From NCBI GenBank assembly GCA_001784585.1, contig MFRN01000010.1, forward strand, positions 1 through 45,920: a stretch of DNA of 45,920 nt. Reading direction: 5' to 3'. Origin of the DNA: Candidatus Melainabacteria bacterium RIFCSPLOWO2_02_FULL_35_15. GTDB taxonomy: Bacteria; Cyanobacteriota; Vampirovibrionia; 2-02-FULL-35-15. How positions within the stretch are numbered: position 1 is the stretch's first letter; each line of letters starts with the position of its first letter. The position numbers and the translations under genes were made by a program. Of this stretch, positions 1 through 45,920 are shown piece after piece. The notes beneath the pieces were generated by a model that saw nothing but the letters and a program-made list of their open reading frames with translations, searched no databases and had not been told where the DNA came from.

Positions 1-1
1 C

Positions 2-1168
2 ATGTCTACAATCCCTAGATTTTTGAAATTACCTAAAGACCATAGCTTTTTTCTCTTTGGACCAAGAGGTAGTGGAAAAAGCACACTTATTTCTAATACT
101 TATAATAAAGAGAATTCGTTTTTTATTGATCTGCTTGATACAGAACTTGAAGAAAGATTTTCAAGAAACCCAAAAGAACTAATAGAAATTGTTGAGGCTT
201 TACCTAATAAAATTAAACATATTATTATTGATGAAGTTCAAAAAGTACCCAGACTTCTTGATATAGTTCATCATTTAATTGAAAAGACAAGTAAACTTTT
301 TATCTTAACAGGATCTAGTGCCCGTAAACTAAAACAAGAACATGCGAATCTGCTTGCTGGAAGAGCTTTTGTATATAATTTGTATCCGTTTAGTTACTTG
401 GAAATAGAAGAAAAATTTAATCTAAAACAGGTCATTCAATGGGGATTATTACCTAAGATATATAATCTAAAAACTGAAAATTCAAAGATGCAATTTTTAC
501 AAGCTTATGCTCACACATACTTAAAAGAGGAGATTTGGGCTGAACAGTTTATAAAAAATCTGGATCCATTTAGGCATTTTCTTGAAGTTGCAGCACAAAT
601 GAATGGCAAAATTATAAATTATTCAAATTTGTCTAATGATGTTGGTGTAGATGACAAAACCATTAAAAAGTATTTTTCTGTTCTTGAAGATACTTTAATT
701 GGATTCTTCCTTGATGGATTTAAAAATTCTTTTAGAAAGAGATTAAATACCAAGCCAAAATTTTACTTTTTTGATCTTGGTGTAAAAAGAGCTTTAAGTA
801 GAACTTTAACTATACCTTTGAATGAAGGAACATCTGCTTATGGTGAGGCTTTTGAACACATGGTAATTTTAGAATGTTTTAAATTAGCTAGCTATTATAA
901 AAGAGAATATCGCTTTAGTTATTTACGAACAAAAGACGATGCAGAAATTGATCTTGTGGTAGAGAGACCTGGAAAGCCTATTTTGTTTATTGAAATTAAA
1001 AGCTCAAAACTAATTACAAAAGAATCTCTTCGAACTCTTATAAGTTTAAGTAAGGATTTTGGTAAGTGCGAAGCAGTTTGCTTTTCAAATGAGCCCTATG
1101 AAAAGCTAATTAGTGGAATAAAAATAATCCCATGGAATAAGGGAATAAAAAAGTTTTTTGGAAAATGA
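2..1168 (+). CDS. AAA ATPase with DUF4143 domain
   Basis: The N-terminal half is a P-loop ATPase of the AAA_14 type. It has a Walker A GPRGSGKST at residues 20-28, a Walker B stretch ending IIIDE near residue 78, and a sensor-like ILTGSS near residue 103. The C-terminal half matches DUF4143, with a D...EIK arrangement (EIDLVV, then FIEIKSS) like a PD-(D/E)xK nuclease core. Families of this kind are common and poorly characterised; some sit in toxin-like or mobile contexts, but no partner is visible here. The ATG lies at the second base of the window, so a start further upstream cannot be excluded. The length of 388 residues is usual for the family. A weak hairpin plus T-run follows the stop. 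The family call is firm; the function is unknown. Confidence 0.85.
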   Translation: MSTIPRFLKLPKDHSFFLFGPRGSGKSTLISNTYNKENSFFIDLLDTELEERFSRNPKELIEIVEALPNKIKHIIIDEVQKVPRLLDIVHHLIEKTSKLFILTGSSARKLKQEHANLLAGRAFVYNLYPFSYLEIEEKFNLKQVIQWGLLPKIYNLKTENSKMQFLQAYAHTYLKEEIWAEQFIKNLDPFRHFLEVAAQMNGKIINYSNLSNDVGVDDKTIKKYFSVLEDTLIGFFLDGFKNSFRKRLNTKPKFYFFDLGVKRALSRTLTIPLNEGTSAYGEAFEHMVILECFKLASYYKREYRFSYLRTKDDAEIDLVVERPGKPILFIEIKSSKLITKESLRTLISLSKDFGKCEAVCFSNEPYEKLISGIKIIPWNKGIKKFFGK

Positions 1169-1172
1169 TACG

Positions 1173-1195
1173 GTAAATAAAACATTTACTTTTTT
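1173..1195 (+). terminator. Possible intrinsic terminator after the AAA/DUF4143 gene
   Basis: Arms GTAAAT and ATTTAC are separated by a 5-nt loop and followed directly by six T. The stem is only 6 bp and A/T rich, so it is a weak candidate. It starts a few bases after the stop codon and separates this gene from the convergent hisC. Confidence 0.4.
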
Positions 1196-1200
1196 CAATT

Positions 1201-2304
1201 CTAAATTTGTTTCAATGCATCCAAAACCCTCTTGTTTTGTTCACTTGTACCAATAGTAATTCTAAGCATATATTCTCCACCGGTACCAAAAGAAGAACAT
1301 TCTCGTGTTATGATTCCGCTTTGCATAAGATCTTCAGTAATTAGCTTTGCTTTTTTAGGGAAAGTATTCAGAGTAATAAAATTTGCATCTGTAGGAAGAA
1401 ATTTTATTCCTGCTTTAGTTAATTCTTTATAGTAGAAATCTTTTCCTTCATTTACCATCTTTACACTTTTATTAAAAAAGTCATGATCATCAAGTGCTCC
1501 AAGTGCTGCAGCTTGTCCTGGACGTGAGACTACAAATGGTGTAATTGAATTAAAGTAATATTTAGCAAGATTTTTATGAATGAACGCATAACCTACTCTG
1601 TATCCGGCTAATCCATAGATTTTTGAGAATGTTCTACCAACAATTAAATTTGGGTATTTGTTTACCCATTTTAAAAGCGATTTTCCGCCAAACTCTATAT
1701 ATGCTTCATCTAAAAAGATAATTTTATCTGTAGATTCAATAATTTTTTTTATATCTTCTTTTTTCATTAAATTTCCTGTAGGGTTATTTGGAGAACAAAT
1801 AAAGATCATTTTTGTTTTTTTATTTATAGTTTTAAGAATCTTTTCTATATTCATTTGGCAGGTGTTTTTTAAAAGCGGGATTAACTTTGGTTTTGCTCCT
1901 GCCCATAGTGTAGATAATTCATAAGGTGTAAACGTAGGGACAGAAATTATAGTTTCGTCTCCATTATTTAGAAACAATCTAGCCAGCATTTCCAGAATTT
2001 GATCCATGCCGTTACCCACTACAACTTCAATATTTTTTAATTTATAAATTTTTTTAATTTTGCTTGCAAGTTCTGTAGATACTACTTCAGGATAAATATT
2101 TACTTTTTCAAGTGCCAGAGTTGCTGCGATTTTAGCTTTCAGTGAAGAACCTAATACATTTTCATTACTACCAAGCTTTAAGATTTTACTTGGATCAAGT
2201 TTGTATTTATGTGCTATTTCACCAATTGATTTACCTGCTGTATACTGATGTAGGTCAAGAATAATAGAGCGTAGATTTTTTATAGCGTAGTCTTTTTTGC
2301 GCAT
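1201..2304 (-). CDS. hisC: Histidinol-phosphate aminotransferase
   Basis: Class I/II PLP-dependent aminotransferase that converts imidazole-acetol phosphate to histidinol phosphate in histidine synthesis. Visible family features, numbered from the chosen start, are LGSNEN near residue 45, the SPNNPTGN motif near 171, DEAYIEF near 199, the PLP lysine in RTFSKIYGLAGYRVGY (about Lys228), and a C-terminal MLRITIGT that supplies the substrate-binding Arg. The open frame continues upstream to 2460, but that part does not look like HisC and lies over the divergent DedA gene, so the ATG at 2304 is preferred, giving 367 residues. The start faces the DedA start with only about 10 bases between them. 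No other his genes are in the window. Close paralogues acting on other amino acids cannot be fully excluded. Confidence 0.88.
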   Translation of the reverse strand: MRKKDYAIKNLRSIILDLHQYTAGKSIGEIAHKYKLDPSKILKLGSNENVLGSSLKAKIAATLALEKVNIYPEVVSTELASKIKKIYKLKNIEVVVGNGMDQILEMLARLFLNNGDETIISVPTFTPYELSTLWAGAKPKLIPLLKNTCQMNIEKILKTINKKTKMIFICSPNNPTGNLMKKEDIKKIIESTDKIIFLDEAYIEFGGKSLLKWVNKYPNLIVGRTFSKIYGLAGYRVGYAFIHKNLAKYYFNSITPFVVSRPGQAAALGALDDHDFFNKSVKMVNEGKDFYYKELTKAGIKFLPTDANFITLNTFPKKAKLITEDLMQSGIITRECSSFGTGGEYMLRITIGTSEQNKRVLDALKQI

Positions 2305-2314
2305 TTTTTGCCCT

Positions 2315-2884
2315 ATGTTAGATAATATAAAAGAATTCTTTAAACAATATGGTACCACTGGTTTGTTTTTTAATGCGTTTTTTGATGGATTTATTTTACC
2401 TTTGCCACCGGATTTTTTATTATCTACCCTTGCAATACAAAACACTTTGCATCCCACCACCTTGGCAATGATTTGTAGTTTAGGCTCTGTGATTGGTGGA
2501 TGTATCGGGTATTGTGTAGGGAGATTTGGAGGGAGAAAAATTGTAGATAAGATTTTTCCTAAATTGATTTTTATAGATAAAGCTGAAATCTTATTTAAAA
2601 AATTTGGTGTCTGGGCAATAGTTATAGATGCATTTACGCCTATTCCTTATAAAGCACTTACACTGGGAAGCGGCTTAATGAAGTTTAATCCGATTTTATT
2701 TGCCTCCGTTAGTTTTCCTGTTAGAAGTATCAGATATATTTTAGTAGCACATACCGCTAACTTTATAGGAGAGCAGCTAAGATTAGAATTTGAAAGAACT
2801 GTTTTGCTCATTGCCATAAGTTTAGTTTTAATTATTAGCCTGGGATTTTTTATTAAAAATAAGCTTGTGAATAATAGGGTTTAA
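2315..2884 (+). CDS. DedA/VTT-family inner membrane protein
   Basis: Small polytopic membrane protein of about 189 residues resembling the DedA (SNARE-associated/VTT) family, members of which are linked to lipid scrambling or undecaprenyl-phosphate recycling. The family-like features are an N-terminal FFKQYGTTGLFFNAFFDG, a Gly-rich GSVIGGCIGYCVGRFGG segment, and the DAFTPIPYKALTLGSG stretch, where the R/P-rich DedA motif is usually found. There are several hydrophobic segments and a final helix near residues 165-185. The frame can also begin with TTG at 2297, but the ATG at 2315 gives the better N-terminus. It is divergent from hisC and converges on yajQ, with stop codons overlapping by 4 bases. 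The substrate is unknown. Confidence 0.75.
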   Translation: MLDNIKEFFKQYGTTGLFFNAFFDGFILPLPPDFLLSTLAIQNTLHPTTLAMICSLGSVIGGCIGYCVGRFGGRKIVDKIFPKLIFIDKAEILFKKFGVWAIVIDAFTPIPYKALTLGSGLMKFNPILFASVSFPVRSIRYILVAHTANFIGEQLRLEFERTVLLIAISLVLIISLGFFIKNKLVNNRV

Positions 2885-3378
2885 CGATAATTCACAAACT
2901 GCAGAGCTATTCCATAATCTTTTTGTCTGATATTTGAAATTACAGCCTGCAGATCGTCTTTTGATTTTCCGGAAACTCTGATTTGTTCTCCCTGAATGGT
3001 AGCTTGTACTTTAATCTTTAAATCTTTAATATCTTTTACAATTTTTTTTGCAATTTCCTGTTCAATTCCGTTTATCGGTGTAAATACCTCGCGAACCTTA
3101 TCACCGCCTGCTTTTTCGCGTCCTTTTGATTTTATAGCTTTTATATCAATTCCAAGTTTTACCATTTTTTGATAAAGTACCTGAATTATTTGATCTAACT
3201 GAAAATCTGCATCTGCAATTAATTTAAGAGAATTATCTCCTTTATCCAGCTCAATAGAGCTGCTTGTGTTTTTTAAATCGTACCTGTTTTTAATTTCTTT
3301 CATAGCATTATTAACTGCATTGTCGAGATTTTGCAGATCAATGCGGCTAACAATGTCAAAAGAAGCATCCTGTGTCAT
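2881..3378 (-). CDS. YajQ family nucleotide-binding protein
   Basis: The 165 residues match the YajQ/DUF520 family along their whole length: N-terminal ASFDIVSRIDLQNLDNAVNNA, central KAIKSKGREKAGGDKVREV, and the C-terminal QVRVSGK-like IRVSGKSKDDLQAVI. YajQ proteins are small cytosolic tandem ferredoxin-like folds; some bind c-di-GMP or nucleotides and affect transcription. The gene starts with ATG about 10 bases downstream of the penicillin acylase stop, so the two are probably co-transcribed. The family is certain; the ligand in this organism is inferred. Confidence 0.9.
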   Translation of the reverse strand: MTQDASFDIVSRIDLQNLDNAVNNAMKEIKNRYDLKNTSSSIELDKGDNSLKLIADADFQLDQIIQVLYQKMVKLGIDIKAIKSKGREKAGGDKVREVFTPINGIEQEIAKKIVKDIKDLKIKVQATIQGEQIRVSGKSKDDLQAVISNIRQKDYGIALQFVNYR

Positions 3379-3388
3379 GATATTTATT

Positions 3389-5869
3389 TTAATACAAAGG
3401 TTTTAATATCAAACTTTCTTTAGCACTGCTTGTAATTAATTCATCATCATAAACAAAAGGTACATCATTATTCTCAATCCAGCCTTTTGTCTGATCGCGG
3501 TAATATGGGCTTCCAGGCTGGCTAGAGGTACCAAGTGGTATTTGTACATGAGCATTATTTAAATCTTTTAAGTCTATTGCTACTCTGGCAGATGGTCCCC
3601 AGACTACTTTTAAATTATTATTTGTTCCAAACGCACTTATAGTGTCTCTGTCTCCACCAACCTTTATGGGTCCTGCATTTGTAAGCGGGCTAAGAACTGG
3701 TAATCCTTTGCTGAAAGGATGTTCAATGGTAAGAGTATGATATTTTCCCCAGAGCCATTTTGAAGGATCATCTGTTCTTGTAAATGCTTTTATTTCTTTT
3801 ATAGCGTCTGAAAATGAAATTAATAAAAGTGAATCGTAGCTTTTAATCCCGCCTGGCAGCCAGAAACTGTCTCCGCTAATTAAAATATTTATTAAAGCAA
3901 GACTTCCTGCTCTCCATTCTTTTAAATAATCTTTTGAAAGACTGTTACCAAGCTTGTTTGAGAGAATCTTCTTAAAAAGATTTTCGTATGTTTTTTCAAA
4001 AATTAAAGCTTGTGGACTGTCAGCACTTAAATTAAAATCCCACTTATGTAATAGTTGAATGGCAGGTAATAGCTCCTGACTGGACATTTTTGATTTGTAA
4101 TATGCTTCCAGAATCTGTACTGTTATATAATTCGCTACCCAGCTATAGCTGTCTTTCTGAATCTCTTTATTTGTTTCCAGGTCTAAATTTTTCTTTTGGG
4201 AAAGTATAGTGCTTATTCTGACTGCTCTAAAAGGAGACAAAAAATTATTCCCAAGATTATATTTAAAATCAGAACTTATAACTTTATTGTTTGCACTGAC
4301 AATGTAGTTTACCTTTGGATTGTATGCATGAGGAAGTTCATTAAACGGGATATTTCCTGACCAGTGCTCATTGCAGCTAAATCCTGAAGCTGGTAAATGG
4401 CCAATTATATCTTTTCTGTTTGGAATAATGCCTGCTGCCTGATAACCGATATTTCCATCCTTATCTGCATAGTGAAAACTAAGAGTAGAAGCATTATAAG
4501 TTTTTAAATCGGACCTGAATTCATTCCAGTTTGTAACCTTACTTAAGCCCCAGATTGCACTTACTGAATCTTCATCTTTTGCATCATCAATACTCCATTT
4601 AACAGCAAGTGCTTTTGTATCGTTGTAATCTAAAATTGGCCCGCATTCAGTAAGTAATGTTTCATGGATATATGGTTTGAATTTGTTTTTTACTTTTATT
4701 TCTGATCTGAGTATTTTTACTTTTTTCCACTTATCATCTGATTTATATAAAAACGATTTCTTTTTATTAATTTGACCAATAAATACGTCCTGAACGTCTG
4801 CAGATAAACTGGTTATTCCCCATGCAACTGTTCCATTGTGTCCGATTAATATTCCCGGTATTCCCGGAATACTGAGGCCTAAAAAATTTATTCCGTCTTT
4901 TTTATCTATCAGATGAATAGGATACCAGAAGCTTGGGTTAGCTAATTCCATATGCGGGTCGTTTGCAAGAATCGGATTTTTATTTTTAGCTGTTCCAATA
5001 ACCCAGCAGTTTGACCCCCATGTAAAACCTTCCCAGCGGTCTGACCCGTTTCTTAAAAAATCTGCAGCTTCAATTATTGCTCTTTTTATTTTAAAATAAG
5101 GGGCTTCAAGTATTTTCTTTAATGCCACATTATCTTTTATCTTTTTCCAGCGCTCTGTTAAATTTGGTTTCTTTAAAATATAATCATCAAAAACAAGATA
5201 TTTTTTCGCATCGTAGTTTATTGTCGGGTTACCGGGGAAGCTTTGTTTAAAAAGTTCCTGTGCTTTTTCAGGTGGAAGTTTTTTGTAAATCTCCTGTCTT
5301 ATTAAATCAAGCTGCCAGCTTGTATCTGTGACCTCTGCAATTTGTTTGAATATTAAAATTGAATCAACTGGTTGCCATGGCTTTGGTCTGTAATTTAAAA
5401 TCCTGAATTCAAGAGGAAGATTGTGTTTGTGTTTGTTAATGTATGCAGTAACTCCCTCACTGTAATAATTTAAAATTTGATGACTTTCTTTACCTGAGCT
5501 TTTTAGTTCTTTTTCAGCACTGCGTAATAATCCGATTGTTCTTGCAAATCTGTCTCTGATTAATCCTTTTTTTCCAAGTATTTCTGCCAGTTCACCTTTT
5601 GCAGCACGTCTTGTCAGGTCAATCTGGAATAAACGATCCTGTGCAGTCAGGTAGCCCTGTGTAAAAACAAGATCATGTAAGTTATCTGCAAAGACATGTG
5701 CTCTCCCATGTTTATCAAAATAGATTTTAACTTTGCTATACAGTCCTGTAATTTTAATTTCACCACTTCGTTTCGGCTGGCTGAATGCTGTATAAAGTAA
5801 AGTGGTTATTATTAACAAGAATATGCTTAATAGGCCGGTAAGAATAAGAATTTTTGGATTTATTTTCAT
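3389..5869 (-). CDS. Penicillin acylase family (Ntn-hydrolase) protein
   Basis: An 826-residue exported Ntn hydrolase of the peptidase S45 family, which cleaves amide bonds in substrates such as penicillins or acyl-homoserine lactones after self-processing. An N-terminal hydrophobic segment at residues 8-29 is a signal peptide or anchor. The alpha-chain region FTQGYLTAQDRLFQIDLTRR is at about 69-88. The autocleavage junction is the Gly-Ser pair in WGSNCWVIG, making Ser286 the likely nucleophile at the beta-chain N-terminus, followed by LANDPHMEL. The C-terminal part has the family's GGDRDTIS and RVAIDLKDL. The precursor length is typical. It lies upstream of yajQ on the same strand and 36 bases from the divergent CCA-enzyme gene. 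The substrate cannot be inferred; a quorum-quenching or envelope role is only a possibility. Confidence 0.88.
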   Translation of the reverse strand: MKINPKILILTGLLSIFLLIITTLLYTAFSQPKRSGEIKITGLYSKVKIYFDKHGRAHVFADNLHDLVFTQGYLTAQDRLFQIDLTRRAAKGELAEILGKKGLIRDRFARTIGLLRSAEKELKSSGKESHQILNYYSEGVTAYINKHKHNLPLEFRILNYRPKPWQPVDSILIFKQIAEVTDTSWQLDLIRQEIYKKLPPEKAQELFKQSFPGNPTINYDAKKYLVFDDYILKKPNLTERWKKIKDNVALKKILEAPYFKIKRAIIEAADFLRNGSDRWEGFTWGSNCWVIGTAKNKNPILANDPHMELANPSFWYPIHLIDKKDGINFLGLSIPGIPGILIGHNGTVAWGITSLSADVQDVFIGQINKKKSFLYKSDDKWKKVKILRSEIKVKNKFKPYIHETLLTECGPILDYNDTKALAVKWSIDDAKDEDSVSAIWGLSKVTNWNEFRSDLKTYNASTLSFHYADKDGNIGYQAAGIIPNRKDIIGHLPASGFSCNEHWSGNIPFNELPHAYNPKVNYIVSANNKVISSDFKYNLGNNFLSPFRAVRISTILSQKKNLDLETNKEIQKDSYSWVANYITVQILEAYYKSKMSSQELLPAIQLLHKWDFNLSADSPQALIFEKTYENLFKKILSNKLGNSLSKDYLKEWRAGSLALINILISGDSFWLPGGIKSYDSLLLISFSDAIKEIKAFTRTDDPSKWLWGKYHTLTIEHPFSKGLPVLSPLTNAGPIKVGGDRDTISAFGTNNNLKVVWGPSARVAIDLKDLNNAHVQIPLGTSSQPGSPYYRDQTKGWIENNDVPFVYDDELITSSAKESLILKPLY

Positions 5870-5905
5870 TTTTTGTTTATGATATTAGTTTGAAAGGATT
5901 AGTGA

Positions 5906-7381
5906 ATGACTAAGGAATTATTAAAGGCTTCTAACGAGAATTTACCCGGTTTGGCGGGCATTGCTTTACCAAAAGCTGTTAAAGATTTAATTAAATTACT
6001 GTCAAATGAGAGAATTTATCTTATTGGCGGCTTTGTCAGGGATATGATTCTGGGAATACCTTCTTTTGACCTCGATTTTATTGTAGTCGATAAAAATATG
6101 AATTTGTTAGGAGAAGAGCTAATAAAGAAGTTTCAGGGAAACTGTTTTGTGCTGGATGAAGCTACTCAAACTACAAGATTTGTGCTTAAGGATGAAGAAA
6201 GCCGGAATTATACTTTTGACTTTACTCCTGTTTCCAGTACTGATTTGGATAAAGATTTTGAGAGAAGAGATTTTACTGTAAACAGCATTGCAATTGATCT
6301 TAAAGAGCCTGATTATTTTATAGATAAGTTTGACGGCATAAAAGATCTAAAAGAAAAAAAAATCAAAATTATAAAATTAGAAAATCTTCTGGATGATCCA
6401 TTACGATTTCTCAGAGCATTTCGGTTTGCAGCATTAATTAGCGGAGAGATTGATCCGGAAATTATTTCATTTATCCGAAATAAATTAAACTATTTTAATG
6501 ATTCTGTTTCGGCTGAAAGAATTTCTGTCGAGCTGTGGAAAATTTTTGACGGTGATAATTCCTTTAGCTATATAAAACAAATATCTGAAGCCGGGCTTCT
6601 GGAAAAGATTTTGCCGGAATTAATACCTATGAGGAAAGTTACCCCGAATTCATATCATCACCTGTGGCTTTATGATCATTCCCTTGAGCTGATAAAAACA
6701 TTTGAAGAAAATTTTCGTAAAATTCCTGACTGGGCAAGAGAAGAATTAAATAAACCCTTTGGTAATGCAATTTTTCCCACAAAAAAATCTGTAGCAAAGT
6801 TTGGAGCGCTTCTTCACGATATTGGAAAGCCCGGCACATGGGAAATTAAAAAAGTAAATGGTGAAGAAAAACATACTTTTTATGGACATGACAAAGTCGG
6901 AGCAGAAATTATAAAAAATATTAGTGATAGATTAAAGTTCAGTAATATAATTGCTGAAACACTTTCCAGACTGATTCGATATCATTTAAGACCATTTCAA
7001 TTAAGCCAAAATAGTGAGCCAGTTACAGAGCGAGCATTGTACAGATTTTTTAGAGACGTGGGAAATGATACTCCGCTTTTACTTATGCTGGCTATGGCTG
7101 ATTTATATGCTACAGTCGGTCCAAAAGTCACAAAAGAAGATCTTTTAAACGGAGAAAAATTACTCTTGTTTTTATTTGACGAATATAGAAAATATGAACA
7201 TCGTGAAACAGAAAAAACTAAAAAACCAAAACTTCTGGATGGGAATGAGATTATGAAACTTACAGGATTAAAACCTTCCAGAGAACTTGGAGATTTGATT
7301 AAAGAATTAGATGAGGCAATTGCTATTGGTGAAATTAAGACAAAGGAAGAAGCAAAGAACTGGATAAAGAACAATTTTTAA
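5906..7381 (+). CDS. CCA tRNA nucleotidyltransferase with HD domain
   Basis: Class II nucleotidyltransferase that adds or repairs the 3' CCA of tRNAs. The head domain has YLIGGFVRDMILG at 38-50, the metal-binding DLD near 55-57, RRDFTVNSIAID near 125, and DDPLRFLRAFRFA near 165. A C-terminal HD domain with LLHDIGKPGTW lies near residue 303, as in HD-containing CCA enzymes. An AAGGA ribosome-binding site lies about 10 bases before the ATG. The tRNA-Leu at 19700 has no encoded CCA, so the cell needs such an enzyme. Some cyanobacteria and relatives split CC- and A-adding activities between two related proteins, and sequence alone does not tell which this one is. Its stop overlaps the convergent ctpA stop by 4 bases. 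Confidence 0.88.
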   Translation: MTKELLKASNENLPGLAGIALPKAVKDLIKLLSNERIYLIGGFVRDMILGIPSFDLDFIVVDKNMNLLGEELIKKFQGNCFVLDEATQTTRFVLKDEESRNYTFDFTPVSSTDLDKDFERRDFTVNSIAIDLKEPDYFIDKFDGIKDLKEKKIKIIKLENLLDDPLRFLRAFRFAALISGEIDPEIISFIRNKLNYFNDSVSAERISVELWKIFDGDNSFSYIKQISEAGLLEKILPELIPMRKVTPNSYHHLWLYDHSLELIKTFEENFRKIPDWAREELNKPFGNAIFPTKKSVAKFGALLHDIGKPGTWEIKKVNGEEKHTFYGHDKVGAEIIKNISDRLKFSNIIAETLSRLIRYHLRPFQLSQNSEPVTERALYRFFRDVGNDTPLLLMLAMADLYATVGPKVTKEDLLNGEKLLLFLFDEYRKYEHRETEKTKKPKLLDGNEIMKLTGLKPSRELGDLIKELDEAIAIGEIKTKEEAKNWIKNNF

Positions 7382-8745
7382 AGTGATGCTTTAGCCTTTT
7401 CGGTTGCTTTCTTAGTGTCAGGATTACTTGTAATCTTAATCATCTCTTTTAGAATTTCAATACCTTTTACAAGCTGCAGATCTTTTCCGTCTTCAGGGTT
7501 TCTGCGGGATGGAAGCTGGTTTGGATCGCTAAACCATGGGCCTTTGCTGGCTTTATAGTCATCAATGGTTAGTTTTACTTCATAATCCGGTTTTATTCCA
7601 AGCTGGTTAATATCTACCTTTGCCGGGGTTAAATATTTTGCAATGGTAACATTTACACCAGAACCGTCATCCAGTCTGTTTATTCCCTGTACTAATCCTT
7701 TTCCAAAAGTTTTGCTACCTACAATTTTTGCTCTTTGGTTATCTTTTAAGGCACCGCTGAAAATTTCACTGGCGCTTGCACTGTTTTCATTTACCAGAAT
7801 TACAACCGGCTTACTGGATGTTACCTTACCATCAGCTGTTACTGACTGTATGTAACCGTCTCTGTCAACAGTACTTACTATTACGCCGTCATCCAGAAAC
7901 ATATCTGATATTTCTATGGCATTAGTTAAGAGTCCGCCAGGATTATCACGAAGATCGATAATTAAACCGTTAGCTTTTTCAAGCTGTTTCATTGCTTCTT
8001 TCATTTCTTTTGTAGCTTCCTGTGAAATAAAACTATTTAACCTTATGTATGCAATATTGGTTTTTATAATTTTTGCATGGCCTTTTGCAATTGCTTTAAT
8101 CGGGATTTCAGCCCTTGTTATGACTTTTTTTAAAGAGTCTTTTCCACGTGCAATTGTAAGTGTTACCTGTGTGCCGACTGGACCCTTTATTTGAGAGGCT
8201 GCTTCTTCTACAGAGATTCCTTTTGTCGACTCACCGTTAATTTCAGTAATTTCGTCACTGGGCATTAAGCCTGCTTTTGCTGCCGGGGTACCTTCAATCG
8301 GTGCAATTACAATTAATCTCTGACTTTTATCCAGACCTATCTGAATCCCAATCCCGGTCAGCTTTGCATTGATTGCCTGTTTTTCGTCGTCAAAATCTTT
8401 TTTACTTAAAAACCTGGTGTATCTGTCGCCCAGGCTTGCAAGCATAGTTTCAATAGCTTTATGTGAATCATCCAGGGTTTGTAATTTTCCCTTATATCTG
8501 TCTTTCCAGATATTCCAGTCCTGGCCGTTATATGTCTGATCTACATAATCTTTTTTAATAAGCTCCCAGACTTTTTGATAGAGCTCATCTGGTCCAATGT
8601 TTGCTTCAGTTTGTGAAGGAGTAGTTACCTCAATTCCTGCTTTAGCATTTTTAACTTCAAAATTAGAAAAAAAGACTATACAGAGTATTGCAAGTAATAA
8701 ACAATTTGCTTTTAGTAATGTTTTTGTATTTAACTTAAATTTCAT
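7378..8745 (-). CDS. ctpA: C-terminal processing peptidase (S41, CtpA type)
   Basis: Exported serine protease of 455 residues. It has a signal peptide or anchor (about 1-36), a helical N-terminal region, and a PDZ domain (about 125-215, with LIVIAPIEGTPAAKAGL). The S41 core follows, with YIRLNSF, LIIDLRDNPGG near 261-271, the Ser motif NSASASEIF near 321-329, and the Lys motif KTFGKGLVQ with Lys349. This Ser/Lys dyad is the normal catalytic pair, so the enzyme should be active. The family trims C-termini of envelope proteins; in phototrophs it processes PsbA, and elsewhere it acts on lipoproteins or peptidoglycan hydrolases. A lytic transglycosylase and an M23 peptidase elsewhere in the window would be plausible substrates, but that is inference. 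Confidence 0.9.
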   Translation of the reverse strand: MKFKLNTKTLLKANCLLLAILCIVFFSNFEVKNAKAGIEVTTPSQTEANIGPDELYQKVWELIKKDYVDQTYNGQDWNIWKDRYKGKLQTLDDSHKAIETMLASLGDRYTRFLSKKDFDDEKQAINAKLTGIGIQIGLDKSQRLIVIAPIEGTPAAKAGLMPSDEITEINGESTKGISVEEAASQIKGPVGTQVTLTIARGKDSLKKVITRAEIPIKAIAKGHAKIIKTNIAYIRLNSFISQEATKEMKEAMKQLEKANGLIIDLRDNPGGLLTNAIEISDMFLDDGVIVSTVDRDGYIQSVTADGKVTSSKPVVILVNENSASASEIFSGALKDNQRAKIVGSKTFGKGLVQGINRLDDGSGVNVTIAKYLTPAKVDINQLGIKPDYEVKLTIDDYKASKGPWFSDPNQLPSRRNPEDGKDLQLVKGIEILKEMIKITSNPDTKKATEKAKASL

Positions 8746-8871
8746 TTCTTTAAAGTTTATTTTCCCAAATTAAAAAAAAGCTAATAAGTTCCCTTCTTTT
8801 TGTATTATAAATATATCAAAATTCAGGTTTTGAGGATAATCAGGCTTTTCCCTAATGATAATTCCCTAAGG

Positions 8872-9954
8872 TTATAGATTGGTAAACAAATTAGCTAACT
8901 GTCCGCATGCTGCTGCTATATCAATCCCGCGTTCTCTTCTAATGGTTACTTTTTTACCCGATCTTTTCTCCAGAATAGCTTTAAAGTTATATATTTTTCC
9001 ATTGGATGGCCTCTGTAAAATACTACTGTTGCCTGGATCTTTAAATGAGTGTTCTATTGGATTATAAGGGATTAAGTTTATATGACAGTGCAGTCCTTTA
9101 ATTAGATCTGAAAGCTCTTTTGCTTTTTCAATCTGGTCATTTATTTTATCTAACATTACATACTCAAGAGTTATTCTCCTTTTTGTTTTTCTGTAATAAT
9201 AATGCAGACTCTCCATTAATTCATTTAGATTATATTGTTTTGAAACAGGAACTAAAAACTCTCTTGTCTTTTGATCGGGAGCGTGCAGTGAAATAGCCAG
9301 TGTAATCTGAAGTTTTTCATCTGAAAGTTTTTTTATCCCCGGAATAATGCCGCTGGTTGAAAGAGTTATGTGCCGAGAACCAATTCCTACTGAACCTTTA
9401 ATTAAATTAATCGCAGTTAACACCTCGTCATAATTTAAGAGTGGTTCCCCCTGTCCCATAAAAACCACATTGCTTATTCTTTCTTTTGTATCTCTTTGCA
9501 TTCCTAAAATTTGATCTACTATTTCTTGTGCTTTTAAATTTCTTTTAAAACCCATTTTTCCTGTGGCACAAAACGGACATCCTACTGCACAACCTGCCTG
9601 TGAACTTATGCATGCGCTGTAAGAATCATGATCCTCAAGAAACATTCTTACTGATTCGATTTTACCTCCATCAGTTAAATTCCAGAGATATTTAATGGTT
9701 TTATCCTGACTTACTTGCTTTTGTACCAGTTCAAGCAGGCTTAGTTCACAGTGTTCACTTAAAAAATTCCTGTCTTTTATGCTTAAGTCTGTCATTTCAT
9801 CGATTGAAGATATATATTTTTTATAAATCCAGCTGTGAATTTGTCTGGCTTTAAAAGAAGGCCATTGAAATTTTGTAATAAGGCTAATTAGTTCATCTTC
9901 ACTTAGCCCTGATAAATATTGCTTGTTTAGCTTTTGTTGTCTGGTTTCCAGCAC
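8872..9954 (-). CDS. rlmN: Dual-specificity 23S rRNA/tRNA A2503/A37 methyltransferase
   Basis: Radical-SAM enzyme that forms 2-methyladenosine in 23S rRNA and in some tRNAs. The 4Fe-4S motif is CAVGCPFC, giving Cys122, Cys126 and Cys129. The conserved Cys115 (YSAC) and Cys350 (AAACGQL) correspond by spacing to the two catalytic cysteines of E. coli RlmN. FMGQGEPLLNYDEV and HITLSTSGIIPGI are also conserved. At 360 residues it has the usual length. The N-terminus starts with ATG and has the expected helical RNA-binding domain. It stands alone, about 125 bases downstream of the ctpA start and divergent from the kelch gene. Confidence 0.95.
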   Translation of the reverse strand: MLETRQQKLNKQYLSGLSEDELISLITKFQWPSFKARQIHSWIYKKYISSIDEMTDLSIKDRNFLSEHCELSLLELVQKQVSQDKTIKYLWNLTDGGKIESVRMFLEDHDSYSACISSQAGCAVGCPFCATGKMGFKRNLKAQEIVDQILGMQRDTKERISNVVFMGQGEPLLNYDEVLTAINLIKGSVGIGSRHITLSTSGIIPGIKKLSDEKLQITLAISLHAPDQKTREFLVPVSKQYNLNELMESLHYYYRKTKRRITLEYVMLDKINDQIEKAKELSDLIKGLHCHINLIPYNPIEHSFKDPGNSSILQRPSNGKIYNFKAILEKRSGKKVTIRRERGIDIAAACGQLANLFTNL

Positions 9955-10049
9955 AGATAAATATTTTAGCGTGAGAAGAAAGTGTTATTTTTTGTTTTAT
10001 TTGCTTTAAAATTGAATAAAAAGTGATAAAAATATTGTCAGACAAAGAA

Positions 10050-13000
10050 ATGAACTTCATAAATATAAAGAAATTGTTAATTAAAGCTGTCTATGCCTCT
10101 TTATTTCTTAGCTTTTTTATTTCTTCTTTTTCTTTTGCAGCTGACTTTATAGTTCCAAATTCAAGCGGTGAACCAATAGTTATCGATGTGTCAAATCTAA
10201 ATCTGACTGCCGGTACAGATGTAAGTATCGGAGAGTTTACTGATCAGCCCAGATCTTACAGGGACTCTAACACAAAATCCATTGCCATCTTTCCACCTGC
10301 TGCCAGTGATTCTGAAAGAACAATTCAGATTAGAGCCGGCAGCACAATAATTTCAAAAACAATCAGCTTCAGATCTTCCCCGGGCGGTAACCTGAAAGAC
10401 TCTTTACTTCCTGATTTACGTGAAGCAAGAGCTGGAAATACAGTAACAAAGATTTCAGATGGAAGGATAGTGCTTATCGGTGGAAGTAAAGGGTTTTCAG
10501 ATGAACCGTTAAGTACGCTTGAAGTATTTGATCCGGAAACCGGCAGAAGTGAGTTTTTAAAAATACCGGACAATTCAAAAAAAACCAAATTACAAATTCC
10601 AAGAAGCCAGCACAGTGCTACTTACCTCGGAGTTAGTAATTCTTCTCTTGGCATGATTTCACCCCCTGTTGAACAAATACTTCTTACAGGTGGTTTTTCT
10701 AATGGCGGTTTGCTGGAGGGCAACATTGAAATTGTTGAAATCAGTATAGGAACTAATCAGGCAGTAAGTACTTTACTTACAGGTAAAAAAGCAAAGCTAA
10801 AAAAAGCAAGAATTTATCACAGTGCGAGCTTATTGCCGGATGGCAGAGTTTTAATTATAGGCGGACAAGGTCGCATTAATAAAACTAATCTGGGTGCTTT
10901 AAACAGTATTGAAATCTTTGATCCACTTAGTAAGTCCGTTCAGTCTTCTCTTATTTCTCTTTCTACTCCCAGGATTTTGCATACAGCTACAACACTGCAA
11001 AACGGAAATATTTTAATTGCCGGGGGATTTACAAATGAAAAAACAAGTGAGTTTGGACCCGGACCGGCTACTGATACAGCTGAGCTTATTGATACTAAAG
11101 CATTTACCATAAAGCAGGTCAGTCCACTTAAGAGAGCAGTTGGCGGTCATACTGCCACCCTTCTAACGAATGGACTTGTTTTAATTATTGGTGGAAATGC
11201 TGATTTGTTTGCTGGAGCTATAAAGAATGTAAACAGGGGTTTATCACTTGGCGCTGTTCAATATTATGATAATAAAAATGAAATTTTTAATTTTGCTACA
11301 AACAGATCAAGTGGTGGAAATTTAGAGCTCCAGATCCCCAGATTTTTACATGAGACAGTTTTGCTGCCAAACGGAAATTTGGCAGTAATCGGCGGGTTAA
11401 ATATTAAAAGTGGAGTAAATGCTGAAAGTTTTATAAACACACCGGTTGCCAGAATTGAAGTTTTAGCCCCGGATCTTATAGCATCAGGTGACAATGCTTT
11501 AAAGATTGATCAAAAGTCACCTCTTGAAACTTTTACAGGAAGAATTTTACCGACAGCCATTCTGGTTACACCAAAAAATAAAACACAGGGCTTTCTTTCT
11601 GCTTCTGATGCTGGCAAATTTGTAAACTGTGCAGTTTATGTAGCTGGCGGGTTTACAAATGGTTTTGGGAAGTTGCCTACGAAGGCTAGCAATTTACTCC
11701 AGATAGAATCAAATGTCGGTATAGAAGGAGCAGGCATTGATGTAACTCCGAGTGCTGTTATTCAGGGAAGTTATTTAGGTGAACTCTTAGTTCAGATTGG
11801 TAAATTTTCTACTGTTCCATCCTTAAAGGTTGAACCCCAGACAGTTAATTTATCAACCTCAAATAATTTTTTAGCAACAGTTATGGTTTTTTCTACAAAT
11901 GATCAGAATCTTTTATTAAAACCTGTGAGCACTGATTCCATTATAGTAAGTCCTTCTTTATTTCAGGCTGGTGATAATGTGACTATAACCAGAAAAGATC
12001 CGTCTGTTCAGGGACAATTCGAAGTAAATTTTTTGCCTGCAGGTGATCCAAACAGCTTTATACCGGCAAAAGTAACTGTCAATGTCTCAAACAGTTCCAT
12101 GCCGTTTTTAGTAACTGTGCCGCCATATGGAATTTCTCTTAGTACACAGGAAGAATTTAATATTCAGCCTGTTCAGATAAAAATATTTTCTGAAGATGGG
12201 ATGACTGAATTAACCTCAGTTTTACCAAATACTTTTATAACTGCAACTATTGCAGATCCGGGGATTGCAAATATTATTGGGACAGGAATTTCATCTGTTA
12301 CAGGAACAATACAAACACAATTTCAAATTAAAGCAGTAAAACCGGGCAAGACCACTTTAACCTTTTCAATTAATTCACCGGATATCTTACCCATATCAAT
12401 TCCTGTGCAAATAAGTGCTACACCTACTTTTCCAAGCAATGCAGGTTCAATTGATGATGCCATTTTAAACAGTTTAGCAACAAATGGAGTTGGATTTTCC
12501 GGTACTAAAAATTTGAACTCGACAAGTTTTTTATTACAGGATGTTATTTTATCTGCTAATGCAATTTTCCCGATTTATGTCCCAATAAACCTTCAAAGTT
12601 CAATTGATGGTACTACTTCTCCTGGCTTATTTACAATCAGACCAATCTTTGGTGTGGATTTATTAACTGCTATACCAAGAACTTTTGTAAATAAAGGAGA
12701 AAAAAGTTTTAAAACTCCCTTTACAACTGAGCCTCTGGCAATAGGTGGTTTATCCGGTTCTTCGGATTTAACAAAAGAGCCGCTGGCAGTTCTGGCTTTG
12801 GATGATGGAGTCAAAGTTGTTAATTTTACAAGAGATAATCAAAATTTAAAAGAATTACCGGACATGCTTAATAGCGTTTCTGATGTTAAAGATCTGAAGC
12901 TTTTTGAATTTGGCAGTGATGAAACAAAAAAAACAAAAATTGCTGCTATAAAAGGAGCAATGATATTGCTTCTTAACGCTAAATTTGGCGATGTGGAATC

Positions 13001-13724
13001 ATCTGCTGCTCTTTCAGGCGAAGGGTTTGAATTAGAATTAACTGAGATAAATAATCAGACCGCAGCAGTTGTATCGCTTGGGGCAGGTGGAGTTGATTTT
13101 GTTTTTCCAATTACAGACGCTAATCCGCGGGTTGAAAACTCACGTGTAGCTGGTAATGTTAAACATATTACTGTGGTTAAAAAACTTGGAGATAAAACAG
13201 GACCTTTTGTAGTCGCATATGACGACGATGCCAAAGTAATTTCCATAAGAAATCTTACTAATCTGAATGATCCTGTTCTAACGATTAATACGAGCGGTGA
13301 GAGGTTCACAAAGATTGCTTATGCGGGGAAGTTTCTTGTAAATAGTAAAATAACCGATGTCCTTATATGTGCAGGTGAAAGATCCGTTACACTTTTTGAT
13401 TTAAATAATTTAACTGCAATACCTTTTAGTGAAGATTTAAAAATCAAAACTAAAATTGAAGATCTTTTAGTGCTGGATGGTACGGCTTATCTGGCGCTTG
13501 GAGAAGGTGGAATCTTAGCTTTGAGTGTAGGTAGTTTAATTGCCAACAACAAACAAGCAGTAATTACTACATTTACAAAAAACAAACTTATACTTATAAA
13601 ACCTAGTGGTAAAGAGGCTTTTATAACGAAGCTGCTAAATGCAAAAAAACTGGCTAATGCAAAGCCATTTTTACTTTCAAGCGGGATTAATAATAATTTG
13701 ACGGTTATCAGAGTATCGCCGTAG
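10050..13724 (+). CDS. Large secreted kelch beta-propeller protein
   Basis: An exported protein of about 1,224 residues. The ATG at 10050 is chosen because it gives a normal signal peptide (NFINIKKLLIKAVYASLFLS, cleavage after FSFAA); a GTG at 10023 is possible. Seven kelch/galactose-oxidase-like repeats with HTATLL...NGxxLIIGG patterns can be read between about residues 125 and 540, enough for one closed seven-bladed propeller. About 540-840 is beta-rich with Ig/BIG-like segments. The last 350 residues contain regular beta repeats such as VLALDDGVKVVNF and LALGEGGILALSV, perhaps a second propeller. No catalytic Cys-Tyr or His copper ligands of galactose oxidase were recognised, so a binding or adhesion role is more likely than oxidase activity. 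The stop codon lies inside a REP palindrome. Exact function unknown. Confidence 0.8.
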   Translation: MNFINIKKLLIKAVYASLFLSFFISSFSFAADFIVPNSSGEPIVIDVSNLNLTAGTDVSIGEFTDQPRSYRDSNTKSIAIFPPAASDSERTIQIRAGSTIISKTISFRSSPGGNLKDSLLPDLREARAGNTVTKISDGRIVLIGGSKGFSDEPLSTLEVFDPETGRSEFLKIPDNSKKTKLQIPRSQHSATYLGVSNSSLGMISPPVEQILLTGGFSNGGLLEGNIEIVEISIGTNQAVSTLLTGKKAKLKKARIYHSASLLPDGRVLIIGGQGRINKTNLGALNSIEIFDPLSKSVQSSLISLSTPRILHTATTLQNGNILIAGGFTNEKTSEFGPGPATDTAELIDTKAFTIKQVSPLKRAVGGHTATLLTNGLVLIIGGNADLFAGAIKNVNRGLSLGAVQYYDNKNEIFNFATNRSSGGNLELQIPRFLHETVLLPNGNLAVIGGLNIKSGVNAESFINTPVARIEVLAPDLIASGDNALKIDQKSPLETFTGRILPTAILVTPKNKTQGFLSASDAGKFVNCAVYVAGGFTNGFGKLPTKASNLLQIESNVGIEGAGIDVTPSAVIQGSYLGELLVQIGKFSTVPSLKVEPQTVNLSTSNNFLATVMVFSTNDQNLLLKPVSTDSIIVSPSLFQAGDNVTITRKDPSVQGQFEVNFLPAGDPNSFIPAKVTVNVSNSSMPFLVTVPPYGISLSTQEEFNIQPVQIKIFSEDGMTELTSVLPNTFITATIADPGIANIIGTGISSVTGTIQTQFQIKAVKPGKTTLTFSINSPDILPISIPVQISATPTFPSNAGSIDDAILNSLATNGVGFSGTKNLNSTSFLLQDVILSANAIFPIYVPINLQSSIDGTTSPGLFTIRPIFGVDLLTAIPRTFVNKGEKSFKTPFTTEPLAIGGLSGSSDLTKEPLAVLALDDGVKVVNFTRDNQNLKELPDMLNSVSDVKDLKLFEFGSDETKKTKIAAIKGAMILLLNAKFGDVESSAALSGEGFELELTEINNQTAAVVSLGAGGVDFVFPITDANPRVENSRVAGNVKHITVVKKLGDKTGPFVVAYDDDAKVISIRNLTNLNDPVLTINTSGERFTKIAYAGKFLVNSKITDVLICAGERSVTLFDLNNLTAIPFSEDLKIKTKIEDLLVLDGTAYLALGEGGILALSVGSLIANNKQAVITTFTKNKLILIKPSGKEAFITKLLNAKKLANAKPFLLSSGINNNLTVIRVSP

Positions 13725-13752
13725 AGACGCCCTGTCAGGGCGTCTCTACGGC
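13718..13752. repeat. REP-family palindrome at the 3' end of the kelch gene
   Basis: Perfect 17-bp inverted repeat with a 1-nt centre. The left arm begins GCCGTAGAGACGCCCTG and the right arm is its exact complement. The kelch stop codon TAG (13722-13724) is in the left arm. The copy lies between two convergent genes and could act as a transcription barrier on both strands. A second short hairpin (13750-13765, arms GGCGT/ACGCC) overlaps its right end. It shares the GTAG...CTAC ends with the copies in elbB, fliA and the RAYT gene. Confidence 0.85.
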
Positions 13753-13758
13753 GTCTCT

Positions 13759-14337
13759 TCACGCCAATAATTTTTCCGGTATCATTGGTTGCTCAATCAA
13801 TGCTTTTATTAATCGTGCTTTTAAGTTGTATTCTTTAAAGGACAGTACAGATATGCTTCCTATTTTTGGAACATCGATTTTTAATTCTATCCATGATTTA
13901 CAGCTACTGTAATCTTGCAGATATGGTACTAAAATCGGATCACTAAGTTTATAAACTCTAAGCAGTAAAATTTTTCCTTTGTGATTAGAGGAAAGATTCC
14001 ATGATGAAACAAGATGTTCATTTGTGTTAATTAATTCATTTGATATTCTTAATAATGCCTCAAGTGTTTTTACTTCAAGTACCTCTTCCACCTCTGCCCA
14101 GTATTTTATTTTTACCTGATTGTCTTTATTTGGTGTGGGCTTTTCACTGTGCAGGCTCCACCACTGATTTTTTATTTTCTCCAGAGCTTGATGAATGCCT
14201 GCAGGAAATAAAACAAACTGATTATGCTCAATATTAAATTCTTTGCTTTCTATGCCATCTTTTCTCCATATAGCGATAAGGTGTCCCTTTCCAAGGGCTT
14301 CTATTGTGGTACTCCATTCTTTTAATGCATATTTCAT
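13759..14337 (-). CDS. DUF1802 family protein
   Basis: A 192-residue soluble protein resembling DUF1802: it begins with ALKEWSTTIEALGKGHLIAIWRKDGI and has the FNIEHNQFVLFPAGIHQ stretch near residues 38-52, which that family shares. Members are found in cyanobacteria and several other phyla, and their function is not known. There is no signal peptide or membrane segment. The stop is only a few bases from the REP palindrome that ends the convergent kelch gene, and the start is separated by about 75 bases from elbB on the same strand. No function can be assigned. Confidence 0.7.
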   Translation of the reverse strand: MKYALKEWSTTIEALGKGHLIAIWRKDGIESKEFNIEHNQFVLFPAGIHQALEKIKNQWWSLHSEKPTPNKDNQVKIKYWAEVEEVLEVKTLEALLRISNELINTNEHLVSSWNLSSNHKGKILLLRVYKLSDPILVPYLQDYSSCKSWIELKIDVPKIGSISVLSFKEYNLKARLIKALIEQPMIPEKLLA

Positions 14338-14412
14338 TTGAATTCATATTACTATATTCAAAAATCTCGTACATTAATTTTTTTTAAGGATTGGTATTTA
14401 GAGTAAATTTCG

Positions 14413-15126
14413 CTAAGAAACTGCTGAACTGGTGGTATTTAGCTTTGATTGTTTTATTAACTCGATAACAGCCTTAACCAATCTTGTAACTCCTGCTTCT
14501 ACTTCCTTTGGTCCCTTTCCCAGCATATAAGCAGGGGTAGTTACAATTAAGTTTTTCCCATCAATAGCTACTTCATCTGCATTTTTGTTTATGTGTCTGG
14601 CGCCCATTTGTTCAAGAGCACTTGCAGTATTTTTATCAGTACCTATGGTTAGTAAGGGCGTTTCATGAAACGCCCCTACAGCGGTTTTACCTAATACTCT
14701 TGCTAAGATAACTGGTGCTATGCAAATTGCTCCAATTGGTTTTTTAAGTTTGTGTAATTCTTGTAAAAGATTTTCTACCTCAGGTAATATCTGAGCGTTG
14801 GCACCATCTTTTGCAAATGAGCTGAGATTACATGCAGCACCGAAACCACCTGGCATAATTAATGCATCTATTTCATTTGCTCTTATACTTTTTATGTCTT
14901 TAATATTTCCTCTTGCAATTCTTGCTGATTCAACAAGTATGTTTCTTTTTTCATTTGTTGGTTGATTAGTAAGGTGATTTATTACCTGTGTCTGTTCTTT
15001 ATCTGGTGCTATGCAAATATATTCCAGTCCTTCTTTATCAATTGCCAGTAAAGTAATTACTGCTTCATGAATCTCTGAACCATCCATTACTCCACAGCCA
15101 CTAAGTAAAACACCAATCTTGTACAT
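14413..15126 (-). CDS. elbB: ElbB-like glyoxalase (DJ-1/PfpI superfamily)
   Basis: Resembles ElbB/YhbL, a DJ-1/PfpI superfamily protein with weak glyoxalase activity. Visible family features are VLLSGCGVMDGSEIHEAV at residues 6-23, ALIMPGGFGAACNLSSFA near 88-105, the nucleophile-elbow GAICIAPVIL, LTIGTD, and the closing VTTPAYMLG. The protein is 237 residues, some 20 longer than E. coli ElbB. Part of the excess is the segment TAVGAFHETPLLTIG, which is encoded by an in-frame REP palindrome (14652-14679) and falls just before the conserved LTIGT strand, probably in a surface loop. It starts at ATG with a GGAG-like ribosome-binding site (TTTCTCC on the plus strand, 15130-15136). Confidence 0.85.
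   Translation of the reverse strand: MYKIGVLLSGCGVMDGSEIHEAVITLLAIDKEGLEYICIAPDKEQTQVINHLTNQPTNEKRNILVESARIARGNIKDIKSIRANEIDALIMPGGFGAACNLSSFAKDGANAQILPEVENLLQELHKLKKPIGAICIAPVILARVLGKTAVGAFHETPLLTIGTDKNTASALEQMGARHINKNADEVAIDGKNLIVTTPAYMLGKGPKEVEAGVTRLVKAVIELIKQSKLNTTSSAVS
14652..14679. repeat. REP-family palindrome inside elbB
   Basis: Perfect 20-base palindrome core at 14656-14675 (arm GGGCGTTTCA), flanked after one mismatch by GTA and TAC, so the unit has the GTA...TAC ends seen in the other copies. It is read through in frame as VGAFHETPLL in the ElbB protein. Confidence 0.8.
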
Positions 15127-15426
15127 CTTTTTTCTCCTTGTGAAATTATTTTATCATGAATAAAAAGGCTTGTCCCCTGGTACTTTCATTTTAAACAGCA
15201 TTTAAACTCATCAGGTCTTCACTATAGTTAATGGGAAACCATTCATTAAAAAGAGGGCCAGTACTGAATCTGAGAATGATTCATAATAGATCCTTTATTT
15301 AATATGGCTACTTCTATTTTTAATTTAGAAAATTTAATATTATATTGAGTAAAAGACGGGTAATTTTAAATTAATAGCAGTATTTGTTGTAATGTAAAGC
15401 CGCATGGCTGTCTGCTTTAAGTAGGA
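15127..15426. other. 300-base intergenic region between elbB and the membrane-protein/fliA pair
   Basis: A divergent upstream region, AT-rich and without a credible gene. Around 15230-15243 there is a small hairpin with a GAAA loop (arms AATGG/CCATT). Near 15400-15420 the stretch AAAGCCGCATGGCT could form a short stem just before the ATG at 15427. No convincing promoter or known riboswitch was recognised. Confidence 0.4.
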
Positions 15427-15915
15427 ATGGATTTGAATAATAAATTAGACAAAATTAAACTTTATGCTTTTAATAAACAGGACCTTATTATATTGTTGTC
15501 TGTTTATAATATTGCTTATCTGGTATCTTCCGTTATAGTAAAAGGTCACTTAATCGTTTGTTTTGTTATTGCAGTTTTAGTCTCATTAATTACTTTATTT
15601 GCAATTGCCTGGATTGATTTGGTTAAAGAAAGCAATGAGGAAGAAAATAAAACACAACATGAAAATGAATTAATAAGAAAAAAAATAAGAGATGAATATC
15701 TGAGAATTCATAAGAGGAAAATAAAGAATGAACTCTTAAGGAAGGCACTCTGCTTGCCACCTGAAGAGATAAAAAAAACTGCAGTAGTTGATCATGAGGA
15801 GCCCCTAATTTTGTTAAATAAAGATTTTAAAAGAGCTAAAAAAGAAGTACATTTTGACTATATTGAACATACTAATCCTACAAAAAGAATCAGAGGTCAA
15901 CCCGAAGGGACATAA
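15427..15915 (+). CDS. Small membrane protein upstream of fliA
   Basis: A 162-residue protein that I do not recognise. Residues 18-60 contain two hydrophobic helices (LIILLSVYNIAYLVSSVIV and LIVCFVIAVLVSLITLFAI) forming a hairpin in the membrane. The rest is strongly charged, Lys/Arg/Glu-rich and helical, presumably cytoplasmic. The ATG follows GTAGGA closely. The gene ends about 67 bases before the FliA-type sigma factor on the same strand, so the two are probably co-transcribed. A role in motility or as a membrane partner of the sigma factor is possible but rests only on position. The topology resembles a phage-holin-superfamily hairpin, but no family assignment is made. Confidence 0.6.
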   Translation: MDLNNKLDKIKLYAFNKQDLIILLSVYNIAYLVSSVIVKGHLIVCFVIAVLVSLITLFAIAWIDLVKESNEEENKTQHENELIRKKIRDEYLRIHKRKIKNELLRKALCLPPEEIKKTAVVDHEEPLILLNKDFKRAKKEVHFDYIEHTNPTKRIRGQPEGT

Positions 15916-15982
15916 CTTCAGGCAGATAGTCGATGTGGCAAAAACAAAGTTTGGCGAATATTAGTTTATAGGCAGTTTTAAT

Positions 15983-16858
15983 ATGAGCTTGAATGATATA
16001 AAAAAAGAAACCATACATAAATCTCAGTTAAAAAGAGAAAGTGCTGATGTTTTTCGTGCTCAGGAAAAAAATAAGAAGAAAATTTGTACTCTTTCAAATA
16101 AAAAACTATGGGAAAAACAATTACAGGGAGAAAAAAATCTTAGTAAAGACGCTCCGGCAGGGCGTCTCAACAGAGACGAATTAATCAGAAAGTATGTATA
16201 TTTAGTGAACTGGGTGGTAGGCAGGCTGCCGGTTTTAAGTTTAAAAGGAATAGACAGAGAAGATTTAATTGGTTATGGAACGATTGGACTGATAGAAGCA
16301 GTTGACAGATTTGACCCTGCAAGAAATTCAAATTTTGAATCATTTGCAATAACAAGAATAAGGGGTTCTATTTATGATCAGTTGCGGGCAGCTGACTGGT
16401 TAACCAGAGGTTCAAGAAAAAAAGTAAAAAATTTATACAAAACAACAGCGAAACTGGAGAATGAACTTGGCAGGTATCCTACCAATGCAGAAATTGCCAA
16501 AGAGCTTGCTGTTTCTACAGATGAATTAAGAAGTATTCAGCAGGAAGCACAAATAGGAATATTTTCTCTGGATGAACCAAAAGACTATAATTCTGAAGAC
16601 CATACAGCACTTATAGATAGTGTTTCTTCAAATGAAATTTCACTTCTTGAAGGACTGGAAGAAGATGAGTTAAAAGTTCGTCTGGCAAAAGCTATTGATA
16701 CATTACCTCAAAGAGAAAAAGCAGTTGTTGGTATGTATCACTATAAGAGGTTAACTTTTAAAGAAATTGCAGAGGTGATGGATTTTTCCGAATCCCGTGC
16801 AAGCCAGATTCATGCCAGGGCTATATCTTTGCTTAAATCAAAGCTGTTAAAAGATTAA
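15983..16858 (+). CDS. fliA: RNA polymerase sigma factor, FliA/WhiG (sigma-28) type
   Basis: Alternative sigma factor of 291 residues. Region 2 is YLVNWVVGRLPVL... DREDLIGYGTIGLIEAVDRFDP. The RGSIYDQLRAADWLTRGSRKK segment is typical of FliA/WhiG proteins. Region 3 has LENELGRYPTNAEIAKEL, and region 4 has the helix-turn-helix LTFKEIAEVMDFSESRASQIHARAISLLK. Such factors read flagellar or motility promoters, or sporulation-like programmes in actinobacteria and sigma-B relatives. The N-terminal 60 residues are a Lys-rich extension; its last part (KDAPAGRLNRD) is encoded by an in-frame REP palindrome. No clear ribosome-binding site precedes the ATG, which fits translational coupling less than read-through from the upstream gene. 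No flagellar structural genes are in the window. A hairpin with a T-run follows the stop. Confidence 0.88.
   Translation: MSLNDIKKETIHKSQLKRESADVFRAQEKNKKKICTLSNKKLWEKQLQGEKNLSKDAPAGRLNRDELIRKYVYLVNWVVGRLPVLSLKGIDREDLIGYGTIGLIEAVDRFDPARNSNFESFAITRIRGSIYDQLRAADWLTRGSRKKVKNLYKTTAKLENELGRYPTNAEIAKELAVSTDELRSIQQEAQIGIFSLDEPKDYNSEDHTALIDSVSSNEISLLEGLEEDELKVRLAKAIDTLPQREKAVVGMYHYKRLTFKEIAEVMDFSESRASQIHARAISLLKSKLLKD
16143..16171. repeat. Imperfect REP-family palindrome inside fliA
   Basis: Arms GTAAAGACGCTCC and GGGCGTCTCAAC surround the centre GGCA. The core AGACGC/GCGTCT pairs perfectly while the ends have decayed. It is followed at once by another half copy (AGAGACG, 16172-16178). It matches the 13718 palindrome best and is translated in frame as KDAPAGRLN in the sigma factor. 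Confidence 0.65.
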
Positions 16859-16879
16859 TTTTTGATAAATATTTTTTCA

Positions 16880-16904
16880 ATGTAACTCCAGGTTACATGA
16901 TTTT
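16880..16904 (+). terminator. Terminator-like hairpin after fliA
   Basis: Arms ATGTAAC and GTTACAT (7 bp) enclose the loop TCCAG, followed by GATTTTT. It lies 22 bases after the fliA stop and before dprA. The same TGTAAC/GTTACA core builds the hairpin at 43776-43802. Confidence 0.5.
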
Positions 16905-16933
16905 TAACATACGTAGTTTAAAATCTTGTTTCT

Positions 16934-18040
16934 ATGGATATCAAAGATTTATTTTTAGCTTTAACCTTTGTAGTTAAATTTTATTCTGAAAAGACTTTAA
17001 TAAAAAAACTTTATAATTCAGGTGAAAACCTGCTTGAAGTTCTTACTTCAGATAAGAACACTTTTAAATTACAAATCACAGGTGAGGAACATGAAAGGAT
17101 TAACAGACTAAGAACTGAAGTAAAGAAAACTATTATAGAAGAACTTAAAAACTCTTTAAAAGAAAAAGGAATCAAATTTATCTCTTACCCTGAAAATGAT
17201 TACCCGCTTAAACTTAAAGATATTTCAGATTCACCCCTGGGATTGTTTTACAAGGGTAATTTGTTAAATTTAAACACTTTGAAGCATATTGCAATTGTAG
17301 GTACCCGCTCTTCTACAAATTATGGAAATAATGTCACAAAGAAAATTTCCTCTCTTTTGTCCGAGCAAAATATAGTCATTGTAAGTGGCCTGGCATCAGG
17401 AATAGATACCAGTGCTCACCTTGGAGCAGTAAAATTCGGAAAGACTGTGGCAGTAGTAGGTACAGGTGTAGATAATGTTTTTCCGTCTGAAAATAAGCAG
17501 CTGGCAAAAGATATTATTTCAGGTGGCGGATTGATTTTATCTGAGTATATTCCAGACACACCTGCTTCCCCATGGAATTTCCCACAGCGAAACAGGCTTA
17601 TTAGTGCTTTAAGTGATGCAGTAATAGTTATAGAAGGAGATTTACAAAGTGGAGCTATGATAACAGCTCGTTTTGCAATTAAACAGGATAAACCACTTTT
17701 TGCACTTCCCGGACCAGTTGACTCTCTCGTTTCAAACGGACCCAATATTTTAATTAAGTCAAAAGTTGCAGAGCTTTTAACTTCTGTCGATGATGTCTTG
17801 GAAAAAATCGGAGAAAGTAAACAAATTAAACTTAATCTGGAAGATAAAAATGAAAAGCTAAACAGCTTATCTGAAAAAGAAAAAGATATTTACAGGCTTT
17901 TATCATCTGATTCGAAGGACTTTGAAAGCTTGATCCGAGAAACAAATCTTAGTGTACAGGAATTGCTGAAACACTTATCAATACTGGAACTTAAAGGGTT
18001 TGTGGAGAAGGCTGCTGACGGTGGGTTTGTCCGGCTTTAA
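16934..18040 (+). CDS. dprA: DNA-processing protein DprA/Smf
   Basis: Cytosolic protein that binds single-stranded DNA and loads RecA during natural transformation. The Rossmann-like core runs from about 90 to 300: IAIVGTRSSTNYG near 117-129, IVSGLASGIDTSAHLGAVK near 150, VVGTGVDNVFPSENKQLA, GLILSEYIPDTPASPWNFPQRNR and GAMITARFA. The N-terminal 80 residues are a helical SAM-like extension and the C-terminal 60 residues a winged helix (DprA_WH). The length of 368 is typical. The ATG follows the fliA terminator. Its last 50 bases overlap the end of the convergent cimA gene. DprA is also widespread in bacteria that are not known to be competent, so competence is not shown. Confidence 0.95.
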   Translation: MDIKDLFLALTFVVKFYSEKTLIKKLYNSGENLLEVLTSDKNTFKLQITGEEHERINRLRTEVKKTIIEELKNSLKEKGIKFISYPENDYPLKLKDISDSPLGLFYKGNLLNLNTLKHIAIVGTRSSTNYGNNVTKKISSLLSEQNIVIVSGLASGIDTSAHLGAVKFGKTVAVVGTGVDNVFPSENKQLAKDIISGGGLILSEYIPDTPASPWNFPQRNRLISALSDAVIVIEGDLQSGAMITARFAIKQDKPLFALPGPVDSLVSNGPNILIKSKVAELLTSVDDVLEKIGESKQIKLNLEDKNEKLNSLSEKEKDIYRLLSSDSKDFESLIRETNLSVQELLKHLSILELKGFVEKAADGGFVRL

Positions 18041-19598
18041 GCCTTACCCACAACCCATATTCAATACTGTCTGTTATAGCTAACCATGTAGCATCAATAA
18101 TATTGGCGCTTAAGCCTACGGTATCCCATGTAATACTTCCATCTGAAGTTTCTACACGAACCCTTGTCTTAGCTGCAGAGCCATCATGACTATCTACTAT
18201 TCTTACTTTAAAATCTACAAGCTGGAATTCTTTTAGTGCCGGATAGTAATGATTAAGTGCTTTTCTTAATGCATTATCAAGAGCATTTCCAGGACCAACA
18301 CCTAAGCTGGCAGCATGGATTACCTCACCTTTTACCTTAAGTCTTACTGTTGCTTCTGCAAGTTGTTTTGAGCTTACATTAACCCTGTAATCAATAAGCT
18401 CATAAAACTTTGGTCTTTTTTCAAGCAACTCTAATAACAATAAAACAAAACTCGCGCTTGCGCCGTCATACTGATATCCTTTGTGCTCAAGCTCCTTTAC
18501 TTTTTTTAATAATGTTTGTGCAGTTTCTTTCGGATTGTTCCCAAGATCAATTTTATTTTGCTCAGCTACTGCTAATATATTTGAAATCCCTGACTGTTCG
18601 CTTACAACAATTTTATTTGTATTTCCAACAAGTTCCGGCTCAATATGTTCATAAGTTTTTGAACTTCTTTTTATAGCGCTTGCATGTAAGCCTCCTTTAT
18701 GAGTAAAAGCAGAAAACCCGACAAAAGGCTGATGGTCATATGGATTTAAATTTAAAATGTCTGAGATTTGTCTGGAAATAGCAGTTAATTTAGTTAGATT
18801 TTTTTCAGGGAGAATCTTTTCTTTATATTTAAGTTCAAGATTTGCAATTATTGAAACCAGATTTGCATTTCCACATCGCTCCCCTATACCATTTATAGTT
18901 CCTTGTATTTGCCTGGCTCCTGATTCATAAGCAGTAATTGAGTTTGCTACAGCTAATTCACAGTCATTATGAACATGAATACCAATTAATGTTTTTTCAC
19001 CTAAAGTTTCCTTAGCTTTTAATACACCTTTTCTAATTTCTTCAGGAAGTGAACCCCCATTTGTATCGCAGAGGATGATCCCATCAGCGCCGGTATCATG
19101 AGCACATTTGATAACATTTAGAGCATATTCAGGATTTAATTTAAAACTATCAAAGTAATGTTCTGCATCAAAAAAAACCTTTTTCTTTTTTATCTTCAAA
19201 TATTCTATGCTATCCTGAATCATCTTAAGGTTTTCTTCTTTAGAAACATTTAAAGCTACATCTACATGCATATCCCATGCTTTACCAACTATAGTTATAT
19301 GTTCTGTTTTTGCCTGCAGAAGGGCGTTCAGGACAGGATCTGCCTGTGTTTTTGAGTTTGCATGTCTTGTGCTTCCAAAAGCCACTATTTTTGCATGTTT
19401 TAAATTAAGTTCCTGAACTTTTTTAAAAAACTCAACATCTTTTGGATTTGCACCAGGCCATCCGCCTTCAATAAAATCAACTCCAAGCTCATCAAGCAAT
19501 TTTGTGATTTTTAATTTGTCATCAACAGATAAGGAAATCCCTTCCATCTGGGCTCCGTCGCGGAGAGTGGTGTCGTAGATTTGCAGTTCTTTTGACAT
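17991..19598 (-). CDS. cimA: (R)-citramalate synthase
   Basis: Condenses pyruvate with acetyl-CoA to (R)-citramalate, the threonine-independent entry to isoleucine. The N-terminal TIM barrel opens with IYDTTLRDGAQMEGISLSVDDK. It has FIEGGWPGANPKD, HVHNDCELAVANS (metal-binding HxHND) and INGIGERCGNAN, all as in the CimA/HMGL-like family. The C-terminal part is the LeuA-type regulatory dimer domain (LRVKGEVIHAASLGVGPGNALDNALRKAL). EGGWPGANPKD separates CimA from 2-isopropylmalate synthase. It has 535 residues; the last 15 or so, after SIEYGLW, are an extension that reads over the end of dprA. It is a lone ile gene in the window. Feedback inhibition by isoleucine is known for the family. Confidence 0.92.
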   Translation of the reverse strand: MSKELQIYDTTLRDGAQMEGISLSVDDKLKITKLLDELGVDFIEGGWPGANPKDVEFFKKVQELNLKHAKIVAFGSTRHANSKTQADPVLNALLQAKTEHITIVGKAWDMHVDVALNVSKEENLKMIQDSIEYLKIKKKKVFFDAEHYFDSFKLNPEYALNVIKCAHDTGADGIILCDTNGGSLPEEIRKGVLKAKETLGEKTLIGIHVHNDCELAVANSITAYESGARQIQGTINGIGERCGNANLVSIIANLELKYKEKILPEKNLTKLTAISRQISDILNLNPYDHQPFVGFSAFTHKGGLHASAIKRSSKTYEHIEPELVGNTNKIVVSEQSGISNILAVAEQNKIDLGNNPKETAQTLLKKVKELEHKGYQYDGASASFVLLLLELLEKRPKFYELIDYRVNVSSKQLAEATVRLKVKGEVIHAASLGVGPGNALDNALRKALNHYYPALKEFQLVDFKVRIVDSHDGSAAKTRVRVETSDGSITWDTVGLSANIIDATWLAITDSIEYGLWVRLKAGQTHRQQPSPQTL

Positions 19599-19699
19599 AA
19601 ATTAATTTCTGCTCAATGACTAATATTAACCCGTTATGACCTCTTTTTAATTAAGTTTAGAATCTTTTAAACATTGTAGAATGTTATTTGCACTCACAT

Positions 19700-19778
19700 G
19701 TCCGAGTGGCGGAATGGCAGACGCGTACGTTTGAGGGGCGTATGGGCAACCGTAAGGGTTCAAGTCCCTTCTCGGACA
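19700..19778 (+). tRNA. tRNA-Leu (anticodon GAG)
   Basis: Full cloverleaf. The acceptor stem GTCCGAG pairs with CTCGGAC (19771-19777), with discriminator A at 19778. The D-arm stem is GCG/CGC. The anticodon stem is TACGT/GCGTA with loop TTGAGGG, so the anticodon is GAG at 19733-19735. A long variable arm follows, as expected for leucine, then the T-arm AAGGG-TTCAAGT-CCCTT. The 3' CCA is not encoded. The gene lies between cimA (minus) and an orphan gene. A two-hairpin repeat element starts 11 bases after its end. Confidence 0.95.
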
Positions 19779-19788
19779 GTTTTATAAT

Positions 19789-19864
19789 GCCGCAAAACAA
19801 GTTTGCGGCTCTCGCATCTAAGCCCTAAGTTTGATCGGATTTGGTGAATGAATCACACAAATCC
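19789..19864. repeat. Two-hairpin repeat element, copy 1
   Basis: Hairpin A (19789-19809) has arms GCCGCAAA and TTTGCGGC around the loop ACAAG. After a 27-base spacer, hairpin B (19837-19864) has outer arms GGATTTG/CAAATCC, inner arms GTGA/TCAC, the loop ATGAA and one unpaired A after the inner stem. The same layout with different stem bases is found at 31636-31712. Strand is undetermined. No T-run follows either hairpin, so it is not a normal terminator. Confidence 0.65.
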
Positions 19865-19973
19865 TATAGTTGTTAGACGAATACTTCTGAACCTTAAATA
19901 GATTTAATATATTTTTTTTTGAGTATGTTTAAATAGTAGTTGCATTGTTATAAAAAAATCTAAGGAGAAAAAG

Positions 19974-20396
19974 ATGAGTAGTTTATCAATGAGAGAAATA
20001 AATGCTAATTTCAAAAGATTTATAAGTATTTTTAAGAAAGAAGATGACCTAGATTATAGAGCAAGTGTAGATGAAGAAATTGCTAAGTGCCAAGCTGGAG
20101 CAAAGTCTGTAGAGGTAATTATTAGAAATGGATTAATAATTACTCCTCAAGGTGAAAACCCTGGTTGTGTAAAAGTCAAATTGGTTTATACACCTCAAGA
20201 TGAAGACTCTCCAGAAGACATACAAACAAATTTATTCAGAGGTGGGTCTCAACATGCTGCTTTATTTGAAGCAATACAAAGATTTAATAACATTGCAGAG
20301 TGGAAATCTTTGCCAGAAGAAGTAAGAAAAGAAGCAAGAGAGCAATATAAACAGGAAAAACCTTTCTTAAATATTGTAATTTCATTTGCTCTCTGA
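19974..20396 (+). CDS. Hypothetical 140-residue protein
   Basis: Not recognised. A clear TAAGGAG ribosome-binding site lies about 9 bases before the ATG, so it is a real gene. The product is soluble and acidic, without a signal peptide. It contains a beta-rich middle (SVEVIIRNGLIITPQ, CVKVKLVYTPQDE) followed by helices with NIAEWKSLPEEVRKEAREQY. It lies between tRNA-Leu and a secreted cysteine-protease-like gene on the same strand (about 36 bases gap). No function is proposed. Confidence 0.65.
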   Translation: MSSLSMREINANFKRFISIFKKEDDLDYRASVDEEIAKCQAGAKSVEVIIRNGLIITPQGENPGCVKVKLVYTPQDEDSPEDIQTNLFRGGSQHAALFEAIQRFNNIAEWKSLPEEVRKEAREQYKQEKPFLNIVISFAL

Positions 20397-20432
20397 TATA
20401 ATTTTAACAATCAATTTACCCTTAACAAACTT

Positions 20433-21239
20433 ATGAGTATGAAAGTACTACCAGTGTGCTTTTTAAGCGGATTCATGGCACTTGCATCAGCTCTGGGAGC
20501 AGATTCACCAGCCAGTAAGCCTATGCCAGATTTTTGCCAAGAAAATAAAAACCTCCCGGATAATGGTTTAACTTATTGCGGACCAGTTGCAGCATCGAAT
20601 ATATTAGTTCATCTGGACAGAAATAAATTTCAAAATCTGCTTGATGTAACTGATCCGACAGACAGTGATCAGCTTAAACTCATTCAACTTTTGGGCTCAA
20701 ATAGGTATATGAGAACCTCTATACATGGAACTTCCCCTATTAATTTAATGAGTGGACTGGAACAATATATTACTGATAGAGGCTATATAACATCCATAAA
20801 GTGGAGAGGAAAAGAAAATGGTGGCAAATATTCAGCTGGTACAGAGCTTCCGGATCCAGCCTGGTTAAAAAAAGAAATTGAAAATGGTTCACATGCAGTT
20901 TTAATTATGGGGTTTTATGAAAAGCTGGAAGGGGGAATAACTTTATTTTTAAGAAGCGGAGCACATTATGTAACCTTAAATGGCTTTAAAAGTGATAGAG
21001 AAATTTTTATACATGATCCTGGTCCCCATAGCGGCAAAGAAACTAAGAAAGAGTTATATAAACTAGTTCCAATCCAGGATGATTGTCGTATGGGAAGTGG
21101 CCTTGGGGGATCAACCAGATCTGCAAAAGGTTACTGGATGCTGGAAGCTATAAATCCGATAAACCCATCGCCTGTTCTTATCCTTGAAGGAGCAGTAGTA
21201 TTTAAAATAGAAGATCGTGTTGCTGCCAGACAGAAATAA
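20433..21239 (+). CDS. Secreted C39-like cysteine protease domain protein
   Basis: A 268-residue exported protein. Signal peptide at residues 1-23 (MSMKVLPVCFLSGFMALASA, cleavage near LGA). The mature part looks like a papain-like C39-type domain: Cys in LTYCGPVAASNIL (about residue 48-58), His in SGAHYVTLNGF near 176, and Asp in IFIHDPGPH near 192. This matches a Cys-His-Asp triad and the HDPG signature of C39-like proteins that are not tied to ABC exporters. Its role may be peptide or peptidoglycan cleavage, or a non-enzymatic fold. It lies about 110 bases before another exported orphan gene. The fold is moderately sure; the substrate is unknown. Confidence 0.7.
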   Translation: MSMKVLPVCFLSGFMALASALGADSPASKPMPDFCQENKNLPDNGLTYCGPVAASNILVHLDRNKFQNLLDVTDPTDSDQLKLIQLLGSNRYMRTSIHGTSPINLMSGLEQYITDRGYITSIKWRGKENGGKYSAGTELPDPAWLKKEIENGSHAVLIMGFYEKLEGGITLFLRSGAHYVTLNGFKSDREIFIHDPGPHSGKETKKELYKLVPIQDDCRMGSGLGGSTRSAKGYWMLEAINPINPSPVLILEGAVVFKIEDRVAARQK

Positions 21240-21350
21240 CTTACGTAGTTCTTAATTAGGTATAAATCACTTTGTAATGCTAAAAGTTTTAGATTATTTT
21301 TTAATTTCAAGCCTTATGTTAGTATGTGTCAGGAATAAAGGAGAAACAAA

Positions 21351-21896
21351 ATGATAAGTCGCCTAGTTATATTAATTTGTTTTCTCTTTGTACAAGTACT
21401 GCTTGGGGATATTGGATTTTGTGAAGAAAATCAGTTCAATCTTGAAGTTAATAAGCCAGGAATCATCGAGCAGGCACTATTAAGTCAGGCAATTGAAAAT
21501 GATCCTGTAGTAAAAAACCTTGATAAAGAACTGTCAAAAGCAGGTCTTGTAAGGAACATCGGAAGTTTAGCTGCTACATCAAATATGATAAGTGTAAGAA
21601 TTCTTAATCTTAGTTCAAATGACAGTTCCATTAAATTTTTAACTAATGGGCTTCAGCTCGGCAGTGATGCCATAAATATTACAACTATAGGATATAAGAT
21701 GTATAAAGAGAAAAAATTAAAGAAAGAGATTGAGGAAAGAATTAATTTTATAAAATCAGAATTGTTTAATCTTTTTGCCCGCTTAGAATCTTCAAGTGAT
21801 GATGTAGAAGCAAAGAACAGGCTAATCGATCTTGTAGGAGAAAATTCTACAAATGATTATCTAAATTGGTTAGAGAGCAGATCTAAAGGAAATTAA
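21351..21896 (+). CDS. Hypothetical secreted 181-residue protein
   Basis: Not recognised. It has a signal peptide at 1-24 (MISRLVILICFLFVQVLLGD, cleavage near CEEN; a Cys at 24 is not in a clear lipobox). The mature part is helical and charged, with KMYKEKKLKKEIEERINFIK and LFARLESSSDDVEAK. A GGAGAAACAAA ribosome-binding site precedes the ATG. It follows the C39-like gene on the same strand, and both are exported, so they may belong to the same process. Confidence 0.6.
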   Translation: MISRLVILICFLFVQVLLGDIGFCEENQFNLEVNKPGIIEQALLSQAIENDPVVKNLDKELSKAGLVRNIGSLAATSNMISVRILNLSSNDSSIKFLTNGLQLGSDAINITTIGYKMYKEKKLKKEIEERINFIKSELFNLFARLESSSDDVEAKNRLIDLVGENSTNDYLNWLESRSKGN

Positions 21897-21969
21897 TTTT
21901 TTAATGTGTATATAAAACGTTCTAAACCTTGTATTTACTTTAAAGCATTTCTAAAAACAGTAAATAAGT

Positions 21970-21975
21970 TATAAT
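21970..21975 (+). promoter_or_regulatory. Possible -10 box (TATAAT) of the rpsR-rpmB operon
   Basis: An exact TATAAT lies about 40 bases before the rpsR ATG in a strongly AT-rich region. No clear -35 box was found at the usual distance, so the assignment is tentative. Confidence 0.3.
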
Positions 21976-22016
21976 TTATAAGCTAATTGAGAAATTAAAA
22001 AAGTTTTGGAGTAATT

Positions 22017-22238
22017 ATGGCATTTCAGAAAAAAAAATGGATACCAGCTTTAGAACCTGATGTAAAAGAAATTGATTTTAAGGATGTACGCTTTTTATCA
22101 CGCTATGTTACAGACAGAGGCAGAATCCTGCCAAGAAAAATTACAGGCTTATCCTGTAAGCAACAAAAAATGATTACCCGCGCAATAAAACGTGCAAGGC
22201 AAATGAGTTTACTTCCATTTATAAATTACGGTACATAA
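22017..22238 (+). CDS. rpsR: 30S ribosomal protein bS18
   Basis: A 73-residue ribosomal protein S18. The family core is complete: DFKDVRFLSRYVTDRGRILPRKITGLSCKQQKMITRAIKRARQMSLLPF. It binds bS6 and 16S rRNA at the platform of the small subunit. A GGAG box is placed 7 bases before the ATG. rpmB follows 13 bases later. In many bacteria rpsR sits with rpsF and ssb; these are not here. Confidence 0.97.
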   Translation: MAFQKKKWIPALEPDVKEIDFKDVRFLSRYVTDRGRILPRKITGLSCKQQKMITRAIKRARQMSLLPFINYGT

Positions 22239-22251
22239 TTAGAGAAAAAAT

Positions 22252-22521
22252 ATGTCGAGAAGATGTGATATTTCAGGTAAAAAAGCACAAAGAGGAATGA
22301 AGTATTCATTCCTCAGAGCACACTTTAACCCTACTGCTAAAAGAAAATTTGAAGTAAATCTTCAGACTGTAAAAACCACTGTCAATGGAAAAAGAGTAAA
22401 GCTAAAAATTGCAGCCTCGGTATTAAAAGCTCATCCTGAAATCAGAAGCGGAATAATACTCCCGCTAAAGAAAAGATCCAGAAAAAAAATCAAGAAACTT
22501 CTATCAGCTGCTAAACCTTAG
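22252..22521 (+). CDS. rpmB: 50S ribosomal protein bL28
   Basis: The 89-residue ribosomal protein L28. It starts with the family signature SRRCDISGKKAQRGMKYSFLRAH and has KRKFEVNLQTVKTTVNGKRVKLKIAASVLKA. It is 13 bases after rpsR, so the two form one operon. Its last 11 bases overlap the end of the convergent sixA. Confidence 0.96.
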   Translation: MSRRCDISGKKAQRGMKYSFLRAHFNPTAKRKFEVNLQTVKTTVNGKRVKLKIAASVLKAHPEIRSGIILPLKKRSRKKIKKLLSAAKP

Positions 22522-23017
22522 TCTCATTTTTAATCTTCATCTTTTTAACAAGTTTTGAAGTAATTAACCATTCAAGCTCACCAGACATTTCAATATTATT
22601 TTCAAAGTTGACTTTTGCCAAAGCTCCTTTTTTTAAAGTAATTCTTTCTGCCCCAATAAGCCTGCCTAAAAATATTTCCAGGTCAGGACAGTGCCCTACA
22701 ATAAGCAGGTTCTTACATGATGAATATTCCATTAATCCTCTTGATATTTCCTTGCTTGAAGCTCCGCAACCCAAGAAATCAACAATCTTTAAATCAGGCT
22801 TAGGATCTATATTTGACACAAATATTTCTGCTGTTTGTTTAGCTCTTATATATGGACTTGATAAGACTAGTCCTAATTTTGCATCCAGTTTATTAAAAAA
22901 CAAACCAAGTTTATTTATTTTTTCAATACCTTCATCAGTTAACGCTCTGTCAAAATCATTTAAACCATTTCCAATATCATGTGCATGACCATGTCTTAAA
23001 ATATATATTTCCTGCAT
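22511..23017 (-). CDS. sixA: Phosphohistidine phosphatase SixA
   Basis: Histidine-phosphatase (phosphoglycerate mutase-like) family of 168 residues. The catalytic RHG motif is LRHGHAHD at residues 7-14, followed by DFDRALTDEGIEKI. The second family stretch is VLSSPYIRAKQTAEIF near 56-71 and the late His is in IVGHCPDLEIFLGRLIGA. These are the usual SixA features. SixA removes phosphate from histidine of phosphorelay proteins. The start lies 14 bases after the preceding 124-residue gene on the same strand, so the two are probably one operon. Confidence 0.88.
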   Translation of the reverse strand: MQEIYILRHGHAHDIGNGLNDFDRALTDEGIEKINKLGLFFNKLDAKLGLVLSSPYIRAKQTAEIFVSNIDPKPDLKIVDFLGCGASSKEISRGLMEYSSCKNLLIVGHCPDLEIFLGRLIGAERITLKKGALAKVNFENNIEMSGELEWLITSKLVKKMKIKNETKV

Positions 23018-23030
23018 TAGAGATTATTAA

Positions 23031-23405
23031 TTAACGTTTCAGAGCTAAATCGTGTTTTTGCCATTCAAGCTGTAGCTTGTCCAGAAGACTAATTACATTT
23101 AAAAATTGATTTTTATATGATTTAACGGTTTTTTTGTCTGTATTATTTTCGAAGTCAAATCTTTTTAATACCATCTCCAGATCACTGATTACTGTTTTAC
23201 ATGACTTTTTAATTGCAATCCTAAGCTGAATGTTGTCTTTTCCTCTGGTAACTAACTCCTGGCGAGAGCTTGTTATTGCCAAATCATTGCCGGGCTTAAG
23301 TGCTAATTCAATTAATTCCTGAGCAGTTAACTTTTCAAAAACAATATTTTCAGAATAAGCCAGAATACAATCATTTAAAGTTTTAGATTCCATTAGGGTT
23401 GTCAT
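23031..23405 (-). CDS. Hypothetical helical protein upstream of sixA
   Basis: Not recognised. The 124 residues are predicted to be mostly helical by eye, with long amphipathic stretches (KSCKTVISDLEMVLKRFDFEN and YKNQFLNVISLLDKLQLEW). It has no signal peptide or membrane segment. It is directly upstream of sixA with a gap of only 14 bases, so it may be a partner of the same process; a small helical bundle such as an Hpt-like domain would fit, but no phosphorylatable His in a typical motif can be pointed out. Confidence 0.55.
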   Translation of the reverse strand: MTTLMESKTLNDCILAYSENIVFEKLTAQELIELALKPGNDLAITSSRQELVTRGKDNIQLRIAIKKSCKTVISDLEMVLKRFDFENNTDKKTVKSYKNQFLNVISLLDKLQLEWQKHDLALKR

Positions 23406-23638
23406 TTAATATTGGCCTCGCTACTTAAGATGCTACCTACATAAAAAGTTACTAGATTGTTTAAAGTAATTAAGAAAAATTAAGAAATAAATAATTATTG
23501 CTTGAGATTGGCAAATTAAAATATTAACAAAAGTTTAACTTTTTAAAGTTTTATTTGTTATTTATTGAAAATAGGTGAAAATACAACAATTTAATCTAAC
23601 AAGACAGTTAAAATAGCAAGTTAATAGCAATCTCGTTA

Positions 23639-25783
23639 TTACGATTTTATATTATAAAGCTTTAAATATGTCCAGTAATTTGAAAAAACCTTCTTTACAT
23701 AGTTTCTGGTTTCATCATATGGAATTTTTTCTACAAAAAAATCCATATCATTTTCTTGAAACTTGCTCACCCAGCTTTTTACTGCTACTGGCCCTGCATT
23801 ATAGCCGGCTACAGCAAGTAAAGGATTATTTAATTCACCAATTAAACCATTTAAGTAATGTATACCAAATACAATATTTGTCTGAGGATCAAAAAGCACA
23901 TCGCGTGATTTTACATTAACTTTCAGTTCCCGCGATATTTCTTTGGCTGTTGGAATAATTAACTGCATAAGCCCGCAGGCATTTGAAATTGAGCAGGCGT
24001 ATGGATCGTATTTTGATTCCTGTCTTATAAGAGCACATACTAAGAAAGGGTCTACATTTTTATAACGGGAAGAGGTATTTAAAATATACTGCCAGAAATG
24101 TAATGGATATGCCAGCCTCCACATTTGACTGCTTTGGTTTAGTGAATAATTAGAAATAATGGAACTTGAAATATTTATGGAGTTTTCATACTCAGAATTT
24201 AAAGCTTTTAGCCAGGCTGTAATTTTTTTTGAAGGAGATTTACTTTTCCCTATTAAATCAATTGCTTCGCTATACTGCTGAAGTCTGATTAGTTCTGCCA
24301 CGGTTACACCAAAACACTTCTTTGCAGTTTCATACTTAACAACAGAGGGAATAGACCATAAATCTTCATTTAAAACATTAGAGCCTGTCTGCACATTCCA
24401 TTTAAAATCTTTCTGTCCGTTTAACGCCAGAAGACGATTTTGTGCCCTGAAGGAATAATAATTATCAAATAAAATATTTGCAGTTACTGTGTAGTATTCT
24501 TTTGCTTTAACTTTTTCACTCTTAAGTTCGCAAATTTTACCAAGCCAGAATCCAATCTTAGCTCTGGTATCAGATTTTGAATTTACAGAAGAATCTTTTG
24601 AAAGTTCGAAATATTTACCACCCAATTCTCCTGCCTCATTATATTTTCTGTCTTTAATTTTATCCCACATAATTTCCCAGACAGCATCCAGAGTAAACTC
24701 TGTGTTTGGGTAGGAATCTATCAGGTTCAGCAGCTTATGTTCCCGTCTTATATCATTTTCTTCTAAAATCGCCTGTTTATAAAGAGCATAATAAGCAAGA
24801 CCTGGAATATCTTTTTCTACCTTTTCCCAGAATGACTTCTTCATAAATGAAGGAACTGATTTTGATGAAAATAAAAGTGCCTGTTTTGCATGTTTAGATT
24901 TTGGAAAATGATAAGCAAATTCTTTCAGGTAATTACAGGCTTCAGAATTATTTCCAGTTCTGATTAATGAATAACCAAGTTTGTAATATTTCTGAATATT
25001 GTTTCCGATTTTATAATATTTAGCTGCTTTAGCATAGTCCTTTTTATAAAAAAATACTTCACCAAGCAGCGAATAATCATCAGATTTTAAATAAGGTTTC
25101 ACCCTGGAAAAAAAAACTGATATTTCATTGGCAAAACGTCCATCAGGACTTAATTTTAAATACTCTCTCCAGTATTCAAGAGCCTCTTTAAATCTTTTAT
25201 TATTATATGCATTTTCACCTAAATAATAATTAGTAGCAATTCCAAACTGTGTTTTTGGATACCGGGATTTTAGAGTCGAAAGAGTATTTAGTGCATCTTT
25301 TGTAAAGCGCAGCCTTAACTGGGTTTGTGCCAAATAATATTTAGCCTGAGGCACAGAATGTGAATATGGAAATTCACGTATAAGCCTATTAAAATATTTC
25401 AATGCTACCAAGTCATTCCCAAGCCGTGTATTTAAATATGCATAGTGAAATATTACTCTTTCCTTAAGAGGATAATTTTTATCAAGGAGCTTTTCATATA
25501 TTAAAATAGCTTTATTAAAATCGTTTTTTTCTTCATAAAGTTTAGCTAATATATAATCTTTTTTATATTCAGTATAACCGGAAAGCTCATCTATATTTTC
25601 AAGATTTGATATAGCATTATCAGTATCCAGCTTGCTTAGTGTAATAGCTTTATCTAAAACAGTCTGTGATTTTGGATCTTCCTGAGGGATATTATTAACT
25701 GAGTTAGATTTAAAAAAAAGTAAAGTACCGATTAATAATATTATTAAAAGAGGAAAATGTTTTATTTTAAGTGATGTTTTCAT
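23639..25783 (-). CDS. slt: Soluble-type lytic transglycosylase with TPR repeats
   Basis: Exported peptidoglycan lytic transglycosylase of 714 residues. A signal peptide or anchor is at about 8-28. Residues 60-500 are TPR-like repeats (for example EEKNDFNKAILIYEKLLDKNYP, YFNRLIREFPYSHSVPQAKYYL). The catalytic SLT domain is at the C-terminus: ALIRQESKYDPYACS with catalytic Glu589, followed by GLMQLIIPTAKE, DPQTNIVFGIHYL and LAVAGYNAGPVAV. It cleaves the MurNAc-GlcNAc bond to 1,6-anhydroMurNAc. The layout resembles E. coli Slt70 although the helical part is TPR-like. There is an ATG start, about 70 bases from the divergent uvrA. Confidence 0.88.
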   Translation of the reverse strand: MKTSLKIKHFPLLIILLIGTLLFFKSNSVNNIPQEDPKSQTVLDKAITLSKLDTDNAISNLENIDELSGYTEYKKDYILAKLYEEKNDFNKAILIYEKLLDKNYPLKERVIFHYAYLNTRLGNDLVALKYFNRLIREFPYSHSVPQAKYYLAQTQLRLRFTKDALNTLSTLKSRYPKTQFGIATNYYLGENAYNNKRFKEALEYWREYLKLSPDGRFANEISVFFSRVKPYLKSDDYSLLGEVFFYKKDYAKAAKYYKIGNNIQKYYKLGYSLIRTGNNSEACNYLKEFAYHFPKSKHAKQALLFSSKSVPSFMKKSFWEKVEKDIPGLAYYALYKQAILEENDIRREHKLLNLIDSYPNTEFTLDAVWEIMWDKIKDRKYNEAGELGGKYFELSKDSSVNSKSDTRAKIGFWLGKICELKSEKVKAKEYYTVTANILFDNYYSFRAQNRLLALNGQKDFKWNVQTGSNVLNEDLWSIPSVVKYETAKKCFGVTVAELIRLQQYSEAIDLIGKSKSPSKKITAWLKALNSEYENSINISSSIISNYSLNQSSQMWRLAYPLHFWQYILNTSSRYKNVDPFLVCALIRQESKYDPYACSISNACGLMQLIIPTAKEISRELKVNVKSRDVLFDPQTNIVFGIHYLNGLIGELNNPLLAVAGYNAGPVAVKSWVSKFQENDMDFFVEKIPYDETRNYVKKVFSNYWTYLKLYNIKS

Positions 25784-25820
25784 TTTATTGTTTGCAAGTA
25801 AGTGTTTTTATTATAAGATT

Positions 25821-25848
25821 ATAGGGGCGTATTGTAATACACCTTTAC
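25821..25848. repeat. Decayed REP-family palindrome upstream of uvrA
   Basis: The left half TAGGGGCGTATTG closely resembles the arms of other copies, and the right half TAATACACCTTTAC complements it imperfectly. It ends 6 bases before the uvrA ATG. Four or more mismatched pairs show decay. Confidence 0.5.
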
Positions 25849-25854
25849 AGACAT

Positions 25855-28734
25855 ATGTCATCAGAGAAACTCATTGAAAAATCCAGTTTGTCTCTTTTTG
25901 AGACAGTGACCTCTTACATAAAAGTACGTGGCGCTAAAGAACATAATTTAAAAAACATAAATATTGATATACCAAAAAATAAACTTGTAGTAGTAACAGG
26001 TGTCAGCGGCTCAGGAAAAAGCTCACTGGCATTTGACACGATCTTTGCAGAAGGACAGAGAAGATATGTAGAAAGCCTTTCGTCTTATGCAAGACAATTT
26101 CTGGGTCAGCTGGATAAGCCGGATGTGGAATCAATAGAAGGACTAAGCCCTGCAATTTCAATAGATCAAAAATCTACCAGTCATAATCCAAGATCAACAG
26201 TAGCGACTGTTACTGAAGTCTATGATTATTTAAGACTTTTATTTGCCAGAATTGGCATGCCGCACTGCCATATATGTGGCGAAACTATTAAACCACAGAC
26301 AATTGATCAGATTATTGATCAGGTTTTATCACTTAAAGAAGGTACTAAGGCTCATATACTTGCACCGCTTGTTCACGGTAAAAAAGGAGAGTATCAGTCA
26401 TTGTTTCGTGCCTTATTAAACGAAGGCTTTGCACGGGTCAGGGTAAATAAAAAAGTTTTTTTATTAGAAGAAGAGATAAAGCTTGAAAAAAATTTCAAGC
26501 ACGATATTGAATTGATTATTGACAGAATTGTAATTAAAAAACAATCCAGAGCAAGAATAGCTGACAGCATTTCACTGACACTGAAGAGAGGGGAAGGAAT
26601 TGCGGTCATTGAAGACCTTGACGAAGGAAAAGACTATTTGTTTAGTGAAAAACTGGCATGTCCGTTCGGTCATGGTTCAATACAGGAAGTATCTCCAAGA
26701 GCATTTAGTTTTAATAGTCCTTATGGAGCATGTTCTGCATGCCATGGGCTTGGGCATAATGCAGAATTTGATCAAAAGTTAGTAATCCCGGATCCCGAAA
26801 AATCTTTAAATGAAGGTGCTGTTTTGCCCTGGGCAAAAACAAATAATATTTATTACAAACAGCTTTTAGAATCACTTGCAAAGCATTTTAAATTTAGCCT
26901 GGATGAGCCATGGGAAGAATTATCAAAAAAAAATCAGGAAATAATTCTATATGGTACAAAAGATGAAGAAATAAAATTCAAAGTAAACTCATGGAATGGA
27001 GATGAAGTCTGGACCTATAAAGGACACTTTGAAGGAGTTTTAAATCAGCTAAAAAGAAGATATGAAGAAACCGAATCCGAAAAACACAAAGAAGATTTGG
27101 AAAATTATATGACCAGGACTCCCTGTACAGAGTGCAAAGGGAAAAGATTAAAACCAGAAATCTTAGCAGTTACAGCAGATGAAACTTCTATTTCAGATTT
27201 ATGCTCATTTTCCATTAAGCAGGCAATGGATTTTTTTGTAAATTTACCAGACAAGCTGACACAAAAAGAAAAAACAATTGCACATCAGCTATTGATTGAA
27301 ATAAAAGCAAGGCTTAAGTTTTTAATTGATGTCGGACTGGATTATTTATCCCTGGATCGCTCTGCCAATACTTTATCCGGAGGTGAAGCACAAAGAATAA
27401 GACTGGCTACACAAATAGGCTCCGGGCTTTCAGGTGTCTTATACGTCCTAGATGAGCCATCGATTGGTTTACACCAAAGAGATAATACAAGACTGTTAAA
27501 TACTTTAAAAAGGTTGCGTGATCTTGGAAATACATTACTGGTAGTAGAACATGACGAAGAAACTATAAGAACTGGTGACTGGCTAATAGACATTGGTCCA
27601 CATGCAGGTTTACATGGAGGTGAAATTATAGCAGAAGGCAGAATACCGGATATTATTGCAGCATCCAATTCCATAACAGGTGAGTTTTTATCCGGAAAAC
27701 GAAAAATAATTATTCCAAAAACCAGAAGAGCTGGAAATGAAAAATACCTGGAGGTAATTGGTGCAAAATTAAACAATTTAAAAAATATAAATCTTAAAGT
27801 CCCGCTTGGAAAGTTTGTAACCATTACCGGTGTAAGTGGTTCAGGTAAATCAAGTCTTATAAATGATCTCTTATTTCAGTTTCTACAACACAAAATTTAT
27901 GGAACTACAAGGAAACCAGAACAAATAAGCGATGTAAAAGGAATTGAAAATTTAGATAAAGTAATAGTTATTGATCAAAGCCCGATTGGAAGAACCCCGC
28001 GAAGCAATCCTGCAACCTATACTGGTTTATTCGATACAATCCGTGAAATATTTTCCATGACTACTGAAGCAAAAGCCAGGGGATATCAGCCGGGCAGATT
28101 TTCATTTAATATAAAAGGCGGCCGTTGTGAAGCCTGTCGTGGAGAAGGTTTAAATGAAATTGAAATGAACTTTTTACCATCAGTATTTGTAACATGTGAA
28201 GTATGCAAAGGAGCCAGATATAACCGTGAAACACTTGAAGTAAAATTCAAAGGTTCTTCAATAAGTGATGTCTTAAATATGACTGTAGAAGAAGCACTGG
28301 TATTTTTTGATGCTGTGTCTAAAGCTAAAGTAAAATTACAAACATTAGCTGATGTAGGCTTAGGTTATATAAAGCTCGGGCAGCCAGCTACAACACTATC
28401 CGGCGGTGAAGCACAGAGGGTAAAACTTTCAGAACAGTTATCCAGGCGCAGCACCGGAAAAACAATTTACCTTCTTGATGAACCCACAGTAGGGTTACAC
28501 TGGCACGATGTGGATCATCTGCTTTCTGTTTTAAACAGATTAGTAGATACTGGAAATACAGTAGTAGTCATAGAACATAATTTAGATGTAATCAAGCAAG
28601 CTGACTGGGTTATAGACTTAGGACCTGAAGGCGGGGACAGAGGCGGGGAAGTGGTTTGCGAGGGAACTCCGGAAGAAACAGTAAAGTGCGAGAAGTCTTA
28701 TACTGGGCAGCATTTGAGAAAAGTTTTATGTTAA
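25855..28734 (+). CDS. uvrA: Excinuclease ABC subunit A
   Basis: Damage-recognition ATPase of nucleotide excision repair, two ABC ATPase modules in 959 residues. The first Walker A is [22 protein letters not shown], the second [17 protein letters not shown]. The two ABC signatures are [17 protein letters not shown] and [17 protein letters not shown], with Walker B in [15 protein letters not shown] and [12 protein letters not shown]. The C-terminal zinc module ([10 protein letters not shown] ... [10 protein letters not shown]) is normal. In the first zinc module the usual CPxCG is CPFGHG, so the second Cys is missing. The N-terminus is about 20 residues longer than usual. It starts just after a REP remnant. 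Confidence 0.97.
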
Positions 28735-28808
28735 ATATGTCTTTCTCAATTTTTTTTTGTTACTGTCTAGCTATGTTACTAAGTCTCATCTGACTAACTT
28801 ACAAAGAA

Positions 28809-28838
28809 AGGTTTTGCCTGGTTTATCCAGCAAAACCT
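28809..28838. repeat. Single hairpin resembling hairpin B of the two-hairpin element, inverted
   Basis: Outer arms AGGTTTTG/CAAAACCT and inner arms CTGG/CCAG enclose the loop TTTAT, with one unpaired C on the 5' side. Read on the minus strand it has the layout TTTG-stem-ATAAA-stem-unpaired base-CAAA, as in the B hairpins at 19837 and 31685, with different stem bases. No hairpin A with a CTTGT loop was found next to it. No T-run follows on the plus strand, so it is a poor terminator for uvrA. Confidence 0.5.
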
Positions 28839-28975
28839 GAAAAATGATACAAAAGGCAGACTGCGAGCACTTTGTAAAGCCCGACAAGCGAGGTACGAAG
28901 CAAGGAGGGCGGTAGGCAAAAACAAAATTTTTAGGTATCCTTATATTCAGTTAAGTGGATATAGGAGGCAAACAA

Positions 28976-29584
28976 ATGGCAACAGTAACATCAACTAAAG
29001 AATATATTACAAGGACATTTCCTCATTTAAAAGGTTTGAAGGGCATATCTGATGCTCAACTTGAAGAACACCTCAAATTGTTTCAGGGCTATGTTAAGAA
29101 TACAAACATTTTAAATCAAAAAATAGAAGAGCTGACCAAAGCAGGAAAATCAGGTACTCCAGAGTATTCTGAGCTAAAAAGACGCTATGGCTTTGAATAC
29201 AATGGAATGGTTTTACATGAATATTATTTCGATAATATGACTCCGGGCGGTCATGCAATAGATCAAGATTCAAAACTCTATAAAAAAATCATTGAGTGTT
29301 TCTGGGATTGGAATACATTTGAAACTGATTTTAAAAATGTAGGAAAGATGAGAGGAATTGGCTGGGCAATAATGTTTCAGGACCCCATCACAAAAAAACT
29401 TTCAAATCATTTTGTGGCTGATCATGAAATGGGAAATATAGCCGGCTATAAGCCAATCCTTGCAATGGATGTATGGGAACATGCCTACATAGGTGATTAC
29501 AAAGCTACAGAAAGAGGAAAGTATATAGATGCTTTCTGGGAAAATATTTGCTGGAAGACAGCAGGCAGCAGGTTATTAAGTTAA
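28976..29584 (+). CDS. Superoxide dismutase (Fe/Mn family)
   Basis: A 202-residue Fe/Mn superoxide dismutase family protein, cytosolic, with no signal peptide. Candidate metal ligands are His32 (EEHLKLFQGYVKN), His81 (VLHEYYFDN), Asp165 and His169 (AMDVWEHAY). The C-terminal DVWEHAYIGDY is the family signature. The His32 to Tyr39 spacing is one shorter than in E. coli SodB/SodA (His26-Tyr34), which suggests a divergent subfamily. The open frame runs 7 codons further upstream, but the ATG at 28976 has a TAGGAGG ribosome-binding site 8 bases before it and is chosen. Metal preference cannot be told. A strong terminator follows. Confidence 0.88.
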   Translation: MATVTSTKEYITRTFPHLKGLKGISDAQLEEHLKLFQGYVKNTNILNQKIEELTKAGKSGTPEYSELKRRYGFEYNGMVLHEYYFDNMTPGGHAIDQDSKLYKKIIECFWDWNTFETDFKNVGKMRGIGWAIMFQDPITKKLSNHFVADHEMGNIAGYKPILAMDVWEHAYIGDYKATERGKYIDAFWENICWKTAGSRLLS

Positions 29585-29588
29585 TATT

Positions 29589-29622
29589 GCAGGAGCAGGC
29601 TTGCAGGCTTGCTCCTGCTTTT
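29589..29622 (+). terminator. Intrinsic terminator after the superoxide dismutase gene
   Basis: Nine-base arms GCAGGAGCA and TGCTCCTGC, extended to 12 bp by a G-T pair and two G-C pairs, around a 6-nt loop and followed by TTTTG. It begins 5 bases after the stop codon. Confidence 0.85.
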
Positions 29623-29653
29623 GTATAATGTTTAATCTGGAAGGAACAAAATT

Positions 29654-30133
29654 ATGAAAGTAAAAAATTTTACCGAAGCAATTAACATGGCAGTTCTGAA
29701 GTTGTATCCTATAGCCAGACAAAAAGCTATTAACAAAGTAACAGCCTTGCAGCTACCGATAACACAGGACAGACATGCCTTAAATGTAAAAACAGACTGT
29801 GCTATTCGTGCTGTGTTAGCGGCAAAACATTATTACCCAAAAGGACTAACTCAAAAAGATGATGTACGAACCCTTCTTATATCTATGTATAGAGAGTTAA
29901 TATCCAATCCTAACTGGGATAAGGATCGCTGTGCAGCAACTATCCGACCATATAGTACACCTCACATACCTTTTAGTGAGGCTCATTATGCCAATGAAAT
30001 GCAGACATATCATTTATTATTAGCAGCTGCTTTTGAAGCTATTACTGAATATATAGAAAGTGGAGGGAAATTACCGGAGATTGAAGAAAGCACACCTCTG
30101 GCTGATGAGCCATCAATTATTGTACTGGAATAA
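29654..30133 (+). CDS. Hypothetical 159-residue protein
   Basis: Not recognised. A GGAAGGAAC ribosome-binding site lies about 10 bases before the ATG. The protein is soluble and mostly helical, with a repeated pattern of helices such as NMAVLKLYPIARQKAINK and YHLLLAAAFEAITEYIE, and an acidic tail ending PLADEPSIIVLE. It is followed 18 bases later by a 68-residue orphan gene on the same strand, so the pair probably forms a small operon of its own after the superoxide dismutase terminator. Confidence 0.6.
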   Translation: MKVKNFTEAINMAVLKLYPIARQKAINKVTALQLPITQDRHALNVKTDCAIRAVLAAKHYYPKGLTQKDDVRTLLISMYRELISNPNWDKDRCAATIRPYSTPHIPFSEAHYANEMQTYHLLLAAAFEAITEYIESGGKLPEIEESTPLADEPSIIVLE

Positions 30134-30151
30134 AACTGGAGATTTAATACT

Positions 30152-30358
30152 ATGAAAATACAACCGGCTATTGTGTCATTAGGAGAGCAAGCTTTATTAC
30201 ATTGGATGCAAACCGGCTATTTTGATACTGTTGACGATGATGGAATTCATGTAGGACTGGCTGGTGATGGTGAAAGCCAAGGACTGGAGCATCTTTTTGG
30301 CGGAAACGGCGGTACTCCTACTGCTGAAACAGCTGAAAATAATTTTTACCGTAGATAA
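30152..30358 (+). CDS. Hypothetical 68-residue protein
   Basis: Not recognised. An ATG start lies 18 bases after the 159-residue gene, with GGAG upstream. The N-terminal half may form a helix (GEQALLHWMQTGYFDTV); the C-terminal half is Gly/Glu/Asn-rich (GLAGDGESQGLEHLFGGNGG) and probably disordered. The end overlaps the convergent M23 peptidase by 13 bases. A secreted or peptide-like role is possible but not supported by a leader motif. Confidence 0.5.
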   Translation: MKIQPAIVSLGEQALLHWMQTGYFDTVDDDGIHVGLAGDGESQGLEHLFGGNGGTPTAETAENNFYRR

Positions 30359-31488
30359 TTAAGCGGGTTCTGCGGTCTTCCGCTTTTTCTTACTTCAAAG
30401 TGTAAATGCGGCCCGGTAGAATAACCGGTCTGTCCTTCATAACCGACAGTTTCACCTTTTATTATTGTTTTTCCTTTGGATGCAGTTGCTCTGCTTAAGT
30501 GTGCATATAGTGTAGAATAATTCATTCCATGATCGACGATTATGACTTTTCCGTACCCACCGTACCAGCCGTTAAAAATAACCCTCCCTGTATCGCTTGC
30601 CATAATAGCTGTTCCGTATGGTGCAGCTAAATCAACTCCGCTATGAAAACTTACTACCTTAAAAATAGGATGCCTGCGTAATCCAAATGGTGATGTAAGC
30701 CGTCCGTGAACAGGGAATGAAAAAGCTCCGGAGCCTGGAACTGAAGAGCTGTCAAAACTACCTTTTCCAACAAGTCTGTTTATTTCTGAAATTAACTGCT
30801 GTGATTCTCTTTCGATCTGCCTTTCAGCAGATTCATAGGAAGCTCTTTCTGTTCTTAGTTTTTGTACTAAACCTGACTGAGAAGCATGTTCTTTTGCTAT
30901 TTGCACTTTTTGTTTTTCGATAGAGTTAACAATATTTGCAATTCTGATTTTTTCTTCAGCAAGGCGATCTTTATAGTGCCCTATTTCTTTGGACTGAGTG
31001 GATAATTTTTCCAGCAGGTTTTTATCCTGCGCAACAAGTAATTTTTGATAGTAAAGGATGTCCAGAAAATCTGTCAGGCTGGGCGTTTTTAGTAAGACCT
31101 CTAACATTTTTAGTCTTTGCCCCTGATATATTTGTTTGATTCTGTTTTCTGCATCTGCCCTTAGAGCTGAATAATCATTTTTTAGTTCTGTAAGCTTTTC
31201 CTCAGTTAACTGTAAACTGTTTTGTGTGGAAAACAGCTCGTTTTTATTTTTTCTTAGCTGTTCCTGGGTTTTATACAATTTTTTCTGAATAACCAGTAAC
31301 TTTCCTGTAGCAATTTTTTCTTTTTCTTTTGTTTCTTCAATTTTTCTTCTTAGGATTTCACTTTTTTGTTCTATTTCTTTTAGTGTCCGTGATTTTGCCC
31401 TGTTGAAAGAAGAGAATGCTTCTAAGAAAGAAGAATTAATCAGTACGATTAGAATTAAAACTGAAATGAAAAATATTTTCCGGGTCAT
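30346..31488 (-). CDS. M23 family murein endopeptidase, EnvC-like
   Basis: An exported protein of 380 residues. It has a signal peptide or anchor (about 5-26) and a long coiled coil of Lys/Glu-rich heptads from about 30 to 235. The C-terminal LytM/M23 domain starts at about 250. The metal motifs are HSGVDLAAPYG (His and Asp), HGMNYSTLYAHLS and GPHLHFEVRK (HxH). All zinc ligands look intact, so unlike E. coli EnvC, whose LytM domain is degenerate, this protein should be catalytic. It probably cuts peptide cross-links of peptidoglycan at the division site or elsewhere. A 37-residue membrane ORF lies directly upstream on the same strand. Confidence 0.87.
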   Translation of the reverse strand: MTRKIFFISVLILIVLINSSFLEAFSSFNRAKSRTLKEIEQKSEILRRKIEETKEKEKIATGKLLVIQKKLYKTQEQLRKNKNELFSTQNSLQLTEEKLTELKNDYSALRADAENRIKQIYQGQRLKMLEVLLKTPSLTDFLDILYYQKLLVAQDKNLLEKLSTQSKEIGHYKDRLAEEKIRIANIVNSIEKQKVQIAKEHASQSGLVQKLRTERASYESAERQIERESQQLISEINRLVGKGSFDSSSVPGSGAFSFPVHGRLTSPFGLRRHPIFKVVSFHSGVDLAAPYGTAIMASDTGRVIFNGWYGGYGKVIIVDHGMNYSTLYAHLSRATASKGKTIIKGETVGYEGQTGYSTGPHLHFEVRKSGRPQNPLNYLR

Positions 31489-31511
31489 AGGAATTAAAGA
31501 ATTACATAATT

Positions 31512-31625
31512 CTAATACGGTTTTTTAACTGTGAAAACATAAAACATTGGCACTACTGAAACTACTAAAAAAGCAATGAGCATGATTAATACAAAGAACT
31601 TGGAATATTTTCTGAAGAAGTCCAT
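31512..31625 (-). CDS. Candidate 37-residue single-span membrane protein
   Basis: The minus strand has ATG at 31625 and TAG at 31512-31514. The peptide begins MDFFRKYSKFFVLIMLIAFL and continues as a hydrophobic helix, ending in a basic KKPY tail. This is a clear single transmembrane pattern with positive residues on both sides. It ends 23 bases before the start of the M23 peptidase, so they may share a transcript. Only a distant GGAG (about 13 bases) precedes the ATG, so translation is not sure. Chance AT-rich frames of this length are common; the charge pattern argues for a real gene. Confidence 0.4.
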   Translation of the reverse strand: MDFFRKYSKFFVLIMLIAFLVVSVVPMFYVFTVKKPY

Positions 31626-31635
31626 GTTTTTTTAT

Positions 31636-31712
31636 AGCTCCAGACAAGCTGGAGCTTCCCTCGGTCGATTCTTTTTACAGGGCCGCATTTGCCGAATGAA
31701 TCGGACAAATGC
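31636..31712. repeat. Two-hairpin repeat element, copy 2
   Basis: Hairpin A (31636-31656) has arms AGCTCCAG/CTGGAGCT around the loop ACAAG. After 28 bases, hairpin B (31685-31712) has outer arms GCATTTG/CAAATGC, inner arms CCGA/TCGG, the loop ATGAA and one unpaired A. Stem bases differ from copy 1 at 19789 while the loops, bulge and spacing are kept. It lies between uvrB and the small membrane ORF. Confidence 0.65.
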
Positions 31713-31789
31713 TCTCTAAACTATTACGAAATCCATTAAGCTATCATATTATATCTTATAGAGATTAAAAAGAAAGGTTACTCTAATTC

Positions 31790-33811
31790 CTACAATTGTT
31801 TTCTTGACATTTCACGTAATTTGTACAACTCATCTCTTAATTTTGCAGCTCTTTCAAAGTCTAAAAGCAATGCGGCATTTTTCATCTGTGTTTCTATACG
31901 TTTTAAAACTTTAGGAAGTTCTTTAAGATCAAGTTTTTCATGCGCCAGTTCTTCTGCAACAACTTCTTCAATGTTTTTATTTGAACGAAGAGCTTCTAAT
32001 AATGGATTTGCATGCCCCTTAATAATGGTTTTTGGCGTAATGCTATGTACCTTATTATATTCAGCTTGTACTTTTCTTCTTCGATTGGTTTCACTGATTG
32101 CTTTTTGCATTGAACCTGTAACTTTATCTGCATATAAAATTACTTTTCCTGCAGCATTCCTGGCAGCACGACCAATCATCTGAATCAAGGATCTTTCTGC
32201 TCTTAAAAACCCTTCTTTATCTGCATCCATTATACAAACAAGACTTACTTCAGGTAAATCAATTCCCTCCCTTAAAAGATTTACTCCTACTAATACATCA
32301 AATTCTCCAAGCCGTAAATCCCTTAAAATTTCTATTCTGTCCAGAGCTATAATCTCGCTGTGCAGCCAGCGTACTTTTAAATTTGCACCGGTTAAATATG
32401 CAGCTAAGTCTTCTGCCATTCTTTTTGTAAGAGTAGAAATTAAAATTCTTTCTTTTCTTTCAATACGTAATTTTATCTCATAAATTAAATCATCTATTTG
32501 TCCGTGTGTCGGTCTGACTTCCACTTCCGGATCCACAAGCCCTGTAGGTCTTACGATCTGTTCTACAATCCTTTCACTTATTTTTAATTCATAATCACCA
32601 GGCGTAGCACTTACAAAAATTACCTGATTAACCCTGTCCCAGAACTCATCTGGTTTCAAAGGTCTGTTGTCTTTTGCGCATGGAAGCCTGAATCCATAAT
32701 CTACGAGTGTGCTTTTTCTGGATAAATCTCCATGATACATTCCGCCAATCTGTGGAACAGTTACATGTGATTCATCTATAATACATATCCAGCCATCTTT
32801 TCCATATTTTTTATTGAAGTAATCTACTAAAACCTTTGGTGGTTCACCTGGTTCTCTTCCTTCCAGTATTCTTGAATAATTTTCAACACCATTGCAATAT
32901 CCTACCTCGCGTAACATCTCAATATCAAATTTCGTCCGCTGCCAGAGTCTTTGAGCTTCTACATTTTTCCCGTGTGATTTTAATTCCTCGGATCTTTCTT
33001 TTAATTCTTTGTTAATTTGCTTGCACGCTTCTTCTATAACTTCGTCATCTGCAATATAATGCTTTGCCGGGTAAATAGCTATTTCTTTAATTGTAGAAGT
33101 TACTTCACCTGTCATCGGGTTAATCATAGTAAGATTTTCAATCTGCTCCCCAAAGAAACTGATTTTTAAGACCTCTTCTTCATACACAGGAAATATTTCC
33201 ACGATTTCACCACGAACACGGAATCTTCCTCTTGTAAGTTCTATATCATTTCTTTCATAGTGAATATTTACAAAGTAATGTATAAGTTTATCCCGATCTA
33301 TATTTTGTGCTTCTTTAATAGTGATGGCAGATTCATAATATAATTCCGGAACTCCAAGTCCATAGATGCAGCTTACTGAAGCTACAGCTACTACATCATC
33401 TCTTTCAAACAGCGATCTTGTCGTAGAATGTCTTAATCTGTCTATTTCTTCATTTACACTGGCTACTTTCTCAATATATGTATCAGTCTGTGGAATATAA
33501 GATTCCGGTTGATAGTAGTCATAGTAACTAATGAAATATTCCACAGCATTATCAGGCATAAAATCCCGAAACTCATTGCATAGCTGTGCTGCAAGTGTTT
33601 TATTATGAGCTATTACAAGGGCTGGCTTTTTAATCTCGGCAATTACATTTGCAACAGTAAAGGTTTTTCCTGAACCGGTTACACCCAGAAGTGTTTGATA
33701 ACGTAATTTTTTTTCTATACCGTCTGTTAATTCTTTTATTGCTTTTGGCTGATCACCTGCCGGCTTAAAAGGGGATTTGATTACAAATTGTTGTGGTAAG
33801 GTTTTAGACAT
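31790..33811 (-). CDS. uvrB: Excinuclease ABC subunit B
   Basis: DNA helicase-like subunit that verifies damage and loads UvrC. Residues 42-50 hold the Walker A GVTGSGKTF. The beta-hairpin region is YFISYYDYYQPESYIPQTDTYIEK (about 92-115). Helicase motifs DESHVT, FVSATPG and VGVNLLREGIDLPEVSLV follow, then QMIGRAARN, and a UVR domain ends the protein (LLDFERAAKLRDELYKLREM), the contact for UvrC. It has 673 residues, as usual. An AGGAA ribosome-binding site stands before the ATG. A REP remnant lies just upstream. Confidence 0.97.
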   Translation of the reverse strand: MSKTLPQQFVIKSPFKPAGDQPKAIKELTDGIEKKLRYQTLLGVTGSGKTFTVANVIAEIKKPALVIAHNKTLAAQLCNEFRDFMPDNAVEYFISYYDYYQPESYIPQTDTYIEKVASVNEEIDRLRHSTTRSLFERDDVVAVASVSCIYGLGVPELYYESAITIKEAQNIDRDKLIHYFVNIHYERNDIELTRGRFRVRGEIVEIFPVYEEEVLKISFFGEQIENLTMINPMTGEVTSTIKEIAIYPAKHYIADDEVIEEACKQINKELKERSEELKSHGKNVEAQRLWQRTKFDIEMLREVGYCNGVENYSRILEGREPGEPPKVLVDYFNKKYGKDGWICIIDESHVTVPQIGGMYHGDLSRKSTLVDYGFRLPCAKDNRPLKPDEFWDRVNQVIFVSATPGDYELKISERIVEQIVRPTGLVDPEVEVRPTHGQIDDLIYEIKLRIERKERILISTLTKRMAEDLAAYLTGANLKVRWLHSEIIALDRIEILRDLRLGEFDVLVGVNLLREGIDLPEVSLVCIMDADKEGFLRAERSLIQMIGRAARNAAGKVILYADKVTGSMQKAISETNRRRKVQAEYNKVHSITPKTIIKGHANPLLEALRSNKNIEEVVAEELAHEKLDLKELPKVLKRIETQMKNAALLLDFERAAKLRDELYKLREMSRKQL

Positions 33812-33819
33812 TATTTCCT

Positions 33820-33847
33820 GTAGGGACGCGATTAACTGAGCTTCTAC
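33820..33847. repeat. Decayed REP-family palindrome upstream of uvrB
   Basis: The left arm GTAGGGACGCGATT is well kept; the right half AACTGAGCTTCTAC pairs at its ends only (GTAG/CTAC). It starts 8 bases upstream of the uvrB ATG, so it overlaps the uvrB ribosome-binding region. Confidence 0.45.
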
Positions 33848-33850
33848 ATT

Positions 33851-33862
33851 GTAATATATTAC
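33851..33862. promoter_or_regulatory. 12-bp perfect palindrome between uvrB and an orphan gene
   Basis: GTAATATATTAC is a perfect inverted repeat placed 3 bases before the ATG of the 84-residue gene and 40 bases upstream of the uvrB ATG. Its position in the divergent gap suits an operator, but no family of regulator is recognised. A/T palindromes can arise by chance. Confidence 0.3.
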
Positions 33863-33864
33863 GT

Positions 33865-34119
33865 ATGATTACTGATACTGAAACAATCTCAGATTCTCAA
33901 ACAACAACACTTAAAGATATTTTAAGGAATTTTACAGAAAGTAGTTCTCCTGTATTTCAGAGAGTTTTGAATTTGGTAAATGAAATAATGCTTGCTACTA
34001 TTCATGGAACAAAATATTGTGAAAAATTATCTGCCAAAGAAAAAGAACAGCTGTCAAGGGAATTAACGGCATCATTCTTAAGTATGATTTTAGGTAAGTT
34101 TACAAAGAAAACATCATGA
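33865..34119 (+). CDS. Hypothetical 84-residue protein
   Basis: Not recognised. A small soluble protein, helical, with an N-terminal Thr/Ser-rich stretch (TDTETISDSQTTTLKDILRN) and a central helix pair (PVFQRVLNLVNEIMLATIHG). It is followed 32 bases later by hemA on the same strand, so it could be the first gene of the hem operon. No ribosome-binding site is visible; the start touches a 12-bp palindrome. Confidence 0.5.
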   Translation: MITDTETISDSQTTTLKDILRNFTESSSPVFQRVLNLVNEIMLATIHGTKYCEKLSAKEKEQLSRELTASFLSMILGKFTKKTS

Positions 34120-34150
34120 TATGAAAATTTGATAAAATCAAAAGTAAATT

Positions 34151-35488
34151 ATGACTATAGATCGACTAAAAGAGAATGTTTTAGAAAAAGAATTTAAAGC
34201 TTTTAAAAATAAAAATTTATCTTTACCAGGACTAAAAAACTTATATCTTTTTACTGTAAACCATAAGACTGCACCGGTAGCTATAAGGGAAAAGTTTTCA
34301 ATTCCTGAATATCGGTTAATTGAAGCAAATCAAGCTTTAAAGAGTTATAAAACTCTGGAATCATTTGTTATTCTCAGTACCTGTAACAGAACAGAAATTT
34401 ACTTTACATCAAATAACCTTGAGAGTGGCTTAAAAGATATATTTGACTTTTTAAAACAGTTTCTTGCTCTTGAGCTGAAAGTTGCAAAAGAATACAGTGC
34501 AGTTTTAAAAGAAGATAAAGTTGTAGAACATTCATTTAAGCTGGCAAGTGGGCTTGATAGTCTGGTCCTGGGTGAAATGCAGATTTTATCTCAGGTAAAA
34601 TTTGCTTATTCGACAGCACAAAGTGAAAAAAATCTTGGTAAAACTCTGGAGCTTTTATTTCAAAGTGTAATAAAAACAGCTAAAGAAGTTCATCAAAAAA
34701 CGAATTTATCCAAAAGCTCCCAGTCTATAAGTTCTGCTGCAGTTGATTTAGCCAATGATATTGCTGGCCCTCTTAAGACTAAAACAATAATGGTTCTTGG
34801 TGCAGGGAATATGGCAAAACTTGTTCTGGAACATATTTTAAAAATTGGTGGCTCAAAAGAAACAGTGGTATTAAACAAGTCGCCTCACAGAGTAATTGAA
34901 TTCTCAGAAAAATATAAAATAGACAGATCATTTCCGTTTGAAGATATTTATAGTATTTTAAACGAAGTGGATATCTTAGTTTGTGCAGCAGGAGCACCGC
35001 ATTTTATTGTTTTTGCTGAACAATTTAAACAGCTTAGAAAAGATCCAGATAAAGAATTATTTATTTTTGATGTATCGTTGCCAAGAAACATTGACTCTGA
35101 ATTCGGGAAACTGCCAAATGTAAAACTTTATGATATAGACAGTCTTCAGGCAGTTTACAATATGACAATTTGTGTAAATAGTGAAGCTCTAATTCGGGCA
35201 GAAAAAATTATTTCAGATGGGACAAAAGCCTTCTATGAGCAGATTACAAATCAGGATGTGGATTCATTAATTAAAGATTTAAGAAAAAAAATTGAAGATA
35301 TTAAAAAAGATAAACTTGCAAAACTAACTAATGATAAAACCTCTTTTACCAGAGAAGAGGTTGATTACATTGCCAGTAACCTGATAAATACTGTGCTTCA
35401 TATGCCTGTTAAAACTTTGAAAGATTCACACTTACTTGGTTCTCGGGAAGATAAAATCCAGATTTTAAGAGATTTATTTGGGATTTAA
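34151..35488 (+). CDS. hemA: Glutamyl-tRNA reductase
   Basis: First committed enzyme of the C5 heme/tetrapyrrole pathway: reduces glutamyl-tRNA(Glu) to glutamate-1-semialdehyde with NADPH. Visible features are LYLFTVNHKTAPVAIREKFS (31-50), the catalytic Cys78 in ILSTCNRTEIYF, SGLDSLVLGEMQILSQVK near 135-152, the NADPH-binding VLGAGNMAKLVLEHI near 213, and the C-terminal dimerisation helix. The length of 445 includes an unusual lead of about 30 residues. hemC follows after 40 bases, then hemD and hemB. Confidence 0.96.
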   Translation: MTIDRLKENVLEKEFKAFKNKNLSLPGLKNLYLFTVNHKTAPVAIREKFSIPEYRLIEANQALKSYKTLESFVILSTCNRTEIYFTSNNLESGLKDIFDFLKQFLALELKVAKEYSAVLKEDKVVEHSFKLASGLDSLVLGEMQILSQVKFAYSTAQSEKNLGKTLELLFQSVIKTAKEVHQKTNLSKSSQSISSAAVDLANDIAGPLKTKTIMVLGAGNMAKLVLEHILKIGGSKETVVLNKSPHRVIEFSEKYKIDRSFPFEDIYSILNEVDILVCAAGAPHFIVFAEQFKQLRKDPDKELFIFDVSLPRNIDSEFGKLPNVKLYDIDSLQAVYNMTICVNSEALIRAEKIISDGTKAFYEQITNQDVDSLIKDLRKKIEDIKKDKLAKLTNDKTSFTREEVDYIASNLINTVLHMPVKTLKDSHLLGSREDKIQILRDLFGI

Positions 35489-35528
35489 CCTGAGGCTTAC
35501 ATTGAATGATTAAATTTTTTTAAGGTTC

Positions 35529-36491
35529 ATGACTGTGAAATCAAAATTAATTATCGGTACTCGCAGCAGCAAGCTTGCTCTCTGGCAGGCAAATCATATT
35601 AAAGAACAGCTTCAAAAACTTTTTTGTGATTTAGAAATTACTTTAAAAGAAATAAAAACAAAAGGTGATCGAATGTTAGGAATTTCACTTTCTAAAATCG
35701 AAGGAAAGGGATTTTTTACGAAAGAAATCGAAGATGCACTATTAAACAGTGAAATTGATTTAGCGGTACATAGCTTAAAAGATCTGCCGACAAAATTACC
35801 GGACGGGTTAAAGATTGGCGCAGTTTTAAAAAAAGAAAAGCCGCATGATATTTTAATTTCAAAAAATAAAATCAAATTTAAAGATCTGTCCGAAAATTCA
35901 AAAATCGGTACTTCCAGTCTTCGCCGAACTGCTCAGCTGAAAGCTGTGAGAAATGATTTGGAATATCTTGATTTACGCGGAAATCTGGATACAAGAATCA
36001 GAAAACTGGAAGAAGGTCAGTATGATGCCATAGTTCTTGCATATGCTGGTGTAAAAAGACTTGGCTTTGAAGATAAAATCACAGAGCATTTTAATCCGGA
36101 AGATATTCTGCCAGCAGTTGGTCAGGGAGCATTAGCTGTTGAAGTTAGAGACGATAATAACGAAATTGAAAAAATAATTTCAGGATTAAATCACAATGAA
36201 ACTTTTTTAGCTTCAGTTACAGAAAGAACTTTTTTAGAAATATTACAAGGTGGTTGTCAGGTTCCAATTGGAGCTTATTCTGAAATTAAAGAAAATCAAA
36301 TTACCCTTTATGGAATGATTGCAAGCCTGGACGGAAAAAAAATTGTTAAGAATAAAAATACTGGTAAATTAAAAATCAGTGAGTGTAAATTGATTGGAGA
36401 AAATCTTGCAAAAACGTTATTACAAATAGGTGGAAAGGAAATTCTTAAGGAAATTAATGTAAATAAGGCATTCTTACATATGATAATGTAA
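35529..36491 (+). CDS. hemC: Porphobilinogen deaminase (hydroxymethylbilane synthase)
   Basis: Polymerises four porphobilinogen units to hydroxymethylbilane. It has IIGTRSSKLALWQANHI (8-24), KGDRM, FFTKEIEDALL, AVHSLKDLPTKLP near 79-91, IGTSSLRRTAQL near 127 and AVGQGALAVEVR. The dipyrromethane-cofactor Cys is Cys243 in LQGGCQVPIGAY. The length of 320 is usual. It follows hemA in the same direction and lies 16 bases before hemD. Confidence 0.96.
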   Translation: MTVKSKLIIGTRSSKLALWQANHIKEQLQKLFCDLEITLKEIKTKGDRMLGISLSKIEGKGFFTKEIEDALLNSEIDLAVHSLKDLPTKLPDGLKIGAVLKKEKPHDILISKNKIKFKDLSENSKIGTSSLRRTAQLKAVRNDLEYLDLRGNLDTRIRKLEEGQYDAIVLAYAGVKRLGFEDKITEHFNPEDILPAVGQGALAVEVRDDNNEIEKIISGLNHNETFLASVTERTFLEILQGGCQVPIGAYSEIKENQITLYGMIASLDGKKIVKNKNTGKLKISECKLIGENLAKTLLQIGGKEILKEINVNKAFLHMIM

Positions 36492-36507
36492 TCTTGCGGA
36501 AAATCAA

Positions 36508-37344
36508 ATGCAAAAAGAATCAACAATTTTGACTACTGACTGGTTTGAATCAAAGCCTTTATCCGGGAAAAAGATTTTAATTACCAGATCAAAAGAACAA
36601 TCTTCTTCTTTTACTTCAAAACTAATTACTAAAGGAGCAAAACCAGTTCTATGTCCGTTAATAAGTTATAAGCTGATAGAAAAAGAAATTTACAATAAAA
36701 ACATAATCAATAATATTTCAAATTTCGACTGGATATTTTTTACAAGCCAGAATGCAGTAAGATTCTTCTTTGAAATACTTGCTAAAAACTGTTATGATTC
36801 CCGGGCCCTGTCAAAGTGTCAGGTTGCAGCTGTTGGTTATAAAACCAAATCAGAATTAGGAAAATATAATATTAAAGCTGATTTTGTACCAAAGAGGTTT
36901 TCATTTGATGATCTTGTGGCTGAATTAGATGAAACAATAAATTTAAAAAATAAAAAGATTTTACATCCTGCCCAGACAGGGACTTGCTGTCGTAAGCCCC
37001 TGGAAAACATATATGAATGGCTAATCTATGAAGCAAATTTTATTGAAAAAATTGATGATGAAATAATAAATCAAATAAAAGAAGACATAGACATAATCAC
37101 AGTATTCAGTTCAAATACAGCCAAACATTTTTACAGGTTGGTTGAAAAGTACAATCTTGCAGAAGTGTGCCGTGACATGCCCCTGTTAGCAACAATTGGT
37201 GATGAAACCTCAGGCGTTGTAAAACAATTATTTGGCAGGGTTGATATAATTGCAGAATCATTTACAGAAGATGGTTTGATTGAAAGTATGGAAAAATATT
37301 ATGCAAAAGATAAATTTAAAATCCCGTCCACGTCGTCTTCGTAA
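36508..37344 (+). CDS. hemD: Uroporphyrinogen-III synthase
   Basis: Cyclises hydroxymethylbilane with inversion of ring D. The family is poorly conserved, but the two-domain pattern is recognisable: ILITRSKEQSSSFTSKLITKGA near 24-45, FDWIFFTSQNAVRFFF near 72-87, VAAVGYKTKSEL near 107-118, ITVFSSNTAKHFYRLV near 195-210 and ATIGDETSGVV near 232. Its position between hemC and hemB supports the call. It is 278 residues with a short lead before the first domain. Its end overlaps hemB by 44 bases. Confidence 0.88.
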   Translation: MQKESTILTTDWFESKPLSGKKILITRSKEQSSSFTSKLITKGAKPVLCPLISYKLIEKEIYNKNIINNISNFDWIFFTSQNAVRFFFEILAKNCYDSRALSKCQVAAVGYKTKSELGKYNIKADFVPKRFSFDDLVAELDETINLKNKKILHPAQTGTCCRKPLENIYEWLIYEANFIEKIDDEIINQIKEDIDIITVFSSNTAKHFYRLVEKYNLAEVCRDMPLLATIGDETSGVVKQLFGRVDIIAESFTEDGLIESMEKYYAKDKFKIPSTSSS

Positions 37345-38284
37345 AAATGAAGTGATAAGGAATTTGGTGCAAGAGACGATTTTATCGCCATCTCAGTTTA
37401 TTGCACCGGTGTTTATTCATGAAGGGAAAGAACCAGAAATTAAAATTAACTCTATGCCAGGCATTTGTCAGTTTTCGCTTGATAGAGCGCTTAAACATAT
37501 TGATGAGTTAACTAAAAACAAAATTAAATCAATAATCTTATTTGGGATACCCGGTTTAAAAGATAAAGAAGCAGTTTCTGCATGGGATGAAAAAAGTATT
37601 ATCCAAAGAGCAAATAAAAAAATAAAAGAAAACTTTCCTGATGTACTTTTAATAAATGATACATGCCTGTGTGAATATATGGAACATGGGCATTGCGGTA
37701 TTATACTTGGTAATGAAGTTTTAAATGATCCTACCCTAGAGATCTTAGAAAGAACTGCAATTTCACAGGCCGCCAGTGGGGCAGATATAATTGCACCTTC
37801 AGGGATGATGGATGGAATGGTAGCTGCTATCCGTAATGCGCTTGATCAAAATAATTTTCAGGATGTAGCCATTATGAGCTATGCAGTAAAATATGCCAGT
37901 GCTTTTTATGGACCATTTCGTGAAGCAGCAGAGTCAGCTCCGCAGTTTGGTGACAGAAAATCATATCAGATGAATCCTGCAAATAAACGTGAAGCTCTTC
38001 GTGAAGCATTGATTGATGAACAGGAAGGAGCTGACATTATTATGGTAAAACCAGCTATGCCTTATCTGGATATTATTTCACTGGTAAAAGAAAAAACCAA
38101 TTTACCTGTTGCTGCATATAATGTCTCTGGTGAATATGCCATGATAAAAGCTGCTGCACAAAATGGCTGGATCGATGAAGATAAAATAATTTTAGAAATG
38201 TTAACCGGAATTAAAAGAGCAGGAGCAGATATTATAATTAGTTATTTTGCTAAGGATGTTAATAGAATTTTAAAAAGAGTCTGA
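37301..38284 (+). CDS. hemB: Delta-aminolevulinic acid dehydratase (porphobilinogen synthase)
   Basis: Joins two aminolevulinate molecules into porphobilinogen. It has RPRRLRKNEVIRNLV at the start, zinc-type cysteines in NDTCLCEYMEHGHCG (Cys122, Cys124, Cys132), and the Schiff-base lysines in YAVKYASAFYGPFR (Lys197) and IMVKPAMPYLD (Lys250). The zinc cysteines mark a Zn-dependent rather than Mg-only enzyme. The frame extends 7 codons upstream (ATG 37280), but the ATG at 37301 gives the family N-terminus. The start lies inside hemD in another frame, which suggests translational coupling. Confidence 0.95.
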   Translation: MQKINLKSRPRRLRKNEVIRNLVQETILSPSQFIAPVFIHEGKEPEIKINSMPGICQFSLDRALKHIDELTKNKIKSIILFGIPGLKDKEAVSAWDEKSIIQRANKKIKENFPDVLLINDTCLCEYMEHGHCGIILGNEVLNDPTLEILERTAISQAASGADIIAPSGMMDGMVAAIRNALDQNNFQDVAIMSYAVKYASAFYGPFREAAESAPQFGDRKSYQMNPANKREALREALIDEQEGADIIMVKPAMPYLDIISLVKEKTNLPVAAYNVSGEYAMIKAAAQNGWIDEDKIILEMLTGIKRAGADIIISYFAKDVNRILKRV

Positions 38285-38287
38285 ACC

Positions 38288-39079
38288 TTGAAAAAAAACA
38301 AATATTTTTTATTCCTCTTGTTTCCCCTTTTTACAGTTACATCAGTTTTTTCACAGAGTAATCCTTTTTTTAATAACAATCAGCTAAAGCAAAATCCTTA
38401 TTTATCAGCATCCAGATCTGTTCTGATAGTATTTGATGCTTCAAATAGCATGGAAGATAAAATTCGTAGTGAGACAAAAATCCATATTGCAAAGAGAGTC
38501 CTTGAAAATGTAATCACAAAGGCTGCTCCGGATATAAATATTGGACTTAGAGTTTATGGTGCAAGCAACCCTACAGGAAACCATTACATAGATTGCAATG
38601 ATTCTAGGTTAGTTGTTTTACCAGGAACAAATAACAGAAGGTCAATAATTTCTGAAATTTACAAAATACTGCCCAGAGGTTTTACGCCAATTACATATTC
38701 CCTTTTGCAGGCAGTGCAGGACATGATTCCATATAAAGGAGAAAAATCAATTATTTTAATTAGCGACGGCTTGGAAACTTGCGAAGGTGATCCATGCCAG
38801 CTTGCTCAATCACTTTTTAATTCAAGGATAAACTTAAAAATTGATGTGGTTGGTTTTGGTGTAAAAGATGACCTGGCAGCACGGGAACAGTTAATGTGCA
38901 TTGCGCTAAATACAAATGGTAAGTATTATTCTGCAGATAATGATGATGAACTTACACAGGGGCTTTCTGAAAGTATAAATAAATCAGTAAGTGGAAGAAT
39001 AATCACTATGATTAACGAGCCACTTGAAGACCTGCCAAAATTACAATCTGAAAAATTAAATTTACAAAAAAAGAAATAG
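38288..39079 (+). CDS. Secreted von Willebrand factor A domain protein
   Basis: An exported protein of 263 residues. The start is TTG at 38288, only 3 bases after the hemB stop, and gives a signal peptide (NKYFLFLLFPLFTVTSVFS, 4-22). The VWA domain spans about 44-230 with the full MIDAS set: DASNS at 50-54, Thr in RGFTPITYSL, and Asp in ILISDGLETC. It has four cysteines (C-D... C-E-G-D-P-C) that may form disulfides. VWA proteins bind metal and partners; no downstream partner is obvious. It is in the hem operon by position but no link to heme is known. The C-terminal tail is Lys-rich. Confidence 0.8.
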   Translation: MKKNKYFLFLLFPLFTVTSVFSQSNPFFNNNQLKQNPYLSASRSVLIVFDASNSMEDKIRSETKIHIAKRVLENVITKAAPDINIGLRVYGASNPTGNHYIDCNDSRLVVLPGTNNRRSIISEIYKILPRGFTPITYSLLQAVQDMIPYKGEKSIILISDGLETCEGDPCQLAQSLFNSRINLKIDVVGFGVKDDLAAREQLMCIALNTNGKYYSADNDDELTQGLSESINKSVSGRIITMINEPLEDLPKLQSEKLNLQKKK

Positions 39080-39081
39080 AA

Positions 39082-39507
39082 TTAGGTGGTTCGATAAGAA
39101 ATAACAGGATTGCCATCAGTAAGATCATTAAATCGATGTACAGATATATTTTTCCCTGTTCGATCTTGTATGGTTTGGAGCGTTTCAGGAGACATTAAAG
39201 TTTCAACATCGCTTTGTGCTTGCCTGGCTCGTGCAGTATATCTAAATCCACAGAAATCAGTGCTTCCCGGATTACCACAATGTATGTCTACTCTTGATTC
39301 ATCGTTATTTATAAATTTTATAACCTCTCCTACTGCAAGTTGTGCAGCAATTTCAGGAGGAAAATGCTTGTCTTTTGCAAATACTGGTAAATCTATTTCA
39401 ACCATTGGAGCAGTTAAATCATTAATAAATGAAACTGGCTTTGCGGGGAGCTGATATCTTGGAACAGGTGTTCTTAGACTAAGCGTTGTAATATCACCAC
39501 GATTCAT
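39082..39507 (-). CDS. Hypothetical 141-residue protein
   Basis: Not recognised. The ATG has a good TAGGAG box about 9 bases upstream, supporting a real gene. The protein is soluble, with no leader, starting with a Pro-rich stretch (LRTPVPRYQLPAKPV) followed by a compact region (PPEIAAQLAVGEVIKFI, VDIHCGNPGSTDFCGFRYTARARQAQ). The Cys residues and the GNPGSTDFCG turn stand out. It is convergent with the VWA gene and about 120 bases downstream of purC-purS on the same strand. Confidence 0.55.
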   Translation of the reverse strand: MNRGDITTLSLRTPVPRYQLPAKPVSFINDLTAPMVEIDLPVFAKDKHFPPEIAAQLAVGEVIKFINNDESRVDIHCGNPGSTDFCGFRYTARARQAQSDVETLMSPETLQTIQDRTGKNISVHRFNDLTDGNPVISYRTT

Positions 39508-39629
39508 GTTTTTTATCTCCTAATTTGACCCTAGCATATGGAAGTTGCAGATTGCAAGAACATTAAAAAAATTTAATCTGACAGTTTAAAAATTTATTGT
39601 TTTTCAGGGTCTAAATTAAGATTTTACAG

Positions 39630-40631
39630 TCATTGCAGAAGTATTAAGTAAATCTTAAAATCTTCAATAACAGGGTTAGCTAAAAGCTTTTCACACATTT
39701 CCCTTGTGTCGGATTTTGCTTTTTCAAGGGATTCAGCTTTTACCTTAAAAACAATCTCTTTTCCAATCTTTACATCCTTTATATCTTTGTAACCCATTGA
39801 TATTAAGGCTTTTTCAACCGCCTGCCCCTGTGGATCCAAAATATCCTGTTTTGGGAGGACCTGAACCCGGACAAAATAAACAGCCCTGTTATTGCGAGGA
39901 ACAATAACATTTTTACAGCCTTCCTTTACCCTCTTTAGCATCTCCTGATAAGCACCTTCCACATTTCCAAGATCCTGCCTAAAACGATCCTTGTCTAACT
40001 TTTCATTTGTCTTCGCATCCCAGAACCTGAAATTATCAGGCGACAGTTCATCTGCTAAAAGTAAGGTTCCATCTTTATCAAAACCATATTCAAGTTTGAA
40101 ATCAATTACTTTTATTCCAATTTTTAGAAAGAAATCCTTAAAAATCTCATTTGCCCTTAATGTTAACTCGGTAATATAATCCAGGGTTTTATCGTCGGTA
40201 ATTTCCAGTGCATTTGTAATATAGGCTTTGGTCAAAAGCGGGTCATTAAGTTCATCTTTCTTATAACTAAACTCAACAATAGGAGCTTTTAATATTTTTC
40301 CTTCTGCAATTCCCAGTCTCTTACACAAACTTCCAGCAGCAGTATTTCTTACAATAACTTCGAGCGGAATAATTTTTACTTTTTTAATTAAAAGCTCATT
40401 TTCAGAAAGCTGTTTTATAAAGTGTGTTTTAATTCCATTTTGTTCAACCAAATTAAAAAGTAAAGCTGAAATTGTAGCGTTAACTTTACCTTTGTCATGT
40501 ATCTCACCCTTTTTCTGGGCATTAAAAGCAGTAGCGCTGTCTCTAAAATAGGCCCGGAAGATGTTTGGATCTTCTGTTTCAAAGATATCTTTTGCTTTGC
40601 CGCTGTAAACAGGTTTTGTAGCAATTGGCAT
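39630..40631 (-). CDS. purC: PurC-PurS fusion: SAICAR synthase with FGAM synthase PurS subunit
   Basis: A 333-residue two-domain protein. Residues 1 to about 240 are phosphoribosylaminoimidazole-succinocarboxamide synthase: YSGKAKDIFETEDP, KVKIIPLEVIVRNTAAGSLCKR, DPLLTKAYI, IDFKLEYGFDKDG and LADELSPDNFRFWD. Residues about 248-330 match PurS, the small subunit of FGAM synthase: VYFVRVQVLPKQDILDPQGQAVEKAL, IGKEIVFKVKAES and MCEKLLANPVIEDF. PurS usually is a separate small protein next to purQ and purL. The fusion joins non-consecutive steps of purine synthesis in one chain. It lies 20 bases after nuoD; other pur genes are outside the window. Confidence 0.9.
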   Translation of the reverse strand: MPIATKPVYSGKAKDIFETEDPNIFRAYFRDSATAFNAQKKGEIHDKGKVNATISALLFNLVEQNGIKTHFIKQLSENELLIKKVKIIPLEVIVRNTAAGSLCKRLGIAEGKILKAPIVEFSYKKDELNDPLLTKAYITNALEITDDKTLDYITELTLRANEIFKDFFLKIGIKVIDFKLEYGFDKDGTLLLADELSPDNFRFWDAKTNEKLDKDRFRQDLGNVEGAYQEMLKRVKEGCKNVIVPRNNRAVYFVRVQVLPKQDILDPQGQAVEKALISMGYKDIKDVKIGKEIVFKVKAESLEKAKSDTREMCEKLLANPVIEDFKIYLILLQ

Positions 40632-40651
40632 AGGAATATTTTAACGTAACT

Positions 40652-41875
40652 TTATCTGTCCACATCCGGCAGTATCACATCAAGACTACTAAATATTGCT
40701 ACTGTATCTGCTACAGGATGCCCTTTGATTAACTCAGGCAAAACTGAAACATTATTAAAAGACGGTGAGCGCCACTTGATTCTATATGGAACTGATGTGC
40801 CATCTGCTATCAGATGAACACCGAGCTGTCCTCGCGGAGATTCAACTGCACTATAAGCCTCGCCAGGGCCACATTTGAAAGCTGGCGCTACATTTTTACC
40901 CTTTGCTGTAACCATTAAATCTTCTGCTTTATAAACAGGGTTGTCACCGCTGGTTAACTGGACTTTATTTTTTTCTAAATCTTCAGTATCTCCACCGGGT
41001 AATTTTTCTATGGCCTGTAAAACCAGTTTTGCTGATTCTCTCAATTCCTGGATCCTGCATTTGTATCTGGCATGAGTATCTCCGGAAGTTAATACAGGTA
41101 CATTAAATTCGAGCTTGTCATAAATAGAGTATGGACTGTATTTTCTAAGATCAAGATCAAAGCCTGATGCTCTAAGGTTTGGGCCGGTTACACCGCAGCT
41201 AAGTGCTACTTTTGAATCTAAATATCCTACATTTTGAGTTCGTACCAGAAATATTGGATTTTTTGTAGCAATAGCTTCATACTCATCTACACATTTAAAA
41301 AACTCTTCATTAATCCATTTTTTTACTTTTTTTGTCCAGCCTTTTGGAAGATCTTTAAAGACCCCGCCGATTCTAATATAGTTAAACATCATTCTTTGAC
41401 CGGAAATTTCTTCTAAGAATGAAAGTATTGCTTCACGATCACGGAACGTATAAAAAGGAATACCAGCCATAGCACCTAAATCAAGCATAAAGATTCCAAG
41501 CCAAAGTAAATGTGAAATAATCCTGTTTAATTCAGAACAAATAACCCTGATATACTCTGCGCGAAGCGGAACTGTAATACCTGCAATTTTTTCTACTGCC
41601 ATTATGTACGCATGACTGTCAGACATTCCAGCCAGATAGTCCACACGATCTACAAGTGCCTGGTACTGGACATATGTCCTGTTTTGCCCAAGCCATTCCA
41701 TTCCTCTGTGTAAATAACCAATAACAGGCTCACAATCCCTGACAATTTCTCCGTCTAACTTTAAAATTAATCTTAAAACTCCATGGGTAGAAGGATGCTG
41801 AGGCCCCATATTTATAACCATTTCATCAGTTTTAAAACTTTTTTCTGCTTTAATTGGATCCTTAACAATGGACAA
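40652..41875 (-). CDS. nuoD: NADH-quinone oxidoreductase subunit D (NuoD/NdhH)
   Basis: The 49-kDa subunit of respiratory complex I, which with NuoB forms the quinone site. Features are MGPQHPSTHGVLRLILKLDGE (23-43), PVIGYLHRGMEWLGQNRTYVQ, DRVDYLAGMSDSHAYIMAVEKI, ILSFLEEISGQRMMFNYIRIGG and the C-terminal SFNNVSVLPELIKGHPVADTVAIFSSLDVILPDVDR. It has 407 residues. The start is TTG, with GGGAG 8 bases ahead, instead of ATG. No other nuo gene is beside it. The lone position resembles cyanobacterial ndhH. Confidence 0.95.
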   Translation of the reverse strand: MSIVKDPIKAEKSFKTDEMVINMGPQHPSTHGVLRLILKLDGEIVRDCEPVIGYLHRGMEWLGQNRTYVQYQALVDRVDYLAGMSDSHAYIMAVEKIAGITVPLRAEYIRVICSELNRIISHLLWLGIFMLDLGAMAGIPFYTFRDREAILSFLEEISGQRMMFNYIRIGGVFKDLPKGWTKKVKKWINEEFFKCVDEYEAIATKNPIFLVRTQNVGYLDSKVALSCGVTGPNLRASGFDLDLRKYSPYSIYDKLEFNVPVLTSGDTHARYKCRIQELRESAKLVLQAIEKLPGGDTEDLEKNKVQLTSGDNPVYKAEDLMVTAKGKNVAPAFKCGPGEAYSAVESPRGQLGVHLIADGTSVPYRIKWRSPSFNNVSVLPELIKGHPVADTVAIFSSLDVILPDVDR

Positions 41876-42009
41876 TTGATTTTCTCCCGTTCATACAACT
41901 CATATACAATATTTACTTAACTATCCTACCAAATAATTTTCTTTCAAAAAGATTACGTTATTAATCTATCCAATAAGTATAATTTTTTGCTAAAGTAAAC
42001 TTAATAATT

Positions 42010-43167
42010 ATGAGTAACCACAGCGTGCAGAGGATTGGATTATATCCGAATTTGTCCATTGTTCCTCCTGTAAGGCCACAACAAAAAGAATCTACAGAAC
42101 CAACTACTCGGCCACAGCCTTTGGCAGTTACAGATACTTCGATACGCACAATACCTTTTCCACAAAGGATCAATACCAGATACAAATGTTTATTCTCTGA
42201 ACACGATGACATACACGGTTTGTTAACTAAAATAGAAGATGTCTGGGAAAAAGGACTGTTATTTATAAATAAAGATGATCCGAATTCAACATTTTATAAT
42301 GACTACTTAGATGATATAAGTCTGGTAGTAAAACAAAATGAGGACTATTTTAAGCAGCTTGATACTCTGGCAGGCACTAAAAATTCCTTTCAAAATGAAT
42401 TCCAAAAACTAAGAAATAGACCTAATGTAAGTAAGCTTCAAAGAGCAGTTTTATTAACAGCGACTCTTGAAATGGCACTGCTTGGAATTCCACAAACGCC
42501 TGTGTTAGCAAATATAAATAACGGAAAAATCTCTAAAAATGATGCTGCACAACTTGAAGGTGAAAAAAAGAAAGAAACAAAGCCAAACGGCAAAAAACTA
42601 GGTGGATATCCACAGGAATTGCTTGCAGGGTGGTTTCTGGCAAAATTTATTTATCAAATTTCACCATCAGTAGATAATACAACACATTTTAAACATTCTC
42701 CGTTACTTCCTGTTAAAAAGAGATCCAAGGCAAAAGAAAATAATCATTACGAAACTGTAAGTAAGGAAATAGATATCCTTGCTCAAAATTTCCTGGTCTC
42801 AGTGCGATCATATAAAACCGATTTTACAGCACAACTTACTAATTTGTTTTTTATTGTTATTGATGATAAAAATCTGGGACTCAAAGACAATATTAAAAAA
42901 TTGATCCTTGTAAAATGTGCTGACAACTCACAACAATTTTCTCCGGATTTTCAGGATAAAAACGAGCATAAAAGACACATTAAACAAATAATATTTGATG
43001 CAAGACAAGCAATAACAAATTATGGTTCATTATCCTCGGATAATGAGGCTATTCTGGATAAATTAATCTCTCCAGGCGGAGTTGAAGTATATTATATTCC
43101 TGCGCTGGATAATATAGATGATCTAAAATTATGGATCAGACAAAGACATAAATTAAATCAGTCTTGA
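42010..43167 (+). CDS. Hypothetical 385-residue protein
   Basis: Not recognised. The N-terminal 60 residues are Pro/Thr-rich (PPVRPQQKESTEPTTRPQ) and probably disordered. The following part has two helical blocks, about 65-150 (HGLLTKIEDVWEKGLLFINK; LQRAVLLTATLEMALLG) and about 240-385 (EIDILAQNFLVSVRSYKTDF; FFIVIDDKNLGLKDNIKKLILVK), linked by a Lys-rich charged stretch. There are no convincing signal peptide or membrane segments. The ATG start is without an obvious ribosome-binding site, divergent from nuoD. It may be a lineage-specific protein; similar N-terminal disorder is seen in the neighbouring 141-residue protein. Confidence 0.55.
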   Translation: MSNHSVQRIGLYPNLSIVPPVRPQQKESTEPTTRPQPLAVTDTSIRTIPFPQRINTRYKCLFSEHDDIHGLLTKIEDVWEKGLLFINKDDPNSTFYNDYLDDISLVVKQNEDYFKQLDTLAGTKNSFQNEFQKLRNRPNVSKLQRAVLLTATLEMALLGIPQTPVLANINNGKISKNDAAQLEGEKKKETKPNGKKLGGYPQELLAGWFLAKFIYQISPSVDNTTHFKHSPLLPVKKRSKAKENNHYETVSKEIDILAQNFLVSVRSYKTDFTAQLTNLFFIVIDDKNLGLKDNIKKLILVKCADNSQQFSPDFQDKNEHKRHIKQIIFDARQAITNYGSLSSDNEAILDKLISPGGVEVYYIPALDNIDDLKLWIRQRHKLNQS

Positions 43168-43180
43168 AGTGATTCTTCTG

Positions 43181-43747
43181 CTAGTTCCATTGATTTTTGT
43201 CAAAATCCCATTTCAATGGATTATTCATAATATATTTTCGAATAGAATTTAATTCTTCTTCATTTCGGATTACGTGTTCATAATACCGGGGTTGCCATTG
43301 GAAAAATAATTTATGTTCATTACATTTTTTTGTTACCGCCGATTTAAATGAACGGATAATTGCGGATAATGAATTTGATTTTGGCGAAATGCGAGACATC
43401 ATATTTTCCGTCGTAGAGACGTTGCATGCGGTAGAGACGTTGCATGCAACGTCTCTACGATGCGCCGCATTACAAATAATCACAATTCCATGTACATGAT
43501 TTGGCATTACGACAAATCCATCCAATTGGGCATTTCCAAAATGATGTGGAATTTCATACCAATATTTCTGTACAATTTCTCCGATTTGTGACAGAATCAT
43601 TTCCCCGTTTTTAATTTCACCGAAAACACATTCCCGATCTTTCACGCAAACGGTTATAAAATAGGCCCCATCTGCTCCATAATCCCAATAAGGCAATCGT
43701 ATTGATTTGATCCTATATTTATTTTTAAATAATTCTTCCCTGCGCAT
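43181..43747 (-). CDS. REP-associated tyrosine transposase (RAYT, Y1_Tnp)
   Basis: A 188-residue transposase of the IS200-like Y1 family. Visible features are YFITVCVKDRECVFGEI near 30, the HUH-type metal motif MPNHVHGIVII near 81-91 (HVH), SAIIRSFKSAVTKK near 130, and FFQWQPRYYEHVIRNEEELNSIRKYI near 150-175 with the catalytic-type Tyr. RAYTs recognise REP hairpins rather than moving as full insertion sequences. The middle segment NVSTACNVSTTE is unlike the family: it is made by a REP palindrome inserted in frame at 43413-43458. All catalytic motifs remain. It sits between the 385-residue orphan and a terminator, and probably spread the REP copies seen across the window. Confidence 0.85.
   Translation of the reverse strand: MRREELFKNKYRIKSIRLPYWDYGADGAYFITVCVKDRECVFGEIKNGEMILSQIGEIVQKYWYEIPHHFGNAQLDGFVVMPNHVHGIVIICNAAHRRDVACNVSTACNVSTTENMMSRISPKSNSLSAIIRSFKSAVTKKCNEHKLFFQWQPRYYEHVIRNEEELNSIRKYIMNNPLKWDFDKNQWN
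43413..43458. repeat. REP-family palindrome plus half copy inside the RAYT gene
   Basis: A perfect 28-base palindrome at 43431-43458 (arm GTAGAGACGTTGCA). It is preceded by a direct half copy GTAGAGACGTTGCATGC at 43413-43429. On the coding strand it reads through in frame as ACNVSTACNVST, a tandem duplication at protein level. Confidence 0.85.
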
Positions 43748-43775
43748 GTCAGGGATATTATTTCATATCAAGATT

Positions 43776-43802
43776 AAAAACCATGTAACCTACGGTTACA
43801 TG
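43776..43802 (-). terminator. Intrinsic terminator after the 683-residue gene
   Basis: On the minus strand, arms CATGTAACC and GGTTACATG (9 bp) around the loop GTA are followed by GTTTTT. It lies between the stop of the 683-residue gene and the RAYT start. The core is shared with the hairpin after fliA. A third arm at 43813-43820 can pair with the first arm of this hairpin. Confidence 0.75.
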
Positions 43803-43846
43803 AAAAATTTATATGTAACCCAAATAGGATAAGGTACTAATATTAC

Positions 43847-45898
43847 CTATGTTTTCTTAAAAGACTCAGCAACTGTGTTCTTTAAAATCTGAAATGCCAA
43901 TCCATCATTTCCAGAATAACCTTTAAGTTTAGAAGGGAACCCAACTATTGATGATGCAGTATTACTTGATGATCCGAGAATTACACCTAACACCCCAAAG
44001 CCAAAAGCAGGAAGTAACCCTTTAAATTTGTGTTCTGATACAGCATATGATCCAATTCCAAGCAATGCACTTGCACCAGCTACCCCCCATCCACCTGTAT
44101 TGTTTAACCAACCATCCTCAAATTCCATTTTTAAAAACTTGCTGACAAGTGTTCTTTTTGCAAATGCTGCTAGCGTAGCTCCAAAACCAACACTACCAAT
44201 TCCATTGAGTATTCCTTTTGTAAGGTCATCCCGGATAAGATATAATCCTCCTAATGATATAAGTCCTCCTATTCCAAGAGCAACATTTCTTAAAGTACCG
44301 TTTAATGCCCAGTGAACCAATCTACCACCCCATATAATTTTTTTATCATTAGGCAATAAAGCTTTAAGTTTTTGATGTTTGTAAATTAATCCTAATAAGC
44401 TTGAAACATCTTTCTGTTCAATACTATTTAAAATGCTACTAATATCTTTTTCACCTTCCTTCAGAAGTGAATGTACAACAGCTAATTTTGCTATCTTATG
44501 CAGTGATGGATTGCTTATAATAGCTTTAATAACCTGTTCATCTTCTAGCAGTGCTTTTACGGCTTCCTGTGATATCTCTGACGGTACACTGGAAGTTATT
44601 CCGTCTTTTACTTTTTGAAGACTTAATATCTTAAGAAAAATATCCGGATATTTTGAAAGCACTTTAACTAGATCTTCAACATCTTCTTCACCAATTAGTT
44701 TTACTAAGTCCTCTTTTTCTAATGAGCCACCTGCTGCAAAATGATTACATATTTTTTGTTGTAGCTTTCCAACTGCTGGTTCATTAACTATCTGTTCAAT
44801 TAAATCTCCACTGTTTCCAACAATTGCTAAAACCTCTTCAGGTATATCAGCTTTAGTAGCAATAAGTTTTCTTGTGTTTTCATTTTGTAAAATACTGATG
44901 CCTTTTTTTGCAAGTTGCCCATATCTTGATGCTGGAATGTCTCCAAGTACCTGAGCTACAATTGGCAGGACAGCTTTAGCATCTACATCATTACCATTTG
45001 CTGCTGCAGTTACAAGGGAACTAGCTGCATCAAAAGAATCTTTAGAAATATGTGATAAAAGTCCAATTAAAGGAACTGCAGCAATAAGATGAGAATAATC
45101 TTGAACATATGTATATAAAGCACTGGGAAGTTCTACAAGCTCTTCCCTTACTGCTTGACGTAAATTATCATTCAATCCGTGTGTGTATAAGATGACTAAA
45201 TCAGAAATTTTAGAAGTTAATTGGATGCAATCTTTTTTGTACTGTTTAATCTCATCACCAGTAACCACATTTCTATTAGATAATTCAACAGCTTCTTTTT
45301 CAATTCCCTCAATTGCCCCTGGTGCTTCTTCCTTTATTCTTTGAAAGACCTGCTTCATAGTGTCTTCATGTGGCATTTCACCATTGCAAAATGTACTTGC
45401 TCTTCTTTTAAAAGTTTCATAATCTTGTTCTATTACTTCTTCTCTAATGAATCTGGTTATTTTGGGAAGAACTACGCCTGATATTATTTTGGTTGCTCTT
45501 ATAGTAGCTATCTCACCATCAATTTCACTTAATCCATTAAGTGCAGACTCAACCGCAGATCGTGTAGAAGTATGCCTTAATTCTTTCAGTGTTCTTAATC
45601 TGGTCGAAAAATATTTTCTAAACCTGTTTATCTTTTCATGATCTAAGTTTGAATCAGTTGTAGGAGTTGCTTCTACAGGATTACTAACAGTAAAGAAGTT
45701 GCTAGCTTCATCTATAGTGCTATCAATATTACTTAGTGAAAGTCTGTTTAATAAACTTGATCCTAGAGCTTTTGTATCACCATTGTAAAATTGCGATATC
45801 AGCTTTTGCCTTAGTTCAAAGTATTTTGTAAAATATCCTTCAGCTTGTTCAGTGCTCCCCAGTGGCAATCTTGTAAGCCCTTTAAACTCTTGTGCCAC
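43847..45898 (-). CDS. Large hypothetical protein with Gly-rich membrane region
   Basis: Not recognised. It has at least 683 residues. The frame remains open from the GTG at 45898 to the window edge with no ribosome-binding site before the GTG, so the real start may lie outside. Residues 1 to about 520 are helical and repetitive in feel, with clusters such as LLEDEQVIKAIISNPSLHKIAKL and VLSKYPDIFLKILSLQKVKDG, like tandem helical repeats. From about 535 to 660 there are four Gly/Ala-rich hydrophobic segments (NVALGIGGLISLGGLYLI, GILNGIGSVGFGATLAAF, WGVAGASALLGIGSYAV, LLPAFGFGVLGVILG), suggesting membrane insertion. Function unknown. Confidence 0.6.
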   Translation of the reverse strand: MAQEFKGLTRLPLGSTEQAEGYFTKYFELRQKLISQFYNGDTKALGSSLLNRLSLSNIDSTIDEASNFFTVSNPVEATPTTDSNLDHEKINRFRKYFSTRLRTLKELRHTSTRSAVESALNGLSEIDGEIATIRATKIISGVVLPKITRFIREEVIEQDYETFKRRASTFCNGEMPHEDTMKQVFQRIKEEAPGAIEGIEKEAVELSNRNVVTGDEIKQYKKDCIQLTSKISDLVILYTHGLNDNLRQAVREELVELPSALYTYVQDYSHLIAAVPLIGLLSHISKDSFDAASSLVTAAANGNDVDAKAVLPIVAQVLGDIPASRYGQLAKKGISILQNENTRKLIATKADIPEEVLAIVGNSGDLIEQIVNEPAVGKLQQKICNHFAAGGSLEKEDLVKLIGEEDVEDLVKVLSKYPDIFLKILSLQKVKDGITSSVPSEISQEAVKALLEDEQVIKAIISNPSLHKIAKLAVVHSLLKEGEKDISSILNSIEQKDVSSLLGLIYKHQKLKALLPNDKKIIWGGRLVHWALNGTLRNVALGIGGLISLGGLYLIRDDLTKGILNGIGSVGFGATLAAFAKRTLVSKFLKMEFEDGWLNNTGGWGVAGASALLGIGSYAVSEHKFKGLLPAFGFGVLGVILGSSSNTASSIVGFPSKLKGYSGNDGLAFQILKNTVAESFKKT

Positions 45899-45920
45899 TT
45901 GATTTTTAATTACAGAAGAG

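Follow-up and report, generated by a model that had tools for sequence, protein, structure and literature searches.

In-frame GTAG REPs in a Melainabacteria genome, including one within a REP-associated transposase gene

The stretch of DNA analysed in this study, 45,920 nt from Candidatus Melainabacteria bacterium RIFCSPLOWO2_02_FULL_35_15 (contig MFRN01000010.1, referred to below as the window), contains a TnpA_REP (RAYT) gene whose reading frame passes through a palindromic REP of the genome's own type. A REP in such a position is of a kind already published; the larger result is that REPs lie in frame in genes across the genome and overwrite host codons. The REP in the RAYT gene is a copy of the genome's own 27-29 bp double-foot GTAG REP and encodes a disordered loop of the protein. 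It is probable that the loop tolerates it and that these REPs are mobilised by RAYTs, with the loop serving as an acceptor site. The spread of REPs is still poorly understood, and a family in which they lie in frame in single-copy conserved genes provides empty and filled sites that can be aligned, making target choice, replaced length and core exchange directly testable. In addition, the family shows how conserved proteins can be altered by a repeat and yet stay intact.

The RAYT gene and its internal REP

The window RAYT has the Y1 HUH transposase fold and is related to TnpA_REP. Its Pfam Y1_Tnp match is only just over the cut-off, while E. coli TnpA_REP (4ER8) is both the sole PDB sequence match in a family profile search (E 4.9e-8) and the top fold match (E 4.3e-8) to the AlphaFold model, which has a mean pLDDT of 85.8. 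Residues M81, P82, H84 and H86 are invariant across 66 homologues. The motifs PNHVHG, WQ and YIMNNP (Table 1) fit the NH[IFV]H, WQ and YIxNNP listed for TnpA_REP subclass 2.4 (Table 1 of PMC6006769), and a variable insertion domain holding an in-frame REP lies between the HUH motif and the W/Y region. As judged from the sequence by motifs, REP type and REP position, the protein is a subclass 2.4-like TnpA_REP. No GTAG-tagged palindrome was found within 600 bp outside the gene, so that the internal copy stands by itself and the REPtron arrangement, in which a RAYT gene is flanked by its REPs, is not seen at this locus. An inverted repeat of the form GTAACC...GGTTAC lies upstream of the gene and is similarly placed upstream of the RAYT genes of two relatives (L026 and L029); it is possibly an old element end or a regulatory hairpin.

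Table 1. Positions of the features of the window that are discussed in the text.
Feature	Position	Strand	Remarks
TnpA_REP (RAYT) gene, 188 aa, subclass 2.4-like motifs	43181..43747	-	Open through REP
HUH motif PNHVHG, aa 82-87	43487..43504	-	Motif reading and homologue alignment
Catalytic Tyr codon, Y172 of YIMNNP	43232..43234	-	Column invariant in homologue alignment
Perfect 28-bp "double foot" REP, GTAG...CTAC, GTAGAGACGTTGCATGCAACGTCTCTAC	43431..43458	.	Read in frame
REP half unit, tandem duplication with 18-bp period, 1.9 copies	43413..43447	.	Without counterpart in L026
Whole REP block, 19-bp arms, 12-nt spacer	43411..43460	.	Encodes disordered loop, about aa 96-113
9-bp inverted repeat CATGTAACC-TAC-GGTTACATG	43782..43802	.	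Upstream of RAYT start
Second window REP, same type	14652..14679	.	In frame in elbB (ORF 14413-15126, -); peptide VGAFHETPLL
Third window REP	13721..13749	.	GTAG foot gives TAG stop of ORF 10023-13724 (1233 aa)

A preliminary description of the window had reported a perfect 28-base palindrome and a direct half copy inside the RAYT coding sequence, with the frame kept and a CNVST peptide duplicated. All of this was borne out. The palindrome ends in 5' GT[AG]G and 3' C[TC]AC, as expected of a GTAG double-foot REP, and the half copy (GTAGAGACGTTGCATGC, 43413-43429) lies at a start-to-start spacing of 18 from it. Jointly they form perfect inverted arms of 19 bp (43411-43429 and 43442-43460) between the HUH and Tyr motifs. 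The segment encodes the peptide RRDVACNVSTACNVSTT, in which CNVST occurs twice as a result of an in-frame tandem duplication of the REP's 3' half (18 bp, or six codons). By chance, 0 such palindromes are expected in the window. When the loop peptide was recoded synonymously, arms seldom exceeded 12 bp and only 2 of 3000 recodings reached 15, compared with the 19 observed; as a single strand, the segment has a folding z of -7.1. Mapping onto the AlphaFold model, as the description had proposed, placed the REP-encoded residues in a disordered interior loop, the only interior segment with pLDDT below 50.

An exact copy of the 28-bp REP lies inside queA of the source genome (G000:C32:7601-7628). 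The RAYT gene of the nearest relative (G001, locus L026) is 80% identical to that of the window at the DNA level and its REP is identical at 28 of 28 positions, while the half copy is private to the source genome in this comparison. The same 18-bp half unit has expanded in queA of the source genome (2.9 copies) and, in frame, in its tRNA nucleotidyltransferase gene (4.7 copies; L004 1518-1601, G000:C30), and tandem half units also occur in the loops of the distant RAYT homologues L079, L086, L089 and L119. Growth of REPs by half-unit duplication, which the description had raised, is supported as a pattern by these arrays. In a relative, G009, two REPs lie in what is apparently the same tRNA nucleotidyltransferase gene (L223).

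Loop palindromes in homologous RAYTs

The gene had been described as interrupted, but a loop REP in frame is the normal state in this family. The loop was examined in 10 family-level relatives; every one of them has an in-frame palindrome of 27-31 bp at this position, and the cores differ in nearly all. A wider set of 79 homologues, taken from Bacteroidota, Cyanobacteria, Chloroflexi, Patescibacteria and others in order of similarity to the window protein, may favour carriers of loop REPs; 50 of them had a loop palindrome (score >= 12), compared with two that had one elsewhere in the gene and none in codon-shuffled loops. The other 29 homologues have no strong loop palindrome, which indicates that the loop REP is not essential. 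Being also a published feature of subclass 2.4 (PMC6006769), a tolerated internal REP is not the unusual finding that it had been taken for; the insertion is unique to the window only with respect to the half copy, since the palindrome occupies the same loop in relatives.

Where tags could be placed in the homologues, GTRG...CYAC occurred in the three phases at 39:9:0, and the unused third phase is the one that would put an in-frame TAG stop in the gene. L073 and L081 share one 28-mer (GTAGGGACGTTGCATGCAACGTCCCTAC) letter for letter but translate it in different frames, to RDVACNVPT and VGTLHATSL respectively, so that the shared feature is the DNA and not the peptide. Common 12-mers link the loop REP to the flanks of its own gene at 20 of 54 loci, against an expectation of 1.5 derived from other loci, and by this measure the loop REP is cognate to local REPs; in most sampled loci, no tagged palindrome lies within 500 bp outside the gene. 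Nearly every close homologue has a loop REP with its own core, which suggests that REPs arrived or were exchanged there more than once instead of descending from a single insertion.

REPs in other genes and replaced host codons

In the source genome (1.94 Mb), 19 sites match the strict pattern GTAGRGRC...GYCYCTAC, while a reversed-pattern control gave 0, and half units with at most one mismatch were found at 21 sites; the RAYT gene does therefore carry a REP of the genome's own type, as had been claimed. About 15 of the 23 placeable REPs in the source genome lie inside ORFs, in frame, and in G009 24 of 46 lie inside ORFs, including enolase, dapA and nadD, although these fractions were computed on retrieved genome stretches and some assignments are based on ORF length only. 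At a coding density of 88% (retrieved G009 stretches), REPs are depleted in genes, yet far from purely extragenic. The host genes in the source genome are dnaX, gltX, glpK, mtnA, queA, prpB, elbB and those for tRNA nucleotidyltransferase and an amidase, and family matches span the REP in the first seven of these and in others; dnaX and gltX are single-copy genes. The loci of these in-frame REP genes include L162, L165, L158, L166, L003, L153, L161 and L156, and the amidase gene holds two REPs. In gltX, REPs sit at the same codon in G000 (L185) and G008 (L189), members of two genera, with none in the nearer G001, G002 and G003. A longer second palindromic element (GTCATTGCGAG...CTCGCAATGAC) is also present in frame, in queA of G009 (L202) and in mtnA of G002 and G003 (L265, L266, L267). 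Across the family, 10-78 REPs were counted in six genomes with a close RAYT and 0-5 in five without one (p = 0.004, uncorrected for phylogeny).

A plain in-frame insertion would lengthen a gene by 27 or 30 nt. Relative to REP-free relatives, the net gain is 15 nt in dnaX, 12 in gltX, 0 in queA (a figure for orthologues with a single REP, which leaves out the half-unit expansion in the source genome), 21 in mtnA and 21 in eno; relative to PDB homologues, for which the figures rest on distant alignment, it is 3 nt in glpK, 9 in prpB, 15 in dapA and about 3 in nadD. Gains thus range from 0 to 21 nt and never reach the full 27-30, indicating that host codons were replaced. Replacement could have occurred at entry or through later selected trimming, and empty orthologues with no more than about 65-90% identity, the nearest available, do not allow an exact insertion footprint to be fixed. 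In enolase, two REP-free relatives have GTAGAG precisely where the REP foot starts, which suggests that the REP entered at a pre-existing foot, in which case some of the sequence counted as lost was in fact reused as the foot. At a single mtnA site, G000, G001 and G008 (L256, L257, L259) have REPs whose cores are quite different, a pattern that fits exchange at a docking site. Degraded REP versions are found at the same mtnA site in two other genomes (L261, L264).

Origin of the REPs and relation to known systems

The substrates of TnpA_REP enzymes are single-stranded REPs, which are cut at CT; the GTAG tag is implicated in their recognition and in the choice of site, and cleavage is known for the E. 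coli, Stenotrophomonas and Marinomonas enzymes (PMC8266576). The likeliest course is that the present REPs would be cleaved and moved by their cognate TnpA_REP. Single-stranded REP hairpins would probably be mobilised by the window RAYT or a sister RAYT and would enter both coding DNA and spacers; entries would survive only where the reading frame is preserved and the site is in a surface loop. Between 7 and 28 nt of host sequence are replaced on entry or soon after. The RAYT loop would be a standing, insertion-tolerant acceptor site in which the encoded peptide may be neutral. The extra half copy arose later, by 18-bp tandem duplication of one REP arm. However, plain tolerance does not predict the identical REPs in the diverged RAYT genes of G000 and G001. 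A further and tentative proposal is that, besides overwriting host codons in frame, REPs are exchanged at permanent docking sites, namely the RAYT loop and the mtnA site. If true, the RAYT would carry a renewable copy of its own substrate within its coding sequence.

There are several potential alternatives to RAYT-driven mobilisation into a tolerant loop. The internal REP may be kept for a function, either as a cognate binding site in the RAYT gene or mRNA (autoregulation) or as a built-in substrate that accompanies the gene in horizontal transfer. Such a role would agree with its presence in nearly all close homologues, compared with only about 15 placed REPs in other genes genome-wide, with palindromes that stay perfect while cores change, with the G000/G001 identity and with the internal copy often being the only linked REP; this role is nevertheless rather unlikely, as 29 of 79 homologues dispense with the REP, degraded versions occur and the same REPs are found in unrelated genes. 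It is also unlikely that the REPs are relics moved without RAYT by replication slippage or template switching, together with gene conversion between palindromes, given that, within the family, genomes with a close RAYT have more REPs and that the loop REP matches neighbouring REPs. The half-unit tandem arrays at a fixed 18-bp period, possible seeding by common feet and the net replacement of host bases are the observations that speak for such a process.

Two other readings concern the loop alone. The description had considered self-targeting. As a one-off event, this would mean that the window RAYT inserted a REP into the gene encoding it, and did so in no other lineage. The half-copy duplication is indeed specific to the source genome relative to its nearest relative, but the palindrome occupies the same position in relatives and in many phyla, which refutes a one-off event for the palindrome, leaves only the half copy as private and makes this reading highly improbable overall. 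That an ordinary protein loop is encoded by DNA palindromic by chance has next to no probability: the disorder and the variable length of the loop would suit such a reading, yet exact REP copies exist elsewhere in the genome, and the rarity of long arms under synonymous recoding and the single 28-mer read in two frames rule it out. Among the homologues examined, none had the same peptide without the palindrome, the finding that the description had named as pointing to an ordinary loop.

A literature search on Melainabacteria palindromes and on REP insertion with loss of target sequence returned nothing relevant, and the closest known systems are the following. Quentin et al. 2018 (PMC6006769) name as a unique trait of TnpA_REP subclass 2.4 that REPs are inserted in frame into the gene itself, as a rule between HUH and Y, where they occupy a peripheral extension. 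The window RAYT resembles this subclass (RAYT group 4) in its NHVH, WQ and YIxNNP motifs, its variable domain between HUH and Y, its double-foot REPs and the in-frame REP itself. To the subclass as published, the present study adds the half-unit tandem duplication and the cognacy of loop and neighbouring REPs, and differs in that flanking tagged palindromes within 500 bp are absent from the majority of sampled loci. Di Nocera et al. 2013 (PMC3733652) reported GTAG REPs inside other genes, and as with those intragenic GTAG/CGTC REPs, the ones described here lie in frame in housekeeping and DNA-metabolism genes and their feet supply TAG stops. In contrast, the present REPs are from Melainabacteria, about half to two thirds of those with the strict pattern are intragenic, and their net gain of 0-21 nt entails replaced host codons. 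Rickettsia palindromic elements (summarised in PMC3733652) are likewise small palindromes repeated in conserved protein genes, where they are read in frame; compared to these, the REPs of this family are shorter (27-29 bp) and GTAG-tagged, and the candidate transposase itself carries the element.
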